Notes under the pieces: generated by a model
The model's database searches: none
What the model saw: the letters and a program-made list of their open reading frames with translations, nothing else
What the model was told of the DNA's origin: nothing
Assembly: GCA_030696455.1 (NCBI GenBank)
Contig: JAUYSH010000116.1
Location: forward strand, 1 to 64,000
Source: Elusimicrobiota bacterium
GTDB lineage: Bacteria > Elusimicrobiota > Elusimicrobia > UBA1565 > UBA9628
Direction of reading: 5' to 3'
DNA length: 64,000 nucleotides
Shown here: positions 1 through 64,000 of the stretch, one piece after another
Position numbering within the stretch: the stretch's first letter is position 1
How the letters are laid out: each line of letters starts with the position of its first letter
Translations under genes and position numbers: made by a program

Positions 1-1328
1 GCGTCGCCTCGGCGCTCGAGGCCGTCGAGCTTTCCGCCGCCTCCCGCCACGGCGGCGGCCGCGACGGCGGCCGCGGCCGCGACGGCCGCGCGATGTTCGA
101 CGGCGCCTCCAACCGGGCCGCCGCGCCCGCGCCGGTCTTCATCGTCAACGACGAGGGCGTCAAGATCCACGACCGCGCCGCGCTCTACTACACCGAGGTC
201 CGCCGCATGGTCGAGCTCTACAAGGGCAAGATCGACCTCGAGGAAAGCCTCGACGTGATGGACGACGCCTACTCCGACGTCGTCGCCAAGGTCTCGGCGG
301 TCGAGGCGGTCGCCAAGGGGCGCGGCCTCTCCCAGGTCAACACCCACTTGGAAGAGACCTTGACCTTCGTCGACGGCGTGCTCGACGACGGCAGGAAGAA
401 GGTCGCCGTCCACACCCATCGCGTGTTCTTCCACAAGGCCGCCAATCCGCAATCGGAGATCGTCGAGGGCATCCGCCGCGTCGACGGGGTCATCAAGGAC
501 GCGGAGGCGATGTTCTCGCGCGGGGGCAAGGCCGAGCAGCAGATGGGCAGGCTCGACGAGGTCGAGCTCGTCTTCGACGCCCGCGGCTATCAGGAGATCA
601 AGGACCATATCAAGATGCGCGGCGCCGAGGTCACGGCCCGCAGCAAGGGCCGCATCAATTTCCAGTTCCTCGACGAGCTGGCACCCCTTCCCAAGGAGCA
701 GAAGGAGATCCGCGCCAAGCTCAACGAGATGGCGCAGAAGTACGGCGGCGAGAACGGCGACGGCCTCTCCAAGATCTACGAGGGCGTGATCTACTCGCGC
801 TACGTCGGTCTCCTGCTCGAGCTCAAGACCGTCGAGCACTACTACAAGCTCGGCTACAAGATCCTGCAGAGCGGCCGCGAGCTCTTCGACGAGAAGGGCA
901 TCTACGTCTCCGAGCTCGACGTGGTCGTCGAGAGCCCCGAGGGCAAGATCTCCGTCGTCGAGGCGAAGTCCTCCCGCGTCGGCCTGCCCCCCGAGGAGGT
1001 CCTCGCGGACAAGGTCGTCTACAAGCTCAACACCTACAAGAAGTTCAAGGCCCAGCTCGACGCGATGATCGGCAAGCCCTTCGACGCCGTCGTGTTCTCG
1101 ATGGACGTCGCCATCGACCCCGGCATCGACCGCTCCCAGGTGCTGCCCCAGGACCTGCGCAAGCTCGAGCTCATGGACTTCCTGAAGTCGAAGGAGGCCG
1201 CGCTCTCCAAGGAGTACGGCTTCCCGGTGAGCTTCCTGTTCATGCAGAGCGGCCCCGCCGGCGGCGGCTCCCGCATGGGCCTGCGCCCGAGCGCCCCGCG
1301 CGGCAACCGCAAGCACGGCCGGCGCTGA
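1..1328 (+). CDS. C-terminal part of a large protein with a PD-(D/E)XK-like domain (5' end outside window)
   Basis: The reading frame is already open at the left edge (codons from base 3), so the first ATG at 93 is probably internal. The segment before it is Gly/Arg-rich low complexity ending in an AMFDGA motif. Counting from that ATG, a helical region of about 250 residues precedes a segment with D276, 13 residues, then E290-A-K292, flanked by hydrophobic strands. This is the spacing of a PD-(D/E)XK nuclease core. The C-terminus is basic (GNRKHGRR). I do not recognise the whole protein. Nuclease activity is inferred only from the D...ExK pattern, which also occurs in non-nucleases. The next gene starts 17 bp downstream with its own -10 element. 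Confidence 0.6.
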   Translation, partial: VASALEAVELSAASRHGGGRDGGRGRDGRAMFDGASNRAAAPAPVFIVNDEGVKIHDRAALYYTEVRRMVELYKGKIDLEESLDVMDDAYSDVVAKVSAVEAVAKGRGLSQVNTHLEETLTFVDGVLDDGRKKVAVHTHRVFFHKAANPQSEIVEGIRRVDGVIKDAEAMFSRGGKAEQQMGRLDEVELVFDARGYQEIKDHIKMRGAEVTARSKGRINFQFLDELAPLPKEQKEIRAKLNEMAQKYGGENGDGLSKIYEGVIYSRYVGLLLELKTVEHYYKLGYKILQSGRELFDEKGIYVSELDVVVESPEGKISVVEAKSSRVGLPPEEVLADKVVYKLNTYKKFKAQLDAMIGKPFDAVVFSMDVAIDPGIDRSQVLPQDLRKLELMDFLKSKEAALSKEYGFPVSFLFMQSGPAGGGSRMGLRPSAPRGNRKHGRR

Positions 1329-1333
1329 TTTCG

Positions 1334-1339
1334 TAAAAT
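1334..1339 (+). promoter_or_regulatory. -10-like element of the tautomerase gene
   Basis: TAAAAT followed by exactly 6 nt and the ATG at 1346; no Shine-Dalgarno sequence fits in between, so the mRNA would be leaderless. Confidence 0.5.
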
Positions 1340-1345
1340 CGGCCC

Positions 1346-1546
1346 ATGCCCTTCATCAACGTCAAGATGACCCCCGGCCCCACGGCCGAGCAGAAAGCCC
1401 GCTTCATCGCCGAGGTCACCAAGCTCGCCGCCGAGGTGCTCGGCAAGAACCCCGCGACCACCCACGTCGTCATCGAGGAGGTCCCCGCCGAGAGCTGGGG
1501 CATCGCCGGGGAGACCGTGGCCGCCCGCAAGAAGCGCGGCGCCTAA
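1346..1546 (+). CDS. 4-oxalocrotonate tautomerase family protein
   Basis: This 66-residue protein begins Met-Pro-Phe-Ile-Asn-Val-Lys, the usual beta-strand start of the 4-oxalocrotonate tautomerase superfamily. Pro2 becomes the N-terminal catalytic base after Met removal. The length matches the single-domain subunits, which assemble as hexamers and catalyse keto-enol tautomerisation of small oxo-acids. The rest (a PTAEQKARF helix, a TTHVVIEEV strand and SWGIAGE) fits the family. Neighbours do not indicate a degradation pathway, so the substrate is unknown. Confidence 0.85.
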   Translation: MPFINVKMTPGPTAEQKARFIAEVTKLAAEVLGKNPATTHVVIEEVPAESWGIAGETVAARKKRGA

Positions 1547-1588
1547 GATTTGACTTTTTATTGACTGGCCGCTCCGCCTTGTCGGGCT

Positions 1589-1594
1589 TATGCT
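1589..1594 (+). promoter_or_regulatory. -10-like element of the receiver gene
   Basis: TATGCT, 6 nt before the ATG at 1601. Two TTGACT motifs lie upstream (about 1552 and 1561), but their spacing to this hexamer is longer than the usual 17 nt. Confidence 0.45.
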
Positions 1595-1600
1595 ATCCGC

Positions 1601-2011
1601 ATGAAGCCCTGCATCTACATGGTGGACGACGAGCCGGACTTCCAGACCATCGTGCGCTCGTGGCTGGAACCGACGTACGAGGCGGTCGCCCTCAAGGACG
1701 CCGAGGAGCTGGCCGGCGCCCTGCGCGAGCGGACCCCCGATCTCGTCATCCTCGACCTGCACCTGACCGGCTCCGACGGCTTCGAGGCCTGCCGCCGCAT
1801 CCGCGCCACGCCGGGGCTGGGGATGGTGCCCGTCCTGTTCCTGACCGCTTCGCGGGAGTTCGAGGACTACCGCAAGAGCATGGGCGCGGGGGGCAGCGGC
1901 TACTTGATGAAGCCGGTCGGCCGGCGCCAGCTGATGACCGCGATCGACGAGCTGCTCGCCGAAGGCCGGGTCACGGGGCGGAACACCGTGGACACGGGCG
2001 GCGGAGACTGA
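1601..2011 (+). CDS. Single-domain response regulator (receiver protein)
   Basis: A 136-residue stand-alone CheY-like receiver. The acidic pair D9-D10 lies in MVDDEPD, the phosphoacceptor is D52 in VILDLHL, the switch Thr is in LFLTAS, and the conserved Lys is in YLMKPV. There is no output domain; the last 15 residues are a short polar tail. It should be phosphorylated by a histidine kinase and act by protein-protein contact. No kinase is adjacent, so the partner is unknown. Confidence 0.9.
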   Translation: MKPCIYMVDDEPDFQTIVRSWLEPTYEAVALKDAEELAGALRERTPDLVILDLHLTGSDGFEACRRIRATPGLGMVPVLFLTASREFEDYRKSMGAGGSGYLMKPVGRRQLMTAIDELLAEGRVTGRNTVDTGGGD

Positions 2012-2063
2012 CCCGTCGATAAACCGTTCCAAGCCCGTTCTGGGCCCGGCAGACCGGGAGCGC

Positions 2064-2069
2064 TAGACT
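2064..2069 (+). promoter_or_regulatory. -10-like element of the DnaJ-domain gene
   Basis: TAGACT, 6 nt before the ATG at 2076; no ribosome-binding site between them. Confidence 0.45.
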
Positions 2070-2075
2070 GGTCCC

Positions 2076-2534
2076 ATGGACCAAGATTGCTACGCGATCC
2101 TGGGCGTGCCGCGCGACGCCAAGCCCGATGAGATCAAGGCGGCCTACCGGGCCCTGGCCCTGCGCCGCCATCCCGACCTGAACGCGGGCGATCCCCGCGC
2201 CGCGGAGCTCTTCATGCGGCTGCAGGCCGCCTACGAGACCCTCGGGAATCCTTACCTGCGCGCGCGCTACGACCTCGCGCATTCCTTAAGAAGGCCCGAG
2301 GGCCGTCCCGCGGCGCCCGCCCCCGCGCCGAGCGGGCGGCCGGCCCGCCTGCTCATGCTCCTCGGCGCGCTGCTGTCGCTGAGAGGCTTCGCCGGAGTCT
2401 TCCTCGACCCGCGGGACGCCTTCGTGCCGGACTGGCTCCTGGCCCCGGACGACCTCGGGCGCAGCCTGCGGCTGTACGTCACCGGGACCGCGCTGATCCT
2501 CTGCGGCGCCGGCCTTCGGCGTCTGCGCCGCTGA
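2076..2534 (+). CDS. J-domain protein with C-terminal membrane segments
   Basis: Residues 1-70 are a J domain: DCYAILGV, a basic helix II, the HPD tripeptide at residues 32-34 that stimulates DnaK ATPase, then the helix III/IV region ending in RARYDLA. After a Pro/Ala linker come two hydrophobic stretches (about 88-108 and 130-147), so it is probably a small membrane-anchored J protein rather than the full DnaJ chaperone; there is no zinc finger or substrate-binding domain. It is convergent with the FAD oxidoreductase gene, 26 bp apart. Confidence 0.85.
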   Translation: MDQDCYAILGVPRDAKPDEIKAAYRALALRRHPDLNAGDPRAAELFMRLQAAYETLGNPYLRARYDLAHSLRRPEGRPAAPAPAPSGRPARLLMLLGALLSLRGFAGVFLDPRDAFVPDWLLAPDDLGRSLRLYVTGTALILCGAGLRRLRR

Positions 2535-2560
2535 GCGAACGGACCCGGGAGTCCTCGCGG

Positions 2561-3655
2561 TCAGCCCCGCAGCAACGCGCTGAAGGCCGGGGGATAGGCC
2601 CGCAGCGCCGCGAGCGCGGCGCGGGCCAGCAGCGGGCGACGGCTCAGCCCGAGGGCGAGACGGGCCAAGCGCCTCTTGGGACGCAGAAGCTTCCGGCGGC
2701 GCCGCGTGTAGCGGCCGGGTCTGACGTCGCCGCGAAGAGCCGCGTCGGTCTCCTCCGCGGCGAGCCGGCCGGTCCTCAGGGCCAGGCCGATGCCGTCGCC
2801 GACGAGAGGATCCACCGCGCCCGCCGCGTCCCCGGCGGCGAGCCAGGGCCCGTCCTCGCAGCGTGAGGGAGCCGTCGCCAGCGGGCCCAGCCCGGCGACC
2901 GGGGTGTCGAGCGTCGCGCGCGCCAGCCGCGCCCGCAGCGCGGGATGAGCGAGCAGCAGCCGCCAGAACGCCTCCTCCCGGCCGCCCGGGCCCGGGGCGA
3001 GCGCGCGGCGCTCGAGAAGGAGCGCCGCCGAGACGCGGCCTTCCCCGGGGAGCGGGGTCAGGTACAGCTCTCCGCCGTCGAAGAGGAAGACCTCGACGAG
3101 ATCCCCGGTCCCCACGCCCTTGAGCCGCGCGGCGAGGCCGAACCGGGGCCGCGCGGGGCCGCGGCGCGGCACGCCCAAGGCCAGGAGCGAGGGCGAGGAC
3201 GCCCCGTCGGCCGCGATCAGCCGCCGCGCGAACAGCTCTCCCGCGTCGAGGCACACCCGCACGCCCTCCGCCGTCCGCTCCACCCCCGACGCGGCGCTGC
3301 GCTCCAGGACCCGCACGCCGGGCGCCGCCGCTGCGCGCTTCAGGAGGAGATGGTCGAGCTCCTCCCGGGGCGCGCCGAGGCCTTCGCCGCCGGGGAAGCG
3401 GCATCGCGCGTGGCGCCCGTCGCGGGTCGTCCAGGCGACGCCGCGGAACACGCGTCCGAGCGCCGCCGCGTCCTCATAAAGCCCCAGCTCGCGCAGGACC
3501 TCGACGCCCTCCGGCATGATCCCCTCGCCGCAGGTCTTGCGGCGCGGGAACGACGCCCGGTCGAGCAGGACCACGGTGCGTCCCGCGCGCGACAGGTACA
3601 GCGCCGCGGCGCAGCCCGCGGGACCGGCGCCGATGATCGCGCAGTCGAAGCTCAT
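2561..3655 (-). CDS. FAD-dependent oxidoreductase, geranylgeranyl reductase-like
   Basis: A 364-residue flavoprotein of the geranylgeranyl reductase/PHBH-like family. The N-terminus MSFDCAIIGAGPAGCAAA is the dinucleotide-binding fold, GEGIMPEG follows near residue 50, and LAAGDAAGAVDPLVGDG near 270-290 is the family's second FAD motif. I chose the ATG at 3655 because its first bases overlap the stop of the polyketide synthase (ATGA) and it starts directly with the Rossmann motif; a longer open frame upstream is a shadow of that gene. As third gene of a methyltransferase-PKS-oxidoreductase operon, it is likely the ring hydroxylase or reductase acting on the polyketide product. Substrate is inferred. 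Confidence 0.85.
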   Translation of the reverse strand: MSFDCAIIGAGPAGCAAALYLSRAGRTVVLLDRASFPRRKTCGEGIMPEGVEVLRELGLYEDAAALGRVFRGVAWTTRDGRHARCRFPGGEGLGAPREELDHLLLKRAAAAPGVRVLERSAASGVERTAEGVRVCLDAGELFARRLIAADGASSPSLLALGVPRRGPARPRFGLAARLKGVGTGDLVEVFLFDGGELYLTPLPGEGRVSAALLLERRALAPGPGGREEAFWRLLLAHPALRARLARATLDTPVAGLGPLATAPSRCEDGPWLAAGDAAGAVDPLVGDGIGLALRTGRLAAEETDAALRGDVRPGRYTRRRRKLLRPKRRLARLALGLSRRPLLARAALAALRAYPPAFSALLRG

Positions 3656-4710
3656 CGGGTCCGGAGCAGAAGCGCCTCGCAGGCGAAGCCCGGCCCGAGG
3701 GCGGCGAGCAGGCCCCAGGCTCCGGGGCGAGCCGGCCGCTCGAGCGCGTCGGCGAGTATGAACAGCACCGAGGCGGAGGAGAGATTCCCGTTCCTCTTCA
3801 GGAAATCGCGCGAGAGCCCGGCCGCCCCGTCCGGCAGCCCCATGGCCCGCTCGCACGCGTCGAGGATGCGGGCGCTGCCCGGGTGCAGTATGAGGGGGGA
3901 AAGCTCGTCGACGCAGACGCCGTGGCGCGCGAGCAGGGGGCTCAGCGCGTCCTCCAGGTTGCGCTCGACGACCGCGGGCGCGTCGGATGACAGCAGCAGG
4001 CGCATGCCGTCCCCGCCGAAGTCCCAGCCCATCACGTGCAGGGAGTCCGGGATCAGGGCGCTCTCGTTGTCGACGATCGAAAGCCGCGCGCGCGCCGCCG
4101 CCGGCGCCCTCGCCCCGCACAGGATCGCGCACGCGGCCCCGTCGCCGAACAGCGCGGCGGCCACGAGCTGGGTCATCGTCCCGTCCTGGGGCAGGAAGGT
4201 GAGGCTGCACAGCTCGACGGACAGCACCGCCACCGTCTCCTCCGGATGCCCTCTCAGGTACTCATAGGCCCGGGACAGCGCCACCGCCCCGCCCGCGCAC
4301 CCGACGCCGAACAGCGGCGAGCGCTTGAGCGTCCGGCGGAAAGGCAGCGCCTGCGCCAGGCGCGCGTCGAGGCTGGGGGTCAGCAGCCCGGTCGTGGTCA
4401 CGCTGAACAGGTGGGTGAGCTCCTCGATCCCGAGCCCGGCCCTCCCGAGCGCGCTCTCGAGCGCGCGCCGCGCCAGACGCTCGGCGTGGGGGAAGTAATC
4501 CGCGTTTCGCCGGGCGAAGGGATGCCCCGCGAAATAATACTCCGGCGGCTCCACGAGCCCGCGCGTCTCCACGCCCGCGCGGTCGAACAGGCTCTCGCGC
4601 CCGCCCGCCTCGGTGCCCGCGAACGCGGCGGCGCAGGCCTCCCGGATCGTCCTCTGCTCGTAGCGGACCTCCGGCACGGCGGTCCCCACCGCGAGCACGC
4701 GCGCCGTCAT
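3652..4710 (-). CDS. Type III polyketide synthase (chalcone/stilbene synthase-like)
   Basis: A 352-residue thiolase-fold condensing enzyme of normal bacterial type III PKS length. The catalytic triad is visible: Cys138 in GVGCAGG, His276 in ILHPGS and Asn309 in NGNLSS. Such enzymes extend an acyl-CoA starter with malonyl-CoA and cyclise the chain to a pyrone or resorcinol. The start overlaps the methyltransferase stop by 4 nt, and its own stop overlaps the oxidoreductase start, so the three genes are translationally coupled. The same gene trio (PKS, methyltransferase, flavoprotein hydroxylase) occurs in the Streptomyces griseus srs phenolic-lipid operon, so an alkylresorcinol or alkylquinone product is a reasonable guess. 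Confidence 0.92.
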   Translation of the reverse strand: MTARVLAVGTAVPEVRYEQRTIREACAAAFAGTEAGGRESLFDRAGVETRGLVEPPEYYFAGHPFARRNADYFPHAERLARRALESALGRAGLGIEELTHLFSVTTTGLLTPSLDARLAQALPFRRTLKRSPLFGVGCAGGAVALSRAYEYLRGHPEETVAVLSVELCSLTFLPQDGTMTQLVAAALFGDGAACAILCGARAPAAARARLSIVDNESALIPDSLHVMGWDFGGDGMRLLLSSDAPAVVERNLEDALSPLLARHGVCVDELSPLILHPGSARILDACERAMGLPDGAAGLSRDFLKRNGNLSSASVLFILADALERPARPGAWGLLAALGPGFACEALLLRTR

Positions 4711-5420
4711 AGCTTCTCGCCCGCCAGGCTCAGCCGGAAGAAGGACGCCCGCCTCACGCGCAGATACTTGAGACCCGCGCGCTGCGCCGCGACCTCGAGC
4801 TCCTCGGGCAGGAACGCGCGCCGCACCGACAGCGGCCCGTCGCAGCGCGACACCCGCCCCGCCAGGCACGTCAGCGCCCTCACCCCGGCGTACGCCGCCG
4901 CGCACCGGTGCAGGTCGGTGAACAGCAGGCCCTTCGTCGCGAGGCCGTCGCACAGCTTCAGCGCGTCCTCGAGCTCCGCCGGCGGCACGTGATGCAGGAA
5001 CAGCGACCCCAGCACGTAGTCGAACCGGACGCCGTGCGCCGCGAACGAGCGCAGGTCCGAGTGGATCAGACCCAGGCACTCCTCTCCCTCGGCGCGGACC
5101 CGGGCCAGCTCGAGGATGCGCTCGTCGGTGTCGATGCCGACGATCTCGATGTGGAACCGCCGGCGGCGCCCCCAGCTGAGTATGCGCATCGGGATGTCGG
5201 CCGCGCCGGTGCCGACGTCGAGGATGGTCACCTGCTTGCGCTTGTCCCAGGCCCGGCTCCAGACCTCGAGGCGCTGGCGCACGACCGCCCAGCCTCCGAG
5301 CAAAGCGTTCGACGCCGACAGGAAATCGAGCGCCTCGCTGAGCTCCTTGTCGCTCGCCGCGCCCGTGTCCATCAGCTCGGGTTCGTCCGCGCGCCGCGTC
5401 AAGGTCGGTATGAAGTTCAC
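4707..5420 (-). CDS. Class I SAM-dependent methyltransferase
   Basis: A 237-residue Rossmann methyltransferase with motif I ILDVGTGAADIP at about residues 70-81, the acidic strand-2 end IVGIDTDE, and SLFLHHVPP as the post-II/III region. It is the first gene of the operon with the type III PKS and the flavoprotein, so it probably O- or C-methylates the phenolic product. It differs from Streptomyces SrsB, which belongs to the isoprenylcysteine methyltransferase type, so the trio has a different methylation module. The GTG start at 5420 sits 6 nt after a TATCTT element. Confidence 0.88.
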   Translation of the reverse strand: MNFIPTLTRRADEPELMDTGAASDKELSEALDFLSASNALLGGWAVVRQRLEVWSRAWDKRKQVTILDVGTGAADIPMRILSWGRRRRFHIEIVGIDTDERILELARVRAEGEECLGLIHSDLRSFAAHGVRFDYVLGSLFLHHVPPAELEDALKLCDGLATKGLLFTDLHRCAAAYAGVRALTCLAGRVSRCDGPLSVRRAFLPEELEVAAQRAGLKYLRVRRASFFRLSLAGEKL

Positions 5421-5426
5421 GCCGTA

Positions 5427-5432
5427 AAGATA
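5427..5432 (-). promoter_or_regulatory. -10-like element of the polyketide operon
   Basis: TATCTT on the minus strand, 6 nt before the GTG start at 5420; predicted leaderless start of the three-gene operon. Confidence 0.45.
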
Positions 5433-5486
5433 ACACGCGCGCCGCCGCCGCGCCTTAGCGGGCGGGTAAAGAAATCGTCCCGGTTT

Positions 5487-6260
5487 TTAGAGCGCGGCGA
5501 CCCGCAGCTCGCTCACCTTCGAGCGGTAGAACAGGAGCACCTTCTTCACGTAGTCGCGCGTCTGGCGGTACAGACGCCGGCGCGCCAAAAACCGCGGCCC
5601 GGCGTTGTATGCCGCGACGATCCTCTGCACGAGCCACGCCGGCGCGTCCCGGTACGCGACGCCCTTCAGGTGATACCTCCGCCACGCGCGCTCGAACAGG
5701 TGCACCAGATACAAGGTGCCCGCGCGTATGTTCGCCTCCGGCTCGTACAGCGCCTTCCCCGACACGCCCATCTCCTCCGACGTCGCGGGCATCACCTGCA
5801 TGAGCCCCAGCGCCCCCGCCGGGGACTTGGCCCGCGACGTGAACTCGGACTCCGCGGCGATCACGCTCTTGACCAGCCTCGGATCGAGGCCGCCCCTCTC
5901 GGCGTACCTCGCGATCAGGCCGTCGTACCCGCTCGTCCTCGGCTGCGCGATCAGCCGGTCGAAGGTCCGCTCGAAGGGTTTGGGCGGGACCGCCGGGATC
6001 TCGAGCATGAACGGCGCCGTCGCCGCCTTGGGCAGCGGCTTGGGCCGCGAGCGCGCGAGCACGGGCTTGCCCGTCGTCTGCGGTATATTGAGAAAAGCGT
6101 GACGCCCGCTCGCGTCGAAGTAGCGGGCGAACTCCAGCCCGCTCAGGCCGAAGGCCTGCACGGAGTGCAGCGCGAGCAAGGTCTCCGGCGGAGGGTTGGT
6201 CAGCGCGCTGGTGGGCACGGCGAAGACGAGGACGGCGGCGAGATAAGCCGAGGCTTGCAT
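5487..6260 (-). CDS. Lytic transglycosylase (SLT domain), secreted
   Basis: A 257-residue protein with an N-terminal signal peptide (hydrophobic residues 4-20), a Pro-rich linker, then a Slt-type lysozyme-like domain from about residue 115. The catalytic Glu lies in AAESEF, followed by SPAGALGLMQVMP and the AAYNAGP motif near the C-terminus. It cleaves peptidoglycan between MurNAc and GlcNAc with 1,6-anhydro formation in the periplasm. Its upstream leader (6261-6370) can form several hairpins. The downstream polyketide operon has its own promoter. Confidence 0.92.
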   Translation of the reverse strand: MQASAYLAAVLVFAVPTSALTNPPPETLLALHSVQAFGLSGLEFARYFDASGRHAFLNIPQTTGKPVLARSRPKPLPKAATAPFMLEIPAVPPKPFERTFDRLIAQPRTSGYDGLIARYAERGGLDPRLVKSVIAAESEFTSRAKSPAGALGLMQVMPATSEEMGVSGKALYEPEANIRAGTLYLVHLFERAWRRYHLKGVAYRDAPAWLVQRIVAAYNAGPRFLARRRLYRQTRDYVKKVLLFYRSKVSELRVAAL

Positions 6261-6370
6261 ATAGACAACTCCAGACCGGCCGCGCGTGCGCGGCCAAGCG
6301 TTCCTCGGCGAGGGGGGATGTTAGTACATCCCCGCTCTCGACCCCAAAGGTCTTTCGGTCCATTTTCAAA
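6261..6370 (-). other. Structured leader upstream of the lytic transglycosylase
   Basis: On the minus strand this stretch holds GACC...GGTC, a GGGGATGT/ACATCCCC hairpin with a 4-nt loop (6314-6333), and a GGCCGCGC/GCGCGGCC hairpin close to the gene. It contains no gene and matches no riboswitch class I can recall. It may be a 5' leader or a terminator-like structure. Confidence 0.3.
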
Positions 6371-6434
6371 ATAGGCCAATTGGGGTCGCGCGGCGGGGCG
6401 GGACATTCATGGCGTCAATGAGACGCGACTATGG

Positions 6435-6440
6435 TAGGAT
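6435..6440 (+). promoter_or_regulatory. -10-like element of the first four-Cys secreted protein
   Basis: TAGGAT, 6 nt before the ATG at 6447. The same bases could serve as a weak AGGA ribosome-binding site, so the reading is ambiguous. Confidence 0.35.
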
Positions 6441-6446
6441 TGCGTC

Positions 6447-6863
6447 ATGAGCAAAACCCTCCTCGCCGCGGCCGCGTTCGGACTCTGTCTCTTTTCCGCG
6501 GGAACCGCTTCCGCCTACAGCCACTCGGTCGTGAACAGCAGCCCCTATACGATGCGGTTCCAGGTGAACTACAAGGCGTGCTCCAACGACACCTGGATCC
6601 TCAAGCCCGGCGAGCTGGTCACCTGGCGCTCGGGCCTGTGCTGCATCTCCTCGCTCAGCGGCAAAGCCGATTTCGGCAGCGACTCGATCAACAGGCCCCG
6701 CACCCCGGGGGCCGCCGAGGATTTCTGGGGCAAGCAGGTGTTCGACATGATCGGGATGGGCTCCTTCTTCAACATCCTGTGCTCCAACACCAACTGGAAG
6801 CTGACCGGCGACGCGCCCGATACCGACGGCAACGCCGGCGTCGTGCACCTCGAACGACTCTAG
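6447..6863 (+). CDS. Secreted four-Cys protein, paralogue of the gene at 9534-9902
   Basis: A 138-residue protein with a clear signal peptide (cleavage after TASA, about residue 23). The mature part shares with the 9534-9902 product: YSHS, a beta-rich NYKACSNDTW, KPGE.TWRSGLCCIS, and C.NTNW. The four conserved cysteines (one, an adjacent pair, and one near the C-terminus) suggest two disulfides in an exported fold. I do not recognise the family and assign no function. It lies 22 bp upstream of the 5'-nucleotidase-like gene on the same strand, so co-transcription is likely. Confidence 0.8.
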   Translation: MSKTLLAAAAFGLCLFSAGTASAYSHSVVNSSPYTMRFQVNYKACSNDTWILKPGELVTWRSGLCCISSLSGKADFGSDSINRPRTPGAAEDFWGKQVFDMIGMGSFFNILCSNTNWKLTGDAPDTDGNAGVVHLERL

Positions 6864-6885
6864 AGCGGATCGGCCGCGGCGCCCC

Positions 6886-9537
6886 ATGAAGGCTCTGTTG
6901 GCCGCCGTCCTGCTCGCCGCCGCTCCCGCCGCCGCGGCCGAGCTCGACATCCTCTCCGTCGCCGGCCACTCGCCCACCTTCTCCACCCGCTTCACCGAGG
7001 TCTTCGACCGGGTATTAAGGGATAAGGCGGCCGAGATCGAGGTCCTTGGCGTCGAGACGGTCGCGATCTCCCACCGCGGCCACGAGTACGAGCTCCCCTT
7101 CTCCACCGCCTCCGGCCGCGTCCCCGCGCTCGACAACGCCGACGGCGTCTTCTTCCTCACGGCCGACGAGCCCGCCTTGACGGCGGCTCTGCTCGAAGCT
7201 TCCCGCGCCGAGCCCTCCCTTCCCCCGACCTACTCCGAGCACGCCGTCCTCTCCCCCGGCCGGGCCGTCGTCGAGTCCGACGCGAAGGTCCCTCCGGCTC
7301 CGCGCGCGACCTTGGCCGTCGTGTATCGCCTGGTTTTTGCCGGCCGCCGCGTGGACGCCGTCTTCCTCCTGAGGACCCACGGCGGGCTCGGCCGCCTGGC
7401 GACCGCCCTCGACGCCCTGCGCCGTCCGGGCCGGGCGCGGCTGGTCGTCAGCCACGGCAGCTGGGTGAAAAGCCACTTCCGCTCCGCCCCGCGCGGCCGC
7501 GCCTTGCTCGACGCCCTCGAGACGGTCGGCCTGCAGGCCGCCGCCGTCGGCGTGGCCGAGCTCAAGCGCTGGGATGAGGTGTCCGCCTACCGCCGGGAGC
7601 GCCCGAACGGCATCCGCTTCGTCTCCGCCAACCTCCGGTCTCCCGATCCCGTCGAGCCCGAGGCGCTGTTCCGCCTGGGCGGCGCCACGGTCGCCGTCGT
7701 CGGTCTCACCTCGCCCGCCGCGCTGCTCCAGCTCGGGAACACCGCTCAATTCACCGTGGAGGATCCCGTGTCGGCTCTTAAATCGCGGGTCGCCGAGCTC
7801 CGGCCGCGCGTCGACTTGATCGTCGTCCTCTCCAACCTCGATGAGGCCGGCAACTCCCGCGTGCGCGCGCAGGTGCGCGGCATCGACGCGCTCATCGCCT
7901 CGGCCGACGAGTACCGCCGCGAGGACGACAACGAGCGCGGCCACACGGCCTTCGAGGAATACCGCGGACCTTTCGCCTCCTGCCTGCTCGTCTCGCACGA
8001 GTCCGACGGCGTCGAGCGCCTCGAGTTCCTGCTCGGCCCCAAGGACTCCGACGGCCTGCGCCGCCTCGAGATCCGCCAGACCGAACGCCCGCTCGACGAG
8101 ACCGTGGCCGACCGTCCCGACATGCCGGCGCTCTCCGCCGCCGACTTCGCCCCGTCCACCGGCCCCGTGCTCATCCCGTCGACCCAGCGCCTGTTCGGCG
8201 GCGAGCGGGCGCTCTCCGCGCGGGACTTCTGGACGCTCAACGCCGTCGCCCTCGCCGAGCGGACCCGCTCCGAGGTCGGCATACTCCCGGTCTCCGACAT
8301 CGGCGCGCCCACCCCCGGCGATTTCCGTGAGGGGGAGATCCGCGGCTGGTTCCCCTGGGACGACGCCATGGTCGTCCTCGACCTGGAGGGCGACGACCTC
8401 CTCGACCTCGTGCGCGAGTCCCGCAACGAGGCCTGGCGCCCCACGCCCGGCCGTCCCCAGCTCGCCGTCGGCGGCGTCGGCCCCAAGGAGACCGTCCACG
8501 GCGCCAAGATCGACCGCGGCCTGACCTACCGGGTCGTCAGCTCCCGCCTCGCCCTGAACCTCGGCGACTCCTACAAGGGCCTCGCCCGCGCGCGCCGCGT
8601 CACCCCGCGCGGGGACCTCGCCGACGGGATCGTCGGCGCCTTGGACGGCCTCTCGAAGCGGGGCCTGCCGCCGGAACGGTACGCCGTCATGATGGAGGGG
8701 GACCCTCTCGGGGAGACGCCGCTCTGGATCGTGAACTTCCGCGACATCTCGGTGAACTACTCCAACACCAAGGTCGTCCGCGACGACGCCTTCCAGGCCG
8801 TGCCCAACTCCCGCATCAACGCCTTCGACAACTACGCCGTGGGCGTCACCGTCCGCTCCGATCTGGATTACCGCTACAAGACGCACAAGTGGACGAACCG
8901 GCTCGACCTGGTCTACGCCGAGCAGCGCTCGCGCCCGCCCGACGAGCCCTCGGTCATCGACCTGCTCAGCAACCGCTGGAGCGTCCAGTCCTCGCTCACC
9001 GAGCGCCTGGGCTCCTTCGGCCCCCAGTGGCTGTCGGGCTCCGCCGGCCCGAACCTGGCCGTCCGGTACGACAGCGAGGTCAAGCGCCGCCGCCCCGGCG
9101 CCCGCCGCCGGACCACTTTGAGCGTCCTGCCCGGCGTGGAGCTCTACGACGGCACGGTCGTTCAGAGCCTGCAGCTCTCGGGGAACCTCCAGCGCGACTA
9201 CTCGGTGGACCCGCCGCAGTCGAACTACGGGCTGTCCTCGCGCCTGCAGATCCAGCACGCGCTGCGCCTGCCCGGGGGGGTGAGGGCCAAGGTGATCGGC
9301 CTGCTCACGTACGACTACTACTTCCGCAAGCGCAACGACCTTCCGAGCGACCTGCTCCACGAGGGGAACGCGGCCCTCAAGCTCAGCTTCCCGATCTTCC
9401 GGGACTTCGCGCTCTCGCCCTTCGTGGACTTCTACTTCTTCAAGCTCAAGGAGCGCCCGCTCAACGGCTACAGCGCCATGACGGGCGTCTCCCTGAGCTT
9501 CTCGCGGCTCTGGAAGCCGCAGTACGAACGGCTTTAG
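6886..9537 (+). CDS. 5'-nucleotidase-like protein fused to a C-terminal beta-barrel
   Basis: An 883-residue exported protein with a signal peptide at residues 1-18. Residues 19-380 resemble the UshA metallophosphatase layout (LTSPAALLQ, DLIVVLSNL), but the metal ligands are not visible: no DxH at the first strand and no GNHE. Residues about 420-600 match the 5'-nucleotidase C-terminal substrate domain (LNAVALAERTRSEVGIL, GEIRGWFPWDD). From about 620 there are alternating aromatic/polar strands ending in FSRLWKPQYERL, typical of an outer-membrane barrel. A binding or surface role is more likely than catalysis. Its stop overlaps by 4 nt that of the convergent paralogue gene. Confidence 0.7.
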   Translation: MKALLAAVLLAAAPAAAAELDILSVAGHSPTFSTRFTEVFDRVLRDKAAEIEVLGVETVAISHRGHEYELPFSTASGRVPALDNADGVFFLTADEPALTAALLEASRAEPSLPPTYSEHAVLSPGRAVVESDAKVPPAPRATLAVVYRLVFAGRRVDAVFLLRTHGGLGRLATALDALRRPGRARLVVSHGSWVKSHFRSAPRGRALLDALETVGLQAAAVGVAELKRWDEVSAYRRERPNGIRFVSANLRSPDPVEPEALFRLGGATVAVVGLTSPAALLQLGNTAQFTVEDPVSALKSRVAELRPRVDLIVVLSNLDEAGNSRVRAQVRGIDALIASADEYRREDDNERGHTAFEEYRGPFASCLLVSHESDGVERLEFLLGPKDSDGLRRLEIRQTERPLDETVADRPDMPALSAADFAPSTGPVLIPSTQRLFGGERALSARDFWTLNAVALAERTRSEVGILPVSDIGAPTPGDFREGEIRGWFPWDDAMVVLDLEGDDLLDLVRESRNEAWRPTPGRPQLAVGGVGPKETVHGAKIDRGLTYRVVSSRLALNLGDSYKGLARARRVTPRGDLADGIVGALDGLSKRGLPPERYAVMMEGDPLGETPLWIVNFRDISVNYSNTKVVRDDAFQAVPNSRINAFDNYAVGVTVRSDLDYRYKTHKWTNRLDLVYAEQRSRPPDEPSVIDLLSNRWSVQSSLTERLGSFGPQWLSGSAGPNLAVRYDSEVKRRRPGARRRTTLSVLPGVELYDGTVVQSLQLSGNLQRDYSVDPPQSNYGLSSRLQIQHALRLPGGVRAKVIGLLTYDYYFRKRNDLPSDLLHEGNAALKLSFPIFRDFALSPFVDFYFFKLKERPLNGYSAMTGVSLSFSRLWKPQYERL

Positions 9538-9902
9538 AGCCTGATCGGATGCCCGCCGGCGTAGCTCCAGTTCGTGTTGCGGCAGATGATGTCGTTGAGG
9601 AAAGCGGGCTTGAGAATGTCATCGCCCAGGGCGCTCGCCTCGCCTCTCGGGACCCCGTCCGTACGGGCGGCGTAATCCGAACCGACGTGTTGGACCACGA
9701 CCTGCGAGATGCAGCAGAGGCCCGAGCGCCAGGTGATCGTCTCCCCGGGCTTGACCGCCTCCCAGGTGTCGTTGCTGCACGCCTTGTAGTTCACCCAAAA
9801 CCGCACGGTAGCGTTTCCGTTATTCTTGAACGAGTGGCTGTAGGCCGAGGCGTTCACGGCGGTGAGAAGCAGGACGGCGACGGCGAGGATCGATCGTTTC
9901 AT
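9534..9902 (-). CDS. Secreted four-Cys protein, paralogue of the gene at 6447-6863
   Basis: A 122-residue protein with a signal peptide ending at NASA (about residue 19), then YSHSF, VNYKACSNDTW, KPGETITWRSGLCCIS and CRNTNW, nearly motif-for-motif the same as the 6447-6863 product. The C-terminal segments between the motifs differ, so the duplication is old. The start has a good AAGGAG ribosome-binding site, unlike the leaderless-type genes nearby. Function unknown. It lies 11 bp downstream of the EF-hand gene on the same strand and is probably co-transcribed with it. Confidence 0.8.
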   Translation of the reverse strand: MKRSILAVAVLLLTAVNASAYSHSFKNNGNATVRFWVNYKACSNDTWEAVKPGETITWRSGLCCISQVVVQHVGSDYAARTDGVPRGEASALGDDILKPAFLNDIICRNTNWSYAGGHPIRL

Positions 9903-9913
9903 GAGGTTCTCCT

Positions 9914-10354
9914 TTACTTGGCGGCGTCGTCGTCGGCGAACTCTTTGGCGTCGAGCTTGCCGTCCTTGGAGTCATCGAGCTTCGCGAACTCGGCGTCGAG
10001 GCTGGCGCGGGTCTCCGCGGCCGCCTTCTTGTCCATGGCCTTGCCGTCCTTGCCCTTGGTCTCGACCACGGCCTTCTTGTAGGCCTCGAGCTCGGCCTTG
10101 TCGATGACGCCGTCCTTGTCGCCGTCGAGCGCGGCGAGGTGCGCCGAGTCGCGGTCGTCGAATTCCTCGGCGTCGAGCTTGCCGTCCTTGGAGTCGTCGA
10201 GCTTCTTGAACTCGGCATCGAGGCTGGCGCGAGTCTCCGCGGCCGCCTTCTTATCCATGGCCTTGCCGTCCTTGTCCTTGGTCTCGACGACGGCCTTCTT
10301 ATAGGCCTCGAGCTCGGACTTGTCGAGGAAGCCGTCCTTGTCGGCGTCGAGCGC
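9914..10354 (-). repeat. Tandem duplication inside the EF-hand gene
   Basis: Two nearly identical copies of about 220 bp (10133-10354 and 9914-10132), each encoding two EF-hands joined by the same Lys/Ala-rich linker. The low divergence suggests a recent duplication or gene conversion. Confidence 0.75.
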
Positions 10355-10477
10355 GGCGTGCTTCGCCGCGGCGGGGGTTTGCGCCTTGCCGGCGGGCTTG
10401 GCTTCGTGATGGTCGGCGCGAACGCTCAAGGCGAGCGAGCCGAGGAGGACGAACGAGGCGGCGAGGTTTTTGATCAT
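9914..10477 (-). CDS. Secreted EF-hand calcium-binding protein with internal duplication
   Basis: A 187-residue protein. Start chosen at 10477 because a TAGGA box lies about 6 nt upstream and a signal peptide follows directly (FVLLGSLALSVRA); a longer in-frame start at 10513 would break this. The mature protein carries four EF-hand loops of type DxDxDGxxDxxE: DADKDGFLDKSE, DDSKDGKLDAEE, DGDKDGVIDKAE and DDSKDGKLDAKE. They fall in two almost identical halves of about 73 residues. It should bind Ca2+ outside the cytoplasm. Role unknown. Confidence 0.85.
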   Translation of the reverse strand: MIKNLAASFVLLGSLALSVRADHHEAKPAGKAQTPAAAKHAALDADKDGFLDKSELEAYKKAVVETKDKDGKAMDKKAAAETRASLDAEFKKLDDSKDGKLDAEEFDDRDSAHLAALDGDKDGVIDKAELEAYKKAVVETKGKDGKAMDKKAAAETRASLDAEFAKLDDSKDGKLDAKEFADDDAAK

Positions 10478-10530
10478 CAGGAATCCTACATCTTTCTCAT
10501 TCATGGCAGACATGAGAATATTCCCGAGCC

Positions 10531-10674
10531 CTAAGGCCGCCGCTTCTTAGGCCGGAGCTTCTCCTGGATCGCGGAGATCTTCTCCTCGATGCGGTCGAGC
10601 GCCGCGAGTATCATCAGGCCATCCAGGCCGCCGCCGATCAAGGTCGCGGCCGACCACGTCTTTTTATCGTTCAT
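10531..10674 (-). CDS. Small hypothetical protein, 47 residues
   Basis: A short ORF with ATG at 10674 preceded by a strong GGAGGGGG ribosome-binding site 8 nt upstream. It starts MNDKKTW, has a Gly/Ala/Leu hydrophobic segment (residues 8-26), then a charged helix and a basic tail ending KKRRP. It looks like a tiny single-pass or peripheral membrane protein. No family recognised. It precedes the EF-hand gene on the same strand by about 50 bp. Confidence 0.5.
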   Translation of the reverse strand: MNDKKTWSAATLIGGGLDGLMILAALDRIEEKISAIQEKLRPKKRRP

Positions 10675-10739
10675 GTTCGGTACCCCCTCCTACCATACGA
10701 TCGAGGGTGCCGAAAAGTTGCATCGGGCGGGGCGCCTAG

Positions 10740-10854
10740 GCGCGCTTTTTTCGCTGTAATATACGTATAAGAATATTTTTTAAGCGTATAATAATATGTA
10801 TACGTATATAATTATGCTATTGAAAAATATGCAATTATATATTATAATTGAGAA
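10740..10854. other. Very AT-rich intergenic segment
   Basis: About 110 bp made almost only of A and T (runs such as TATTTTTTAAGC and TATACGTATATAATTATG) in an otherwise GC-rich window. It carries the promoter of the XRE/Fic pair and contrasts with everything before it. I saw no DnaA boxes. Confidence 0.6.
10843..10848 (+). promoter_or_regulatory. -10 element of the XRE/Fic operon
   Basis: A consensus TATAAT, 6 nt before the ATG at 10855. It lies in the AT-rich segment, so chance matches are more likely here than elsewhere. Confidence 0.5.
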
Positions 10855-11325
10855 ATGAGGAGAAAAGTCCCGCAGACGGTCGGTATGAGCCGGGTGCTGT
10901 CGCGCTTCATCGAGTGGGCGGCGCAGGCCCCGGATGGAGCCGCGGACTATGCTGCGCAGGGTTTGATCCTCCTCGCGCGCGTGCGGCTGGGCATGACTCA
11001 GGCGCAGCTCGCCAAGCGCAGCGGCCTGACGCAGTCCCATATCGCCAACATCGAGAACGGCAAGGTCGACGTTCAGCTGTCGACGCTCCGCCGCATCTTC
11101 GCGGCCCTCGAGTGCCGCTTGGTGCTCGCGCCGCAGCCGGTCGGCGACCTCGAGGAGCTCGTTCGCCGGCAGGCGCGCGCGGCGGCCCTGAAGCGCGTCA
11201 AGCGCGTGAGCGGCACCATGGCGATGGAGGCTCAGCGTCCGGACGAGGGCATGCTGGAAGAACTCGTCAGGACGGAGACCGAAAAACTGATCCAAAGCCG
11301 CTCCTCCGAGATATGGGAGGACTGA
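10855..11325 (+). CDS. XRE-family regulator, mobile mystery protein A type
   Basis: A 156-residue protein with a helix-turn-helix at about residues 47-90 (GMTQAQLAKRSGLTQSHIANIENG, with STLRRIFAALECRLV after it). The C-terminal half has LEELVRRQAR and VSGTMAMEAQ, features I associate with 'mobile mystery protein A', the usual partner of the Fic-type 'mobile mystery protein B'. It likely represses its own operon and acts as the antitoxin-like partner. Its end overlaps the Fic gene start by 13 bp, so the two are translationally coupled. Confidence 0.85.
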   Translation: MRRKVPQTVGMSRVLSRFIEWAAQAPDGAADYAAQGLILLARVRLGMTQAQLAKRSGLTQSHIANIENGKVDVQLSTLRRIFAALECRLVLAPQPVGDLEELVRRQARAAALKRVKRVSGTMAMEAQRPDEGMLEELVRTETEKLIQSRSSEIWED

Positions 11326-11924
11326 CGTTCGAGTCGCCCGAAGGCGCCACGCCCATCGACGCCGAGGGTCTCATCCCTCAGGCCATCGCGACCTATGGCG
11401 ACCTCTGCGCGGTCGAAGCGGAGAACATCCTCGCGGCCGCCGGCCGGCATCTCACCCGCCGCAGGAACGCGGACGTCTCCTGGCTCGACGAGCCGTACCT
11501 GCGCAGGCTCCACTCCGACATGTTCGGCGAGGTCTGGACCTGGGCGGGGAGATACCGGCAGGTCGAGCTGAACATCGGCGTCGCGCCGCACAAGATCGCC
11601 GGCGAGATCGGGCGGCTGTTGGGCGACTTCCATCATTGGAACGGGCTGACGCCCGCCGACATGCCGGTCCTCGAGCGCGCGGCCAGGCTGCATCATCGCC
11701 TGTCGTGGATCCATCCCTTCCGCAACGGCAACGGCCGCCACGCCCGCATGGCCGCCGACGTCTACCTCCATTCGCAGCGTCATCCGCTGCCGGACTGGCC
11801 CGGAGAGGAGCTGGCGGCGACGAATGATATCCGCAGGCGCTACTTGGCCGCGCTGCGGGCGGCCGATGCGGGGGACTTCGGCCCGCTCCTCGCCCTCATC
11901 GAGAGCCTGCTTCCGGCGCGTTGA
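11313..11924 (+). CDS. Fic/DOC family protein, mobile mystery protein B type
   Basis: A 203-residue Fic-fold protein. The active-site motif HPFRNGNGRHAR lies at residues 134-145. The usual acidic residue of HPFx(D/E)GNGR is Asn, which I recall as normal in the mobile mystery protein B group. Upstream family features are present: EGATPIDAEGLIP, FGEVWTWAGRYR and NIGVAPHKI. Fic enzymes transfer AMP or related groups from nucleotides to target proteins, often as toxins. The ATG at 11313 lies inside the end of the XRE gene. The 3' end overlaps the convergent ABC transporter gene by 29 bp. Confidence 0.9.
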   Translation: MGGLTFESPEGATPIDAEGLIPQAIATYGDLCAVEAENILAAAGRHLTRRRNADVSWLDEPYLRRLHSDMFGEVWTWAGRYRQVELNIGVAPHKIAGEIGRLLGDFHHWNGLTPADMPVLERAARLHHRLSWIHPFRNGNGRHARMAADVYLHSQRHPLPDWPGEELAATNDIRRRYLAALRAADAGDFGPLLALIESLLPAR

Positions 11925-13683
11925 GGCCGGTCTGCACGCGCCACAAGTCCGCGTAAGGCCCCGCCCGCCCGCTCAGCTCGGCGTGGGTGCCTTCCTCCAC
12001 GATCTTGCCGTCCTCGAGGACGAAGATGCGGTGCGCCTTGACGATGGTCGACAGGCGGTGGGCCACCATCACGGTCGTGCGTCCGACGACGAGCTTATCC
12101 AGGCTCTTCTGGATCGCGGCCTCGGTTTCGTTGTCCACGGCCGAGGTCGCCTCATCCAGGATCAGCACGGGCGGGTCCTTCAGCACGGCCCGCGCGATGG
12201 CGAGGCGCTGCCTCTGGCCGCCGGACAGCTTCTGGCCGCGCTCGCCCACGAGGGTTTCGTATCCCTGGGGCAAAGCCGTCAGGAACTCATGCGCCTCGGC
12301 CGTCCGTGCCGCGGCCTCGATGGCGGGCAGGCCTTTCTCGGGGTCACCGTAAGAAATATTCTCCTTCGCCGTTCCATGAAACAAGAACGTGTCCTGGCTC
12401 ACGAAGCCGATGGCGCGCCGCAGGTCCCGGGGGTCGAAGCTGCGTATGTCCTGGCCATCGAGCAGGATCCTCCCTTCGCTGGGGTCATAGAAGCGCAGCA
12501 GGAGCTTGGTCAACGTGGTCTTGCCCGACCCGGTGGCCCCGACGAAGGCGGCCGTCGTCCCGGCGGGGATGGTCAGGTTCACGTTCTTCAGGGCGGGCAG
12601 GCGCCCGGGATAGGAGAATCCGACTCCTTCGAAACGGATCTCGCCTTTGACGGCGGCGCGGGGCAGGGGCTTGCCTCCGTGCCCGAGGGTGATCGGCGTC
12701 TCGAGGAGGTCGAGCACCCTTGCGGTCGAGGCCATCGCGCGCTGATACAGGTCCACGGTCTCGGCCAGGCCGGTGAGCGGCCACAGGAGCCGCTGGGTCA
12801 GGAACACGAGCACTGAGAATGACCCGACGGTGATTGTCCCGGCGAGCGCCATCTTCCCGCCGACGACGAGGGTCGCGAGGAAGCCGGCCAGGATGGCCAT
12901 GCGGATGATGGGAATAAAGGCGGCGCTCACCTGAATGGCCTTCGTATTGGCCGCCGTATAGGCCAGGCTCTCTCCTTCTATCGCCTTGAGCTCGCGCTCC
13001 TCGGCGGTGAAGCTCTTCATGGTGGCGATGCCGGACAGGTTGATCGACAGGCGCGCGGCGATGATGGCGGCCTGCTCGCGCACGCCGGCGTATAGGGGCT
13101 CGACGCGGAACTGGTAGAAGAAGGCGCCGGCCAGGATGAAGGGGATGGGGAGCATGGCGAGGACGGCGACCTTCGGGGCGAGATAGAAGAAGACGGCGCC
13201 GACCAGGACCACGGTCGAGAGGACTTGGATGAGCATGTTGGCGCCGCCGTTCAAGAAGCGCTCGAGCTGGTTGATGTCGTCATTCAGGGTAGCGGTCAGG
13301 CCGCCGGTGCTGCGGTCCTCGAAAAAGGCCATGTCGAGCTTTTGGACATGGGCGTAGGCGTCCAGGCGCAGTTCGTGCTGGACGGTTTGGGCGAGGCCGC
13401 GCCAGCGGACTTCGTACAGGTACTCGAAGGTCGATTCGAGGACCCAGATCACGAGGGTGGCGGCGGCGAGAATCAGGAGCTGGTGGACGCGGTCGGGGTA
13501 GCCGAGCTTGGCGACGACGGATTGGGGGCCGGAGCCGACGACGTCGACGGCCATGCCGATGAGGATTTCGGGGGCGATGTCGAAGAGCTTATTGAGGAAG
13601 GAGAAGACAGTGGCGAGGGTGATGGTGCGGCGGTGGGGGGAGGCGTAGGAGAGGAGGCGGCGGAGGGGGGAGGGGCGGGACAC
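11896..13683 (-). CDS. ABC exporter, fused permease and ATPase (MsbA-like half transporter)
   Basis: A 595-residue half transporter. The first 310 or so residues form the six-helix type I exporter membrane domain. The ATPase domain follows, with Walker A GATGSGKTT near residue 384, the Q-loop FVSQDTFLF, signature LSGGQRQRLAIARA near 489, Walker B VLILDEATSAVD near 508, and the His switch VAHRLS. It should work as a homodimer exporting lipid or drug-like substrates across the inner membrane; the substrate cannot be read from sequence. The GTG start at 13683 follows a TAGAAT element by 5 nt. The defence-like island lies directly upstream on the same strand. Confidence 0.92.
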   Translation of the reverse strand: MSRPSPLRRLLSYASPHRRTITLATVFSFLNKLFDIAPEILIGMAVDVVGSGPQSVVAKLGYPDRVHQLLILAAATLVIWVLESTFEYLYEVRWRGLAQTVQHELRLDAYAHVQKLDMAFFEDRSTGGLTATLNDDINQLERFLNGGANMLIQVLSTVVLVGAVFFYLAPKVAVLAMLPIPFILAGAFFYQFRVEPLYAGVREQAAIIAARLSINLSGIATMKSFTAEERELKAIEGESLAYTAANTKAIQVSAAFIPIIRMAILAGFLATLVVGGKMALAGTITVGSFSVLVFLTQRLLWPLTGLAETVDLYQRAMASTARVLDLLETPITLGHGGKPLPRAAVKGEIRFEGVGFSYPGRLPALKNVNLTIPAGTTAAFVGATGSGKTTLTKLLLRFYDPSEGRILLDGQDIRSFDPRDLRRAIGFVSQDTFLFHGTAKENISYGDPEKGLPAIEAAARTAEAHEFLTALPQGYETLVGERGQKLSGGQRQRLAIARAVLKDPPVLILDEATSAVDNETEAAIQKSLDKLVVGRTTVMVAHRLSTIVKAHRIFVLEDGKIVEEGTHAELSGRAGPYADLWRVQTGLNAPEAGSR

Positions 13684-13688
13684 GGGGT

Positions 13689-13694
13689 ATTCTA
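13689..13694 (-). promoter_or_regulatory. -10-like element of the ABC exporter gene
   Basis: TAGAAT, 5 nt before the GTG at 13683. It lies in the 33-bp gap after the HNH gene, so read-through from the island operon is also possible. Confidence 0.35.
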
Positions 13695-13716
13695 TGAAAC
13701 AGAGGTCTTACTTGCT

Positions 13717-14730
13717 CTAGGATGGCAATCTGTCACGCAGAACAGCTTTTTCCGCTGCCGCGCTTCTAATTCCCAAAAGCAAAAGTCGAACCGCAATCGC
13801 CTCTTCGGAGACCTCATCGATTATCTTAATTAGATTCGGAACCCTAAGTGCTGCCTCTTCGATTTTTCCGCTTCCTTGAAGAAGTGCAATCTTTGCTACT
13901 GAAAGACGAATTACCCGCTTCTTTTTCGAGGGCATTCGTGAAACTCGAAGCCATAAATCACAGCGAATCATTAGATAGTCGCGGCAAGTCCTTCGATCCA
14001 ATAGGCGATGCATGCGACCTACTGTAAAGGAGGCCTCTGCAAAGTTGCCATCAACACAGGAATCTACCGCCGAATCCAGAAGAGATTCGATTATCGTTCG
14101 AGGATCTTCCGGGATAGCGCCTGACCCCATTAGTGGCGGTCGAGTGCACAGTGGAATATCATTTGCTACAAGGACGGCATTGAACATAGATATCGAACAA
14201 AGGCGCCAGATCTGGAAAGCTTGCTCAATCCGGAATCCAGGGATAACAGCCTGAGGATGCATTTCCTGAAACTGCTTGAACGTTGAAAGAACTGCATCAC
14301 TAAGATAGTAGAGATCATCGTCGATGAGATTTCGACGATGGGCATCAATTGCTAAGGCGCCAAAGAGCGAAACCATGGTGTCGATCTTCTCTCCACCCTC
14401 CGAATCCATGGGTAGGCTCATGTCGGGTGCTTGATTGAATCCTTGATGAATGCCTTTGTGGCAGGCTTGGCAGAGAGTGATTCCATTACCTGTTTGAAAC
14501 TGAGCTTGTGGGAGAAAGCTTTTTCTGCAAATATGGTGCGCCGAAAGTTTGGTTCGGCCTTCACAAAGCACGCAGCGATTTGCATCGCGTGCGCGGATCA
14601 GGCGGCTCCAGTTGGCTAGGCAAGTTTTCCTAGAGCTGCCATAAGTCGACAAGAACAGTCTCTCGGCCGCCGACTTTAAAGATTGACTAGTGGGCCCCAT
14701 GTCGTCATGTTGACTTCCAGGAATTTGCAT
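13717..14730 (-). CDS. HNH endonuclease-type protein of the defence-like island
   Basis: A protein of about 337 residues with an HNH/Cys4 zinc nuclease module near the N-terminus: CVLC, LSAHHI, then NGITLCQACHKGIH. The two CxxC pairs bind structural zinc; the HH pair and the final His are the expected metal and catalytic ligands. The remaining 230 residues are helical and unrecognised. Start is uncertain: ATG at 14730 (used here) overlaps the previous gene, ATG at 14700 would begin just after its stop, and neither has a clear ribosome-binding site. It is the last gene of the five-gene leftward operon and a plausible DNA-cleaving effector. GC content is lower than outside the island. Confidence 0.75.
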   Translation of the reverse strand: MQIPGSQHDDMGPTSQSLKSAAERLFLSTYGSSRKTCLANWSRLIRARDANRCVLCEGRTKLSAHHICRKSFLPQAQFQTGNGITLCQACHKGIHQGFNQAPDMSLPMDSEGGEKIDTMVSLFGALAIDAHRRNLIDDDLYYLSDAVLSTFKQFQEMHPQAVIPGFRIEQAFQIWRLCSISMFNAVLVANDIPLCTRPPLMGSGAIPEDPRTIIESLLDSAVDSCVDGNFAEASFTVGRMHRLLDRRTCRDYLMIRCDLWLRVSRMPSKKKRVIRLSVAKIALLQGSGKIEEAALRVPNLIKIIDEVSEEAIAVRLLLLGIRSAAAEKAVLRDRLPS

Positions 14731-15400
14731 GGGCCCAGAAATTATGAATTTCCGAGGGCGTAACAACGTTTATCCAATGGCCCCCATATAGACTTACCAG
14801 GAGACAAATTAATAGCCCGACGTAATCATTTGCCGGCAAAGGAAAGGACGGTTGCGTGGTAGGAATCCATGATGGACAATTAATATATGGGAGAGGTGCA
14901 TCACCAGGGCCGTCGTATGTGACGCAGAGTTGTGCATGTTGAAAGTCGTGGCTAGCTACACTCCCTGTTTTGCCCGCGGGGTGTCCTGTTTCAAATCGAT
15001 ATCCGAAGGCGTGCAATTTCTCATCATGGACCGTAACGAGATGGAGCCCGAGTTTGACCTCCTCCTTTCCCTTGAAAGAGTATCGGAATGACAGTATGGG
15101 GATAAATGCAGAATTTTTGTCTAGAGGGGGCAAGTACAAGAATCGATTGCCCGCATAGGAATTCGCTAGGAGCTGAGTATCCTTGGGTAGGAATTTCTCC
15201 AGCGATTGATAATCTAAGGGGCCAAAATGGGATTGCGCTGCGATAAGAATGTCAGACACGCCTGCAGGGAGGGTTCCCTTCCAGCGCGAATTTTGGGTTT
15301 GCCAGAGCGACTTCAAGAGATCACAAAATGTTTTAGAGCGGTGATCCAGCGGCGATTTTGTTTTTGAAGTTTTAGCTGGCATACCGGGCGTGTGGAGCAT
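14705..15400 (-). CDS. Unknown protein of the defence-like island
   Basis: A 231-residue soluble protein with no motif I recognise. It is rich in aromatic residues, with a Lys-rich N-terminus (KTSKTKSPLDHRSK) and a beta-rich middle (FIPILSFRYSFKGKEEVKLGLHLVTVHDEKLHAFGYRFE). It overlaps the end of the receiver-domain gene (alternative ATG at 15382) and its stop lies at the start of the HNH gene, so it belongs to the operon. A role as adaptor or nuclease partner is possible, but nothing in the sequence shows it. Confidence 0.7.
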   Translation of the reverse strand: MLHTPGMPAKTSKTKSPLDHRSKTFCDLLKSLWQTQNSRWKGTLPAGVSDILIAAQSHFGPLDYQSLEKFLPKDTQLLANSYAGNRFLYLPPLDKNSAFIPILSFRYSFKGKEEVKLGLHLVTVHDEKLHAFGYRFETGHPAGKTGSVASHDFQHAQLCVTYDGPGDAPLPYINCPSWIPTTQPSFPLPANDYVGLLICLLVSLYGGHWINVVTPSEIHNFWAHANSWKST

Positions 15401-16562
15401 AAATCACATCGCCTACCGGCGACACATATCTCCGGGCATAGGGAGAATCCGTTTCCGAGATAAATTCCTTCGATTTAGATTTATCGACGAATCTGCTGCG
15501 ATCCTCTGCGAAAACGAAGGATGGCAAAGTCGTCTTCCATGGCTCAGCTACTTCTGGTATGGCGGAGTTGTTGGATATTCCTTTCCAAAACCACGCGGGC
15601 CTCGACAACCAGTGCGATTTGGTGAATCGGTGGGCCTCAACTGAAGAATGCTTGATTCCAAGGGAAGAAAGGTTGGACGTTCGGGCCGCGAGCAAGTCCC
15701 ATGATTTCAAACGATTTGCCGGTTTGGTGAGCAGGCTTGGATAGCGCCAAACAAGATGCGGGGCGTCAACGAGAATGTCCTGACCTTGTAAAACCAGGGA
15801 TTCGAGCCATTTCGACACTCGTGCGGCTGCAATCCGTGCGATCACCTCCGGAGGTGCCTTTCTGGCTTTTTCATCCTTGCCACGCAGGCCATTCAGGAAG
15901 GCAACTTTGCGAAATGTTACTGAATGCACATCCTCAAGAAGAAATTCAGCAACGCTTCTTGAGAAAGAGTCGACAACATCTCTAGGGAATCCCAGAAAGT
16001 CGCAGATCGGCTTGTCTAGATTAGCTTCGGCATCTTGTACCTGGCGCTCGAAGGAAGTCCAATGATCGGATAATGAGGGCCATGTCCATGGATGAAACTC
16101 GGACGAACCCAACCCCCAGAGCGCTGAATTGGCGAGTTGGACAGTAGGAATATGAAGATCAGCGAAGGAGTCGGGGTGATCCCTCAATGTGAGATCGAAC
16201 CGATTCCCGGGTTCGAAATTTAAACCGACTATATAGCCGCAAGTCGAAAAGCAACGGACAAGATAAGAAACCTCCTCGCCGGTGATATATAATTTTTCAC
16301 CTAAAATTCCGACGAGATCGTAATCCACAAGGAGTACAGACGCGTTGTCGAAAATAGATTTATTCTTCCAGGGCTTGCCGGCCCGGAATAATTCCTGGCG
16401 ATGGCGCAGGATTCCGAGTTCGTTGGCGAATTGTGCAGAATCGACAGGAACTACATCGGAAAATAGTTTCTTGGATAGCTTTAGCTTCTTAAGCTTGCGT
16501 GCCCACTGATTGACAAGCAGAGTCTCGTCATCCAGGACTAAAATATTTTTTGGGATCATCAT
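15372..16562 (-). CDS. Receiver-domain protein with a large unknown C-terminal region
   Basis: A 396-residue protein. Residues 1-130 look like a response-regulator receiver: NILVLDDE gives the acidic pair D11-D12, and VLLVDYDLVG gives a candidate phosphoacceptor D80. The remaining 260 residues match no known output domain. Start taken at 16562: the ATG overlaps the kinase stop by 4 nt and has GGAGG about 9 nt upstream. It directly follows the GHKL/histidine-kinase gene, so it is the obvious phosphotransfer partner. Odd points are the long insert between the acidic pair and D80 and the lack of a DNA-binding motif, which suggest an effector or scaffold rather than a transcription factor. Confidence 0.75.
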   Translation of the reverse strand: MMIPKNILVLDDETLLVNQWARKLKKLKLSKKLFSDVVPVDSAQFANELGILRHRQELFRAGKPWKNKSIFDNASVLLVDYDLVGILGEKLYITGEEVSYLVRCFSTCGYIVGLNFEPGNRFDLTLRDHPDSFADLHIPTVQLANSALWGLGSSEFHPWTWPSLSDHWTSFERQVQDAEANLDKPICDFLGFPRDVVDSFSRSVAEFLLEDVHSVTFRKVAFLNGLRGKDEKARKAPPEVIARIAAARVSKWLESLVLQGQDILVDAPHLVWRYPSLLTKPANRLKSWDLLAARTSNLSSLGIKHSSVEAHRFTKSHWLSRPAWFWKGISNNSAIPEVAEPWKTTLPSFVFAEDRSRFVDKSKSKEFISETDSPYARRYVSPVGDVIYAPHARYAS

Positions 16563-18670
16563 TCCTGCTCCCTCCACGCCAAACGAAAGGCGGTGTTGTA
16601 GCCGCGATCCGGGCTGACAAATCCAACTTCGCAGCCCAAGTTGCCTGCAACGAGCTTTACAATCGTTAGTCCAAGGCCAGTTCCGCCATATCCGAGGGCC
16701 TGGCGCTCGTGAGATATTGCGGCCCCGCGCGCGAAGGGTTCAAACAGCTTCTCTGCGCCTGGAAGTTTTACGCCGCAGCCACTGTCTTCAACAAGCAACT
16801 CTCTTGTCTTTCCAATAGAGCGAGATCTAATTCGGATCCTTTTATTGTCGCTATCGAGGATTGCGTTGAAAGCGTTGATAAAAACATTCTGAAAGACGGC
16901 AGTCCACTCTGCAAAGGAACCCTTTGGGAGCAGAAGATCTTCGTCGGTGCCCTCGATATCGACGATAGTTCCTCGTGCGAGTGTTTTTGTTTGATTGCGA
17001 ACGTCGTCTAAGACTTGCCTGGCATTAAGGCGCGATCTTTGCGAACGGTTTTCTTCGACGGCCAAGTAGGTGAATAGTGATTGTGTGTCTTTGGCCCTTC
17101 TAACCCAGCTAGAAAGCTGGGATTTCAGATCAGCGAGCTGGAGGCGTAGCGAGGGTGCCTTTTGCTCGATAGCGGACACTTCTTCGATAATCCCATCGAT
17201 GGCACTAAGTTGTTTTTGTAGTTCATGTTGATAGGCGAGGGTCGAAATTCCAGCGGTTGCGAGCGGCCCGAGCAAGGCCATTCGGTTATCGTAGGCCTGA
17301 GCCTCCTTTTCGGCTGCATTAACCACGTCCTTAATCGAGATGCTGAGTGCTACGTATGTCTTGGGCGCAATTTGATTCCGGAATGACTCCAAGACGGATT
17401 GGAGTCGAACCGCCTTGTCCGATGTCGGTTCGATCTCTGCTTCGACTTCGCGAATTTCAGAAGCTCGACGAGCTTCTTCCATTGCGTAATAGTCAATCGC
17501 CCAACGAAGCATGTAGACCAAATCCTCGTAAGCCTTGCCTTGGCCCAGGCGATCGCGAGTAATCTGAATTGACAGGCTTCGCTCCGTGGCCGTATTTACA
17601 TTTACAACACCGAAGATTCGGCCTAGTGTGGGGAGGAAATTCATTCCACGATCTACGTGCAGGTCGGCTGGGAGAAGCTTGGAATTCCCTAAGCGGTGAG
17701 AGTGATCGGCCTCAATTCGTAGCCAGTCGCTTTGTGCTGTACCGTAATAGGGAAGACGGAAGCCGGCATCATAAACGTGAACCCCGCCGTATTCTTTGAA
17801 GTAATCACGTGCGTCCTTTACGCGGATGCCGTGAGGCTGCCTTTTCTCAAGGTGATAGATGCGAATTTCGAAATCTCCGCCAAGGAGCTTGGAGTCCGGA
17901 ATCCTGTATTGAACTGCTACGGGACGCTCGCCTGCGAACTCTATCGAGAGATCAACCTTCCCATTAGTATTCCGCCCGACCAATCTTGCATTCCATATAT
18001 CAACAATTGCGCGAATCTGCCGTTCGAAAGTTTTTGCAAAGGCGTGTTCGGGGCTGGTAAATACAATCTTGAAATCGGCCTTGCTGCTTGCATGTGCAGG
18101 ACGATGAAATGGGGGCTGCAACCACCATATTTCTTTGGCGAGACCTCGGAAATCGTCAGTGGTCCACTTGTGGCGTAATCCTTCAAGACGAATAATTGTA
18201 CCGGTCTCTTTAAGGGCGCGGGATACGGGTGCGTAGTGGACCTTGGCGTGGGTCAGATCGCCGGCACTTACTGCGCGTTCCCAATCGACTTGGGCGCTGA
18301 GGCCATCCTTCGCTCCTCTTGGGATCGTAGTCAGTAGAAGGCGTTTTGCCAGAAACTGAACCGCGAGCCTTCCGACTCCTTTTGATCCCGTGAGAGGCCG
18401 CCCATGGACGCGCGAATGCGCCTCGCGTCCCTTATGCGGGGATCCAATTCGCATCCAGAAATCGCGAAATTGCTCAAAGTCCATCCCCGTCCCGTTATCT
18501 GAGACTGAAATCGCGTCGGAATTCGGGTCGAAAGTGATTTCAACCCTGGTTGCATCAGCGTCGTAGCTGTTCTTAATCAATTCGGCTAGCGCGATGTGCG
18601 GCTTCCCGACGAGGCGTTCGCCGAGTTCCTTTAGCAGTGCTGAATCGACGGTAAAATTAATTGATTCCAT
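16559..18670 (-). CDS. Double GHKL ATPase with a histidine-kinase module
   Basis: A 703-residue protein. The N-terminus is a MutL/Hsp90/MORC-like GHKL ATPase: ELIKNSYDADAT (about residues 30-41), DNGTGMD, and GSKGVGRLA. The middle is followed by a coiled-coil with an H-box-like LAYQHELQKQL carrying His482. The C-terminus is a second, histidine-kinase-type ATPase: NVFINAFNAIL near 598, VEDSGCGV, and GGTGLGLTIVKL. There are no membrane segments, so it is cytoplasmic. I infer that the N-terminal ATPase senses DNA or damage and the C-terminal kinase signals to the adjacent receiver protein. GHKL ATPases linked to restriction-modification operons are known; this double arrangement I do not recall as characterised. 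Confidence 0.85.
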   Translation of the reverse strand: MESINFTVDSALLKELGERLVGKPHIALAELIKNSYDADATRVEITFDPNSDAISVSDNGTGMDFEQFRDFWMRIGSPHKGREAHSRVHGRPLTGSKGVGRLAVQFLAKRLLLTTIPRGAKDGLSAQVDWERAVSAGDLTHAKVHYAPVSRALKETGTIIRLEGLRHKWTTDDFRGLAKEIWWLQPPFHRPAHASSKADFKIVFTSPEHAFAKTFERQIRAIVDIWNARLVGRNTNGKVDLSIEFAGERPVAVQYRIPDSKLLGGDFEIRIYHLEKRQPHGIRVKDARDYFKEYGGVHVYDAGFRLPYYGTAQSDWLRIEADHSHRLGNSKLLPADLHVDRGMNFLPTLGRIFGVVNVNTATERSLSIQITRDRLGQGKAYEDLVYMLRWAIDYYAMEEARRASEIREVEAEIEPTSDKAVRLQSVLESFRNQIAPKTYVALSISIKDVVNAAEKEAQAYDNRMALLGPLATAGISTLAYQHELQKQLSAIDGIIEEVSAIEQKAPSLRLQLADLKSQLSSWVRRAKDTQSLFTYLAVEENRSQRSRLNARQVLDDVRNQTKTLARGTIVDIEGTDEDLLLPKGSFAEWTAVFQNVFINAFNAILDSDNKRIRIRSRSIGKTRELLVEDSGCGVKLPGAEKLFEPFARGAAISHERQALGYGGTGLGLTIVKLVAGNLGCEVGFVSPDRGYNTAFRLAWREQE

Positions 18671-18676
18671 TCGTGG

Positions 18677-20398
18677 TTAAGCGAGTTGCGGCAATCGATT
18701 CTTAATCGAGTCAGAGGTTTCAGGCAGTGTCATGATCTTCCTGTCATTGGCATCGGCGGCGATCAATTCAAGAGTCAGCACATATGACAATTTCATGGGT
18801 ACTGCATTGCCAATCATCTGGCATAGTTCTGCGCGTTTTCTTACGCTGCTGAAGTCGAAATAATCAGGGAAATATTGAATTCGGGCGGCCTCGTGCGGTG
18901 TAAGCGTTCGTAGTCGGCTGGGATGGATGTACCGCCCTTGGCCGGGAGAACCAAAGCCGCTAGTGATTGTTTGTGCGGGCTCTAAATAGCTCAGCCGACC
19001 GTACATTGATTTATATGAGTGTTTGTCGTTCTGATGGCACTTTGGCCGCATTTTATTGGGGAGATCAATAAGCGAATGCTTGCGAAGGTAATTGATGCGT
19101 TCGATGTTCTTCGGGCTGAGTTTTGCCGCCGCTTGGAAAATATCAGTCCCCTTCGTGTTTGCTAAATCCCCGATTGCCCACTTTACTGTACGATCCTTCT
19201 GGCAATGGTATCTCCGGATAACTTGCGGGATGTTCAACTTGATTACTTTTGATGCAACCAGAACATGGCGACGACGGCGTTGCGGTACGCCTAATGACGT
19301 CAAATCTACGATGTCCTGGGTGACATGATAGCCCAATGACTCAAGATGGGCCTTTGTCTTTGAAACAGCATATTCCTTTCCATGCACGACGCCCGGAACG
19401 TTCTCAATCACTACATGGCGCGGTTTTACCACCTCGACGAACCTTGCAACTCGATTGTAAAGATTATTGCGTGAATCCCTGCGGCGCGTATGGTTGTTCA
19501 AGTCCGAATATCCTTGGCATGGAGGTCCGGCCAGTAGGAGGTCCGGTGTGCTCAGTGATGCTGCAAGTGTTTGTTCGACTTTGGTGGGGGCGGCTCCCAA
19601 TTCTCCGTCCAATAGAAGAACGATATCTTTGTCGAATGTAGACAGCGGCGAAAAATTGTCCTTGAAGACAGCAAGACTTGCCGTATTCATGTCTGCCGCG
19701 AGTAGAGATACGAATTGTCGGCCAGCTGCTCGGCAGGCCTCTGCGGCGCCCAAAGAAAATCCTCCGCAACCGCTAAAAAGGTCAACTGTCGTGAAGGGCG
19801 CGCCCGTCGGAGTAGGCGGGACATTCTTGGACTGAAGAAGCGCCTGTTCAAATACATCTCGCCCGTCTCCGGAAAGCAATCTTGTTGGCAGCGGCAGACG
19901 GGTACTGATGCCGGATCCAATAGAAATCCGTCGTGAAATTGAAGTCCGGTCCAGGATGAAAGTTTCACGAGGCGGAGTGCGTTGCTTTGCAAGAAATTGT
20001 GTTATCGTGCGCTGAAGATCTACAAGTCGATTGGTTTCACATTCCCATATGCAAAGAACATCGAATCCTCTATGGCAAAGCTCTCGTTCCTTCCGTGCGT
20101 CGCGTGCTTTGTTGGCAAGAAACTTCCTTTTCCAGAATCTGATGTTCGTCTTCGGGATGGTCGATTTAGCGCAGCCGTCATGCGCATGCCAGAAACACCC
20201 ATGAACGAAAATGGCCCACCGTTGTCGCCTATTAACAATATCGGGGGTGCCTGGCAATCCTTTTCCCAATATTGAGAAGCTGGTGCCCATTGATTTGAGC
20301 AACCGGCAGACGCTTAGTTCCGGAGCGGTAGAGGACCGCCTGACCCCCCTCATTAGGCGGGAGCGTTCAGGAGTAACACGGTGGCTTACTTGTCGCAA
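18677..20398 (-). CDS. Vsr endonuclease fused to a C5-cytosine DNA methyltransferase
   Basis: A 573-residue fusion. Residues 1-145 are a very-short-patch-repair-type endonuclease: GTPDIV with catalytic D53, then FVHGCFWHAHDGC (H66, C68, H71, H73, C76), and LCIWECET. After a 50-residue linker, a complete 5-methylcytosine methyltransferase follows: motif I DLFSGCGGFS, motif IV GPPCQGYS with nucleophile C294, motif VI ENVPGV, motif VIII PQRRRRHVLVAS and motif X MIGNAVP. The enzyme would methylate cytosine and nick mismatches arising from deamination, or act as a restriction-type pair. The start is a TTG, the only one that keeps the Vsr N-terminus; upstream the frame meets a stop. First gene of the island operon, 6 bp before the kinase. 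Confidence 0.92.
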   Translation of the reverse strand: MRQVSHRVTPERSRLMRGVRRSSTAPELSVCRLLKSMGTSFSILGKGLPGTPDIVNRRQRWAIFVHGCFWHAHDGCAKSTIPKTNIRFWKRKFLANKARDARKERELCHRGFDVLCIWECETNRLVDLQRTITQFLAKQRTPPRETFILDRTSISRRISIGSGISTRLPLPTRLLSGDGRDVFEQALLQSKNVPPTPTGAPFTTVDLFSGCGGFSLGAAEACRAAGRQFVSLLAADMNTASLAVFKDNFSPLSTFDKDIVLLLDGELGAAPTKVEQTLAASLSTPDLLLAGPPCQGYSDLNNHTRRRDSRNNLYNRVARFVEVVKPRHVVIENVPGVVHGKEYAVSKTKAHLESLGYHVTQDIVDLTSLGVPQRRRRHVLVASKVIKLNIPQVIRRYHCQKDRTVKWAIGDLANTKGTDIFQAAAKLSPKNIERINYLRKHSLIDLPNKMRPKCHQNDKHSYKSMYGRLSYLEPAQTITSGFGSPGQGRYIHPSRLRTLTPHEAARIQYFPDYFDFSSVRKRAELCQMIGNAVPMKLSYVLTLELIAADANDRKIMTLPETSDSIKNRLPQLA

Positions 20399-20451
20399 TG
20401 GGTGTTTAGCGTTCTAAGCAAATTTATCCATTTTTTTGCTCTGAGGCATAC

Positions 20452-20489
20452 AAAAAAACAAGCCCCAGCACAGCAGCACTGGGGCTTGT
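20452..20489 (-). terminator. Rho-independent terminator of ahcY
   Basis: An 11-bp stem (ACAAGCCCCAG with CTGGGGCTTGT, 20458-20489), a 10-nt loop, then seven Ts on the minus strand. It lies just after the ahcY stop and also insulates the defence-like operon from read-through. Confidence 0.9.
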
Positions 20490-20503
20490 CTCTTTAAACG
20501 GCT

Positions 20504-21829
20504 TTAGTAACGGTAGTTGTCGGGCTTGAACGGCCCTTCCACCGCGATCCCGAGGTACTCGGCCTGCCCCTTCGTGAGCTTGGTGAGCTTCGCGCCGAGC
20601 TTCCCGAGGTGCAGCATCGCGACCTTCTCATCGAGATGCTTGGGCAGCAGGTAAACCTGCTTCTTGTACTTGCCCGTGGCCTTGTTCTCCCACAGCTCGA
20701 GCTGCGCCATCACCTGGTTGGTGAACGAGCACGACATCACGAACGACGGATGCCCCGTCGCGCAGCCCAGGTTGACGAGCCGGCCTTCGGCCAAGACGGT
20801 CACGACCTTGCCCGAGGGCCACACGAACTGGTCCACCTGCGGCTTGATCTCGACCTTCTTGAGATTCTTGTCGGAGGTCAAGGAAGCGATGTCGATCTCG
20901 AGGTCGAAGGGCCCGATGTAGCAGACGATCGCCTGGTTCTTCATCGCGTCGAGATGCTTGCGCAGGATCACGTCCTTGCACCCCGTGGCGGTCACGAAGA
21001 TGTCGCCGAGAGCGGCGGCCTCGTCCATCGTGACGACCTCATAGCCTTCCATGCACGCCTGGAGGGCGTTGATCGGGTCGATCTCGGTGATGAGCACGCG
21101 CGCGCCCTGGCCGCGCATCGACTGCGCGCAGCCCTTGCCCACGTCGCCGTACCCCGCCACGACCGCGATCTTGCCCGCGATCATGACGTCGGTCGCGCGC
21201 TTGATCCCGTCGAGCAGCGACTCACGGCAGCCGTACAGGTTGTCGAACTTGGACTTCGTGCACGAGTCGTTGATGTTGATGGCGGGGGTGAGGAGCGTGC
21301 CGGCCGCGGCGCGCTGGATGAGGCGATGGACGCCGGTGGTCGTCTCTTCCGAGAGGCCCACGATGTCCTTGGCCATGTCCGGGAACCGGTCGAAGACCAT
21401 GTTCGTCAGGTCGCCGCCGTCGTCGAGGATCATGTTGAGGGGCTGGCCGTCGGGGAACTTGAGCGTCTGCTCGATGCACCAGTCGAAGTCCTTCTCGGAG
21501 AGGCCCTTCCAGGCGAACACTCCGCACTTGCCCGCGGCGGCGATGGCGGCGGCCGCGTGATCCTGCGTCGAGAAGATGTTGCAGGAGGACCAGCGGACCT
21601 CGGCGCCGAGCTCGAGAAGCGTCTCGATGAGCACGGCCGTCTGGATGGTCATGTGCAGGCAGCCCGCGATGCGCGCGCCTTTAAGAGGAAGCTTGCCCTT
21701 GTACTCGGCGCGAAGCGCCATGAGGCCCGGCATCTCGTTCTCGGCGATGGTGATTTCCTTGCGGCCCCAGTCGGCGAGGGTGATGTCTTTGACCTTGTAG
21801 TCGTTCTTCATGGCGGTGGCGGTGGGCAT
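20504..21829 (-). CDS. ahcY: Adenosylhomocysteinase (S-adenosylhomocysteine hydrolase)
   Basis: A 441-residue NAD-dependent enzyme that reversibly splits S-adenosylhomocysteine into adenosine and homocysteine, removing the product inhibitor of methyltransferases. Visible signatures are [17 protein letters not shown], the NAD-binding [25 protein letters not shown], and the C-terminal KPDNYRY whose Lys and Tyr contact NAD. The ATG at 21829 has AGGAG 5 nt upstream. A strong stem-loop terminator follows the gene, and an extended -10 box precedes it. It was probably there before the neighbouring low-GC island. Confidence 0.97.
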
Positions 21830-21862
21830 CGGATCTCCTGTTTGTTGTGGAATCGAATGGTA

Positions 21863-21868
21863 ATTATA
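21863..21868 (-). promoter_or_regulatory. Extended -10 promoter element of ahcY
   Basis: TGGTATAAT on the minus strand (hexamer 21863-21868), about 33 nt before the ATG, leaving room for the AGGAG ribosome-binding site. This is a conventional leader, unlike the 6-nt arrangement at many other genes here. Confidence 0.6.
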
Positions 21869-21887
21869 CCAGATTCTCGACGAGGAA

Positions 21888-22271
21888 CTACCGTTCGAGA
21901 AGGATCTTGTCGATGGCCTTCTTGGCGGTCTGCAGGTCGACCCCGTAGAGGCGGCGATACAGCTGCATGGCCTCGATCATCTGGCCGTTGCGGGCCATTT
22001 GGATGATCTCGGCGCGGCCCATATTGACCGGGAGCTTGGCCCCGGAGGACTGGCCTTGGCGGGCGGCTTCCTCGGCCGCCTCCTCGACGGCGTGCTTGAT
22101 GGCGCCGAGGACGCCGGCGAAGGTGGGGGCCTCCCGCTCGTCCTTAGGGGAATCGTCGCCCGGGAGAGGGGGTCGAGGGCGGCCGCGAAGCGGGTTGACC
22201 GTGATGATCTCGGTCGAGCGCTTGTAGAGGATGATGAAGACGACGGCGACGAGGCCGAGGAAGATCCACAT
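21888..22271 (-). CDS. Membrane-anchored protein with an L7/L12-like C-terminal helix pair
   Basis: A 127-residue protein: one N-terminal transmembrane segment ([14 protein letters not shown]), a Pro-rich and acidic linker, then [35 protein letters not shown]. That last segment resembles the helical part of the ribosomal L7/L12 C-terminal domain (KIEAIKLYRE...GLKEAK), which occurs in small proteins of unknown role. Start ATG at 22271 lies 6 nt after a TATAAT. A degraded relative is at 23340-23520. Function unknown. Confidence 0.75.
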
Positions 22272-22277
22272 CCCCGG

Positions 22278-22283
22278 ATTATA
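22278..22283 (-). promoter_or_regulatory. -10 element of the 21888-22271 gene
   Basis: A consensus TATAAT, 6 nt before the ATG at 22271, lying in the short gap after the 22289-22510 gene. Confidence 0.5.
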
Positions 22284-22288
22284 TGGAA

Positions 22289-22510
22289 TTAGTCGGCGGG
22301 ATGAAGGATCGCGTCGATCTTCTCGGCGGCGACGGGCATGTTCAGGCGGAGCCAGAACAGGACCTCTTCCGGTTGAGGGGCGGGGCGGCCGGGCTTCTCG
22401 GCGGCCATGAGCTGGTGGGCCATGGTCATCTGAGCGGGGGAGATCACCGAGGCGATCACCTGGGCCACGATCTTGCGGCGGGAGCCGTCGAGGGAAACGA
22501 GGGTCATCAT
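22289..22510 (-). CDS. Small hypothetical protein, 73 residues
   Basis: A soluble, helical protein of 73 residues (72 if the second ATG is used). It starts MMTLVSLDGSRRKIVAQVIASVI and ends VAAEKIDAILHPAD. No family recognised. The start follows TACAAT by 6 nt, and the reading frame fills the space between promoters, which supports it being real. Same strand as the L7/L12-like gene, 17 bp upstream of it. Confidence 0.6.
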   Translation of the reverse strand: MMTLVSLDGSRRKIVAQVIASVISPAQMTMAHQLMAAEKPGRPAPQPEEVLFWLRLNMPVAAEKIDAILHPAD

Positions 22511-22516
22511 GGAGCT

Positions 22517-22522
22517 ATTGTA
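22517..22522 (-). promoter_or_regulatory. -10-like element of the 22289-22510 gene
   Basis: TACAAT, 6 nt before the first ATG at 22510. Confidence 0.4.
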
Positions 22523-22704
22523 GCGGGAAGGGAGAGGATGCTCATATGCGCGCGGTCATGAGCGGGGGTTACCCGCGCTCAATAGGTCGTAGTGCCCAAG
22601 AACGGCTTGGGCCTTGGGGTGGCGATGCAACTTTTTGGGGTGGTCAAACGTATATAGAGTGTGGGCCCGAGGGCCCTTGTGAAATGACGGAGGTGGGGGA
22701 TACA

Positions 22705-22992
22705 ATGTCCGAAGCGAAAGAAGCCGACAGCGAGGATTTAAGGGCCGTCGTGCGGCGGATCGCCGTAAAAGTATCCGGATTGGAATCGTTGCTGTCCGAG
22801 ATGGCGCGCTCCGAGACCGTCAGGAGCGCCTTCGACGGAATCCGAGCCCGGCTGGACGGCTTCACGAAGGAGATACTCGCATCGCGGACTCAGCGGACGC
22901 TTCAGGACAAAAGCGTCAACGACCTCAGAGAACTGGTGGGGAAGCAGGAACTGCGCTTGACGCGCTTGGAAAATTTGGGAGGAAAACCATGA
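22705..22992 (+). CDS. Small coiled-coil hypothetical protein
   Basis: A 95-residue protein, start at 22705 because GGAGGTGGGGG lies just upstream; the longer frame from 22546 reads through non-protein-like sequence. It is almost all helix with heptad-like leucines (VVRRIAVKVSGLESLLSEMAR; DLRELVGKQELRLTRLENL). The stop overlaps the next ATG (ATGA), so the two form an operon. Codon use is less GC-rich than in the surrounding housekeeping genes. Function unknown. Confidence 0.65.
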   Translation: MSEAKEADSEDLRAVVRRIAVKVSGLESLLSEMARSETVRSAFDGIRARLDGFTKEILASRTQRTLQDKSVNDLRELVGKQELRLTRLENLGGKP

Positions 22993-23330
22993 AACGCGAA
23001 ACTTTGAAGAGTATGATCGGCGACTACCGCAAATCCCTGGTCAGGCCGGAGATGGTGGACGATCGTTATTTGGCCAAGCTGATGCGATCGAGGGAGCAGA
23101 TCAGCCTGCGATATGAAAAGGGGAAGCGGGCCCTTTACGCCAAAAAATCGCTGACGGACGAGGCGCGGGGGAAAGCCTTCGAACGGCTTCAGCGGCGCAT
23201 AGCGGAAGCGCGTGAGCGTCTGCGGCCCCTTGAGCGAATCTGCGATCGCCGCGGCCAGAGGGAAATGGTCAAACTTCTTCAGTTGACCAAGGCCAAGGCA
23301 CCCCCCGCGCGCAGGCGCGCCGCCGTTTAA
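22989..23330 (+). CDS. Small basic coiled-coil hypothetical protein
   Basis: A 113-residue, strongly basic helical protein: DYRKSLVRPEMVDDRYLAKLMRSREQ, then a long Arg/Glu-rich helix (FERLQRRIAEARERLRPLER) and a KAPPARRRAAV tail. Translationally coupled to the preceding coiled-coil gene by a 4-nt overlap. The pair may form a hetero-oligomer. No family recognised and no functional motif seen. Confidence 0.65.
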   Translation: MKRETLKSMIGDYRKSLVRPEMVDDRYLAKLMRSREQISLRYEKGKRALYAKKSLTDEARGKAFERLQRRIAEARERLRPLERICDRRGQREMVKLLQLTKAKAPPARRRAAV

Positions 23331-23339
23331 CGCGCTTCG

Positions 23340-23520
23340 GCGGCCGGAGAGCTTGTCCACGGCGATCTTGGCGGCGGTTAGGTCGACGCCGTGCCGTTCC
23401 CGGTAGAGCTTGATCGCCTCGATGATCTGGTGGTTGCGGACGAGCTCGAGGACGGCCGCGCAGGCGGAGGACCGCCATGAGGAAGGCGACGGCCAGGACG
23501 ACGGAGATCAGGACGGTCAT
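23340..23520 (-). pseudogene. Frameshifted membrane/L7/L12-like gene
   Basis: From the ATG at 23520 the frame encodes one transmembrane segment (MTVLISVVLAVAFLMAVLRLRG) and then Arg/Pro-rich nonsense. In the next frame, starting about 60 nt in, the sequence reads VLELVRNHQIIEAIKLYRERHGVDLTAAKIAVDKL when joined across two short blocks, clearly related to the C-terminal part of the 21888-22271 product. One indel would restore a membrane-anchored paralogue. A TACACT element remains 6 nt before the ATG. No slippery heptamer is seen at the junction, so decay is more likely than programmed frameshifting. The 3' end runs into the coiled-coil gene. Confidence 0.6.
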
Positions 23521-23526
23521 GGCCCC

Positions 23527-23532
23527 AGTGTA
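23527..23532 (-). promoter_or_regulatory. -10-like element of the frameshifted gene
   Basis: TACACT, 6 nt before the ATG at 23520. The retained spacing supports this ATG as the original start. Confidence 0.35.
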
Positions 23533-23561
23533 GCGGGTGGACCTCCCCGAATCAAGTGAGG

Positions 23562-23567
23562 CATAAT
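23562..23567 (+). promoter_or_regulatory. -10-like element of the MscS gene
   Basis: CATAAT, 6 nt before the ATG at 23574. It favours this ATG over the in-frame GTG at 23556, which lies upstream of the element. Confidence 0.4.
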
Positions 23568-23573
23568 AGCGGC

Positions 23574-24647
23574 ATGCCCGACCTCGAGTTCCTGCAGCGC
23601 GTGTACTTCGGCAACAGCGTCGCCGCCTACGCCTTGGCGGCGGCGACCTTCGTGGCCTCGGTGGCGGTCTTCCTGCTCGCCCGGAGGCTGGTGCTGGCCC
23701 GCCTGAGGGCGCTGGCGGAGAGCACGGCGACGGATCTCGACGATTTCGCGGTCGAGCTGCTGGGCAAGATCAAGGCGCCGGAGTGCTACCTCGTCGGCTT
23801 CTACTTCGCGACGCGCCCGCTGAGCTTCGACCCCAAGGTGGACTCTTTCCTGCGCTCGGCGGTGATCCTCGTGCTCGCGTACCGGGCGCTGAGGATGCTG
23901 CAGACGTCCATCGACTACGGCGTGCGGCGCGCGATGACGGGCCCCGACGCGGACCAGGCGCGCAAGGACATGGCGAAGACCGTGGCCCTGCTGCTGCGCT
24001 TCGTGCTGTGGGTGCTGGCGCTCATCTTCGTCCTGGACAACCTCGGCATCAACGTGACCTCGATGGTCGCGGGGCTGGGCATCGGCGGCGTGGCCGTGGC
24101 GCTGGCGGCTCAGGCGGTGCTCGGGGACCTGTTCTCGGCGCTGGCGATCCATCTCGACAAGCCCTTCGTCGTCGGGGATTTTATCACGGTCGACGATTTC
24201 AAAGGAACGGTCGAGCGCATCGGCATCAAGACGACGCACCTGCGCTCGCTGTCGGGCGAACTGCTCGTGATGGGCAACTCGAAGCTGACGAGCTCGCCGA
24301 TCCGCAACTACAAGAAGATGCGCGAGAGGCGGGTCGTCTTGAACTTCGGCCTGCTGTACTCGACGCCGGAGAAGGCGCTGGCGGAGATGCCGGGCGCCGT
24401 GCGCGGCTTGATCGAGAAGGACAAGAGCCTGCGCTTCGACCGGGCGCACTTCAGCGGGCTGGGGGAGTCCTCGCTTGATTTCGAGGTCGTGTACTACATC
24501 CTCGACGCCGACTATAACAAGCACATGGACTCCCAGCAGCGGCTGCTGCTGGAGCTGGTGGCGGACGTGCGCAAGCGCGGGCTCGACTTCGCCTACCCGA
24601 CGCGCACCTTGTTCATCGACGGCGGCAAGGCTCCGGCGAAGGCTTGA
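23574..24647 (+). CDS. Mechanosensitive ion channel, MscS family
   Basis: A 357-residue membrane protein. Hydrophobic helices lie at about 14-36, 62-75, 90-105 and 130-150. The pore-lining helix and start of the beta domain follow: SMVAGLGIGGVAVALAAQAVLGDLFSALAI..DKPFVVGDFI, the MscS hallmark with Gly/Ala packing. A cytoplasmic alpha/beta domain completes it. It opens on membrane tension to release osmolytes. The gene end overlaps the start of the methyltransferase gene by 4 nt (TTGA). Confidence 0.93.
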   Translation: MPDLEFLQRVYFGNSVAAYALAAATFVASVAVFLLARRLVLARLRALAESTATDLDDFAVELLGKIKAPECYLVGFYFATRPLSFDPKVDSFLRSAVILVLAYRALRMLQTSIDYGVRRAMTGPDADQARKDMAKTVALLLRFVLWVLALIFVLDNLGINVTSMVAGLGIGGVAVALAAQAVLGDLFSALAIHLDKPFVVGDFITVDDFKGTVERIGIKTTHLRSLSGELLVMGNSKLTSSPIRNYKKMRERRVVLNFGLLYSTPEKALAEMPGAVRGLIEKDKSLRFDRAHFSGLGESSLDFEVVYYILDADYNKHMDSQQRLLLELVADVRKRGLDFAYPTRTLFIDGGKAPAKA

Positions 24648-25408
24648 GCCGGCTGCCCTCGATCTACGCCGACCCGGCGCTGTACGACCTGGTCCACGCC
24701 GAGGGCACCGACGACGAGGTCTGGTTTTTGGCGCATCTGGCCGAGATCCACGGCTGCGGCGCCAAAACGGCTTTAGAGCCCGCGTGCGGCACGGGGCGCT
24801 ACCTCGCCGGGCTGCTGCGGCGGGGCTGGACGGTGGAGGGCTACGATCTGGCGCCGGGCATGCTCGCCTTCACGCGCAAGCGCCTGGCGGGGTGGGGCAA
24901 GCGGGTCAAGCTCGCGCGCGGCGAGATGAGCTCCTACCGGCCCAAGAGGCGCTTCGGGCTGATCTTCAACGTGCTCTCGACGTTCCGCCACCTGATGACG
25001 GAGAAGGACGCGCTGGCGCATCTGACCTTGATGGCGGGCGCCCTCGAGCCGGGCGGGCTCTTCGTGCTCGGATTGGACCTCTCGATCTACGGCCAAGACG
25101 AGCCCGACGAGGAGGTGTATGAATGCCGCCAGGGCGGGCGCACGGCCAAGCACGTGCTGATGAGCATCCCCGCCGAGCCCGGCACGCGGCGGGAGCGCAT
25201 CATCAACTTCGTGACCACGCCGAAGGGGAAGAAGGAGGCGGTGCTCGAGTCGTCCTACGACCTGCGCTCCTACAGCGCGGCCGAGGCGGCGGCGCTGATC
25301 GAGAAGTCTCCGCTCCGGATCGAGGCGGTGTACGGCTACGACGGCCGGGACGCGGTCCTCGACGGGCCGGAGCGGGCGCTGTGGCTCGTGCTTAAAACGA
25401 AGGCGTGA
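24644..25408 (+). CDS. SAM-dependent methyltransferase
   Basis: A 254-residue class I methyltransferase with motif I ALEPACGTGRYL at about 43-54, the acidic VEGYDLAPGML, and LIFNVLSTFRHL as motif IV region. The TTG start at 24644 overlaps the MscS stop (TTGA), so it is read from the same transcript. The C-terminal beta-sheet region (RERIINFVTTPKGKKEAV) is typical of small-molecule methyltransferases. Substrate not deducible. Convergent with the TPR gene, 17-bp overlap. Confidence 0.85.
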   Translation: MSRLPSIYADPALYDLVHAEGTDDEVWFLAHLAEIHGCGAKTALEPACGTGRYLAGLLRRGWTVEGYDLAPGMLAFTRKRLAGWGKRVKLARGEMSSYRPKRRFGLIFNVLSTFRHLMTEKDALAHLTLMAGALEPGGLFVLGLDLSIYGQDEPDEEVYECRQGGRTAKHVLMSIPAEPGTRRERIINFVTTPKGKKEAVLESSYDLRSYSAAEAAALIEKSPLRIEAVYGYDGRDAVLDGPERALWLVLKTKA

Positions 25409-25943
25409 AGTCGAGGAGGACGGGGGCCGGCGAGCCGCCCAGGAGCCCCAGGCGCTTGGGCCCCTTCCACAGCTCGAGGCCGGCGGGCGTGGTCACGGCC
25501 CGGTCGGCGCCTTTGAGGCGGGAGAGCAGGCGCGCCTCGAGCAAGGAGAAGGGCGGCTCGACGGCGCCGTAGCTCAGGTCCGGCCCCGGACGGCGCTTGA
25601 GCACCGCGAAGCGGCTCCAGTCCCAGAACACGACGGGGCGGGCGAGGCAGGCGCGCAAGGTCCGGGCCGCGTCAAGCAGGCGGCCCTCGCGGTGGAGGAG
25701 GCTCGCGAGGTCGAGGTAGGCGGGCAGGTGCGCGGGGAAGGCCCGGATCAAAGCGGCGAAGGCGGCGAGCGCCTCGGGGAGCTCCCAGAGCGAGAGCCGG
25801 GCGTGGGCGGAGAAGTAGCGCGCGTCGGCGCGGTCCACGCCGAGGCGGAAGGCGGCCGAGAAGTCGGCGAGGGCCTCGCGCGGGCGGCCGGCGTTGAAAT
25901 GCGCGGCGCCGCGCGCGACGAGCGCCTCGCCCTTGGGCTTCAT
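25392..25943 (-). CDS. TPR-like repeat protein
   Basis: A 183-residue protein with about three degenerate tetratricopeptide-type helical repeats (GEALVARGAAHFNAGRPREALADFSAAF; ADARYFSAHARLSLWELPEALAAF; LPAYLDLASLLHREGRLLDAARTL), followed by a 60-residue unique C-terminus. Start at 25943 overlaps the metalloprotease stop (ATGA). Likely a protein-interaction partner of the secreted protease gene, but no signal peptide is present. Confidence 0.8.
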   Translation of the reverse strand: MKPKGEALVARGAAHFNAGRPREALADFSAAFRLGVDRADARYFSAHARLSLWELPEALAAFAALIRAFPAHLPAYLDLASLLHREGRLLDAARTLRACLARPVVFWDWSRFAVLKRRPGPDLSYGAVEPPFSLLEARLLSRLKGADRAVTTPAGLELWKGPKRLGLLGGSPAPVLLDFTPSF

Positions 25944-26992
25944 CGGGCGGCGGCGGCGCGGCGCTTGAGCAAGGCGAGCACGCGCCGGGAGAAGGCCTTG
26001 TAGGACGCGCGGCCCTCGGGCGTGCGCAGCAGGTCGAGGTCGCGCTCGATGGCGCCGACGAGGCCGGCGGAGAGCTTCGAGCGCTTGGCGCGGCGCGAGT
26101 GCTCCTCGAGATCCTGCTCGAGCTGCTCGTCGATGTCGTCGAAGGAGGAGTCGCCGAGGAAGACGGTGCCGGGGACGGCGTTTTGGATCAGGGCGATGAA
26201 GGGCTTGGGGCCTTGGGCGAGAGCGTCGAAGAGCTGGCGGGCGAAGGTGTTCGGCGGGGGCGCGCGGCCGAGCTCTTTGAGCATGGCGAGGTCCTGAAGG
26301 TGGGCCTCGATCTCCATCTCGAGCGCGTTCGAGGGGACGCCGAGCGCGTGCTGGGCGACGTGGGTGAGCTCGTGGACCAAGGTTCCGGCGAGGTCGACTT
26401 CGCGGCCTTTCAAGAACAGGTCTTTGTGCAGGCGCATGTCCTTGGAGACGTAGTCGTACTCGCCGTAGTTGCGGCCGAGCGCGAGGACGCGGACGGGGAG
26501 GGAACGGCCTTGCTCGGCGAGGACGCGTGAGGCCTCGTCGAGGGCGCGGCGGCCGGCGCGGGTGGCGCGCGCAAGGACGACGGCGCGGTCGAGGGCGGCG
26601 GCGGTCTTGGGGTCGGAGGTTACGAGCCACGGGGCGAGGCGGGTCTGGGGGAGGGGCGAGACGCTGACGCCGGCGAGGGGAACGGCCGCGGAGGGGGCGT
26701 CGAAGAGGGGAAGGGCGGGGGTGATGCCGTCCCAGAAAACGTTCAGGTGGGGGGAGGACGGCGTCGCCGCCGCGACGGCGGCGGCGGGCGAAGGTATGAG
26801 GGCAGGCGGTAAGGTCGACGGCGTTAACGATAACGGCGTTAACGACAACGGATTTAACGACAGGTGATTCGCTGGAAGACCGGAAGTCACGGTGGGAACG
26901 GAGATGCGGACGGGCGAAGTGGGAACGGCTATGACGCCTGCCGAGGCGGTGCTTGCGGCCAGAAGGCAGGCGGCTAGGAAATTCTTCGCCAT
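25940..26992 (-). CDS. Secreted protein with a zinc metalloprotease HExxH motif
   Basis: A 350-residue protein with a signal peptide (KNFLAACLLAASTASA), then an 80-residue Ala/Pro/Val region containing a short Leu-rich repeat (LNPLSLTPLSLTP). A folded domain from about 120 holds VHELTHVAQHALG, the HExxH zinc motif with a third ligand probably in EMEIEAHLQDL downstream. This resembles exported gluzincin-type peptidases, but I cannot name a family. Start at 26992 (not 27034) because the signal peptide begins there. Translationally coupled to the TPR gene. Confidence 0.8.
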   Translation of the reverse strand: MAKNFLAACLLAASTASAGVIAVPTSPVRISVPTVTSGLPANHLSLNPLSLTPLSLTPSTLPPALIPSPAAAVAAATPSSPHLNVFWDGITPALPLFDAPSAAVPLAGVSVSPLPQTRLAPWLVTSDPKTAAALDRAVVLARATRAGRRALDEASRVLAEQGRSLPVRVLALGRNYGEYDYVSKDMRLHKDLFLKGREVDLAGTLVHELTHVAQHALGVPSNALEMEIEAHLQDLAMLKELGRAPPPNTFARQLFDALAQGPKPFIALIQNAVPGTVFLGDSSFDDIDEQLEQDLEEHSRRAKRSKLSAGLVGAIERDLDLLRTPEGRASYKAFSRRVLALLKRRAAAAR

Positions 26993-27000
26993 AGAGCGAT

Positions 27001-27006
27001 AGTATA
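27001..27006 (-). promoter_or_regulatory. -10-like element of the metalloprotease gene
   Basis: TATACT, 8 nt before the ATG at 26992; slightly longer spacing than the common 6 nt. Confidence 0.4.
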
Positions 27007-27113
27007 GGAAAGACGCCTGGCCCGGCTGGGCCAACCGGGGGCTTGCTTGGGCGGCAAAGGTCCTAGCTTTTCTTCGCCGCCTACGCGGGCTTTTTCACTC
27101 CGTTCACAGCGTC

Positions 27114-27131
27114 ACTGTCGTCAACGACAGT
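27114..27131. repeat. 18-bp palindrome, copy 1
   Basis: ACTGTCGTCAACGACAGT: two 8-nt inverted arms around a CA centre. Its last base is the first base of the ChaN-like gene's stop codon triplet on the minus strand. Confidence 0.75.
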
Positions 27132-27988
27132 CAGGGCGTGACGCGGAACCAGTCGGCGAGCGGAAGCTCGCCCGCCTGGGGGACGTCGGACCAGGGCAGG
27201 AGCACCTGGGCGGGGCCGGCGCCGCGGCGGGCGGCGCTTTCGAGGATGCCGGCTTTGTAGAAAACGTGGCCCTGGCCCGCGATCACGAGCACGACGCGGC
27301 CCTCGGCGGCGAGTTTGGCGGCGTTCTCGCCCATGGTCTCGTTCCAGACGGCCATGGCTTCGAGCATGCGGGGGATCGCGGCGGGGGGCGCGCCGTGGCC
27401 GGAGACCGAATCGAGGACGTACTTGCGGTAGCGGGCATCGGCGCTTTCCAGGATGACGGCGGGGATGCGGCCGCGCTCGGCGGGCGTCAGGCCGGCGAGG
27501 CCTTTCTTGCCGACGGCCTTGACCACCTCGCGCGGGGCGTTGAGGCCGCGCACCGGGACGCGCGCTATTCGGGCGGCATCGAATATGGGCTTATAAAGCG
27601 CGAAGTCGAAGCCCCAATTGATCTTCCACCAGACGGCGAAATCCGCCTCCGTCGTCGCGCCGGACATGAACGCGTCGAGCACGGCCTGATCCTCGGCCTG
27701 AACCATCTCCAGGCCGACGGCCAGCGGGACGCGCGCGGCGAGCGCGGTGAGGACCTCGGCTTGGAGCGCGTGGTGACCGGCGTCATCGTGGGATTCGCCC
27801 ACGGCGACGATGCGCGCCGAGGCAAGGGCCGTCACGGCCTCCGCCCAGGAGCGCGCCGCGCCGGAGGCGTCGAAGACGGCGCCCACGGGGCGCGCGACGA
27901 CCGGGCCCGCCGGGACCCCCTTGGGAACGGTCACGGCGACGGGGGACCAGGCGGTCCCGAAGGCTAAGGCGAGGGCGGTCATATCCAT
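27131..27988 (-). CDS. ChaN-like heme-binding/Tiki-family protein
   Basis: A 285-residue protein matching the ChaN/heme-binding uptake fold: IVAVGESHDDAGHH with Glu and His ligand candidates, LAVGLEMVQAEDQAVLDAFMSG, FDFALYKPIFDAARIARVPVRGLNAPREVV, and VLVIAGQGHVFY near the end. Members are often lipoproteins that bind heme; a related group are metalloproteases (Tiki). The N-terminus has only a weak signal-like stretch and no lipobox Cys. Position right after the cytochrome genes nrfHA suggests a link to heme handling, by inference. Its own -10 element lies in the nrfA 3' gap. Confidence 0.8.
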   Translation of the reverse strand: MDMTALALAFGTAWSPVAVTVPKGVPAGPVVARPVGAVFDASGAARSWAEAVTALASARIVAVGESHDDAGHHALQAEVLTALAARVPLAVGLEMVQAEDQAVLDAFMSGATTEADFAVWWKINWGFDFALYKPIFDAARIARVPVRGLNAPREVVKAVGKKGLAGLTPAERGRIPAVILESADARYRKYVLDSVSGHGAPPAAIPRMLEAMAVWNETMGENAAKLAAEGRVVLVIAGQGHVFYKAGILESAARRGAGPAQVLLPWSDVPQAGELPLADWFRVTP

Positions 27989-27994
27989 AGCCCG

Positions 27995-28000
27995 ATTTTA
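27995..28000 (-). promoter_or_regulatory. -10-like element of the ChaN-like gene
   Basis: TAAAAT, 6 nt before the ATG at 27988; just after the nrfA stop. Confidence 0.45.
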
Positions 28001-28002
28001 CC

Positions 28003-29403
<1,401 letters not shown>

Positions 29404-29412
29404 GTCGATTCC

Positions 29413-29862
29413 TCAGTGGCCCACGCCCTGATGGCAGCGCAGGCAGTCGAGCCTTTTCGTGTTGTTGTGCGGCCCGTCGATCGCCGTGACGACGGGCTCG
29501 TGGCAGCGGCGGCAGTTGTCGAGCGCGACGGCGCGGGCGGAGTTCGTGATCGCGATCGGCTCGTGGAAGGTCTGGGTCGTGAAGTAGTACGAGTGCCAGA
29601 ACCCGTTCTTGGCCTTGACCGCGTACTTCCCGACGAGGTTCGCCGGGGTGTGGCAGTCGTTGCAGACCGCGACGGAGCGGTGCGGCGCCTTGACCCAGCC
29701 CGCGTACTGGTCGTTCATGACGTGGCAGTTGGCGCAGGCGCGCGGGTCGTCGGTCAGGTAGGAGTAGCCGCGCGCGTAGACGAAGGTGTACACGGCGAAG
29801 CCCAGGAACACGCCGCAGCCGGCGGCGAAGGCGAGGAAGAGGCGGCGGGTGGTGAAGTGCAT
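29413..29862 (-). CDS. nrfH: Cytochrome c nitrite reductase small subunit
   Basis: A 149-residue membrane-anchored tetraheme cytochrome of the NapC/NirT/NrfH family. It has one N-terminal helix (LFLAFAAGCGVFLGFAVYTFVY) and four heme sites: CANCHVM, CNDCH, CRRCH and CLRCH; the CxxCHxM at heme 1 is typical of NrfH. It takes electrons from membrane quinol and passes them to NrfA. It stands first in the nrfHA pair, 15 bp after the YaeQ gene, and may be read with the upstream cofactor operon. Confidence 0.94.
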   Translation of the reverse strand: MHFTTRRLFLAFAAGCGVFLGFAVYTFVYARGYSYLTDDPRACANCHVMNDQYAGWVKAPHRSVAVCNDCHTPANLVGKYAVKAKNGFWHSYYFTTQTFHEPIAITNSARAVALDNCRRCHEPVVTAIDGPHNNTKRLDCLRCHQGVGH

Positions 29863-29877
29863 GGGCCTGCGCCCAGA

Positions 29878-30402
29878 CTAGTAAAGTTTGAACTCAATGA
29901 CCATGATCTGTTCGTTGACCACGGCGTTGATGGAACGGCCGTCGGCGTCGCCGAAGGCCTCGATGGAGTCGCCGACGGCCTTGGCCCACTCTTTATAGGT
30001 GCTGCCCGGCCAGGCCAGGATCTCGATGCGCTCCGGGCGGTCGAACTGATCGTCGAGGTCGCGGCGCAGGTCGGCGGCCGAGCGCTCGTTCTCCTTCATG
30101 ATGACGATGCGGGCCCGCGGCATGCGGCGGGTGACCTTGGTGAGCTTGTTCATCGTGACGGTCCCGCACTCGATCCACACCGTCGCCTCCCCGGCGTCGT
30201 TGACGGCGAGCAGGTCGGGGAGGAACTCGAAGTTGTCGAGCGCGGGCGTCTTCGTGGTGGCGTCCACCATGGCCTTCTCGTTCCAGAAAAGGATGAAGGC
30301 CGCGATGCGGTGCGCCAGGTGGTCATCGGGCTCGCTCGGGCCGGAGACGAGGTACGGCCGGCGGTTTTCGCCGTTAAAGGTCAGGTCGCAGCGGATCTTC
30401 AC
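29878..30402 (-). CDS. YaeQ family protein
   Basis: A 174-residue protein of the YaeQ family, which has a PD-(D/E)XK-type fold but no established activity. Family features: LVSGPSEPDDHLAHRIAAFILFW near the start, PDLLAVNDAGEATVWIECG in the middle (the D...E..G core), and YKEWAKAV. Its ATG overlaps the stop of the sterol-desaturase-like gene by 4 nt, so it is the last gene of the tightly coupled run from moaA. No obvious link to cofactor synthesis. Confidence 0.85.
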   Translation of the reverse strand: MKIRCDLTFNGENRRPYLVSGPSEPDDHLAHRIAAFILFWNEKAMVDATTKTPALDNFEFLPDLLAVNDAGEATVWIECGTVTMNKLTKVTRRMPRARIVIMKENERSAADLRRDLDDQFDRPERIEILAWPGSTYKEWAKAVGDSIEAFGDADGRSINAVVNEQIMVIEFKLY

Positions 30403-31187
30403 GAGGTCCTCTTGAAAGGCCGGCCGAGCAGGGCGAACAGGCCGAGTTCTTCAGGTCTGCGCGATCCGCTCAGTCCCAGCGCCATCGTCTCGTGCGGTTC
30501 GCGCGGCTGGGCGCGGTAGGTGCCGAACAGGCGGTCCCACCAGGGGAAGTTGAAGGAGAAGTTGGAGTCGGTCTCCGTTCGCGTCGGGCTGTGGTGGACG
30601 CGGTGCATGTCGGGCGTCACCACGACGAGGCGCAGGAGGGCGTCGAGGGGGCCGAGGCGGATGTTGGCGTGATTGAAGAGGGAGGTCGCGTTGAGGACGA
30701 CCTCGAAGGCCAGGACCGCGAGGAAATGCGTCCCGAAGACGGCGATGGCGGCCAGCTTGATCACCGCCGACAGCAGGATCTCTCCCGGGTGAAAGCGCAC
30801 GCCCGAGCTCGCGTCGAGGTCGAGGTCGGTGTGGTGCACGGCGTGCAGGCGCCACAGCGCCGGCGACCAGTGGAACAGGCGGTGCTGGAAATAAATGAGC
30901 AGGTCGAGGATCAAGAAGGACAGGACGAACTTGAGCGGAAAGTAGATGGGCGCCTGGTTGAGCAGGCCCAGCCGGGCCGCCTCCACCTTGTACGCGGCCT
31001 CGACGAGCGTGAAAGGGATGAGCAGGCGCACGAGGACGGCGCCGAGGACCGCGAGGGTCAGGTTCGACGACCAGCGCAGGCCGGCGCCCGCCGTGGGCTT
31101 GCGGCGCGGGAGCAGGCGCTCCGCCGCGGCGCAGGCGAGCAGCACGCCGAGGAAGATCCCGAGGCGGACCCCGCTGAAATCGTTCAC
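30399..31187 (-). CDS. Sterol desaturase / fatty acid hydroxylase family membrane protein
   Basis: A 262-residue integral membrane protein with the histidine clusters of the diiron fatty acid hydroxylase superfamily: HRLFH, HAVHHTD, NHANI and HRVHHSP. Hydrophobic helices are at about 5-22, 38-60 and 78-98. These enzymes hydroxylate or desaturate lipid chains or sterols using O2. The GTG at 31187 overlaps the moaE stop by 4 nt (GTGA); an open frame further upstream is a moaE shadow. Its place inside a molybdenum-cofactor operon is unusual. Substrate unknown. Confidence 0.9.
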   Translation of the reverse strand: MNDFSGVRLGIFLGVLLACAAAERLLPRRKPTAGAGLRWSSNLTLAVLGAVLVRLLIPFTLVEAAYKVEAARLGLLNQAPIYFPLKFVLSFLILDLLIYFQHRLFHWSPALWRLHAVHHTDLDLDASSGVRFHPGEILLSAVIKLAAIAVFGTHFLAVLAFEVVLNATSLFNHANIRLGPLDALLRLVVVTPDMHRVHHSPTRTETDSNFSFNFPWWDRLFGTYRAQPREPHETMALGLSGSRRPEELGLFALLGRPFKRTS

Positions 31188-31612
31188 GGGCGCCTCCGGT
31201 GCAGCGCGCAGCCGGCGAGCCAGCGGCCGTCGCCCTTGAGGTAGTGCTCCTTCTTCCAGACCGGCACGCGGCGCTTGATCTCCTCGATGACGAAGCGGCA
31301 GGCCTCGAAGGCCTCGGCGCGGTGGCCGGAGCCGGCGGCGATGGCCACGCTGGCCTCCCCGACCTTGAGGCGTCCGGTGCGGTGCGCGACGGCGACGCGC
31401 GCGGGCCAGCGCTTCTCGGCCGCGGCCTTGATGCGGGCGAGCTCCTTCTCGGCGAGCGGGACGAAGCAGTCGTAGCTCACGGCCTTGACGCGGCGTCCGG
31501 CGTGCACGGAGCGCACGGTGCCGACGAAAGAGGCCAGCGCGCCGTGCTTGGGAGAGGACACCGCGCGGCACAGGGCCGCGGGGTCCAGGCGCGCGGCCGT
31601 CACGAAGCTCAT
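31184..31612 (-). CDS. moaE: Molybdopterin synthase catalytic subunit
   Basis: A 142-residue MoaE: GALASFVGTVRS near the start, SYDCFVPLAEKELARI, VAVAHRTGRLKVGEASVAIAAGSGHR and the C-terminal VPVWKKEHY with the catalytic Lys pair. With MoaD it inserts two sulfurs into cyclic pyranopterin monophosphate to give molybdopterin. The ATG at 31612 overlaps the moaD stop (ATGA); a start 9 nt upstream is also possible but lies inside moaD. Confidence 0.95.
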   Translation of the reverse strand: MSFVTAARLDPAALCRAVSSPKHGALASFVGTVRSVHAGRRVKAVSYDCFVPLAEKELARIKAAAEKRWPARVAVAHRTGRLKVGEASVAIAAGSGHRAEAFEACRFVIEEIKRRVPVWKKEHYLKGDGRWLAGCALHRRRP

Positions 31613-31851
31613 CCGCCGCATACGGGGGGGAGGAGGGCCAGGCGGCCCGAGGGGAGCGTGTCGCCGGCGGCGAGGACCTCTTCGCCGGTGGCGAGGGCGC
31701 AGCCCTGAAGGAGAGAGGCTTTCTCGCCGAACGCGGACTTGAGGACGGAGAGGGCCTGCCTTGCGGTGGCGTTCTGGGGAACGTCGACGGAAACGGCGGC
31801 TCCGAAGCCGGCGTCGCGCAGGCGGCCGTACAACTCGATCTTACGCTTCAT
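31609..31851 (-). CDS. moaD: Molybdopterin synthase sulfur carrier subunit
   Basis: An 80-residue ubiquitin-fold protein starting KRKIELYGRLRDAG and ending in Gly-Gly (PPVCGG), the C-terminus that is adenylated and converted to a thiocarboxylate. It overlaps the 3' end of moeA by 11 bp and the start of moaE by 4 nt. No MoeB-type adenylating enzyme is visible in this window. Confidence 0.95.
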   Translation of the reverse strand: MKRKIELYGRLRDAGFGAAVSVDVPQNATARQALSVLKSAFGEKASLLQGCALATGEEVLAAGDTLPSGRLALLPPVCGG

Positions 31852-33046
31852 AGACGTCGACCTCGGCGCCGGCGGTCATGTAAGTGCCTTCTTCGGGGAG
31901 GACGGCCCAGGAGTCGGCGGCGAGCAAGGAGTGGATCTGGAAGGACGCTTGCGCGGGGAGGATCTCGAGTTGGCCCAACTCGAGACGCCTGGCTTTATAG
32001 AAGCAACGGAGACCTTCAGGCTTATCGGTTCGATTCTTTAAACGGCAACGGATGGGGGACTCTTCGGACTGGCCCAGCAGGTCACGGAGGCACGGCTGCA
32101 CGAAAAAGCGCATGCCGACGACGCTCGATATCGGGTTGCCGGGCAAACCGAAGATGAACGGACCCGCTGGAAATTCGGCAAATAAAATAGGACGGCCGGG
32201 TTTTATCGCGACCTTGTGGAAAATGGTGCGTGCCCCCATCGATTTCAAAGTCGCGGGGATGAAATCCTTGTCGCCCAGCGACACCGCGCCCGTCGTCAGG
32301 ATCACGTCGTAGCTCATGGCGAGGAGCGCGTCCAGGCGCGCGGCGAAGGCGTCGGCGTCGTCGGAGATCACGCCGTGAAAATCGAAATGGCAGCCCAGGC
32401 GCTCGCACTCGGCGGCGAGGTACGAGGACGACGCGTCGCGGATCTTGCCGGGGGCGAGGGGCTCTCCGGCGGGAGAGAGCTCCCGGCCGGTGGCGATCAG
32501 GGCGACGCGGGGCTTGCGGCGGACGGGGATTTGCGCGAGACCGGCGGCGGCGAGGGCCATGAGATGCCGGGGAGTGAGGGACGTTCCGGCGGGGCAGATC
32601 TGGGCGCCGGAGGCGAAATCGTGGCCGGCCTTGCGGATGAAATCGCCTTCGTGCGGGATCGTCGAGATCTCAACGGCACGACCATCGTCTAGAGAACGGG
32701 TTTGTTCCACGGGAACGACGCAGTCGCAGCCCGCGGGGATGGGGGCGCCGGTCATGATCTTCCACACTCCCGACTCAGCCTGACATCGGGGAGGATCTCC
32801 CGCGAGGATCGTGCCCAGGACCGGCAACGTCGTAGGGGCGCCGGAGGCGCCGAAAGCTCTCGCGTGGGCCAAGGCGTAGCCATCCATGGACGAATTGTCG
32901 AACGGGGGGATAGGTTCACGTCCGAAAAGCTCGGTGGAACAGACGCGCCCGAGAGCCTGGGAAAGAGGGGTCGTTTCTTCGGAAAGCGGAGGGCGCGAAA
33001 GGGAGAGCTCGGAAATGAGTTTGCGGGCTTCGCCGTAAGGAAGCAT
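31841..33046 (-). CDS. moeA: Molybdopterin molybdotransferase
   Basis: A 401-residue MoeA, which inserts molybdate into adenylated molybdopterin. Signatures: PPFDNSSMDGYAL, KIMTGAPIPAGCDCVVPVEQT, IATGRELSPAG, ILTTGAVSLGDKDF and FGLPGNPISSVVGM. Start at 33046 shares a base with the stop of the moaCB fusion (TGATG); the longer frame upstream is a shadow. Codon use here and in moaCB is slightly less GC-rich than in the purine genes. Confidence 0.96.
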   Translation of the reverse strand: MLPYGEARKLISELSLSRPPLSEETTPLSQALGRVCSTELFGREPIPPFDNSSMDGYALAHARAFGASGAPTTLPVLGTILAGDPPRCQAESGVWKIMTGAPIPAGCDCVVPVEQTRSLDDGRAVEISTIPHEGDFIRKAGHDFASGAQICPAGTSLTPRHLMALAAAGLAQIPVRRKPRVALIATGRELSPAGEPLAPGKIRDASSSYLAAECERLGCHFDFHGVISDDADAFAARLDALLAMSYDVILTTGAVSLGDKDFIPATLKSMGARTIFHKVAIKPGRPILFAEFPAGPFIFGLPGNPISSVVGMRFFVQPCLRDLLGQSEESPIRCRLKNRTDKPEGLRCFYKARRLELGQLEILPAQASFQIHSLLAADSWAVLPEEGTYMTAGAEVDVYEA

Positions 33047-33996
33047 CAGTGCTTGCCGTCGTGTGAAATGTGAATGGCGTGCGGCAAAAGATTTTCTAGT
33101 ACATATAAACCGTCGCGCACTCCGCCCCCGCTTCCGGGCAGCGCGACGATCACGCACTTCCCCAATTGCCCGGCGACCGAACGAGACAGCGCCGCGGTGG
33201 CGGGCCCGCCGGAGGCGCGCAGCGACTCGCCTATTCCAGGTATCAGGCGGTCGCAGACCGCCATAACGGATTCAGGAGTCACATCCCGGGAAGAGAGGCC
33301 CGTACCCCCGGTCAGTATGACTACGTCAACGCCGCGCGCAGCGCGGCGAATATGCGCTTCCAATACCGTTCGGTCATCGGGGCTTATAATGCGCTTTTTA
33401 ATCGAGAACCCAATCCGTTTCAGTCCGGCAGCCAAAGCCGGTCCCGACGTGTCGCGGTATATTTTCTTAAAAGCACGGTCGCTCACCGTGATCACCGCCG
33501 CCGTGCCGATCCGGGGCCGTTTCGTCGCCGCCTTCGGCGGCGTTTGCGTCTTGGGATGCGTCCAATATCCCTTCTTTCCGCCCGACTTGTACTCCAGCCG
33601 AACGGCAACGATTTCTAGAACCGGATCAACGGGCTTCAACAGATCGTAAAGACATAGGAGTGCGGCGGTCGCTCCCGTCAGCGCTTCCATCTCAACACCC
33701 GTCTTCGCAGCTACCGCGGCGGTGCACCGGACGTGCGCTCCCGGCAGCGATGCATCGAGGGAAATCTCCACATCGACGGAATCCAAAGATATCGGATGGC
33801 ACAACGGCAAAAGATCGGGAGTCCGTTTGGCGGCCATGACTCCGGCCGCCTGGGCGAGGCTGATCGCGTCGCCCTTCGGGAGACGCCCAGATTTAAGCAG
33901 GCCGAAGGCGCGACGGCCCATCAATAGAGTTCCGACCGCCGCTGCGCGGCGCTCGGTGATTTGTTTGGCCGACACATTCGCCATATTAACCGCCAT
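33046..33996 (-). CDS. MoaC-MoaB/MogA fusion protein
   Basis: A 316-residue bifunctional protein. Residues 1-150 are MoaC, which with MoaA makes cyclic pyranopterin monophosphate (LLPLCHPI, KTGVEMEALTGATAALLCLYD). After a Lys-rich linker, residues 165-310 are a MoaB/MogA-type molybdopterin adenylyltransferase (AAVITVSDRA, VDVVILTGGTGLSSRDVTPE, ALPGSGGGVRDGL). Fused moaCB genes are known in some bacteria. It begins one base after the moaA stop overlap (TGATG). Confidence 0.94.
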   Translation of the reverse strand: MAVNMANVSAKQITERRAAAVGTLLMGRRAFGLLKSGRLPKGDAISLAQAAGVMAAKRTPDLLPLCHPISLDSVDVEISLDASLPGAHVRCTAAVAAKTGVEMEALTGATAALLCLYDLLKPVDPVLEIVAVRLEYKSGGKKGYWTHPKTQTPPKAATKRPRIGTAAVITVSDRAFKKIYRDTSGPALAAGLKRIGFSIKKRIISPDDRTVLEAHIRRAARGVDVVILTGGTGLSSRDVTPESVMAVCDRLIPGIGESLRASGGPATAALSRSVAGQLGKCVIVALPGSGGGVRDGLYVLENLLPHAIHISHDGKH

Positions 33997-34970
33997 CAGC
34001 CCCCCATCATCGCGAAGTGCTTCGTGTTGCCGACCTTCCCTTCCGGTAGATAATGCGAAACTTCCTTGAGGCCTAATAGTGTTTTGACCCGTTCCTGAAG
34101 GTCACCCGCCTGTGAATCATCCTGAAGCAGCGGTCGAAGCGAATGGTCCGCCTCCGAGAACAGGCAAAGACGAAGTCTTCCCCGGCTCGTAACCCTCAAT
34201 CTATTGCAGGTCCCGCAGAAATCCTTGGCATAAGGCGCGATGACCCCCACCGAGCCGTGATATCCGTTCTTATGGAACTCGCGCGCGGGCCCGTCCCCTT
34301 CGCGCCGCTCCCGCTCGGCCCAGCCGTTCTCCCCGAGCCAAGCCACCAAGGTCTCGGCCTTGAGATGACGCTCGGTGAAGAAATCCATATTGTCGGCCAC
34401 CGGCATCAGCTCGATGAACCTCACCGACAGCGGCCGTTCCCGGGCCAGCTCCATGAACCTCGAGAACTCATCGTCGTTGAGCCCCTTCATCAGAACGGCG
34501 TTGATCTTCGTCTCGAGCCCCAGTTCGAGCGCGCGGTCGATGCCCGCCAGGACGTCCCCGAGGCTGTCCTGGCCCGTCAGTCCCGCGAAGCGCGCCGCGT
34601 CGAGGCTGTCGACGCTCACGTTCACCGCGGAAACTCCGGCGGCCCTCAAATCGGGCGCGAGCTCCGTCAGGCGATAGCCGTTGGTCGACAGCGCTAAGCG
34701 CCGTACGCCATTGGTGGATGCGACGCTTTGCGCGATCTCGATGATGTCCCGGCGCACCGTCGGTTCCCCGCCCGTCAGCCGGACCTTCCAGAAGCCGAGC
34801 CCGGCGAAGGCCCGCGCGAGGCGGCCGATCTCCTCGACGCTCAGCGGGGCCTCGGCCTCGGTCTTGTGGTAACCGTGGGGAAGACAGTACTTGCAGCGGA
34901 AATTGCAGGCGTCCGCGACGGAGAGGCGGAGGTAATGGAAGGAGCGGCCGAAGCCGTCGACGAGCGTCAC
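33996..34970 (-). CDS. moaA: GTP 3',8-cyclase (radical SAM)
   Basis: A 324-residue MoaA: radical-SAM cluster motif CNFRCKYC at the N-terminus, VRLTGGEPTVRRDI, the second 4Fe-4S site CGTCNRLRVTSRGRLRLCLF near residue 255, and the C-terminal Gly-Gly needed for activity. It converts GTP to 3',8-cyclo-7,8-dihydro-GTP, the first step of molybdenum cofactor synthesis. The GTG start at 34970 follows a TATAAT by 6 nt, so this is the promoter-proximal gene of the moaA-moaCB-moeA-moaD-moaE run. Confidence 0.96.
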   Translation of the reverse strand: MTLVDGFGRSFHYLRLSVADACNFRCKYCLPHGYHKTEAEAPLSVEEIGRLARAFAGLGFWKVRLTGGEPTVRRDIIEIAQSVASTNGVRRLALSTNGYRLTELAPDLRAAGVSAVNVSVDSLDAARFAGLTGQDSLGDVLAGIDRALELGLETKINAVLMKGLNDDEFSRFMELARERPLSVRFIELMPVADNMDFFTERHLKAETLVAWLGENGWAERERREGDGPAREFHKNGYHGSVGVIAPYAKDFCGTCNRLRVTSRGRLRLCLFSEADHSLRPLLQDDSQAGDLQERVKTLLGLKEVSHYLPEGKVGNTKHFAMMGG

Positions 34971-34976
34971 GGGGAG

Positions 34977-34982
34977 ATTATA
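34977..34982 (-). promoter_or_regulatory. -10 element of the molybdenum cofactor operon
   Basis: A consensus TATAAT, 6 nt before the GTG of moaA; leaderless layout. No Moco riboswitch-like leader can exist, as there is no leader. Confidence 0.55.
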
Positions 34983-34986
34983 CCCC

Positions 34987-36120
34987 TTACTTGAAGAGCT
35001 TGCCGCCGATGACGTCGCCGGCGATGACGCCGACGCCCGCGCCGATCAAGGCGCCGATCGGGCCGCCCAGCAGGAAGCCGAGAAGGCCTCCGAGCACCGC
35101 GCCCGCGGCACCCGGGAGGTACTGGCGGGGCTGCATGGGAGCCGGGCCCGTCTTGAGCTTCTTGATGCTCCGCATGAACTCCTCGTCGGGGTCGACGGGA
35201 GAGGGGACGTCGGCGATGAGGCTGGGCCTGCCCTCCGGGCCCGTGGACGGGGCGAGCGGGGGGCGGCCCGTGCCGTCGCCGCCGGGGACGACGACGCCGG
35301 TCTCGGGCGCGACCGTGCCGCCGCCGTCGAAGACCCGGCCGGCGCGCTCGGCCGCCTCGGCCGCGCGGCGGGCCTGGTCGAGGGCGGAGTTCCCGGTCGA
35401 GACGGCGACCTCCTCGACGGGCACGGCGGGCGGATCGGACGGCTTCGGGATCGGCTTCTTGGCGGGGGTTTTCGGCGGATCCTTGACCACGACGGAGGGC
35501 GGCGGCGCCGCGGACTCGGGCGGGGCTTCCGCGGCCTTGCGGCGCGCGGCCAGGTCGGCGGCGGCGGCGGGGGCCGAGGCCTTGGCGCTCCTGGCCAGGG
35601 GCTCGGGCAGATACAGGTTCAGGTCCTCGCGATACTTGTCGAAGATGCCGCCCACGACCTTCTTGGTGTACCAGGTCAGCTTGCCGCCGTTGTCCCGCAG
35701 GGCGTTGTCGACGGCGTCGAGGTAGTCGATGAGGGTGTTGCGGTCGGCCTCCTTCATCGTCTTGAGCCGGCGCACCATGTAGGCGCGCGTCTGGGGCGTC
35801 ATCAGCGCGCCGTAGTTCCGGTAGGTGCCCTCGAGGTCGGGGGTGGCGATGCGGCCGTCTTTCTCGGCGAACGCGACGATGCGTCCGCGCCACTTGTCGA
35901 GGACGAGCTTCATGATCTTGGGGTCGCCCGCCGCGAACTTGACGTCGGCGTTGAACTCATCGGAGGCGGCCCTGTCGGCGAGGACCGCGGCGAGCATCGC
36001 CTTCTCGTCGTCGCGCAGGAGGGCCTCGACCGCGGCCACGGCGGCGGGGTCGCCGGCCGCGAGCGCCGGAGCGGCGGCGCCGAAGGCGAGAAGTCCCGCG
36101 AGAAAGGCGAGGCGGATCAT
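34987..36120 (-). CDS. Exported protein with C-terminal glycine-zipper membrane segment
   Basis: A 377-residue protein: signal peptide (LAFLAGLLAFGAAAPALA), a helical domain to about residue 175, a long Pro/Ala/Lys-rich spacer, and a C-terminal glycine zipper (GAAGAVLGGLLGFLLGGPIGALIGAGVGVIAG) able to pack in a membrane. Such proteins often sit in the outer membrane or cell envelope. Family not recognised. It is upstream of moaA on the same strand but moaA has its own promoter. Confidence 0.75.
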   Translation of the reverse strand: MIRLAFLAGLLAFGAAAPALAAGDPAAVAAVEALLRDDEKAMLAAVLADRAASDEFNADVKFAAGDPKIMKLVLDKWRGRIVAFAEKDGRIATPDLEGTYRNYGALMTPQTRAYMVRRLKTMKEADRNTLIDYLDAVDNALRDNGGKLTWYTKKVVGGIFDKYREDLNLYLPEPLARSAKASAPAAAADLAARRKAAEAPPESAAPPPSVVVKDPPKTPAKKPIPKPSDPPAVPVEEVAVSTGNSALDQARRAAEAAERAGRVFDGGGTVAPETGVVVPGGDGTGRPPLAPSTGPEGRPSLIADVPSPVDPDEEFMRSIKKLKTGPAPMQPRQYLPGAAGAVLGGLLGFLLGGPIGALIGAGVGVIAGDVIGGKLFK

Positions 36121-36127
36121 CGAGTTG

Positions 36128-36133
36128 AGTATA
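36128..36133 (-). promoter_or_regulatory. -10-like element of the glycine-zipper protein gene
   Basis: TATACT, 7 nt before the ATG at 36120. Confidence 0.4.
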
Positions 36134-36203
36134 TATAGGGGGCCGACGGGCCGACAGGTTCGTTGGGCCCAGGACCCCCGGGGCCGATAGGCCTAGGAAT
36201 TAG

Positions 36204-36209
36204 TATTAT
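36204..36209 (+). promoter_or_regulatory. -10-like element of the NlpC/P60 gene
   Basis: TATTAT, 7 nt before the GTG at 36217; supports that start over the ATG at 36163. Confidence 0.35.
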
Positions 36210-36216
36210 TTCGCCG

Positions 36217-36678
36217 GTGAAGCTCGCGATTGCGCTTATTCCCGCTCTGTTTTTCGCCTCCGGCTGCGGGGGCGGGAAGGCGCGCCGCGCGGGTCCGCCG
36301 CCCCCGACGCCGGAGTGCAAGGCCATCGTGCGCACGGCCAAGAGCTGGCTGCCCGAGGAGGAGGAGAACCGGCCGTTGCCCAAGGACTGCTCGGACTTCG
36401 TGGGCAAGGTCTTCGCCGAGAACAAGGTCAAGCTGCCGCGGACGTCCGCGGCGATGTCCATCGAGGGCGAGGAGGTCCGCGCCGGTGAGCTGCGCATGGC
36501 CGACCTGGTGTTCTTCGCGGGCAAGAACGGCGGCGGCAAGATCGGCCACGTGGGCATCTACATCAACAACGGCATCTTCATCCATCAGGCCAACCCCGGC
36601 GAGGGCGTGCGCCAGGAAAGCATGCACAGCGACTACTGGCGCAAGCGTTTCCTGCGCGCGCGGCGGATTCTGGACTAG
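36217..36678 (+). CDS. NlpC/P60-type lipoprotein
   Basis: A 153-residue protein. With the GTG start at 36217 it begins with a lipoprotein signal (KLAIALIPALFFASGC), so the mature protein is anchored through Cys. The catalytic layout of NlpC/P60 cysteine peptidases is present: KDCSDFV with the nucleophile, then DLVFFAGKNGGGKIGHVGIYINNG with the His, and FIHQANPGEG. These enzymes cut stem peptides of peptidoglycan in the periplasm. The upstream ATG at 36163 would add a Pro/Gly-rich non-signal start. Confidence 0.85.
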   Translation: MKLAIALIPALFFASGCGGGKARRAGPPPPTPECKAIVRTAKSWLPEEEENRPLPKDCSDFVGKVFAENKVKLPRTSAAMSIEGEEVRAGELRMADLVFFAGKNGGGKIGHVGIYINNGIFIHQANPGEGVRQESMHSDYWRKRFLRARRILD

Positions 36679-36739
36679 ACTCGGGATGAGCGACCACCGC
36701 AAGGCACTGCGGCCGCTCTCCGCGGGCCCGCCCGCCAAA

Positions 36740-36757
36740 ACTGTTGTCAACAACAGT
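36740..36757. repeat. 18-bp palindrome, copy 2
   Basis: ACTGTTGTCAACAACAGT. In this copy the symmetry extends three more bases on each side (AAA and TTT, 36737-36760), giving 11-nt arms. Confidence 0.8.
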
Positions 36758-36810
36758 TTTCCGCGAGGGCGCGATCACGGAGAATCCGGTCATCCACCGA
36801 AGGCCTCGCA

Positions 36811-36828
36811 ACTGTTGTCAACAACAGT
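36811..36828. repeat. 18-bp palindrome, copy 3
   Basis: ACTGTTGTCAACAACAGT, identical in the core to copy 2 and 71 bp downstream of it; flanks do not extend the symmetry. Confidence 0.8.
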
Positions 36829-36941
36829 CGAGACATCCGTTGTGGATAACGGGGATAGGCAAAAGAGAACTTCCCCGGCCTAGGGCGTTTGCCGGGCCCG
36901 ACGCGGGACCGAAGGCCCAAGCGCCGCGGCGGCCGGACGGC

Positions 36942-36947
36942 TATCAT
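36942..36947 (+). promoter_or_regulatory. -10-like element of the 36954-37763 gene
   Basis: TATCAT, 6 nt before the GTG at 36954. Confidence 0.4.
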
Positions 36948-36953
36948 GTCGGG

Positions 36954-37763
36954 GTGAAGATTTGGCTGCTGCTCCTTTTGCTCGCGGCCGGGCCGGCGCG
37001 CGCCGGGTTCCGTCTCGAGGAGGCGTTCGCCGACCTTTCCAAGGCGGCCGCCGAGGCGGCCAAGAAGGAGAAGAAGCGGCGGATCTTCCCGCTCGCGACC
37101 GTCCCCTCCCTTCCCGGCGACGCCGCGCTTCCCGCGGCGTTCGACGCGCCGCTCGCCGAGCTGCGCGACGCGGCGCTCTCGGCCGTGAGCGTGGACATCG
37201 CGGGGCGGACCTGGAGCGTCGGCGCGGTCCCGGACGCGGAGTACGACGACTTCTTTCTCGTGGTGACCTCGGGCGGGGAGCGCCTGCTCGCCGCGCTCGC
37301 CCCGCTCAAGCGCTTCCTCTCCAACGGGGGCGTCGTCGTCTCCGGCGAGGACGGCCCCGTGCTGCGGCTCAACGCGCGCATCAGCCTGCTGCACCCGATC
37401 AACGGCACCTCGGTCGTCGCCGTGGACGCCGCCGGGGGGCTCAAGACCCGGGACTCCTTCACGGTCGGAGAGCTCGTCGAGGCCCTGAAATCCAAGGGCC
37501 GGGGATTCAAGGCGGGCGGGGTCGAGCTTCACCTGTTCGTCCTGCCCGAGGCGGCCGAGGGCGGCTCGGCGCTCTCCGGGGAACGCTCGATCTTCCTGAC
37601 CCGCTTCGACGGCATGAAGTCCAAGGGCTGCGCGCTGCGCGAGTCGGCGCTCGCGCCGGACGTCGCGGTCCGCGTCGCGGCCTACGGCCGGATGCTGGTG
37701 CTGCTCAAGACCGCCGACGACCGCCTGCTCATCCGCGACGCCGGCCCCGCGCCGGCGCGCTAG
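36954..37763 (+). CDS. Exported hypothetical protein
   Basis: A 269-residue protein with a clear signal peptide when started at the GTG of 36954 (KIWLLLLLLAAGPARA). The longer frame from 36744 reads through the palindrome region and is unlikely. A Lys/Ala-rich helix follows, then an alternating beta-rich domain (DDFFLVVTSGGERLLAAL, NGGVVVSGEDGPVLRLNARISLLHPINGTSVVAVDAAGGL). No catalytic motif recognised. Its TAG stop shares bases with the convergent citrate synthase stop. Confidence 0.7.
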   Translation: MKIWLLLLLLAAGPARAGFRLEEAFADLSKAAAEAAKKEKKRRIFPLATVPSLPGDAALPAAFDAPLAELRDAALSAVSVDIAGRTWSVGAVPDAEYDDFFLVVTSGGERLLAALAPLKRFLSNGGVVVSGEDGPVLRLNARISLLHPINGTSVVAVDAAGGLKTRDSFTVGELVEALKSKGRGFKAGGVELHLFVLPEAAEGGSALSGERSIFLTRFDGMKSKGCALRESALAPDVAVRVAAYGRMLVLLKTADDRLLIRDAGPAPAR

Positions 37764-38896
37764 CGCTCGAGCTTCAGGTCCTTCGGCCCGACATACAGCG
37801 ACTGCGGCCGGATCAGGCGGTCCTGCGCGTGCTGCTCCATCACGTGCGCGCACCAGCCGGCGGCGCGGCCGCAGGCGAACATCGAGACGAACTGGTCGGG
37901 CTGAAGGCCGATGGATTGAAGAACAAGGGCCGTGTAGAATTCGACGTTCGTCTTGAGGTTGCGCCCGGGCTTGAGCTCCTCGAGCACCTTGATCGCGGTC
38001 TTCTCGACGGCGCGGGCGAGGTCGTAGAGCTTGGTGTTCTGCAGGTGGGCGCCGGCCATCTGCGAGGCGGTCTTGGCCAGCACCTCGGCGCGCGGGTCGC
38101 GCACCTTGTAGACTCGGTGGCCGAAGCCCATGATGCGGCGGCCTTCCCCGATCTCCTTGCGCAGCCAGGCCTCGGCCTTGGCCGCGGTCTTGATGTCGAC
38201 GAGCATGTCGAGCACGGGCCCCGGCGCGCCGCCGTGCAGAGGGCCCTTGAGGGCGCCGACGGCGCCGGTCACCGCGCTGACCATGTCGGAGCGGGTGGAG
38301 GCGATCACGCGCGCGGTGAAGGTCGAGGCGTTCATGCCGTGGTCGGAGACGGTGACCCAGTAGGTCTCGAGCGCCTTGGCCGCCATCGGATCGGGCTCGG
38401 TGCCGAAGGTCATGTACAGGAAGTTCGCGGCCAGGCTCAGGTCCGCGCGCGGCGCGATCGGCTCGAGGCCGGAGCGCAGGCGGGAGTGCGCGGCGATCAC
38501 GGTCGGGAAGCGCGCGAGCAGGCGCTTGGCGAGCGCCAGGTCGCCGGCGGGGGAGATGTCGTTGGGGTTGGACACGTCGAGGGAGAGCGTGGCGCAGGCC
38601 ATGCGCAGGGCGTCGATCGGCGGCGCGTTGCGGGCGGTCTTGATGATCTCGAGCGTCTCGGGGCGCAGGGCGCGATAGGCCGCGAGGTCGTGCTGGATGC
38701 CCTGCGCTTCTTCCTTGGCCGGGAGGTGGCCGGTCCAGAGCAGCATCGCGAGCTCCTCGATGGACACCTTCGCCGCGATCTCCTCGATCGGATAGCCGGC
38801 GACGATGAGCACGCCGTTCTGGCCGTCGACCATGGACAGCTTGGTCTCCGTCGCGACGACGCCTTCGAGCCCGGCTTTGACGGTGGTGACGGACAT
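37760..38896 (-). CDS. Citrate synthase family enzyme
   Basis: A 378-residue citrate synthase-type enzyme condensing acetyl-CoA or propionyl-CoA with oxaloacetate. Catalytic motifs: DHGMNASTFTARV, GALKGPLHGGAP (His), GFGHRVYKVRDPRA (His, CoA binding) and KTNVEFYTALVLQSIG (Asp replaced in reading by the NVEFY context typical of short-form enzymes). The short length resembles the Gram-positive/archaeal type and 2-methylcitrate synthases, so gltA versus prpC cannot be settled. Start at 38896 because GGAGG lies about 7 nt upstream. Confidence 0.92.
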   Translation of the reverse strand: MSVTTVKAGLEGVVATETKLSMVDGQNGVLIVAGYPIEEIAAKVSIEELAMLLWTGHLPAKEEAQGIQHDLAAYRALRPETLEIIKTARNAPPIDALRMACATLSLDVSNPNDISPAGDLALAKRLLARFPTVIAAHSRLRSGLEPIAPRADLSLAANFLYMTFGTEPDPMAAKALETYWVTVSDHGMNASTFTARVIASTRSDMVSAVTGAVGALKGPLHGGAPGPVLDMLVDIKTAAKAEAWLRKEIGEGRRIMGFGHRVYKVRDPRAEVLAKTASQMAGAHLQNTKLYDLARAVEKTAIKVLEELKPGRNLKTNVEFYTALVLQSIGLQPDQFVSMFACGRAAGWCAHVMEQHAQDRLIRPQSLYVGPKDLKLER

Positions 38897-38969
38897 GTGG
38901 GATTCCTCCGGGATCACGCCGACGGCTCGACGAGATTATCCTTTTGAAGTTGGCGCGTCAAACCCGCGC

Positions 38970-38998
38970 AAAGTGAAAATAGTGGAATGCCTGACACC
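38970..38998 (+). repeat. Single arm of the GCCTGACACC inverted-repeat element
   Basis: AAAGTGAAAATA followed by three differing bases and GGAATGCCTGACACC. It matches the right arm of the hairpin at 52506-52570 except at those bases, but the opposite arm is absent. It lies in the gap upstream of citrate synthase. Confidence 0.7.
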
Positions 38999-39008
38999 AA
39001 TATTATCG

Positions 39009-39407
39009 TTAGGCGCCTTCGGGCCAGACGCGTTCGAGCTCGTCGTCGTCGAAGCCGAAGTGGTGGGCGAGCTCGTGGCGAAGGGTCAAGCGGATCTCTT
39101 TTTGGAGCTCCTCGACGCTGCCGACGGAGTCCTCGAGGTTCCACTGATAGAGGTACACCTTGGCGGGCAGCTGGCCGTGCGCCGAGTTCGAGAGGAAGTC
39201 CTCGCGCTCGGGGCCGCAGTACAGGCCGAGGAGGTCGGTGGCGTCGTTCTCGTCGCCGTCCTCGAGGTCGTCGGCCTCCTCGCCGGGCTCCTCCTTGGTC
39301 TCGATCGTGACGTTGACGAGCAGGGCGCGCACCTCCGGGGGGATGCGGCCGAGCTCGGCCTCCGCCATCAGGCGGAACTTGGCGGGCGTCACGCGGACTT
39401 CCTTCAT
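39009..39407 (-). CDS. Small zinc metallopeptidase-type protein (PF06262-like)
   Basis: A 132-residue cytoplasmic protein with the layout of the 'possible zinc metallopeptidase' family: an acidic middle, LLGLYCGPERE, then PAKVYLYQWNLED, and the HELAHHFGFDDDELE motif (HExxH plus a downstream acidic ligand). Activity in this family is unproven. It starts 2 bp after the 8-oxoguanine deaminase stop and is probably co-transcribed. Confidence 0.85.
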   Translation of the reverse strand: MKEVRVTPAKFRLMAEAELGRIPPEVRALLVNVTIETKEEPGEEADDLEDGDENDATDLLGLYCGPEREDFLSNSAHGQLPAKVYLYQWNLEDSVGSVEELQKEIRLTLRHELAHHFGFDDDELERVWPEGA

Positions 39408-39408
39408 G

Positions 39409-40785
39409 TCAGGCGACGGCGCCGGCTTTTTTGAGCAGGTCGAGGCAGGCGGCGTTGGCCTGGCGCGTGATGTCGCCTTCGTCGAGGTTCTTGAGCGTCC
39501 CGTTCTCGACGACGATATGGCCGTTGACGATGGTCCACCTCGTGCGGTGGCCCGCGCCGCAGAAGAGCAAGGAGGCGACGGGGTCGCCGGCGGAGCCCGC
39601 GTAGTCGAGTCGGTTGACGTCGAAGATCGCGAGGTCGGCGGCCTTGCCGGGGGCGATCTGGCCGAGGTCGTCGCGGCCGAGCGCGGCGGCGCCGCCGCGG
39701 GTGGCCATACGGAGAACTTGACGCGCCGTCATGCTGCCGACGCCGGACTTCACGCGGTGCACGAGCATCGCCTGGCGCGCCTCGCCGAGCATGTCCGAGG
39801 TGTCGTTGGAGGCGGAGCCGTCCACGGCAAGACCGACATTCACCCCGGCGTCGAGATACTTGCGGACGGGCGGAACGCCCGAGCCGAGGCGCAGATTGGA
39901 GGAGGGGCAATGCGCGATACCGACTTTCGCTTCGGCCAAACGGCGAATTTCATCGTCATTGACGTGGACCATGTGCGCGAGCCAGACGTTGTCGTTCATC
40001 CAGCCCAGCGACTCGAGGAAGTCGATGGGGCGCAGCTTGTACTTCTCGAGGCAGTACGCCTCCTCGTCGAGCGTCTCGCACAGGTGGGTGTGCATGCGCA
40101 CGCCCCATTTTTTCGCCTGCGCCGCCGTTTGCTTCATGAGGTCGGTGGAGACCGAGAACGGGGCGCACGGCGCCAGGCCGATCTGGATCATGGCGTAGGG
40201 GCCCTTGTCGTGGTGCTCCTTGATCAGGCGCTCGCCGTCGCGGAGGATTTCCTCCTCGGATTCGGTGCAGTCGTCGGGCGGCAGGCCGCCCTTCGACACG
40301 CCGACCGACATCGAGCCGCGCGTGGGAGCGAAGCGGATGCCGAGCGAGCGGGCCGCGTCGATCTGGGCGTCGACGAGGCCGGTCAGGCCGCGCGGATAGA
40401 GGTAGGTGTGGTCGGTGGACGTGGTGCAGCCCGTGAGCAGAAGCTCGCCGAGGCCGACCTGGGCGCCCAACGCCGCGTACTCCGGCGTCAGGTGGCGCCA
40501 GACCTGATAGTGATAGACGAGCCAGTCGAAGAGCTTGGCGTCCTGGGCGGCGGGGGTCGCGCGGGTGAGGGTCTGGCAGAGGTGGTGGTGCGTGTTGACC
40601 ATGCCCGGGATCACGACGCAGCCGCGCGCGTCGAGGACCTGCGCGTCGTCGGGGGCCTCGAGGTCCTTGCCGACCGCGAGGATGACGCGGCCCTTGATCA
40701 GGATGTCGGCGCCGGCGAGTTCGGTGCCCGCGTCGTCCATCGTGGCGACGCGCAGGGCGTTCTTGATCAGCAGAGGAGGGCGCAT
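39409..40785 (-). CDS. 8-oxoguanine deaminase-like amidohydrolase
   Basis: A 458-residue amidohydrolase: NALRVATMDD start, metal-binding NTHHHLCQTLTRA near 66, the TSTDHTYLYPRG and GSMSVGVSKGGLPPDD segments I associate with 8-oxoguanine deaminase, MHTHLCETLDEE, WLAHMVHV, HCPSSNLRLGSG and AVDGSASND. It would deaminate 8-oxoguanine to urate. That fits the adjoining purine-catabolism genes; atrazine-type or guanine deaminases are alternatives. Start at 40785 (second ATG) lies 7 nt after a TAGACT element. Confidence 0.85.
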   Translation of the reverse strand: MRPPLLIKNALRVATMDDAGTELAGADILIKGRVILAVGKDLEAPDDAQVLDARGCVVIPGMVNTHHHLCQTLTRATPAAQDAKLFDWLVYHYQVWRHLTPEYAALGAQVGLGELLLTGCTTSTDHTYLYPRGLTGLVDAQIDAARSLGIRFAPTRGSMSVGVSKGGLPPDDCTESEEEILRDGERLIKEHHDKGPYAMIQIGLAPCAPFSVSTDLMKQTAAQAKKWGVRMHTHLCETLDEEAYCLEKYKLRPIDFLESLGWMNDNVWLAHMVHVNDDEIRRLAEAKVGIAHCPSSNLRLGSGVPPVRKYLDAGVNVGLAVDGSASNDTSDMLGEARQAMLVHRVKSGVGSMTARQVLRMATRGGAAALGRDDLGQIAPGKAADLAIFDVNRLDYAGSAGDPVASLLFCGAGHRTRWTIVNGHIVVENGTLKNLDEGDITRQANAACLDLLKKAGAVA

Positions 40786-40792
40786 CATCGCC

Positions 40793-40798
40793 AGTCTA
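40793..40798 (-). promoter_or_regulatory. -10-like element of the 8-oxoguanine deaminase gene
   Basis: TAGACT, 7 nt before the ATG at 40785, in the 34-bp gap shared with the divergent xdhC-type gene. Confidence 0.4.
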
Positions 40799-40807
40799 GC
40801 AATTAAG

Positions 40808-40813
40808 TAGAAT
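40808..40813 (+). promoter_or_regulatory. -10-like element of the purine operon (xdhC-type gene)
   Basis: TAGAAT, 6 nt before the ATG at 40820, back-to-back with the leftward element at 40793-40798. Confidence 0.45.
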
Positions 40814-40819
40814 TTGGTC

Positions 40820-41608
40820 ATGGAACCTCTGGCTCTGTCCGAGCTCGCCGGGGATCTGCCTCGCCCGGGCGTGCTGTGCACGCTCGCGAAGGTCGTGGGG
40901 TCCGCGCCCCAGGCGCCGGGCGCCAAGATGTGGGTGTGGGCCGACGGCTTCTCCGGGACCATCGGCGGCGGAAAGTTCGAGGCCGAGGTCCTGGCCGAGG
41001 CGCGCCGGCTGCTCGGCGACTCCCGGCCCGAGGCGTTCCTCAAGGAGTACACCCTTTGCCGGGAAATGGGACAGTGCTGCGGGGGCAAGGCGACGGTGTT
41101 CTTCGAACCCTGCGGCCGCCGCAAGGCGGCGCACGTCTTTGGAGCGGGACATGTGGCGAGGGCGCTGGCCTCGACCTTGGATGGTCTGGATCTCGAGGTC
41201 TGCGTCTACGACTCCCGGCCGGAGTGGGCCGACGCGTCGGCGTTTCCGCCAAAGACGAGAATTCTTCGAGCCGACCCGCTGTCGCTTGCGCGTGCCGCGG
41301 GCTACGGTCCCTTGGACGCCGCCTGCGTCATGACCAACGATCATGAGCTCGATTTCAAGCTGGTCGACATCCTGCTCGATAAGCCGCTGGGATATCTCGG
41401 TCTTATCGGCTCCATGCATAAATCCCGCGTATTCCGCTCGCGCCTGCCGCCGCCGCGCCGGGCGCTGTGGGACGCGGCCATGCGCTGCCCGATCGGGCGC
41501 AAGATTCCCTCCAAGAACCCGAAGGCGATCGCCGTCTCCGTCGCCGCCGAGCTGCTCGAGAAATGGGCGTACCGGATGCAGCCGAAGCCGGCGACCGTCG
41601 AGGCATGA
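40820..41608 (+). CDS. xdhC: XdhC-type xanthine dehydrogenase maturation factor
   Basis: A 262-residue XdhC family protein: LCTLAKVVGSAPQAPGAKM at the N-terminus, the Cys-containing MGQCCGGKATVFFEP, then a Rossmann fold AHVFGAGHVARALA and CVMTNDHELDFKLVDILL, with LGLIGSMHKSRVF. It binds molybdenum cofactor, supports its sulfuration and inserts it into xanthine dehydrogenase. Start at 40820 is preferred to a TTG at 40814. The stop overlaps the next ATG by 4 nt. Confidence 0.92.
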   Translation: MEPLALSELAGDLPRPGVLCTLAKVVGSAPQAPGAKMWVWADGFSGTIGGGKFEAEVLAEARRLLGDSRPEAFLKEYTLCREMGQCCGGKATVFFEPCGRRKAAHVFGAGHVARALASTLDGLDLEVCVYDSRPEWADASAFPPKTRILRADPLSLARAAGYGPLDAACVMTNDHELDFKLVDILLDKPLGYLGLIGSMHKSRVFRSRLPPPRRALWDAAMRCPIGRKIPSKNPKAIAVSVAAELLEKWAYRMQPKPATVEA

Positions 41609-42144
41609 GCGACGTTCGCGTCCGGCTGCTCGCCGCGGGGCGCGGAAGGCGCGCGGGCGGGCCCAAGGCGTGGGGGCCGTACGGCGGCAAGACCTTGCTC
41701 GAGGCCCAGCTCGGCTTTTTGGCGACGGTGACCGCGCCGGAGAACGTCGATATCGCGATCCAGGCCGAGTGGCTCGAGCGCTGCCGGGGGCTGTCGCCGC
41801 GGGTGAACTGGGTTGCGGCCGATCCGGAGGGCGCGGCGCTGGACTCGCTGCAGACCTTGCTCGCGGCTTCGCCGCGGGCGCGCGGCTTCGTGATCCATGT
41901 CGACATGCCGGTGTTCGATCTGCGCGTGTGGAGGGCGCTCGAGGCGGCGCCGGGGGACGCGGTGCCGGTGCATGCGGGGCGTCGGGGGCATCCGGTGCTG
42001 CTGGGCGCCGAGACATGGGACGAGGTCGCGCGTTTGGACCCGGCGACGGGGCGGCTGGATGAGTTCCTGCGGGGACGGCGGGTGGCTGAGGTGCCGGTGA
42101 ACACCGACGTGATATTCGCGAACCTCAACGAGGGACCGAAATGA
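41605..42144 (+). CDS. MocA-like nucleotidyltransferase
   Basis: A 179-residue NTP-transferase-fold protein: RLLAAGRGRRAGGPKAWGPYGGKTLLEAQL matches the LAAGxSxRxGxxK nucleotide-binding start, and FVIHVDMPVFD the metal-binding Asp. MocA-type enzymes attach CMP to molybdopterin, the cofactor form used by xanthine dehydrogenase relatives, and such genes commonly sit next to xdhC. The signature is somewhat degenerate, so the assignment is moderate. ATGA overlap on both sides. Confidence 0.8.
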   Translation: MSDVRVRLLAAGRGRRAGGPKAWGPYGGKTLLEAQLGFLATVTAPENVDIAIQAEWLERCRGLSPRVNWVAADPEGAALDSLQTLLAASPRARGFVIHVDMPVFDLRVWRALEAAPGDAVPVHAGRRGHPVLLGAETWDEVARLDPATGRLDEFLRGRRVAEVPVNTDVIFANLNEGPK

Positions 42145-43499
42145 TCGAGTTCGCGGTGAAAGGGACTCGGATCTATACGCCTGGCGGGCCTCGCGAGGGC
42201 GCGATATTGATCGAGGGCGGGCGAATCCGGGACATCGTCAACGGCGACGATGTCCCGAACGGAACGAACGTCAACGACGTGGGTGACCTTGCGGTGATCC
42301 CTTCTTTGGTGGACTCCCACGTCCACGTGAACGAGCCAGGCAGAACGGAATGGGAAGGATATTTGACGGCAACGCGGGCGGCGGCGGCGGGGGGCGTGGG
42401 GACGATTATCGACATGCCGTTGAATTGTTCTCCCGTCACGACCACCCGTAAGGCATTGAAGCTTAAGCTCGACGCGGTCAAGGGAAAATTGTCCGTCGAC
42501 GCGGCGTTCTGGGGGGGTGTCATCCCGGGGAATCTGAACGAGCTTCGGAACTTAGCCGACGACGGAGTCGTCGGCTTTAAGGCCTTTTTAACGCATAGCG
42601 GCCTCGATGAGTTTCCCAATGTTTCCAGACATGACCTCGAGGCGGCCATGCCGGTGATCGCGGGGCTGGGGCTGCCTTTGATCGTCCACGCCGAGCTCGA
42701 CCCGTGCGCCGCCGCCGGCGAGGATCCCCGGAAATTCGAGTCTTACCAGGCCTCGCGCCCTGGAGATATGGAGGTGCGGGCGATCCGCCTGATGATCGAC
42801 CTGTGCCGCAAGACGCGCTGCCGCACGCATATCGTCCACCTTTCCTCGGCCGAGGCCCTGCGCGACATCGAGGAGGCCAAGGCCGAGGGCCTGCCGTTCA
42901 CGGTGGAGACCTGCCCCCATTATCTGACCTTCGCCGACGACGGGATTCCCGACGGCGCCACGCAGTTCAAGTGCGCTCCCCCGATTCGCTCCTCCGACAA
43001 CCGCGAGGAGTTGTGGCGGGCGCTTGGACGCGGCGTCATCGATTTCGTCGTGTCCGATCACAGCCCCTGCGCCCCGGAGCTCAAGAAGTTCTCGGAGGGC
43101 GACTTCCTGGCCGCCTGGGGCGGGATCGCGGGGCTGCAGTTCACCTTGCCCGCCCTCTGGATGGGCGCCAAGCGGCGGGGGTTTCAAATCGAGGACGTCG
43201 TGCGCTGGACGGCGGAGCGCACGGCGGATTTCGCGGGGCTTCAGGCGAAGGGACGTCTCGAGAAGGGCCGGGACGCGGACCTCGTGGTCTACGACGACGC
43301 GGCCTTGTTCGAGGTGGAGCCCCGCGGGGTCCTGCATCGCCACAAGGTCACGGCGTACGCCGGCCTGCGGCTTCAGGGCGAGGTCGTCGCGCATTACCAG
43401 CGCGGCGCGCTGATTTACGATAATAGCGGGAATTTCCCCGCCGGACGGCGGGGAAAGGCCCTTCTCAAGGGGAGCGAGACATGGACTTCATCCAGCTGA
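42141..43499 (+). CDS. allB: Allantoinase
   Basis: A 452-residue cyclic amidohydrolase opening allantoin to allantoate. Metal-binding DSHVHVNEPGRTEWEGY, the carboxylated Lys in VGFKAFLTHSG, His in LPLIVHAELD and THIVHLSSAEAL, and SDHSPCAPELK near the C-terminus are the allantoinase pattern. It overlaps the MocA-like gene by 4 nt and the allantoicase start by 19 nt. Part of the co-directional purine operon. Confidence 0.94.
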   Translation: MIEFAVKGTRIYTPGGPREGAILIEGGRIRDIVNGDDVPNGTNVNDVGDLAVIPSLVDSHVHVNEPGRTEWEGYLTATRAAAAGGVGTIIDMPLNCSPVTTTRKALKLKLDAVKGKLSVDAAFWGGVIPGNLNELRNLADDGVVGFKAFLTHSGLDEFPNVSRHDLEAAMPVIAGLGLPLIVHAELDPCAAAGEDPRKFESYQASRPGDMEVRAIRLMIDLCRKTRCRTHIVHLSSAEALRDIEEAKAEGLPFTVETCPHYLTFADDGIPDGATQFKCAPPIRSSDNREELWRALGRGVIDFVVSDHSPCAPELKKFSEGDFLAAWGGIAGLQFTLPALWMGAKRRGFQIEDVVRWTAERTADFAGLQAKGRLEKGRDADLVVYDDAALFEVEPRGVLHRHKVTAYAGLRLQGEVVAHYQRGALIYDNSGNFPAGRRGKALLKGSETWTSSS

Positions 43500-44437
43500 T
43501 CGATCTGGCGTCGGCGCGCGTCGGCGGCAAGGCCGTCGCGGCCAGCGACGAGTTCTTCGCGCCGAAGTCGAACCTGCTCAAGCCGGCGAAGGCGGTCTGG
43601 CTCGCCGATAAGTACACCTCGCAGGGAAAGTGGATGGACGGCTGGGAGTCGCGGCGCCGGCGGACGCCGGGCTATGACTGGTGTATTGTTCGGCTTGGCC
43701 TGAGAGGTCTTATCAAAGGCGTCAATATCGATACCTCATTCTTCACCGGGAACTATCCTTCCCACGCGAGCCTCGACGCGCGCGACGGGAAAGGGCAGTG
43801 GACGGAGATCCTCCCGAAGACCGCGTTGAAGGGCAACGGCGACAATCTTCTGCCGGTCAAATCCGAAAAGCCTTACGACCAAGTACGCCTCAACATCTTC
43901 CCCGACGGCGGCGTCGCGCGGCTGCGCGTGTACGGCGAGGTCGCGCCGAACTGGGCCAGCATGCCGAAGAAAACCTTGGTGGACCTCGTCGCGGTTCAGA
44001 ACGGCGGGCTGCCTTTGCTCGCCAGCGACATGCATTACTCCCACCCGCAGAACCTGATCATGCCCGGCCGCTCGAAGAACATGGGCGACGGCTGGGAGAC
44101 CAAGCGCCGCCGCGGGCCGGGCTGGGACTGGGCGATCCTCAAGCTGGGCGCGCCGGGAATGATCCGCAGGATCGAAGTCGACACCAATTTCTTCAAGGGC
44201 AACTATCCGGACTCCTGCATGCTCGAGGGCGTGCACAAGCCCGGCGCCCAGGGCGCCGAGCTCGCCGACGAGTTCACGCCTTGGGCGCCCGTGCTGCCGC
44301 AGACCAAGCTCGCCGCCCATAAGCGCCACTTCTTTCGCAAAGAGATCGTGCCCCACGGCCCGATCACCCACGTGCGCCTCAACATGTACCCGGACGGGGG
44401 CATCTCGCGCCTGCGCCTGCTGGGGGAGCGCGCGTGA
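43481..44437 (+). CDS. alc: Allantoicase
   Basis: A 318-residue protein made of two allantoicase repeats (about 25-160 and 185-318). Each contains MDGWESRRRR/GDGWETKRRR, W.I..LG..G.I..V.IDT.FF.GNYP, and HVRLN(I/M)(F/Y)PDGG(V/I)(A/S)RLR. It hydrolyses allantoate to ureidoglycolate and urea. Its start lies inside the end of allB and its stop overlaps the next gene's GTG. Confidence 0.95.
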   Translation: MDFIQLIDLASARVGGKAVAASDEFFAPKSNLLKPAKAVWLADKYTSQGKWMDGWESRRRRTPGYDWCIVRLGLRGLIKGVNIDTSFFTGNYPSHASLDARDGKGQWTEILPKTALKGNGDNLLPVKSEKPYDQVRLNIFPDGGVARLRVYGEVAPNWASMPKKTLVDLVAVQNGGLPLLASDMHYSHPQNLIMPGRSKNMGDGWETKRRRGPGWDWAILKLGAPGMIRRIEVDTNFFKGNYPDSCMLEGVHKPGAQGAELADEFTPWAPVLPQTKLAAHKRHFFRKEIVPHGPITHVRLNMYPDGGISRLRLLGERA

Positions 44438-44823
44438 GGGGCCTGCTCGCCGGGGCGCTGCTGCTGCCGTCCGCCGCCTTCGCCGCCGAGCCGCTGCCGG
44501 TGAAGGTCTGCGTGAAGTGGAGCAAGGACCTCCCCGCGGCGCAGGCCGCGGGCGCCGGGCTTTTCGAATCCGTCACGCGCGTCGAAGGGAAGGGTCCCTT
44601 TGCGTCCTGCGGCGTCGTCGTCGAGACCGAATCGTTCGGCGTGGGCTGGCTCATGCGAGCGTGGATGAGGCAGGGCGTCTATTCGCCCTGCGGCGAGCGC
44701 CTCGGCGGCTTCAAGTTCCGCTACAAGGGCGACGAGTGGCAGGTGAAGCTCGTCGTCGGGCTGCACGAGTTCCTCGTGAAGAATCCGGAAAAGCTTCGGT
44801 CCGCCAAGGGCTGCGCGCCGTGA
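44434..44823 (+). CDS. Exported hypothetical protein in the purine operon
   Basis: A 129-residue protein with a signal peptide (LLAGALLLPSAAFA), four or five cysteines and a mixed beta sheet (VKVCVKW, SCGVVVETESFGVGW, FKFRYKGDEWQVKLVVG). The GTG start overlaps the allantoicase stop and its stop overlaps the uraD GTG, so it is embedded in the operon. Not recognised. Being exported, it is unlikely to be the missing urate oxidase. Confidence 0.7.
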   Translation: MRGLLAGALLLPSAAFAAEPLPVKVCVKWSKDLPAAQAAGAGLFESVTRVEGKGPFASCGVVVETESFGVGWLMRAWMRQGVYSPCGERLGGFKFRYKGDEWQVKLVVGLHEFLVKNPEKLRSAKGCAP

Positions 44824-45323
44824 CCCTCGACGTCTTCAACGCCTTGGCCGCCGAGGCGGCCCGCGACGAGCTGCTGCGCTGCTGCGGCTGCGCGCGCTGG
44901 GCCGACGCCGTGCTCGCGGCGCGGCCGTTTCGGGACAAGGCCGCCCTGCTGTCCGCCTCCGACGCGGCGTGGTCCAGGACGGAGGAGCCCGACTGGCGCG
45001 AGGCGTTCTCGCATCACCCGCGCATCGGCGGCAAGGACGCCCTGCGCGGGAAGTTCGCCGCGACGCGGGCCTGGGCGAAGGGAGAGCAGTCCGGCGCCGC
45101 GGCCGCGAGCGAGAAGACGCTCGACGCGCTGGCCGCGGGCAACACCGCGTACGAGAAGAAGTTCGGCCACATCTTCATCGTCTGCGCGACCGGAAAATCC
45201 GCCCCCGAGATGCTCGATTTGCTCAAATCACGCTTGACCAACGACGCCGGAGCCGAGCTGCGCCTCGCCGCGGGCGAGCAGAACAAGATCACCAAGATCC
45301 GCCTGGAGAAACTACTCTCATGA
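44820..45323 (+). CDS. uraD: OHCU decarboxylase
   Basis: A 167-residue protein of the 2-oxo-4-hydroxy-4-carboxy-5-ureidoimidazoline decarboxylase family: helical, with SHHPRIGGKDALRGKF carrying the catalytic His, NTAYEKKFGHIFIVCATGKSAPEML and an E...KI.KIRLEKLL end. It converts OHCU to S-allantoin after HIU hydrolase. GTG start within a 4-nt overlap; uraH follows with another 4-nt overlap. Confidence 0.93.
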   Translation: MTLDVFNALAAEAARDELLRCCGCARWADAVLAARPFRDKAALLSASDAAWSRTEEPDWREAFSHHPRIGGKDALRGKFAATRAWAKGEQSGAAAASEKTLDALAAGNTAYEKKFGHIFIVCATGKSAPEMLDLLKSRLTNDAGAELRLAAGEQNKITKIRLEKLLS

Positions 45324-45658
45324 GCACGATCACCACCCACATCCTCGACACCTCGATCGGGCGGCCCGCTTCGGGCGTCACGCTCATCCTCGCCAAGGGC
45401 AGCGGCGGAGGCTGGGCCACCGTGGGGCGGGGCGCGACGGATCTCGACGGCCGCTGCAAGACGCTCGTGAAGGGGAACGCGAAGCTCAAGAAGGGAGTCT
45501 ACCGCCTGACCTTCGGGGTCGCGTCCTACTTCAGGCGCACGCGGCAGAACGCGTTCTACCCGTCGATCTCGATCGTCTTCACGGTCCGGGATTCCCGGCA
45601 CCATCACGTGCCGCTGCTGCTCTCGCCGTTCGGCTACTCCACCTACCGCGGCAGCTAG
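45320..45658 (+). CDS. uraH: 5-hydroxyisourate hydrolase
   Basis: A 112-residue transthyretin-related protein: TTHILDTSIGRPASGV at the start, DLDGRCKTLV, HHHVPLLLSPFGYSTYRGS at the end. The C-terminal YRGS tetrapeptide and the catalytic His and Arg mark a true hydrolase. It hydrolyses 5-hydroxyisourate, the urate oxidase product. Last gene of the rightward purine operon; its TAG shares bases with the convergent gene's stop (CTAG). Confidence 0.95.
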   Translation: MSTITTHILDTSIGRPASGVTLILAKGSGGGWATVGRGATDLDGRCKTLVKGNAKLKKGVYRLTFGVASYFRRTRQNAFYPSISIVFTVRDSRHHHVPLLLSPFGYSTYRGS

Positions 45659-46959
45659 GGCTTGCGCTTGAGGCGGTCCTTGAGGGACTGCGGGACGGCG
45701 GCCCAGAGCTCCTTCACGGTCGCCAGCATCACCAGGCCGAAGCCCGCCATCCCGAGCGCGAAGAAGAACAGCGCGTAGGGCGAGGGCCCCAGCGCGAGCG
45801 CCAAGCCCGTCATCAGCGCCTGCAGGACGAAGCCGCGGCCCATCGCGGCGGGGCCGCCGGCGGGGGACTTCTCCAGGCGGAACACGGCGGTGTACAGCGC
45901 GGTCGCGGCCCCCGTCAGCATCAGGGCCGCGGTGCCGATCGTGAGCATGGTCGCGGCGGGCAGGAAGGCCACGGCGCCGACGCTGAGCCCGAAGGCCATG
46001 GCGACGGCGGGGAACGCGCCCATGACGCGCTCGGCGGGCGTCGTGGCGGGGTCCATGAACTTGGCGGCGAAGGCGGTCTGCGCGAGCGCGGCGGTCGCCA
46101 CGGCCGCGGTCAGCGGCGTGAGCGCGGCGGCGGAAGCGCCCAGGAAGGCGACCTTGGTCAGGTCGATCAAGGTGAAGGCGGCGGCGCCGGCGATGGCGCC
46201 GTGGCTCAGCGCCGCGGCGAAGACGCTGCCGGCGTTGGCGGGAGACCCGTCGCGGCTGCGCGTCGACCAGAGGCCGAACAGGGCGCCGAGCACGGCGGCG
46301 ATCGCGGTGGCGAGCGGGGCGTAGGAGCCGATGATGGCCATGGCACCCGGCTCGACGACGGCGGGGGCCTGCGCCGCCAGCGTGACGGCGGGGTGCGCGA
46401 TGAATACGCCGGCCGCGAGGGCGGCGCGGCCGAGGAACGAGCGGACGGGCTTCGCGGCGGGCGCGGCGACCGCGGAGGACTCTCCGGAGCGCGAGGCCGA
46501 GCCGTCGAACATCGCGTCGAGCTTGGCGCCGTCGGCGGGGGACTTCTGATCGGCGACGGCGGCGGCCGAGAGGACGGAGAGGGCGGGCGACGCGACATGG
46601 CCGAGGGCCAGCGGCGAGGCCTTGGCCTCGAGCGCCAAGGACTTGGCGGCGGAGATCGCGGCGACGGGGCGGACGGCGACGGGCGATACGGCGGCGGCGA
46701 CAACGGACGGCATGGCGGCCAACGCCGCCGGCCGGGCGATCATGGACGGCGTCAAGGACGGGGCGGAGAGCGTCGGGGTCAGGCCGAGGCTGCCCAGGGG
46801 GGCGACGAAAGTCGCGCCGCCGGGCGCCGCGGAGAAGGGGAGGACGGGCGTGACGGGCGCGGCGGTTTGGCCGGCGCGGACGGAGACTTGGGTCTGCGCC
46901 GAGGCGCTCCCGGCCGCGAGCGCGCAGGCCACGACGGAGGCGAAGAGGGTTCTCGTCAT
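45655..46959 (-). CDS. Exported Ala-rich multi-helix membrane protein
   Basis: A 434-residue protein: signal peptide (LFASVVACALAAGSASA), a 120-residue Ala/Pro/Val/Ser low-complexity region, a KLDAMFDGSASRSGES motif near 150, and then about eight hydrophobic segments in a Gly/Ala-rich C-terminal half. The MFDG motif recurs at the start of the first protein in this window. Function unknown. Start at 46959 rather than 46965 because the TATGAT element then has its usual 6-nt spacing. Confidence 0.7.
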   Translation of the reverse strand: MTRTLFASVVACALAAGSASAQTQVSVRAGQTAAPVTPVLPFSAAPGGATFVAPLGSLGLTPTLSAPSLTPSMIARPAALAAMPSVVAAAVSPVAVRPVAAISAAKSLALEAKASPLALGHVASPALSVLSAAAVADQKSPADGAKLDAMFDGSASRSGESSAVAAPAAKPVRSFLGRAALAAGVFIAHPAVTLAAQAPAVVEPGAMAIIGSYAPLATAIAAVLGALFGLWSTRSRDGSPANAGSVFAAALSHGAIAGAAAFTLIDLTKVAFLGASAAALTPLTAAVATAALAQTAFAAKFMDPATTPAERVMGAFPAVAMAFGLSVGAVAFLPAATMLTIGTAALMLTGAATALYTAVFRLEKSPAGGPAAMGRGFVLQALMTGLALALGPSPYALFFFALGMAGFGLVMLATVKELWAAVPQSLKDRLKRKP

Positions 46960-46965
46960 GGTCAT

Positions 46966-46971
46966 ATCATA
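46966..46971 (-). promoter_or_regulatory. -10-like element of the 45655-46959 gene
   Basis: TATGAT, 6 nt before the ATG at 46959. Confidence 0.4.
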
Positions 46972-47092
46972 GCCCGGGGGCCGTTTCGAGGGATGGAGCG
47001 AAGGACCCCTTATCGGCGGGCAATGGTCCTACTAAGGAATAGCCCCGGGGACCCGGGGTGAGCGCGGACATATCCACGCTGGACACAGCGGC

Positions 47093-47110
47093 ACTGTCGT
47101 CAACGACAGT
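47093..47110. repeat. 18-bp palindrome, copy 4
   Basis: ACTGTCGTCAACGACAGT, same core as copy 1, in the gap between the Ala-rich membrane protein gene and the GNAT gene. Confidence 0.75.
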
Positions 47111-47133
47111 TGACGGTCGCCGCCGTAGCCGGT

Positions 47134-47631
47134 TTAGAAGTAGTCCGGGGCGGCGAAGCGTGGGTCGGAGAGAAGTCCGTCGAGCCTTTTGCGGTTGGCG
47201 CGCGCCATCAGGATGGAGCCGGGCTTGCCGGGGCACGGCCCGAGCGCGGCGAACCCGAAGCGTTCGTAGAACGCCGGGGCGATGTCGGAGAAAAGAAAGA
47301 AGACCTCGGTGCCGTGGGACTCCTCCCGGGCGCGAAGAAACCCGGCGATCAGGCTCGAGGCATGTCCGCGTCCCCTCAGCGCCGGCGGCGTGGCGATGGA
47401 GCCCAGGCCGACGGCCGGGCGGCCCGACGGAAGAAGGATCTCATGCGCGAGCAGGGAGCTCAGCGGAACGCCGTCTCCGCCCGCCGAAACCCACCATGCT
47501 CCCGCGGCGTATTTCGGCGACGCGCGGCAGGCCGCGAGGTAGGCGTCGAGGCCGAGCCGTTCGCCCCAGACGTCGTAGCCCATCCGGTACACCGCCTCGA
47601 GCTCGGAGGCGGCCGCGGGCCGGATCGTCAT
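47134..47631 (-). CDS. GNAT family acetyltransferase
   Basis: A 165-residue N-acetyltransferase: beta-rich N-terminus, the acetyl-CoA-binding loop ALRGRGHASSLIAGFL near residue 85, and APAFYERFGFAALGP near 120. Substrate unknown. It starts 4 bp after the CitE-like gene and closes the leftward xanthine dehydrogenase operon, which makes a role in that pathway possible but unproven. Confidence 0.88.
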   Translation of the reverse strand: MTIRPAAASELEAVYRMGYDVWGERLGLDAYLAACRASPKYAAGAWWVSAGGDGVPLSSLLAHEILLPSGRPAVGLGSIATPPALRGRGHASSLIAGFLRAREESHGTEVFFLFSDIAPAFYERFGFAALGPCPGKPGSILMARANRKRLDGLLSDPRFAAPDYF

Positions 47632-47635
47632 CCTC

Positions 47636-48985
47636 CTATTTGCGCCGTCCCTCGAGGATATTGAGGAAGGAGCGCGAGGCGAACTCGGCGGGCGTCAGGC
47701 CCGTCGCGGAGGCCTCGGCCTCGGTGATGGCGCCGCAGTTGCGCGCGCGCAGGAAGTAGTTGAGCAGGCCCTGGCCGGTGGCGGCGTCGTCGAACACGTC
47801 GCCGACCAAGGTCGCCTGCGCGGCCTTCTCGATGAAGTTCTTGAGCCGCGCGGTCGCGGCGGGCAGGCCGCCGAGGAAGAAGGCGTACACGGCGCCGTAG
47901 CGCGTGGGCAGCTGGGCGGGATGCAGGTCCCAGCCCTGATAGAATCCGTTGACGAGGGAATGCGTCGCGTGGTCGTAGTGCAGCTTCCAGGCGCGCTTGA
48001 CCGCTTCCACGTTCTCGCGGTCCTGCGCGGCGGAGAGATACTCCCCGGCCGCGGGACGGTGCGGACCCACGGGCATCACGTTCGTGGCGCCGTCGGACAT
48101 GTTGACGCCGGTGCCGGCCAAGGTCACCTGCATGACGTGTTTGGCGAAGTCGCAGGAGGCGTGGTCCATGCGCTGGTGCGCCGCGGTGATGTTGCACGAG
48201 GCGGTGTAGTCGTAGGTGCCGAAGTGCGCGCTGACGCAGCGGCCGGGCAGGGCGTCGACCATCGCGCGCAGGGGGGCGGCGCCGTCGAAGCCGATGATGG
48301 ACTGCGGCGTCTCGACCATGAGCTCGACCTTGATCGTGCCGGGCTTGAGCTTCTTCTTCTTCTCGAACGCGTTGAGCAGCTTGTGCAGCGCCGCGGCCTG
48401 CCCGGCATGGACGACCTTGGGCAGGGTCACGTAGAACGGGTCGGGAAGCCGGCCCTTGGTCGCGCGGATCAAGGTCGTCAGGAAGATGTCCAGCGTACGA
48501 GCCGAGCGGACCGACAACTCGTTGGAGAAGGTCTTGATCCGGATGCCGATGAAGGGCGGGAGGGTGCCCTCGTCGAGGCCCTTGGCGACCTCCTCGGCCG
48601 CGGAGACGGCGTGGCCGTCCTCCTCCGCGTCGGACCGGTTGCCGTAGCCGTCCTCGAAGTCGATGCGGAAGTCTTCGACCGCTTCGCGCTTCAGCTTTTC
48701 GACGACGCGATCATAAACCTTGAGCGCCAGGAGCTCGTCCATGCCGACCGCGCGAGAGAAGGTGATGGCGTCGGGGGCGTAACGGGATAATGCCCGTAGA
48801 GAGAGCTCTCCGAGTTTTTTGGCGGAATCGGATTTGAACAGGTGCGCTCCGCCGTAAACGGTGTGCACGGGCTGGCGCCCGAACGAGTCTCCCGGGAATC
48901 TCTTCAAATGCAGTTCGTTCTGGCGATTCAAGGCCGCGAAAGCGGCCTTGAGAGCTTTAGCATCGAGAGTCGCCTGTGCCTTCAT
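47636..48985 (-). CDS. CitE/HpcH-like lyase (DUF6986-type)
   Basis: A 449-residue TIM-barrel protein related to CitE/HpcH aldolases: DFRIDFEDGYGNRSDAEEDGHA with the metal-binding acidic cluster, RIKTFSNEL, FYVTLPKVVHAGQ, KVELMVETPQSI with catalytic Glu, and SAHFGTYDYTASCNI with Asp. It is longer than CitE. I associate this form with DUF6986 proteins found near ureide genes. Its position right after the dehydrogenase subunits suggests glyoxylate handling (for example condensation with acetyl-CoA), by inference. GGGAG precedes the ATG, which also overlaps the upstream stop. Confidence 0.8.
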   Translation of the reverse strand: MKAQATLDAKALKAAFAALNRQNELHLKRFPGDSFGRQPVHTVYGGAHLFKSDSAKKLGELSLRALSRYAPDAITFSRAVGMDELLALKVYDRVVEKLKREAVEDFRIDFEDGYGNRSDAEEDGHAVSAAEEVAKGLDEGTLPPFIGIRIKTFSNELSVRSARTLDIFLTTLIRATKGRLPDPFYVTLPKVVHAGQAAALHKLLNAFEKKKKLKPGTIKVELMVETPQSIIGFDGAAPLRAMVDALPGRCVSAHFGTYDYTASCNITAAHQRMDHASCDFAKHVMQVTLAGTGVNMSDGATNVMPVGPHRPAAGEYLSAAQDRENVEAVKRAWKLHYDHATHSLVNGFYQGWDLHPAQLPTRYGAVYAFFLGGLPAATARLKNFIEKAAQATLVGDVFDDAATGQGLLNYFLRARNCGAITEAEASATGLTPAEFASRSFLNILEGRRK

Positions 48986-49848
48986 TTTAGTTCTCCCTTC
49001 AAGAACGCCATCAATATGTTCCGCGAGACCCTCAGCCGGTATTCGCGGGTCGAGCGAATATCATCGATCGGCGAAACGTCGTTGGTCAGCAATTCCGCGG
49101 CGGCGGTGATCGAGACGTCGTTTAGCCGCCGCCCCCGCAAGAACCGCTCGACCGCGTGCAGCCTGCGGACCGTCGGTGCCATGCTCCCGAAAGCGAGTCG
49201 TGCCTCCTCGAGTACTCCACCTTTGCCGTTCCAAAGAAGGCCGGCGAACACGGTCTTCGAAATCGCCTGCGCCGCCCGCGTCCCCACCTTCCTGAAAGCC
49301 CCCCGCGTCGGCGTTTTATCCGGGAAGGGAAGAAAAATCGCCTCGATGAGCTCCCCCGGCTTGAGCGTCGTCTTCTTCACCCCCGCGAAGATCTCGACCA
49401 GCGGCACCCCGCGACGTCCCTTCGGCCCCACCGCGCGCACCGTCGCCTCATACACCGCGAGCGCCGGGAAGGTGTCGCCCGCGGGAGACGCGTTGGCGAT
49501 ATTCCCGCCTATCGTGCCCCTGTTCTGTATCTGCGCCGCCCCGACGGTCGCGCACGCGGCCGTCAGAAGTGGAAATCGTTTCTTGAGGACGGGGTGCGCC
49601 TGTATCTGCGCGTGTGTGACCAGGCTTCCCAGGTCGACGCCGTCGCTCACGACGGTGATCTTCTTCCATTCCGCCACGCGCGAGAGGTCGAGCACGGCGC
49701 GCCCGTTGAGCTGCCCCATGTTCCAGCCCACCATGACGTCCGTGCCGCCCGCGAAGGGGAGCGCGGCGGGGGACTTGGCGTAGGCCTTCACCGCCTCGGC
49801 GGCGGAGCGCGGCGACAGCACCGTCATCGACTTCGCGTCGCCTCTCAT
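48982..49848 (-). CDS. Xanthine dehydrogenase-type FAD-binding subunit
   Basis: A 288-residue FAD subunit of the xanthine dehydrogenase/CO dehydrogenase medium-chain type. The FAD motifs LPFAGGTDVMVG near 33 and TVGAAQIQNRGTIGGNIANASPAGD near 105 are clear. It carries electrons from the 2Fe-2S subunit to the acceptor. The ATG at 49848 overlaps the 2Fe-2S gene stop and the 3' end overlaps the CitE-like gene, all by 4 nt. Purine specificity rests on the neighbourhood. Confidence 0.92.
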   Translation of the reverse strand: MRGDAKSMTVLSPRSAAEAVKAYAKSPAALPFAGGTDVMVGWNMGQLNGRAVLDLSRVAEWKKITVVSDGVDLGSLVTHAQIQAHPVLKKRFPLLTAACATVGAAQIQNRGTIGGNIANASPAGDTFPALAVYEATVRAVGPKGRRGVPLVEIFAGVKKTTLKPGELIEAIFLPFPDKTPTRGAFRKVGTRAAQAISKTVFAGLLWNGKGGVLEEARLAFGSMAPTVRRLHAVERFLRGRRLNDVSITAAAELLTNDVSPIDDIRSTREYRLRVSRNILMAFLKGELK

Positions 49849-50306
49849 TTCTTCCCGCCTTTGGCGGCCTTGAGCACCGACTTGACGATGTCCTGATAGC
49901 CGGTGCAGCGGCAGAGATTTCCCGACAGCGCCGTGCGGATCGACTTGTCGTCGCACTTCCCCTTGGACCGCACGTGCGCGTGCGCCGTCATCAGCATGCC
50001 CGGCGTGCAGATGCCGCACTGCGCGCCGCCGCAGGCGAGGAAGCCGGCCTGGAGCTTGGAGAGCTTCTCGGGGACGCCGAGGGACTCGACCGTCTCGATC
50101 TTGCGGCCGTCCGCCTGGCAGACGGGGATCAGGCAGGAGTTGACCGGCTCGCCGTCGAGGAGCACCGTGCAGGCGCCGCACTCGCCCTCGCCGCAGCCTT
50201 CCTTGGTGCCGGTGAGCGCGAGGTCCTCGCGCAGGGCGTCGATGAGCCGCTTGAACGGCGCGCCCTTGAACGATATTTTCTTACCGTTGACGGTGAGCTT
50301 GATCAT
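49845..50306 (-). CDS. Xanthine dehydrogenase-type 2Fe-2S subunit
   Basis: A 153-residue subunit with two 2Fe-2S clusters: the plant-type N-terminal one (GCGEGECGACTVLLDG with a further Cys in NSCLIPVC) and the helical one (CGGAQCGICTPG and GNLCRCTGYQDI). It passes electrons from the molybdenum centre to FAD. Overlaps both neighbours by 4 nt (ATGA). Confidence 0.95.
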   Translation of the reverse strand: MIKLTVNGKKISFKGAPFKRLIDALREDLALTGTKEGCGEGECGACTVLLDGEPVNSCLIPVCQADGRKIETVESLGVPEKLSKLQAGFLACGGAQCGICTPGMLMTAHAHVRSKGKCDDKSIRTALSGNLCRCTGYQDIVKSVLKAAKGGKK

Positions 50307-52480
50307 TTCAGGGCCTGGGATATTCGTTCCGGGGTCTGCGGCAAGGTCGGTATCATGCGGCCGGTCGCGTGCTTGACCGCGGCCGCGACGGCCGGCCCCG
50401 GTATGTCCATCGGCAATTCGCCCACGCCTTTGGCGCCGAACGGCCCGCGCGTGTAGGGCTTCTCGACGAGCAGCACCTGGAACGAAGGCGTGTCCAGGCT
50501 CGTCGGGATCACGTAGTTCGTGAGCTGGTTGTTGATCATCACGCCGTCCTTGAAGAGCGGCTCCTCGAGGAGCGCCCAGCCCAGGCCCTGGGTCGAGCCG
50601 CCGATGATCTGCCCCTCGGCGAGCAGGGGGTTGATCGCCTTGCCGATGTCCTGGGCGGTCGTGACCTTGACGAGGCGGACCTCGCAGGTGAGCTTGTCGA
50701 TCTCGAGGTCGACCGCGATGGCCGCGTAGGAGTAGACGCCGTACGCGTCGCCGCGATAGGTCGCGTCGTCCCAGGTCACCTCGGGGGGCTTCTCGTACTG
50801 CACCTCGAAGCGCCGCGCGGGCGCGCCCTTGCACAGGGCGGCGGCGGCCTTCTTGAGGTCGGCGGCCGTCTTTGGGACCCGGCCGAACTCGGCCTCGAAC
50901 GCCCGGCGCAGATCGTGCGTCGCGCGGGAGACCAGCCCGCCGACGACCATGCAGGTTCGAGACGCCACCGTGGGACCGGAATCGGGGACCTTATGGGTGT
51001 CGGGCGTCTCGACGGTGAACCATGACGCGGGCACGCCCAGCGCGTCGGCGGCGACCTGGGCGAACATCGTGTTCGTGCCCTGGCCGATCTCGGTCGAGGC
51101 GGCGAGCACGATCAGCTCGCCGTCCTTGGTCAGGGCGACGCCCGCGCGCGAGGCGAGATACACCTCGCCCGAGCCCGTGAAGCCGGCGCCGTGGTGGCAG
51201 ACGGCGAGGCCGATGCCCTTCCAGGTTTTATTTCTTTTGTTTTTGTTCCAACGGTCGTACTCTTTACGTTTAGAAACATATTTTGAGTGCTTGACCGTCT
51301 TTTGGAGGCACTCTTCTGCGCCCACCGATTCAACAAGGATCTGCCCCGTGGCCGTGGTCGATCCGAGCTTGAAGATATTGCGCTGTCGCAACGTCAACGA
51401 ATCAATTTTTAACGCGTCGGCGATCCTCTCCCAGTGCAGCTCCACGGCGAACAAGGTCTGCGGCGCGCCGAAGCCGCGGAACGCGCCGTTGGGAGGGGTG
51501 TGCGTCATGACCACCTTCGAGCGCACGCGCACGTTCGGGCATTCGTAGGCGCCGGCCGCGTGCAAGGTCCCGCGCGAGAGCACGACGCCGGACAAGGTCG
51601 CGTAGGCGCCGCCGTCCATGACGACCTCGATGTCCTGCGCGAGCAGCCGGCCGTCCTTGGCCAGGCCGGTGCGGTGGCGCACGAGCGCGGGGTGGCGCTT
51701 GGTCGTCGCGGCCATGTCCTCGTGGCGGTCGTAGGCGATCTTGACCGGGCGCCCGGCCTTGAGCGCGAGCAAAGCCGCGTGGCCGGCGAGCATGGAAGGG
51801 TACTCCTCCTTGCCGCCGAAGCCGCCGCCGGTGACGGTCTGGATGACCCGGATCTTGTCCTCGCCGCGGTTGAAGATCGCCTTCATCGCCTTGAGCACGT
51901 AGTACGGACACTGGAGCGAGCCGGTCACGATCAGCACGCCGTCCTCTTCGTAGGCCGCGATCGCGTTGTTCTCGATGTAGGCCTGCTCCTGCGAGGGGGT
52001 GCGGTACTCGCCCTCGACGACGACGTCGGCGGCGGCGAAGCCCGCGTCGAGGTCGCCGCGCTCGATCAGGTAGGACTTGAAGACCTTGTCGGACTTCTCC
52101 ATGTCGAAGACGGGCGGCAGCGCCTCGTACTCGATCTTGACGCGCTTGGCCGCCTCGTACGCGGTCGCGCGGTCCGGGTGCGCGATGAGGACGATGGCCT
52201 CCTCGCGATGGCGCACGATGCCGTCGGCGAGCAGGGGCTGATCGGCCTCGATCAAGGTCACGAGATTCTTCCCGGGTATATCCTTGGCGGTGACGACGAC
52301 GCATTCGTCCCAGGGGAAGGACGGGTCATAGGCGATCGACTTGATCTTGCCGTGCGGCACCGTGGAGCGGACCGTCACCCCGTGCCAGCAGCCAGGTATA
52401 TTGATGTCGTCGAGGTAGAGCGCGCGCCCCGTCAGCTTCGCGGGCCCGTCCCGCCTCGGCTCATTCTTCCCGACGCTCAT
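50303..52480 (-). CDS. Xanthine dehydrogenase-type molybdopterin-binding subunit
   Basis: A 725-residue molybdenum hydroxylase large subunit. Motifs: GGGFGGKEEYPSMLAGHAALLA for cofactor binding, AFRGFGAPQ, STEIGQGTNTMFAQVAADALGVP, and the catalytic Glu in GAKGVGELPMDIPGP near the end. It hydroxylates hypoxanthine or xanthine, or another N-heterocycle or aldehyde; the surrounding allantoin-pathway genes favour purines. The ATG at 52480 follows TAAGAT by 7 nt. First gene of a leftward operon of this subunit, 2Fe-2S, FAD, CitE-like and GNAT genes. Confidence 0.93.
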   Translation of the reverse strand: MSVGKNEPRRDGPAKLTGRALYLDDINIPGCWHGVTVRSTVPHGKIKSIAYDPSFPWDECVVVTAKDIPGKNLVTLIEADQPLLADGIVRHREEAIVLIAHPDRATAYEAAKRVKIEYEALPPVFDMEKSDKVFKSYLIERGDLDAGFAAADVVVEGEYRTPSQEQAYIENNAIAAYEEDGVLIVTGSLQCPYYVLKAMKAIFNRGEDKIRVIQTVTGGGFGGKEEYPSMLAGHAALLALKAGRPVKIAYDRHEDMAATTKRHPALVRHRTGLAKDGRLLAQDIEVVMDGGAYATLSGVVLSRGTLHAAGAYECPNVRVRSKVVMTHTPPNGAFRGFGAPQTLFAVELHWERIADALKIDSLTLRQRNIFKLGSTTATGQILVESVGAEECLQKTVKHSKYVSKRKEYDRWNKNKRNKTWKGIGLAVCHHGAGFTGSGEVYLASRAGVALTKDGELIVLAASTEIGQGTNTMFAQVAADALGVPASWFTVETPDTHKVPDSGPTVASRTCMVVGGLVSRATHDLRRAFEAEFGRVPKTAADLKKAAAALCKGAPARRFEVQYEKPPEVTWDDATYRGDAYGVYSYAAIAVDLEIDKLTCEVRLVKVTTAQDIGKAINPLLAEGQIIGGSTQGLGWALLEEPLFKDGVMINNQLTNYVIPTSLDTPSFQVLLVEKPYTRGPFGAKGVGELPMDIPGPAVAAAVKHATGRMIPTLPQTPERISQALK

Positions 52481-52487
52481 GCCCGAA

Positions 52488-52493
52488 ATCTTA
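52488..52493 (-). promoter_or_regulatory. -10-like element of the xanthine dehydrogenase operon
   Basis: TAAGAT, 7 nt before the ATG at 52480, close to the large inverted repeat at 52506-52570. Confidence 0.4.
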
Positions 52494-52505
52494 CCAAAGG
52501 GAAGC

Positions 52506-52570
52506 GGTGTCAGGCATTCCGGTATTTTCAGTATTTCGGCCAAAGTGAAAATACCGGAATGCCTGACACC
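52506..52570. repeat. Inverted repeat with perfect 25-bp arms (REP/MITE-like)
   Basis: Arms at 52506-52530 and 52546-52570 are perfect reverse complements around a 15-nt loop. The outer ends read GGTGTCAGGCATTCC and GGAATGCCTGACACC. There is no T-run, so it is not a standard terminator. It touches the stop of the cytochrome gene. One arm recurs at 38970-38998. Confidence 0.85.
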
Positions 52571-53370
52571 TACTTGGTTCCGGCGAGCGCGGTCATGTGG
52601 TCGAAGTAGGCCATGAGGTCGGCGAGTTCCTTGTTGGACAGCTCGTCGAAGTCGGGCATCTTGGTGCGGCGGAAGGCGGAGGGCTTCTTGATGAAGGCCT
52701 TGAGGAAGGATTTCTTCTGGTAGCGGGTGATGCCGCGCGGCTCGTTGAGGTCGGGGCCGACGGTGCCGCCGGCGCCGCTCATGGCGTGGCAGGAGATGCA
52801 GTCGCGGCGAAAGATCTTCCAGCCGCGCACCGCGGCCGCGTCGGGGGCGGCGCCCTTGGGGAGGGCCTGGGGATACTCGTCCTCGAGGACGGTCATCTTG
52901 ACGCTCGTGATCCGCCAGGGCCAGGGAAAGCCCTTGGCCGGGGTCTGCTCGGGGCCGGTCCAGACGAGGTAGAACGGTCCGGGGAGCACGCCCTTGGGCA
53001 TCATCCGCCAGGCGGGGGCGTCCGCGTCGGCGAAGGCGATCATGCCGCCGTCGTTGAGCAGCACGGAGACCCGGGCGTGAGAGCGGTAGCCGTCGAGCGC
53101 CTCGAAGAAGACCTCGCCGAGCACGTTCTCGCCCCAGGAGCCGCCGTACGCCGCCGTGAGCAGGTCCTTGAGCGGCACGGCCTTGTAGCGCATGCGCCGC
53201 TTGTAGAACGGGTCCTCGATCTCGATGGTCCGCGCCGCCGGGCGCTTGGCGAGGTCGGCGGGGGTCAGCTTCAGGACCTCCTTGTCGCCGGAAATAAAGG
53301 AAAGAACGGAAGGGGTGACCTCGCCGGCGCGCAACGGCACGGCGAGCAGGAGGGCGAGAAGGAGGAGCAT
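52570..53370 (-). CDS. Cytochrome c with an N-terminal molybdopterin-oxidoreductase-like domain
   Basis: A 266-residue exported protein: short signal peptide (LLLLALLLAVPLRA), a domain of about 150 residues resembling the SUOX-type fold (DPFYKRRMRYKAVPLKDLL, FEALDGYRSHA, LPGPFYLVW) but without an obvious cofactor Cys, then a c-type cytochrome with CISCH and a distal Met in TKMPDF. It may carry electrons in the periplasm, perhaps with the adjacent dehydrogenase operon. The link is inference. ATG 6 nt after TAGAAT. Confidence 0.75.
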   Translation of the reverse strand: MLLLLALLLAVPLRAGEVTPSVLSFISGDKEVLKLTPADLAKRPAARTIEIEDPFYKRRMRYKAVPLKDLLTAAYGGSWGENVLGEVFFEALDGYRSHARVSVLLNDGGMIAFADADAPAWRMMPKGVLPGPFYLVWTGPEQTPAKGFPWPWRITSVKMTVLEDEYPQALPKGAAPDAAAVRGWKIFRRDCISCHAMSGAGGTVGPDLNEPRGITRYQKKSFLKAFIKKPSAFRRTKMPDFDELSNKELADLMAYFDHMTALAGTK

Positions 53371-53376
53371 GAACGG

Positions 53377-53382
53377 ATTCTA
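53377..53382 (-). promoter_or_regulatory. -10-like element of the cytochrome c gene
   Basis: TAGAAT, 6 nt before the ATG at 53370; it overlaps the 3' end of the upstream gene. Confidence 0.4.
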
Positions 53383-55170
53383 CCGCTTCAGCGATACCAC
53401 GGGGAAGAACAAACCTTGGCGCTCGCGCGTCCACCAGACGCCGTCGGCGCGGCGGGCCTCCGCCGAGGCGAACGCGGTCTTGTGGCGGATGGCGCGGGCG
53501 TAGAGCGGCCGCGCGCCGCCGAGCGGGCTCGGGCCCATGAGGCCCGCGACGGACGGGCTGCCCTCGAGCAGGCGGAACAAAAGGTTGGCGAACCAGGGGC
53601 TGTCGCCCGGCTCGCCCAGCGCCGCGAACCAGAACTGCCAATCGAGGCGGGGCATGAAGGGCGCGATCACGGGCGGCGCGCGGCGCGGGTCTCCGGGCTT
53701 ATAAGGGAGGGGCCACTCGCGCCACTCGCGTCCGTCGGCTGAGACCTCGACGGAGATCTCGTCGCGCGTGCGGGTCATGAGCGAGAACAGGCCGTAGCCG
53801 TTGAAGGAGCGCAGGGGGGAGAGGACGCCGGCGAGCGCGCGCACGGGCGCCGGGGCATGGAAGCCCGTGATCGAGAGCGTTCCGAAAAGGCCGAGCGTCA
53901 ACGAAACGACCGCGACGATTCCGAGGCTCCAGGTCCGCGCCTTCGGCGCGGCGCTGCCGGCGGGGGCTTTCTCGATGCGGCGGAGGAAGCGGTCGTCGAG
54001 GCAGGCGAGGCACAGGACGACGGTCAGCAGATTGAAGAACCCGTAATTGCCGGTGGCGGCGATCAAGACCATCAGGATCGCGATCAAGCCCGCGCCCGCG
54101 GCGCGGGCGCGGCGCGGCAAAAGGATGAGGACCGGAGCGACGAGCTCTATCGTCAACAACGTCAGACAGGACGCTTTATGGAACCACAACGGCGAACGAT
54201 CGAACCACCACGCCAGCGGCGTCGGCAGCGGCTGGGTCCAGTAATGATAGGTCAGGGCGGTCAGGTCGCGCCACGACGGGTCGCCGGAGAACAGTTTGAC
54301 GAGGCCCGACTGCATCATCAGCTTGAACAGGAGGAGGCGTATCAGCCATAACGCCAAGCGCGAGGGCTCGGCGGCTTTTTTCCGCCACGGGGCGAGGAAG
54401 CAGGCGAGCAGGCCCGCTTCTAAAAGGAGCACGTCCCACTGGAAGCTCATGAAGTCCCCGCCGATCGCGCACAGGGACAGGTAAAGCGCCCAGCACAGCA
54501 GGGCGCAGGGGCCGGCGGCGACGCCGGCGATCAGGCCGAGCGAGGCGAGGCCGCCGAGCCAGCAATACGCCGTCAGCGCGGCGTCGGAGGCCGAGAGCCA
54601 GGCGGCGGTCGGGAGCAGCCAGTAGCGCGAGGCGCCGAGCTGGGCTCGGGCGGAGTCGAGCATCGCCGCGGCGGGCATGACGCCGTCGGAGCCGATGAGG
54701 CCCCGGACCTGGGAGCCGAAGGAGGCGAAGGCGATCAAATAGCACAGCCCGAGGCCGGCCAGGAACAGCCGCGCCGTGAAGCCCGCCGGCGCGGGCACGG
54801 TCGAGGAGCCCCACAGGAGGCGGGTCAGGCGCGCGAAGAACGGGCGGCGCGCGGCGATGAAGCGGTAGACGGCCTCGGAGACGAAAGCGACGCCCGGCGC
54901 GGCGTAGAATCGAGGGAGCCAGGAAAGCCCGGGCGCGTAGGCGAGGGCGCGCAGGGCGGCCTCGGCGCCGCGGGATGTTCGATCCGCCTCGAAGAGGTGA
55001 ATCGCCCCGAGGAAGGCCTCGCGCGGGATCTCGGGATGCCTCGCGGCGGCGCTTTGAAAGGGCTCGTAATCGACCTTGGCTCCGGTGGCGCGGCGCCAGC
55101 GCGCGATCCACAGGCGGCAGAACCCGCAGTCGCCGTCGAAGACGAGGACGGGACGCCGCTTCTCGCTCAT
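53380..55170 (-). CDS. DCC1-like thiol oxidoreductase fused to a lipase maturation factor-type membrane protein
   Basis: A 596-residue fusion. Residues 1-125 are a DUF393/DCC1-like thioredoxin-fold domain with VFDGDCGFCRLW (CxxC). The remainder is a multi-helix membrane protein of the lipase maturation factor type: FMSFQWDVLLLEAGLL, KLMMQSGLVKLFSGDPSW, LTALTYHYWTQPLPTPLAWW and FNGYGLFSLMTRTRDEI, with a soluble C-terminus (LDWQFWFAALGE). In animals LMF1 helps fold lipases in the ER; the bacterial role is unknown. ATG 6 nt after a TATAAT. Confidence 0.88.
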   Translation of the reverse strand: MSEKRRPVLVFDGDCGFCRLWIARWRRATGAKVDYEPFQSAAARHPEIPREAFLGAIHLFEADRTSRGAEAALRALAYAPGLSWLPRFYAAPGVAFVSEAVYRFIAARRPFFARLTRLLWGSSTVPAPAGFTARLFLAGLGLCYLIAFASFGSQVRGLIGSDGVMPAAAMLDSARAQLGASRYWLLPTAAWLSASDAALTAYCWLGGLASLGLIAGVAAGPCALLCWALYLSLCAIGGDFMSFQWDVLLLEAGLLACFLAPWRKKAAEPSRLALWLIRLLLFKLMMQSGLVKLFSGDPSWRDLTALTYHYWTQPLPTPLAWWFDRSPLWFHKASCLTLLTIELVAPVLILLPRRARAAGAGLIAILMVLIAATGNYGFFNLLTVVLCLACLDDRFLRRIEKAPAGSAAPKARTWSLGIVAVVSLTLGLFGTLSITGFHAPAPVRALAGVLSPLRSFNGYGLFSLMTRTRDEISVEVSADGREWREWPLPYKPGDPRRAPPVIAPFMPRLDWQFWFAALGEPGDSPWFANLLFRLLEGSPSVAGLMGPSPLGGARPLYARAIRHKTAFASAEARRADGVWWTRERQGLFFPVVSLKR

Positions 55171-55176
55171 GCGGCG

Positions 55177-55182
55177 ATTATA
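55177..55182 (-). promoter_or_regulatory. -10 element of the DCC1/LMF gene
   Basis: A consensus TATAAT, 6 nt before the ATG at 55170. Confidence 0.55.
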
Positions 55183-55196
55183 GCAGGGTCCGCGGG

Positions 55197-56468
55197 TCAG
55201 CGGGGGCGGCGGCGCGTGCGCCAGAACTTCCGGGAAGGGCGTCCGGGGACGGGGACCCCGCCGGGGCGATGCGCGCCGGCGGGCGTGTGCTGCTTCTGAG
55301 GGGGGCGCGGGCCGGTGTGGTGGTGGCCGTGAGGCGCCGCCGGGGCCGAGCGGTAGTCGAAGCCCTCGAGCGTGCGCCGCTCGATGCTCTTGCCGAGCTT
55401 GCGCTCGATCGTGCGGATCATCCCGTCGTCGACCGAGGTGACGAAAGTGTAGGCGTCGCCGGTCTTCGCGGCGCGGCCGGTGCGGCCGATGCGGTGGACG
55501 TAGGCCTCGGGCGTGTCGGTGATGTCGTAGTTGATGACGTGGGAGATCTGCGACACGTCGATGCCGCGCGCGGCGATGTCGGTGGCGACGAGCACGTGCA
55601 CCTTCCCCTCGCGGAAGGAGTCGAGCGCGGCCTTGCGGCGGTTTTGAGACAGATTGCCCTGCAAGGAAGTCGAGGAGTGTCCGGCCTCCTTGACCTTGTC
55701 GGCGATGCGCTTGGCGCGGTGCTTGGTGCGCGTGAAGACGAGCACGGACTCGCTGTCGATCTTCTGGAGCAAGGCGAGCAGCAGCGGCGTCTTGAGGTGC
55801 TCGACGACGGGATACAGGGCGTGGGTGACGGTGGTCAGCGCGACGTTGTGGTCGACCTGGACCGTGACGGGGTTGGTCAGGCACTCGTGGGCGAGGCCGC
55901 GCAGCGCGTCGGGCATCGTCGCCGAGAACAGCAAGGTCTGGCGCTGCTTGGGGATCTTCGCGAGGATCTTGCGGATCGACGGCAAAAAACCCATGTCGAA
56001 CATCTGGTCGGCCTCGTCGAGGACGAGCACCTCGACGCCGGCGGATTTGAAATGACCTTGCTCCATGTGGTCGATCAGGCGCCCCGGGCAGGCGACGACG
56101 ATCTCGCAGCGGCCGTGCAGGGCCTGGATCTGCTGGTGCATGCTGACGCCGCCGTACACCGTGGCGGCCCGTATGCCGGTGCCGCGGCCGAGGGCGTCGA
56201 AGCTCTCCTTGATCTGCTCGGCGAGCTCGCGGGTCGGGGCGACGATGAGGGCGCGGACATGGCCGCGCGCGCCGGAGCTCAGGCGGTGGAGTATGGGCAG
56301 GGCGAACGCGGCCGTCTTGCCGGTGCCCGTCTGGGCGAGGCCGAGGACGTCGCGGCCCTCGAGGACCTTGGGGATGGCCTGGACCTGGATGGGGGTGGGG
56401 GTGGTGTAGCCGTGCGACTTGAGGGCGGCGTTGAGGGTGGGGTGCAGATTGAAGGCTTCGAAGCTCAT
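55197..56468 (-). CDS. DEAD-box RNA helicase (RhlE-like)
   Basis: A 423-residue helicase with all core motifs: Q-motif YTTPTPIQVQAIP, I AQTGTGKT, Ia PTRELAEQ, II DEAD (VLDEADQMFDMGF), III SATMP, IV VLVFTRTK, V ATDIAARGIDV and VI HRIGRTGRA. The basic, Pro/His/Arg-rich tail (HHHTGPRPPQKQ, FWRTRRRPR) likely binds RNA. It remodels RNA in ribosome assembly or decay. Start at 56468 with AGGAG about 5 nt upstream. Confidence 0.94.
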   Translation of the reverse strand: MSFEAFNLHPTLNAALKSHGYTTPTPIQVQAIPKVLEGRDVLGLAQTGTGKTAAFALPILHRLSSGARGHVRALIVAPTRELAEQIKESFDALGRGTGIRAATVYGGVSMHQQIQALHGRCEIVVACPGRLIDHMEQGHFKSAGVEVLVLDEADQMFDMGFLPSIRKILAKIPKQRQTLLFSATMPDALRGLAHECLTNPVTVQVDHNVALTTVTHALYPVVEHLKTPLLLALLQKIDSESVLVFTRTKHRAKRIADKVKEAGHSSTSLQGNLSQNRRKAALDSFREGKVHVLVATDIAARGIDVSQISHVINYDITDTPEAYVHRIGRTGRAAKTGDAYTFVTSVDDGMIRTIERKLGKSIERRTLEGFDYRSAPAAPHGHHHTGPRPPQKQHTPAGAHRPGGVPVPGRPSRKFWRTRRRPR

Positions 56469-56725
56469 GGTTCTCCTGGAATAGTAAAGGCCGCCCCCAT
56501 CGAGGACGGCCAGCTGAACCGGTCGGTTCTGTCTTCGGGTGAGAAAAGCTTCCGGGGCTTGGGCCGCCGGACGGACGGTGTTCCGTTCCGACGCACATGG
56601 TACCAATCTTCGGGGGTCCCCGTCCAGGCGCCGGGCGTCACCGGCCTTCTACAACGAAGTCAGCCCGCGTCCATGGACCGCGCCGCCCCGAATCGTTAGA
56701 CTCCGGGGCCCAAGGAGATCAACCC
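56469..56725. other. Divergent intergenic region
   Basis: 257 bp between the helicase and the CBS gene. Close to the helicase it has a GGCCG...CGGCC stem in what would be the helicase mRNA leader; near the CBS side there is a TTAGACT. I see no small gene here. Confidence 0.4.
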
Positions 56726-57154
56726 ATGAAAGTCCGCGAGCTCATGACGAAGAATCCCGTTTGCTGCACGCCGGAGACGCCGCTGGCGGACGTCGCCAAG
56801 ACCATGTGCGAGCGCAACGTCGGAGAGCTGCCGGTGGTCGACAACGATCGCGACCTCAGGCCGCTCGGAGTCATCACCGACCGTGACATCGTCTGCCGTT
56901 CGCTCGCCCGGGCCCTTAACCCGCTGGAGCTGGCCGCGCGCGACTGCATGACGCGGACCGTCGTCTCCGTGACGCCGAACACGAGCCTCGAGGACTGCTG
57001 CCGGGTGCTCGAGGAGCGGCTCATACGCCGCGTCGTCGTCGACGAGAACGGCCGCTGCTGCGGCATCGTGTCCCAGGCGGACATCGCCCGCAAGTGCCCT
57101 TCCGACGTCACCAGCGAGGTCGTGCGCGAGGTCTCCCAGCCCGTCGCCGCCTGA
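56726..57154 (+). CDS. CBS-domain pair protein
   Basis: A 142-residue protein made of two CBS domains: VRELMTKNPVCCTPETPLADVAKTMCERNVGELPVVD..RPLGVITDRDIV and ARDCMTRTVVSVTPNTSLEDCCRVLEERLIRRVVVDE..CCGIVSQADIA. Such modules bind adenosine nucleotides and regulate partner proteins. Start at 56726 with AAGGAG 6 nt upstream. It precedes dodecin by 27 bp and is likely co-transcribed. Confidence 0.93.
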   Translation: MKVRELMTKNPVCCTPETPLADVAKTMCERNVGELPVVDNDRDLRPLGVITDRDIVCRSLARALNPLELAARDCMTRTVVSVTPNTSLEDCCRVLEERLIRRVVVDENGRCCGIVSQADIARKCPSDVTSEVVREVSQPVAA

Positions 57155-57181
57155 TCGCCGTCGATCCCACGGAGGTTCATC

Positions 57182-57412
57182 ATGTCCGTCATGAAAGTCA
57201 TCGAGGTCCTGGCGCAATCCGAGACGAGCTGGGAGGACGCCGCCCAGCAGGCCGTGAAGGAAGCGGGCAAGTCGGTGCGCAACATCAAATCGCTGTACGT
57301 CGAGAATTTCCAGGCGATCGTCGAGGACGGGCGCCTGGTCTTCCGTCTCGACGCCAAGATATCCTTCGCCGTCGACCCGGAGCATCAGGCCGCGGCCGCC
57401 GGAAAGCGCTAG
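57182..57412 (+). CDS. Dodecin-like flavin-binding protein
   Basis: A 76-residue protein of the dodecin family: KVIEVLAQSETSWEDAAQQAVKEAGKSVRNIKSLYVENFQAIVEDGRLVFRLDAKISFAV. The SWEDAA turn and three antiparallel strands are typical. Dodecins form 12-mers that store flavins. The usual flavin-stacking Trp is probably W17. GGAGGT ribosome-binding site upstream. Confidence 0.92.
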   Translation: MSVMKVIEVLAQSETSWEDAAQQAVKEAGKSVRNIKSLYVENFQAIVEDGRLVFRLDAKISFAVDPEHQAAAAGKR

Positions 57413-57447
57413 CCGCGCTGGCACGATCGTTGCGAGGTAAGGTCCCC

Positions 57448-58473
57448 GTGAGAAAGGCGATCGGGGTCTGGCTGCTGCTGTGCTCGGCGTGCGTCTGGGT
57501 CGTGCTCGTGACGGGCGGGGTCACCCGGCTGACCCACAGCGGGCTTTCCATCGTCGAATGGAAGCCGGTCGTGGGCGTGGTGCCCCCGCTCGGCGACGCC
57601 CGTTGGGAGGCGGAGTTCGAGAAATACCGGGCGACCCCGGAGTACCTGAAGGTCAACGCGGGCATGAGCCTCGCCGCCTTCAAGTCGATCTATCTGATGG
57701 AGTACTCCCATCGCCTGCTGGCGCGCGGCGCGGGGCTCATTTTCCTGATCCCCTTCCTATATTTCGCGTTCAAGCGGGCTCTCGACCGCCCCCTGGCGCT
57801 CAAGCTCACCGGGGTCGCCTTGCTCTGGGCGCTGCAGGGGGCCCTCGGGTGGTACATGGTCGCCAGCGGCCTGGTCCTCGAGCCGCGCGTGAGCCATTAC
57901 CGCCTGACCGCCCACCTGCTGGCCGCCTGCCTGCTGTACGCGGTCATGCTGTCGATCGCGCTGGAGCTTCTGCGCCCGGCGGACGCCGCCGCGGGGCCGC
58001 GCCGGCCGTGGCTCTCCCGCCTCTCGGCGGTCCTCGTCGGCCTCTCCTTCCTGACGATCGGGTCGGGCGGCCTCGTCGCCGGCCTGCGCGCCGGCCTGGC
58101 GTTCAACACCTTTCCGCTCGTCGGCGGCTACTGGGTGCCGCCCTACCTGCTCGAGCTGCGCCCGCTGTGGACCAACTTCTTCGAGAACAAGCTGACGGTC
58201 CAATACGATCATCGCGTGCTGGCCGCTTTGCTGGCGCTGACCGCGCTGGCGGCCTGGCTCGGCGGCCTGCGCGCGCGCCTGCCCCGGCGCGCGATGACGG
58301 CGCTGCACCTGCTCGCCGCCGTCACCGTCGCGCAGTTCGCGCTCGGGGCGTTCACCTTGCTGTACCGGGTGCCCGTCGTCCTCGGCGCGGCCCATCAGGG
58401 CGTCGCGCTGCTCCTGCTCGGCGCCGCGCTGCTCGTCCGCCGCGAAGCGACGCTCCGCCCCGAAAACGGCTGA
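57448..58473 (+). CDS. ctaA: Heme A synthase (COX15/CtaA family)
   Basis: A 341-residue, eight-helix membrane protein: VVLVTGGVTRLTHSGLSIVEWKPVVGVVPP near the start is the family hallmark, with EYSHRLLAR, HYRLTAHLLAA, YDHRVLAALLA and GAAHQGVALLL carrying the four heme-binding His. It oxidises the heme o C8 methyl to formyl, giving heme A for terminal oxidases, so the organism should respire oxygen. GTG start at 57448 with GAGGTAAGG upstream. No ctaB or cox genes are in the window. Confidence 0.93.
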   Translation: MRKAIGVWLLLCSACVWVVLVTGGVTRLTHSGLSIVEWKPVVGVVPPLGDARWEAEFEKYRATPEYLKVNAGMSLAAFKSIYLMEYSHRLLARGAGLIFLIPFLYFAFKRALDRPLALKLTGVALLWALQGALGWYMVASGLVLEPRVSHYRLTAHLLAACLLYAVMLSIALELLRPADAAAGPRRPWLSRLSAVLVGLSFLTIGSGGLVAGLRAGLAFNTFPLVGGYWVPPYLLELRPLWTNFFENKLTVQYDHRVLAALLALTALAAWLGGLRARLPRRAMTALHLLAAVTVAQFALGAFTLLYRVPVVLGAAHQGVALLLLGAALLVRREATLRPENG

Positions 58474-58503
58474 ACCGAGCTTCGGTCTATACTTGGCCGG
58501 GAC

Positions 58504-59520
58504 CTAACCGATGCCGATTCGAATGCGATCCAGTTCCTCGAGGAATCTTCCGGCGCCCGCCGCGACGCAGTTCAAGGGATCGGCCGCTTGGCTCACCGCG
58601 AGCTCGGTTTCCTGCCGGATGATCTCCGGGAAACCCCGCAGCAGGCACCCGCCTCCGGTCAGGATCAAGCCGCGATCCACCAGGTCGGCGGACAGCTGAG
58701 GGGGCGTTTCTTTCAGGGCGTCCCTGATCATCTCGACGATGAGCCGCACCGGCTCCAGGAGCGCCCGCCGGACCTCCTCGGACGTGGTCAGCACGGTCTT
58801 GGGCAGGCCGGTCGCCTGATCCCGCCCGCGCACCTCCATCGTCTGCTCCTCCTTGAGCGGGAAGGCCGACCCGATCCGGAGCTTGACGTCCTCCGCGGTG
58901 TTCTCGCCGATCACGAGCCCGTATTCCCGGCGGAAGTGCACGATGAGGGCCAGGTCCATCTCGTCGCCGGCCACGGGGACGGATCTGGAAACCACGATCC
59001 CGCCCAAGGAGATCACGGCCGCCTCCGTCGTCCCGCCGCCGATGTCGACGATGAAGTTCGCGCGAGCTTCCGCGATCGGCAGGTCGGCCCCGATCGCCGC
59101 GGCGACGACCTCCTCGATCAGAACGACCTCGCGCGCGCCCGCCTGCTCGGCCGCTTCCCGGACGGCGCGGCGCTCCACCTCGGTGATGCAGGATGGGACC
59201 GCGATGACGACGCGCGGATGAAGGAGGGACCGGCGAGCATGCACCTTGCGGATGAAGAATCTGATCATCTCCTGCGTGACGGCGAAGTCGGCGATGACGC
59301 CGTCCCTCAACGGCCTGACGGGGATGATCGACGAAGGGGCGCGTCCGAGCATCCCCTTGGCCTCGGCCCCGATCGCCAGGATCCTGCGGGTATCTCGGTC
59401 GATGGCCACCACGGAGGGTTCGCGCAGGACGACGCCCTGGTTCTTGACGTAAACCAAGGTATTGGCCGTGCCGAGATCCATGGCCATGTCGTTCGAGAAG
59501 AGCCCGTACAGGAAATCCAT
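58504..59520 (-). CDS. mreB: MreB-type rod-shape actin homologue
   Basis: A 338-residue actin-fold ATPase: phosphate 1 MDLGTANTLVYVKNQGVVLREPSVVA, connect 1 DGVIADFAVTQEMIRFFI, phosphate 2 FIVDIGGGTTEAAVISLGG, adenosine RGLILTGGGCLLRGF. It polymerises at the membrane to guide side-wall synthesis. It lacks the usual mreC/mreD neighbours and shares a TGATG with the stand-alone GreA C-domain gene. A second mreB elsewhere is possible. Confidence 0.92.
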   Translation of the reverse strand: MDFLYGLFSNDMAMDLGTANTLVYVKNQGVVLREPSVVAIDRDTRRILAIGAEAKGMLGRAPSSIIPVRPLRDGVIADFAVTQEMIRFFIRKVHARRSLLHPRVVIAVPSCITEVERRAVREAAEQAGAREVVLIEEVVAAAIGADLPIAEARANFIVDIGGGTTEAAVISLGGIVVSRSVPVAGDEMDLALIVHFRREYGLVIGENTAEDVKLRIGSAFPLKEEQTMEVRGRDQATGLPKTVLTTSEEVRRALLEPVRLIVEMIRDALKETPPQLSADLVDRGLILTGGGCLLRGFPEIIRQETELAVSQAADPLNCVAAGAGRFLEELDRIRIGIG

Positions 59521-59792
59521 CACGTTATCACCGGCGCCCGAGCGACCTTGACGATCCGAAACGTCCGGATCCCGTCGTGAACCTCCACGCGCACCGATTC
59601 GTCCTCCTGATGTCCCATGAGCGCCGCCGCGAGGGGCGCGCCGATGGAGACCTTGCCGGCGAACGGATCGGCGGCATCGACAGGGACGATGGTGATGGTC
59701 AGCTTCTCATCCGTTTCAATGTCCTGGACGATCACGCGGCACCACACGCCCACCTTGGAAAATCCTCCGCCCGACTCCAGCATGCGTTCCAT
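59520..59792 (-). CDS. Stand-alone GreA/GreB C-terminal-domain protein
   Basis: A 90-residue protein equal to only the FKBP-like C-terminal domain of GreA: VGVWCRVIVQDIETDEKLTITIVPVDAADPFAGKVSIGAPLAAALMGHQEDESVRVEV. The coiled-coil that enters the RNA polymerase channel is missing, so it may act as an anti-Gre or Rnk-like factor. ATG at 59792 with GGAGG 7 nt upstream. Overlaps the mreB start by one base. Confidence 0.82.
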   Translation of the reverse strand: MERMLESGGGFSKVGVWCRVIVQDIETDEKLTITIVPVDAADPFAGKVSIGAPLAAALMGHQEDESVRVEVHDGIRTFRIVKVARAPVIT

Positions 59793-60068
59793 ATGCAAAT
59801 CCTCCCTTAGACGCTCATCGCGCTCGACGCAGGGAGGCCGAAGCCGCTAGGGCCTCGGCCTCCGGGCGTCTTGCGTCATCCGTCACTCTCCCGCGCGCGG
59901 CGGTGGCGACGGCCGCGCGATACGCTTTCCGGTATCGCGTTCATCCCGGCGATTCTCCGGTGCGCGGCCGCGACCAGGCAGGCGTCATCGGCGTATCCCC
60001 TACAGCATAGCCCGCGATTGTCGTAAGGAAAAGTAGATAATGTGGTATATAAGGTGTGGAAAAACCTA
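59793..60068. other. Divergent intergenic region
   Basis: 276 bp between the GreA-C gene and the NhaR-like gene. It contains GCGATACGCTTTCCGGTATCGCG, a GCGATAC/GTATCGC inverted repeat, and an AT-rich stretch before the regulator gene (AGATAATGTGGTATATAAGG). No ORF is credible. Confidence 0.45.
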
Positions 60069-60953
60069 ATGATCCCCCTGAACTACCACCATCTCTATTA
60101 TTTCTTCGTGGTCGCTCACGAAGGTTCGATCGCCCGCGCGACGGAGAAGCTGCTGCTGGCCGCGCCGACGATCAGCGCTCAGATCCGCGAGCTCGAAACG
60201 GATCTGGGGCGGACGCTCTTCGAGCGGCGCGGCCGAGGGCTGCATCTGACCGGGGATGGACGGGTCGTGCTCGCGTACGCCCGGCGTGTCTTCGACCTGG
60301 GGGCGGAGATGCGGGACGCCTTGGGCGATCTGCCTCGGCAAGCCTCGCCGCGCGCGCAGATCGGCGTCGTCGCGGGCTTTCCGGCGGCCGTGTCGCAGTC
60401 ATTGGTCGCGTTCCTATCCTCCGAGTTCCCGGGAGCTCATCTTTCCTTCCAGATGGCGGGGGCCTCTCGCTTGACGGAGGCCATGCGCGAGCACCGTCTT
60501 GACCTGGCGGTGTCGGACCGGCCTCTCGAGGAGCGTGATGGGGATCGCTTCGTCTCCTGCCTGGCCGCGCGCATCCCCGTGAGGCTGGCGGCGTCGCCGC
60601 GCCTCGCGCGGCGCCTCGGACCGCTGCCGAAAGCCTTGGATCGATGTCCGGTCATCCTTCCCTCCCCGCCCTGGGGCCTGCGTCATCAGCTGCAGGAGGC
60701 TTTCGCGCGCTGGAAGGTCCACCCCGAGGTCAGAGGCGAGACGGAGGACCTCGAGCTTGCCTGGCGCATGGGAATAGCCGGCAAAGTCATCGTTCCGGTG
60801 GACGAGCGCACCCTCCGCGCCCTCAAGGGTACGCTCCGGCCTTTGAAGCTGCCGCCCGGGCGCGGGTTTCATCTGCCGGTGTATCTGACGGCTCGGGAGC
60901 GGCGTTGGTCCAATCCGCTCGCCGAGCGGGCGCTCGCGGCATTCCGCGGCTAG
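60069..60953 (+). CDS. LysR-family regulator, NhaR-like
   Basis: A 294-residue LysR regulator. MIPLNYHHLYYFFVVAHEGSIARATEKLLLAAPTISAQIRELE is the winged helix-turn-helix in the form typical of NhaR-type members; a periplasmic-binding-fold effector domain follows from about 90. Start at 60069 matches this family's N-terminus; the longer frame from 60042 does not. Target genes are unknown. No antiporter gene is adjacent. Confidence 0.9.
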   Translation: MIPLNYHHLYYFFVVAHEGSIARATEKLLLAAPTISAQIRELETDLGRTLFERRGRGLHLTGDGRVVLAYARRVFDLGAEMRDALGDLPRQASPRAQIGVVAGFPAAVSQSLVAFLSSEFPGAHLSFQMAGASRLTEAMREHRLDLAVSDRPLEERDGDRFVSCLAARIPVRLAASPRLARRLGPLPKALDRCPVILPSPPWGLRHQLQEAFARWKVHPEVRGETEDLELAWRMGIAGKVIVPVDERTLRALKGTLRPLKLPPGRGFHLPVYLTARERRWSNPLAERALAAFRG

Positions 60954-61170
60954 GCGGCCATAAACTTCCGGATCCCGCCAAAAAAACAAAGTCAGGCCGA
61001 GGCTTTCCGGATACGGGCGGGTCCATGGACGGCGATCGACGATCTTTGGACGCCGGCCTCCGTCACGCAGGACTGACCCGGACGTTTCCGCGCCTCCATG
61101 GCCGCGGCCCGCGCGCGGCGCTAAACTTCGACAAGGAGGGCGCCGCCGCGGCGCTGTCCGGGAGGTCGCG

Positions 61171-61602
61171 ATGAAAACCTCACCTACGATCATACTGGTC
61201 CTGCTCGCGTCGTTCGCGGTCGCGCAGGAGGTCAGGCGCCAGCGGACGGAAAGGCCGCCCGTGAACATCAACCCGAGCCAGACGATCCCGCCGATCAACC
61301 CGAGCCAAACGCTCCGGCCGACTTTGCCGGCCGCGCCCGCGGCTCCGCCCGCCCCGGTCGTCCAGCCGTTGACGGTCAAGGTCTTCATCTCCATTACCCG
61401 GGGCCCCAACGAGCTGCAGGGGCTTCCGCCCATGGGCAACGCCGGCATACCCGTCGACGGCCTGCGCGTCGAGACGGACCGCGGCAGCGTGGTCCTCAGC
61501 GGGGTCGTGCGCAGCGAGTGGGACAAGGCCGAGGCCGGCCGGCGCGCCGCGGCCTTGGCGGGCCCGGGAAAAGTGGTGAATCGTCTGGTCGTGCGTCCCT
61601 AA
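61171..61602 (+). CDS. Exported BON-like domain protein
   Basis: A 143-residue protein: signal peptide (TIILVLLASFAVAQ), a Pro-rich region with a short repeat (NINPSQTIPP / INPSQTLRP), then a BON-like fold (GLRVETDRGSVVLSGVVRSEWDKAEAGRRAAALAGPGKVVNRLVV). BON domains bind phospholipid membranes in the periplasm. GGGAGG ribosome-binding site. Its TAA overlaps the convergent response regulator stop (CTAA). Confidence 0.85.
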   Translation: MKTSPTIILVLLASFAVAQEVRRQRTERPPVNINPSQTIPPINPSQTLRPTLPAAPAAPPAPVVQPLTVKVFISITRGPNELQGLPPMGNAGIPVDGLRVETDRGSVVLSGVVRSEWDKAEAGRRAAALAGPGKVVNRLVVRP

Positions 61603-62036
61603 GGAAGCAGGTTCAGGTCGAGCCAGAAGCTCCGGATCGCGGCGACGAGGCGGACCTGCTCGCGCGCGTCGATGGGCTTGACGAGGAAGGCGTTCGCGCC
61701 GAGGTCGTAGGCGTGGGCGACGTCGGCCTGCGATCTCGAGGAGGTCAGCACGAGGACGGGGATGCGCCGGAAGGCGGGCTCCAGGCGGCGCCACTCCAGG
61801 ACCTCGAAGCCCGATTTGCGGGGAAGCTTCAGATCGAGCAGCACCAGCGACGGCGGCGGGTAAAGCCCCCGGTCGGCGAAGGCGCCCTGGCCCTGAAGGT
61901 AGTCCACCGCCTCCTCGCCGTCGCGCGCGACCCGGAGGCAATCGGGCAAGCCGAGCTCCGCGAAGGCCGTCTTGAGGAAGAACACGTCGTCGGGGTCGTC
62001 CTCGACGGCCAGGATGACGAAGCCCCGCGGGCTCAT
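61599..62036 (-). CDS. Response regulator, Rcp1-like receiver
   Basis: A 145-residue stand-alone receiver of the Rcp1 type: ILAVEDDPDDVFFLKTAF, phosphoacceptor Asp in LVLLDLKLPRKSGFEVL, VLVLTSS, and LVKPID. The insertion DGEEAVDYLQGQG is typical of Rcp1 relatives. Its ATG overlaps the histidine kinase stop by 4 nt, so the kinase is its probable phosphodonor. Confidence 0.93.
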   Translation of the reverse strand: MSPRGFVILAVEDDPDDVFFLKTAFAELGLPDCLRVARDGEEAVDYLQGQGAFADRGLYPPPSLVLLDLKLPRKSGFEVLEWRRLEPAFRRIPVLVLTSSRSQADVAHAYDLGANAFLVKPIDAREQVRLVAAIRSFWLDLNLLP

Positions 62037-63421
62037 GCCGGCACCTGCTCCTTGGGCAGCTCGATCCAGAAGCGGCTGCCTTCTCCCGGCCGGGACTCGA
62101 CCCCGGAGGAGCCCTTCATGCGCTCGAGCGCCCGGCGCACGATCGCCAGGCCGATGCCCGTGCCGGGATAGGCCTCGACGCCGTGCAGGCGCTGGAACAC
62201 GCCGAAGATCCGTTCCTGGTGCTCCGGCGCGATGCCGATCCCGTTGTCGCGGACCCACAGGCGCACCCGGCCGTCGCGCTCCTCCGCCGTCACGCTCACG
62301 CGCGGCGCGACCCCCGGCGCCGTGAATTTGAGGGCGTTGGAGACCAGGTTGTAAACCGCCTGCTTGAGCTGGACCTTGTGTCCCTGGACCCGGGGCAAAG
62401 GGTCCGCCGCCTCCAGGAAGCCCCCGCGCGACTCGAGCTCGCCCTTCAGCTCGGACCTCACGCCGGCGAGGATCTCCGAAAGGGAAACGGGCTCGAGCTT
62501 GACGTCCTCTAGCGTCAGGCGGCTGTAGGCCAGGAGGTCGTTGATCAGGACGTCCATGCCTTCGCTCGCCGCCTTGATGCGCGAGACGTAGGACTGCAAT
62601 GTTCTTTCATCGGCGGTGCCGAGGAGGAGGTCGCTGAAGCCGTGGATGTGACGCAGCGGCGCGCGCAGGTCGTGGGCGATGGAGTAGGTGAACGCGTGAA
62701 GCTCGCGGATCGTCTCCTGGAACTGGGCGGTGCGCTCCGCCACGCGGCGCTCGAGGTCCGCGTTGAGCGCGCGGACCTCGCTCTCGACGCCGCGGCGGAG
62801 GGAAAGCTCCCGCCGGGCGCTCTTCTCGCCCGCCTCCGCACGCCGCCGCATCTCGAGCTCCTTGAGGCGCGCGTGGAAGCGCTCGATCGTGATGGCGAGC
62901 TGGTTGCTGATCGCGCTCGCGAAGGCGAGGTCCGCCTCGTCGAAAGGGGCCTCGCCCTCCAGGTGCAGGACGCCGAAGACGGGCCGGCCTTGCACGATCA
63001 GGGGGAGAGAGAGGAATTTCCCCGGGTCCGGCCGGGGCGCGTCCGAAGGCGGCGGCGCGGCGGCTCCGGTGCCCGGGACGATCGACTCGGGCTCGGGCGC
63101 GGCGGTCCGGGTGAGATAGTCGAAGGAGGTCCGCGCGCGCGCCTCGGCGGCCTCGAGTTCGGACGGGCTGAACTCCGGAGCGTGCCAGACGATCTTCGCC
63201 GGCCGCTCGCCCGCCTTCTCGATCAGGACCGCGCTTCGAAGCGGCAGCTCCTTGGTCATGATCGCCAGAAGCGCCCGCACCACCTCCTCGGTGGTCGAGA
63301 CGAAATGAGTGAGGAGCTTGCTGATCTCATACAGCGTGCCTATGCGCTTGGCCCCGTGCTCGGGGGCGCGCCGAGGCTCGCGAGCCGGCGCCGCGTGGCG
63401 GCCGCGCCGCGGCGGCGTCAT
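62033..63421 (-). CDS. GAF-domain sensor histidine kinase
   Basis: A 462-residue soluble kinase: GAF-like domain at about 30-190 (YEISKLLTHFVSTTEEVVRALL; SLPLIVQGRPVFGVLHLEGE), coiled-coil 195-235, HisKA with phospho-His in YSIAHDLRAPLRHIHGF, and HATPase with NLVSNALKF, VRDNGIGIAPEH, GTGIGLAIVRRALE. The layout resembles bacteriophytochrome-type kinases without the bilin domain. It lies between the KaiC-like and Rcp1-like genes with 4-nt overlaps on both sides. Confidence 0.93.
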   Translation of the reverse strand: MTPPRRGRHAAPAREPRRAPEHGAKRIGTLYEISKLLTHFVSTTEEVVRALLAIMTKELPLRSAVLIEKAGERPAKIVWHAPEFSPSELEAAEARARTSFDYLTRTAAPEPESIVPGTGAAAPPPSDAPRPDPGKFLSLPLIVQGRPVFGVLHLEGEAPFDEADLAFASAISNQLAITIERFHARLKELEMRRRAEAGEKSARRELSLRRGVESEVRALNADLERRVAERTAQFQETIRELHAFTYSIAHDLRAPLRHIHGFSDLLLGTADERTLQSYVSRIKAASEGMDVLINDLLAYSRLTLEDVKLEPVSLSEILAGVRSELKGELESRGGFLEAADPLPRVQGHKVQLKQAVYNLVSNALKFTAPGVAPRVSVTAEERDGRVRLWVRDNGIGIAPEHQERIFGVFQRLHGVEAYPGTGIGLAIVRRALERMKGSSGVESRPGEGSRFWIELPKEQVPA

Positions 63422-64000
63422 CGATGCCTCCCGCGCGCCGCGAGCGCGGGCTCGAGCGGAGCCTTCGCGCCCGGGAGGCTGAGCGCGGGCCCGATCGAGA
63501 AGCCTCCGCGCGCGATCTTGAACGTATGGAGCGCGTTGTCGTGGGTGCTGCCGCGGGTCTTGATCACCCTCAGGGAGGAGGCCATCCGGCTGTCCTGCGG
63601 GGCGTAGCGCAGCACGACGATGTTGTCCGCGAGCGGCGAGAAGCCCCGGTCGTCCGCGTTGAAATCCATCGAGTACAGGGAGTCGGACTCGAGCGTGAAC
63701 ACGCTCGTGACCCCCAAGGCCCGGAAGGTGACGATGAGCTCGTAGAGCAGCTCGCGGACGTCGTCGGGCCTCATGCCGGAGGTCGCGATATGGGTCGTGC
63801 TGTCGAGCACGAGCCGCCGCGCCTTGCGCGTGCGGACCTTGTCGGTCAGGACCGACAGGAACTGGGAGCTGCGGATGTGGGTCGGCGGGAGATAGACGAG
63901 CTCGACGAGGCCGTCCTTGACCGCCTGGCGCAAGGGCAGGTCGAGGGCGTCCGCGTTGACCAGGATCTCCTCGGGCGCCTCCTCGAGGGTGACGATGAGG
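63418..64000 (-). CDS. KaiC-like RecA-type ATPase, C-terminal part (5' end outside window)
   Basis: At least 193 residues, open at the right edge. The visible part fits the second half of a KaiC-family ATPase domain: LIVTLEEAPEEI, LVLDSTTHIATSGMRPDDVRELLYELI (Walker B region), SVFTLESDSLYSMDF, ADNIVVLRYAP and SLRVIKTRGSTHDN. KaiC relatives outside cyanobacteria often work with histidine kinases. Here the stop overlaps the kinase ATG by 4 nt, giving a KaiC-kinase-response regulator operon. Confidence 0.85.
   Translation of the reverse strand, partial: LIVTLEEAPEEILVNADALDLPLRQAVKDGLVELVYLPPTHIRSSQFLSVLTDKVRTRKARRLVLDSTTHIATSGMRPDDVRELLYELIVTFRALGVTSVFTLESDSLYSMDFNADDRGFSPLADNIVVLRYAPQDSRMASSLRVIKTRGSTHDNALHTFKIARGGFSIGPALSLPGAKAPLEPALAARGRHR

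Follow-up and report, generated by a model that had tools for sequence, protein, structure and literature searches.

A predicted single-chain Vsr endonuclease–C5 methyltransferase in a probable two-component-like restriction/defence cassette acquired horizontally

The window analysed here, a stretch of 64,000 nucleotides from an Elusimicrobiota bacterium, carries a gene in which a Vsr endonuclease and a C5 cytosine methyltransferase share one polypeptide. Judged from its sequence, this is a genuine single-chain protein, a real and rare fusion, and it probably provides modification for a two-component-like restriction/defence cassette that was acquired horizontally and in which Vsr would act as a tethered repair enzyme. 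A Vsr tied to a methyltransferase in this way makes it possible to study, within one protein, how cells compensate for the mutability of 5-methylcytosine. The moderate interest of the fusion comes from its recurrence in both domain orders and in different defence systems, which suggests that selection has repeatedly kept the two functions linked. The gene and its parts are as follows.

18677..20398, minus strand: fused Vsr endonuclease–C5 cytosine methyltransferase gene, 573 amino acids, TTG start
20006..20368, minus strand: Vsr domain, amino acids 11-131, with E27, D53, H66 and H71 and the zinc ligands C68, H73, C76 and C119 present
19808..20005, minus strand: junction, amino acids 132-197, passing from the end of the Vsr helix into the N-terminal extension of the methyltransferase family
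18761..19807, minus strand: C5 methyltransferase domain, amino acids 198-546, with catalytic Cys294

From 20398 to 18677 the minus strand holds a single open frame of 573 amino acids, and the plus strand is stop-rich here; the coordinates in the original prediction were thus correct, and the strand, which it left unstated, is minus. Its claim of two enzymes in one polypeptide was borne out by the domain searches. Pfam placed Vsr (PF03852) at amino acids 11-74 with an E-value of 4e-18 and 65.4 bits against a cut-off of 27, and DNA_methylase (PF00145) at amino acids 202-543 with an E-value of 3e-49, while the NCBIfam models TIGR00632 (amino acids 11-121, 103.7 bits against a cut-off of 97.85) and TIGR00675 (amino acids 205-537) also scored above their cut-offs. 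In the Vsr of E. coli, residues E25, D51, H64 and H69 are catalytic, and C66, H71, C73 and C117 are the zinc ligands. When the Vsr half was aligned to the E. coli protein (PDB 1CW0; E 3.5e-21), the former four corresponded to E27, D53, H66 and H71, and the latter to C68, H73, C76 and C119. In the other half, the C5 methyltransferase motifs I, IV (PPC), VI (ENV), VIII and X are all there (DLFSGCGG at 206, PPCQG at 292, ENVPG at 332, QRRRR at 373 and GNAVP at 530), and the cysteine of the PPC motif is residue 294. The alignment and this motif also agree with the earlier placement of D53, H66, C68, H71, H73, C76 and C294. Both domains are accordingly predicted to be complete and canonical with their active-site residues intact, and the domain and residue matches are far beyond the level of chance.

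The 5' end of the gene, with its TTG start codon, is uncertain, and no clear ribosome site lies ahead of TTG20398. Upstream and in frame with the fusion there is an ATG at 20431, followed five codons on by a TAG (20416-20414). This stretch (20431-20396, minus strand, 5' of the TTG) reads ATG GAT AAA TTT GCT TAG, is likewise without a clear ribosome site, and may be the remnant of a once longer N-terminus of the fusion or may be due to chance.

An error of assembly or sequencing that merged two adjacent genes, Vsr and then methyltransferase, could also give rise to such a frame. The fused gene does come from a single metagenome-assembled genome, the nearest relatives of each half are mostly separate genes, and tandems of Vsr followed by a methyltransferase are common and often overlapping, with 43 same-strand pairs counted. 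The joint, however, does not look like two genes merged by error, since no stop interrupts it and neither an ATG nor a GTG is available there from which the methyltransferase could start; in-frame ATG and GTG codons are absent from amino acids 90 to 236 altogether. Nor was there at the joint an alternative-frame start with a ribosome site, as there would be for two genes merged by an indel. From the Vsr domain to motif I, TTG174 is the sole codon of a usual start type, and it falls within the N-terminal extension of the methyltransferase. That extension appears to be native because the PADLOC profile MTase_II PDLC03368 (type II methyltransferases) aligns from amino acid 145, with an E-value of 8e-11 on the junction piece, and with TTG174 lying inside it, a complete Vsr would therefore abut a complete methyltransferase. 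The original prediction had named homologues that never occur fused and have a stop codon in the linker as the sign of such an error; instead, independent fusions were found in other genomes, one of them annotated as a single gene on a complete plasmid, and a merger by error is very improbable.

The statement that Vsr and Dcm are usually separate genes held up well in the comparison with relatives. Among the first 184 loci there were 178 Vsr frames, and the only fused one was that of the window (present twice in the set). A screen of open frames with PF03852 was then applied to about 1180 genomes (398 from Pseudomonadota, 336 from the window's own phylum, 247 from Acidobacteriota and 198 from Actinomycetota), with long frames looked at individually, and of 301 Vsr places only three were fused, in both domain orders: the window's and two from Acidobacteriota. 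One of the latter (L185) is a true fusion of 546 amino acids in the order Vsr-methyltransferase, and the other (L186:6814-8622, plus strand) is a true fusion of 603 amino acids in the order methyltransferase-Vsr, located in a DISARM locus with DrmA and DrmB. A fourth fusion (L190:2756-4417, minus strand; WP_163916102.1), of 554 amino acids and also in the order methyltransferase-Vsr, is present on the Mycolicibacterium arabiense plasmid NZ_AP022592.1, where it is annotated as one dcm gene and adjoins the same ATPase, receiver and 231-aa genes that are described for the window below. The profiles match the Vsr half of this protein weakly (E 0.004 for PF03852; E 2e-8 for TIGR00632, which is below cut-off), and that half is degenerate, as the equivalents of D51, H64 and H69 are lost while the domain is kept. 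All three resemble the window's fusion in having both domains in one chain, but their Vsr halves belong to another Vsr clade: in a FastTree tree of Vsr, built from few columns, they formed a set with eight other rows at 98% local support, and the window's Vsr fell outside it. The fusions therefore do not seem, from this tree, to share one origin.

Several other candidates were rejected as fusions. In one (G028/L096) there are several stops between Vsr and methyltransferase, in S. meliloti KH46 (L103) the two are separate ORFs in the same frame, 9 bp apart, and two more (G610/L187 and G1155/L208) are spurious GC-rich extensions of the frame. A 650-aa frame with a C-terminal Vsr at amino acids 545-641 (L009:10017-11966, minus strand) could be a spurious extension as well.

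The surrounding cassette, which the original prediction overlooked, is the more informative context of the fusion. It consists of the fused gene and the four genes listed below it.

13700..20503: inserted cassette, 6.8 kb, five minus-strand genes, the fusion first
16559..18670, minus strand: double GHKL ATPase of paraMORC/HEF_HK type, 703 amino acids; HATPase_c_3 at 25-148, H-box His482, HATPase_c at 592-697
15372..16577, minus strand: receiver-domain (Response_reg_2-like) protein, 401 amino acids; invariant D16, D17 and D85
14705..15400, minus strand: conserved 231-aa protein with the signature RFE...H...HxQ
13717..14766, minus strand: probable HNH endonuclease, 349 amino acids, weak HNH match

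The GC content of the cassette is 50.2%, versus 68.1% around it. In G008, a sister genome from the same genus, both flanks are present at about 86-91% identity, and the equivalents of window positions 13699 and 20504 are joined with 56 bp between them, which marks the cassette as a discrete acquisition of 6.8 kb. It was acquired horizontally, and the empty site in the sister genome is sharply defined. No tRNA or other Rfam families were found in the window, and thus no tRNA-type attachment site for the cassette. Between window positions 13500 and 20700 there were 0 matches to a sigma-70-like promoter versus a shuffle mean of 5.9 (sd 2.5), and the start signals of the cassette may be of another type.

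A core of four genes, encoding the methyltransferase, the double-GHKL ATPase, the receiver protein and the 231-aa protein, recurs in relatives across phyla. Relatives of the system in which Vsr is a separate gene are L005, L021, L056, L117, L120, L141, L191, L194 and L195. Both ATPase domains were present in ten of ten relatives, and the H-box His482 is invariant in the ten. The model of the receiver protein had a pLDDT of 73, and its best PDB matches were mostly receiver domains, with E-values of 0.003 to 0.06 and none below 0.001; the N-terminal part of this 401-aa protein looks like a receiver, and its C-terminal 250 amino acids gave no structural match. The 231-aa protein matched no Pfam or NCBIfam family, and its structural model was poor (pLDDT 57) with no meaningful match, and it was present in every receiver-bearing relative examined. 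Members of this family always occur with the receiver gene (window, L005, L021, L056, L117, L141, L190, L194 and L195). It is a candidate effector, and with it the cassette adds a conserved protein, absent from the family libraries searched, to a two-component-like restriction system. In Pseudomonas sp. 21 the same system includes an HNH protein to which the 349-aa protein is similar (35%). When plasmid and viral sequences were searched with the receiver, the 231-aa protein and the HNH protein, there were few or no matches.

Two-component-like neighbourhoods of HEF_HK and Response_reg_2 with restriction-modification genes have been described by Bellieny-Rabelo et al. (PMC8011034), and paraMORC restriction-modification systems by Iyer et al. 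2008 (PMC2292703). As in the parts of these papers drawn on here, the cassette has a C5 methyltransferase upstream of a protein with HATPase_c_3, H-box and HATPase_c, followed by a receiver gene, and has Vsr and HNH in the neighbourhood. The architecture of HEF_HK (HATPase_c_3, H-box histidine and HATPase_c) is that of the cassette ATPase. Unlike the HEF_HK/Response_reg_2 systems, the cassette has a receiver without a PF19192 match, the additional conserved 231-aa protein, and a Vsr fused to its methyltransferase, a fusion that those parts of PMC8011034 and PMC2292703 do not mention. The PF19191 profile matched four of ten relatives (best 4.5e-5) and not the ATPase of the window, and PF19192 gave no match to the window's receiver and matched one of seven relatives at an E-value of 0.11. 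The cassette would therefore be a restriction/defence-like related branch of the HEF_HK/Response_reg_2 systems, not a formal member. Neither DrmA nor DrmB of DISARM was found among the five cassette proteins, and there is no helicase in the cassette that could correspond to DruE of Druantia; only the methyltransferase resembles a Druantia protein, DruM2 (5e-105). A Druantia II locus on a Rubrobacter marinus plasmid (L104) has a methyltransferase of the same subfamily (45%) in the same gene order, but there Vsr and methyltransferase are two genes with a 4-bp overlap. The familiar Dcm-Vsr pair of E. coli, which carries out very short patch repair, likewise combines a C5 methyltransferase with a Vsr of the same active site (1CW0), but as two genes; in the window there is one polypeptide with Vsr first, a different methyltransferase subfamily, and a defence-like cassette.

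As to the role of the Vsr half, the reading favoured here is that of a repair enzyme. The methyltransferase half would put 5-methylcytosine on host sites, deamination of which would give T:G mismatches, and the Vsr half would nick the T. Tethering would keep writer and repairer together in dose, place and transfer, and restriction would be left to other members of the cassette, with the ATPase gated by a His-Asp relay and the HNH or the 231-aa protein as candidate effector. Beyond the functions of the domains, this mechanism is one that we infer. The earlier idea that fusion ties a predicted mismatch nicking to the methylated site fits the evidence. All of the loci found with P0001 have Vsr, which would make it a fixed component of the system, but those loci were a biased sample; among loci seeded with the ATPase profile, and thus selected independently of Vsr, six distinct systems had the receiver, the 231-aa protein and the methyltransferase, and Vsr was present in three of the six and absent in the others (L216, L217 and L221). 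Vsr is therefore optional and not the core effector. Pairs of Vsr and methyltransferase are also portable, and the methyltransferase subfamily works in other systems as well, as seen in the tandem of the Druantia II locus (L104) and the fusion of the DISARM locus (L186). Work on Caulobacter reports that Vsr and a cytosine methyltransferase are functionally connected there: when a solitary methyltransferase of this kind is lost, a Vsr-dependent DNA damage response follows (PMC12907096), so a tethered Vsr could also make the loss of methylation costly. Since Vsr follows the methyltransferase between systems and has a canonical mismatch active site, it is best read as a very-short-patch repair enzyme for the damage that this methyltransferase causes. 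The decayed Vsr half of the M. arabiense fusion counts against this, as such decay would be surprising in an enzyme that only repairs.

The original prediction had also raised the idea of Vsr as a restriction nuclease regulated by its own methyltransferase. The Vsr half would then cut the unmethylated site as the restriction nuclease of the cassette, in a single-chain restriction-modification enzyme (type IIC-like) that is perhaps gated by the GHKL and receiver proteins. Vsr belongs to the PD-(D/E)XK superfamily, it stands next to receiver genes in published neighbourhoods (PMC8011034), an artificial fusion of restriction and modification genes works (PMC3039593), and defence helicases are fused to Vsr-type nucleases (PMC12458937), where the Vsr domains of the ARMADA helicases have been proposed as active nuclease effectors, so that a defence role of the Vsr half is possible. 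The Vsr-less core systems disfavour this, as do the mismatch-type active site, the separate HNH-like gene of the cassette, and the occurrence of Vsr-methyltransferase pairs in DISARM and Druantia systems that have their own effectors; such a restriction nuclease is thus unlikely. Quite unlikely, too, is a conditional nicking nuclease under a His-Asp phosphorelay, in which one chain would mark self and, on a signal from the ATPase and receiver, attack unmarked DNA. A Vsr half that had given up any nuclease role and served the methyltransferase as a DNA-binding or structural appendage would account for the M. arabiense fusion, where the domain is retained without the equivalents of D51, H64 and H69, but this reading is distinctly improbable for the window's Vsr, in which all catalytic and zinc residues are intact.

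In the window's own genome there is, in addition, a second pair of methyltransferase and GHKL ATPase with a divergent, separate Vsr (L102, C113:8000-26000).
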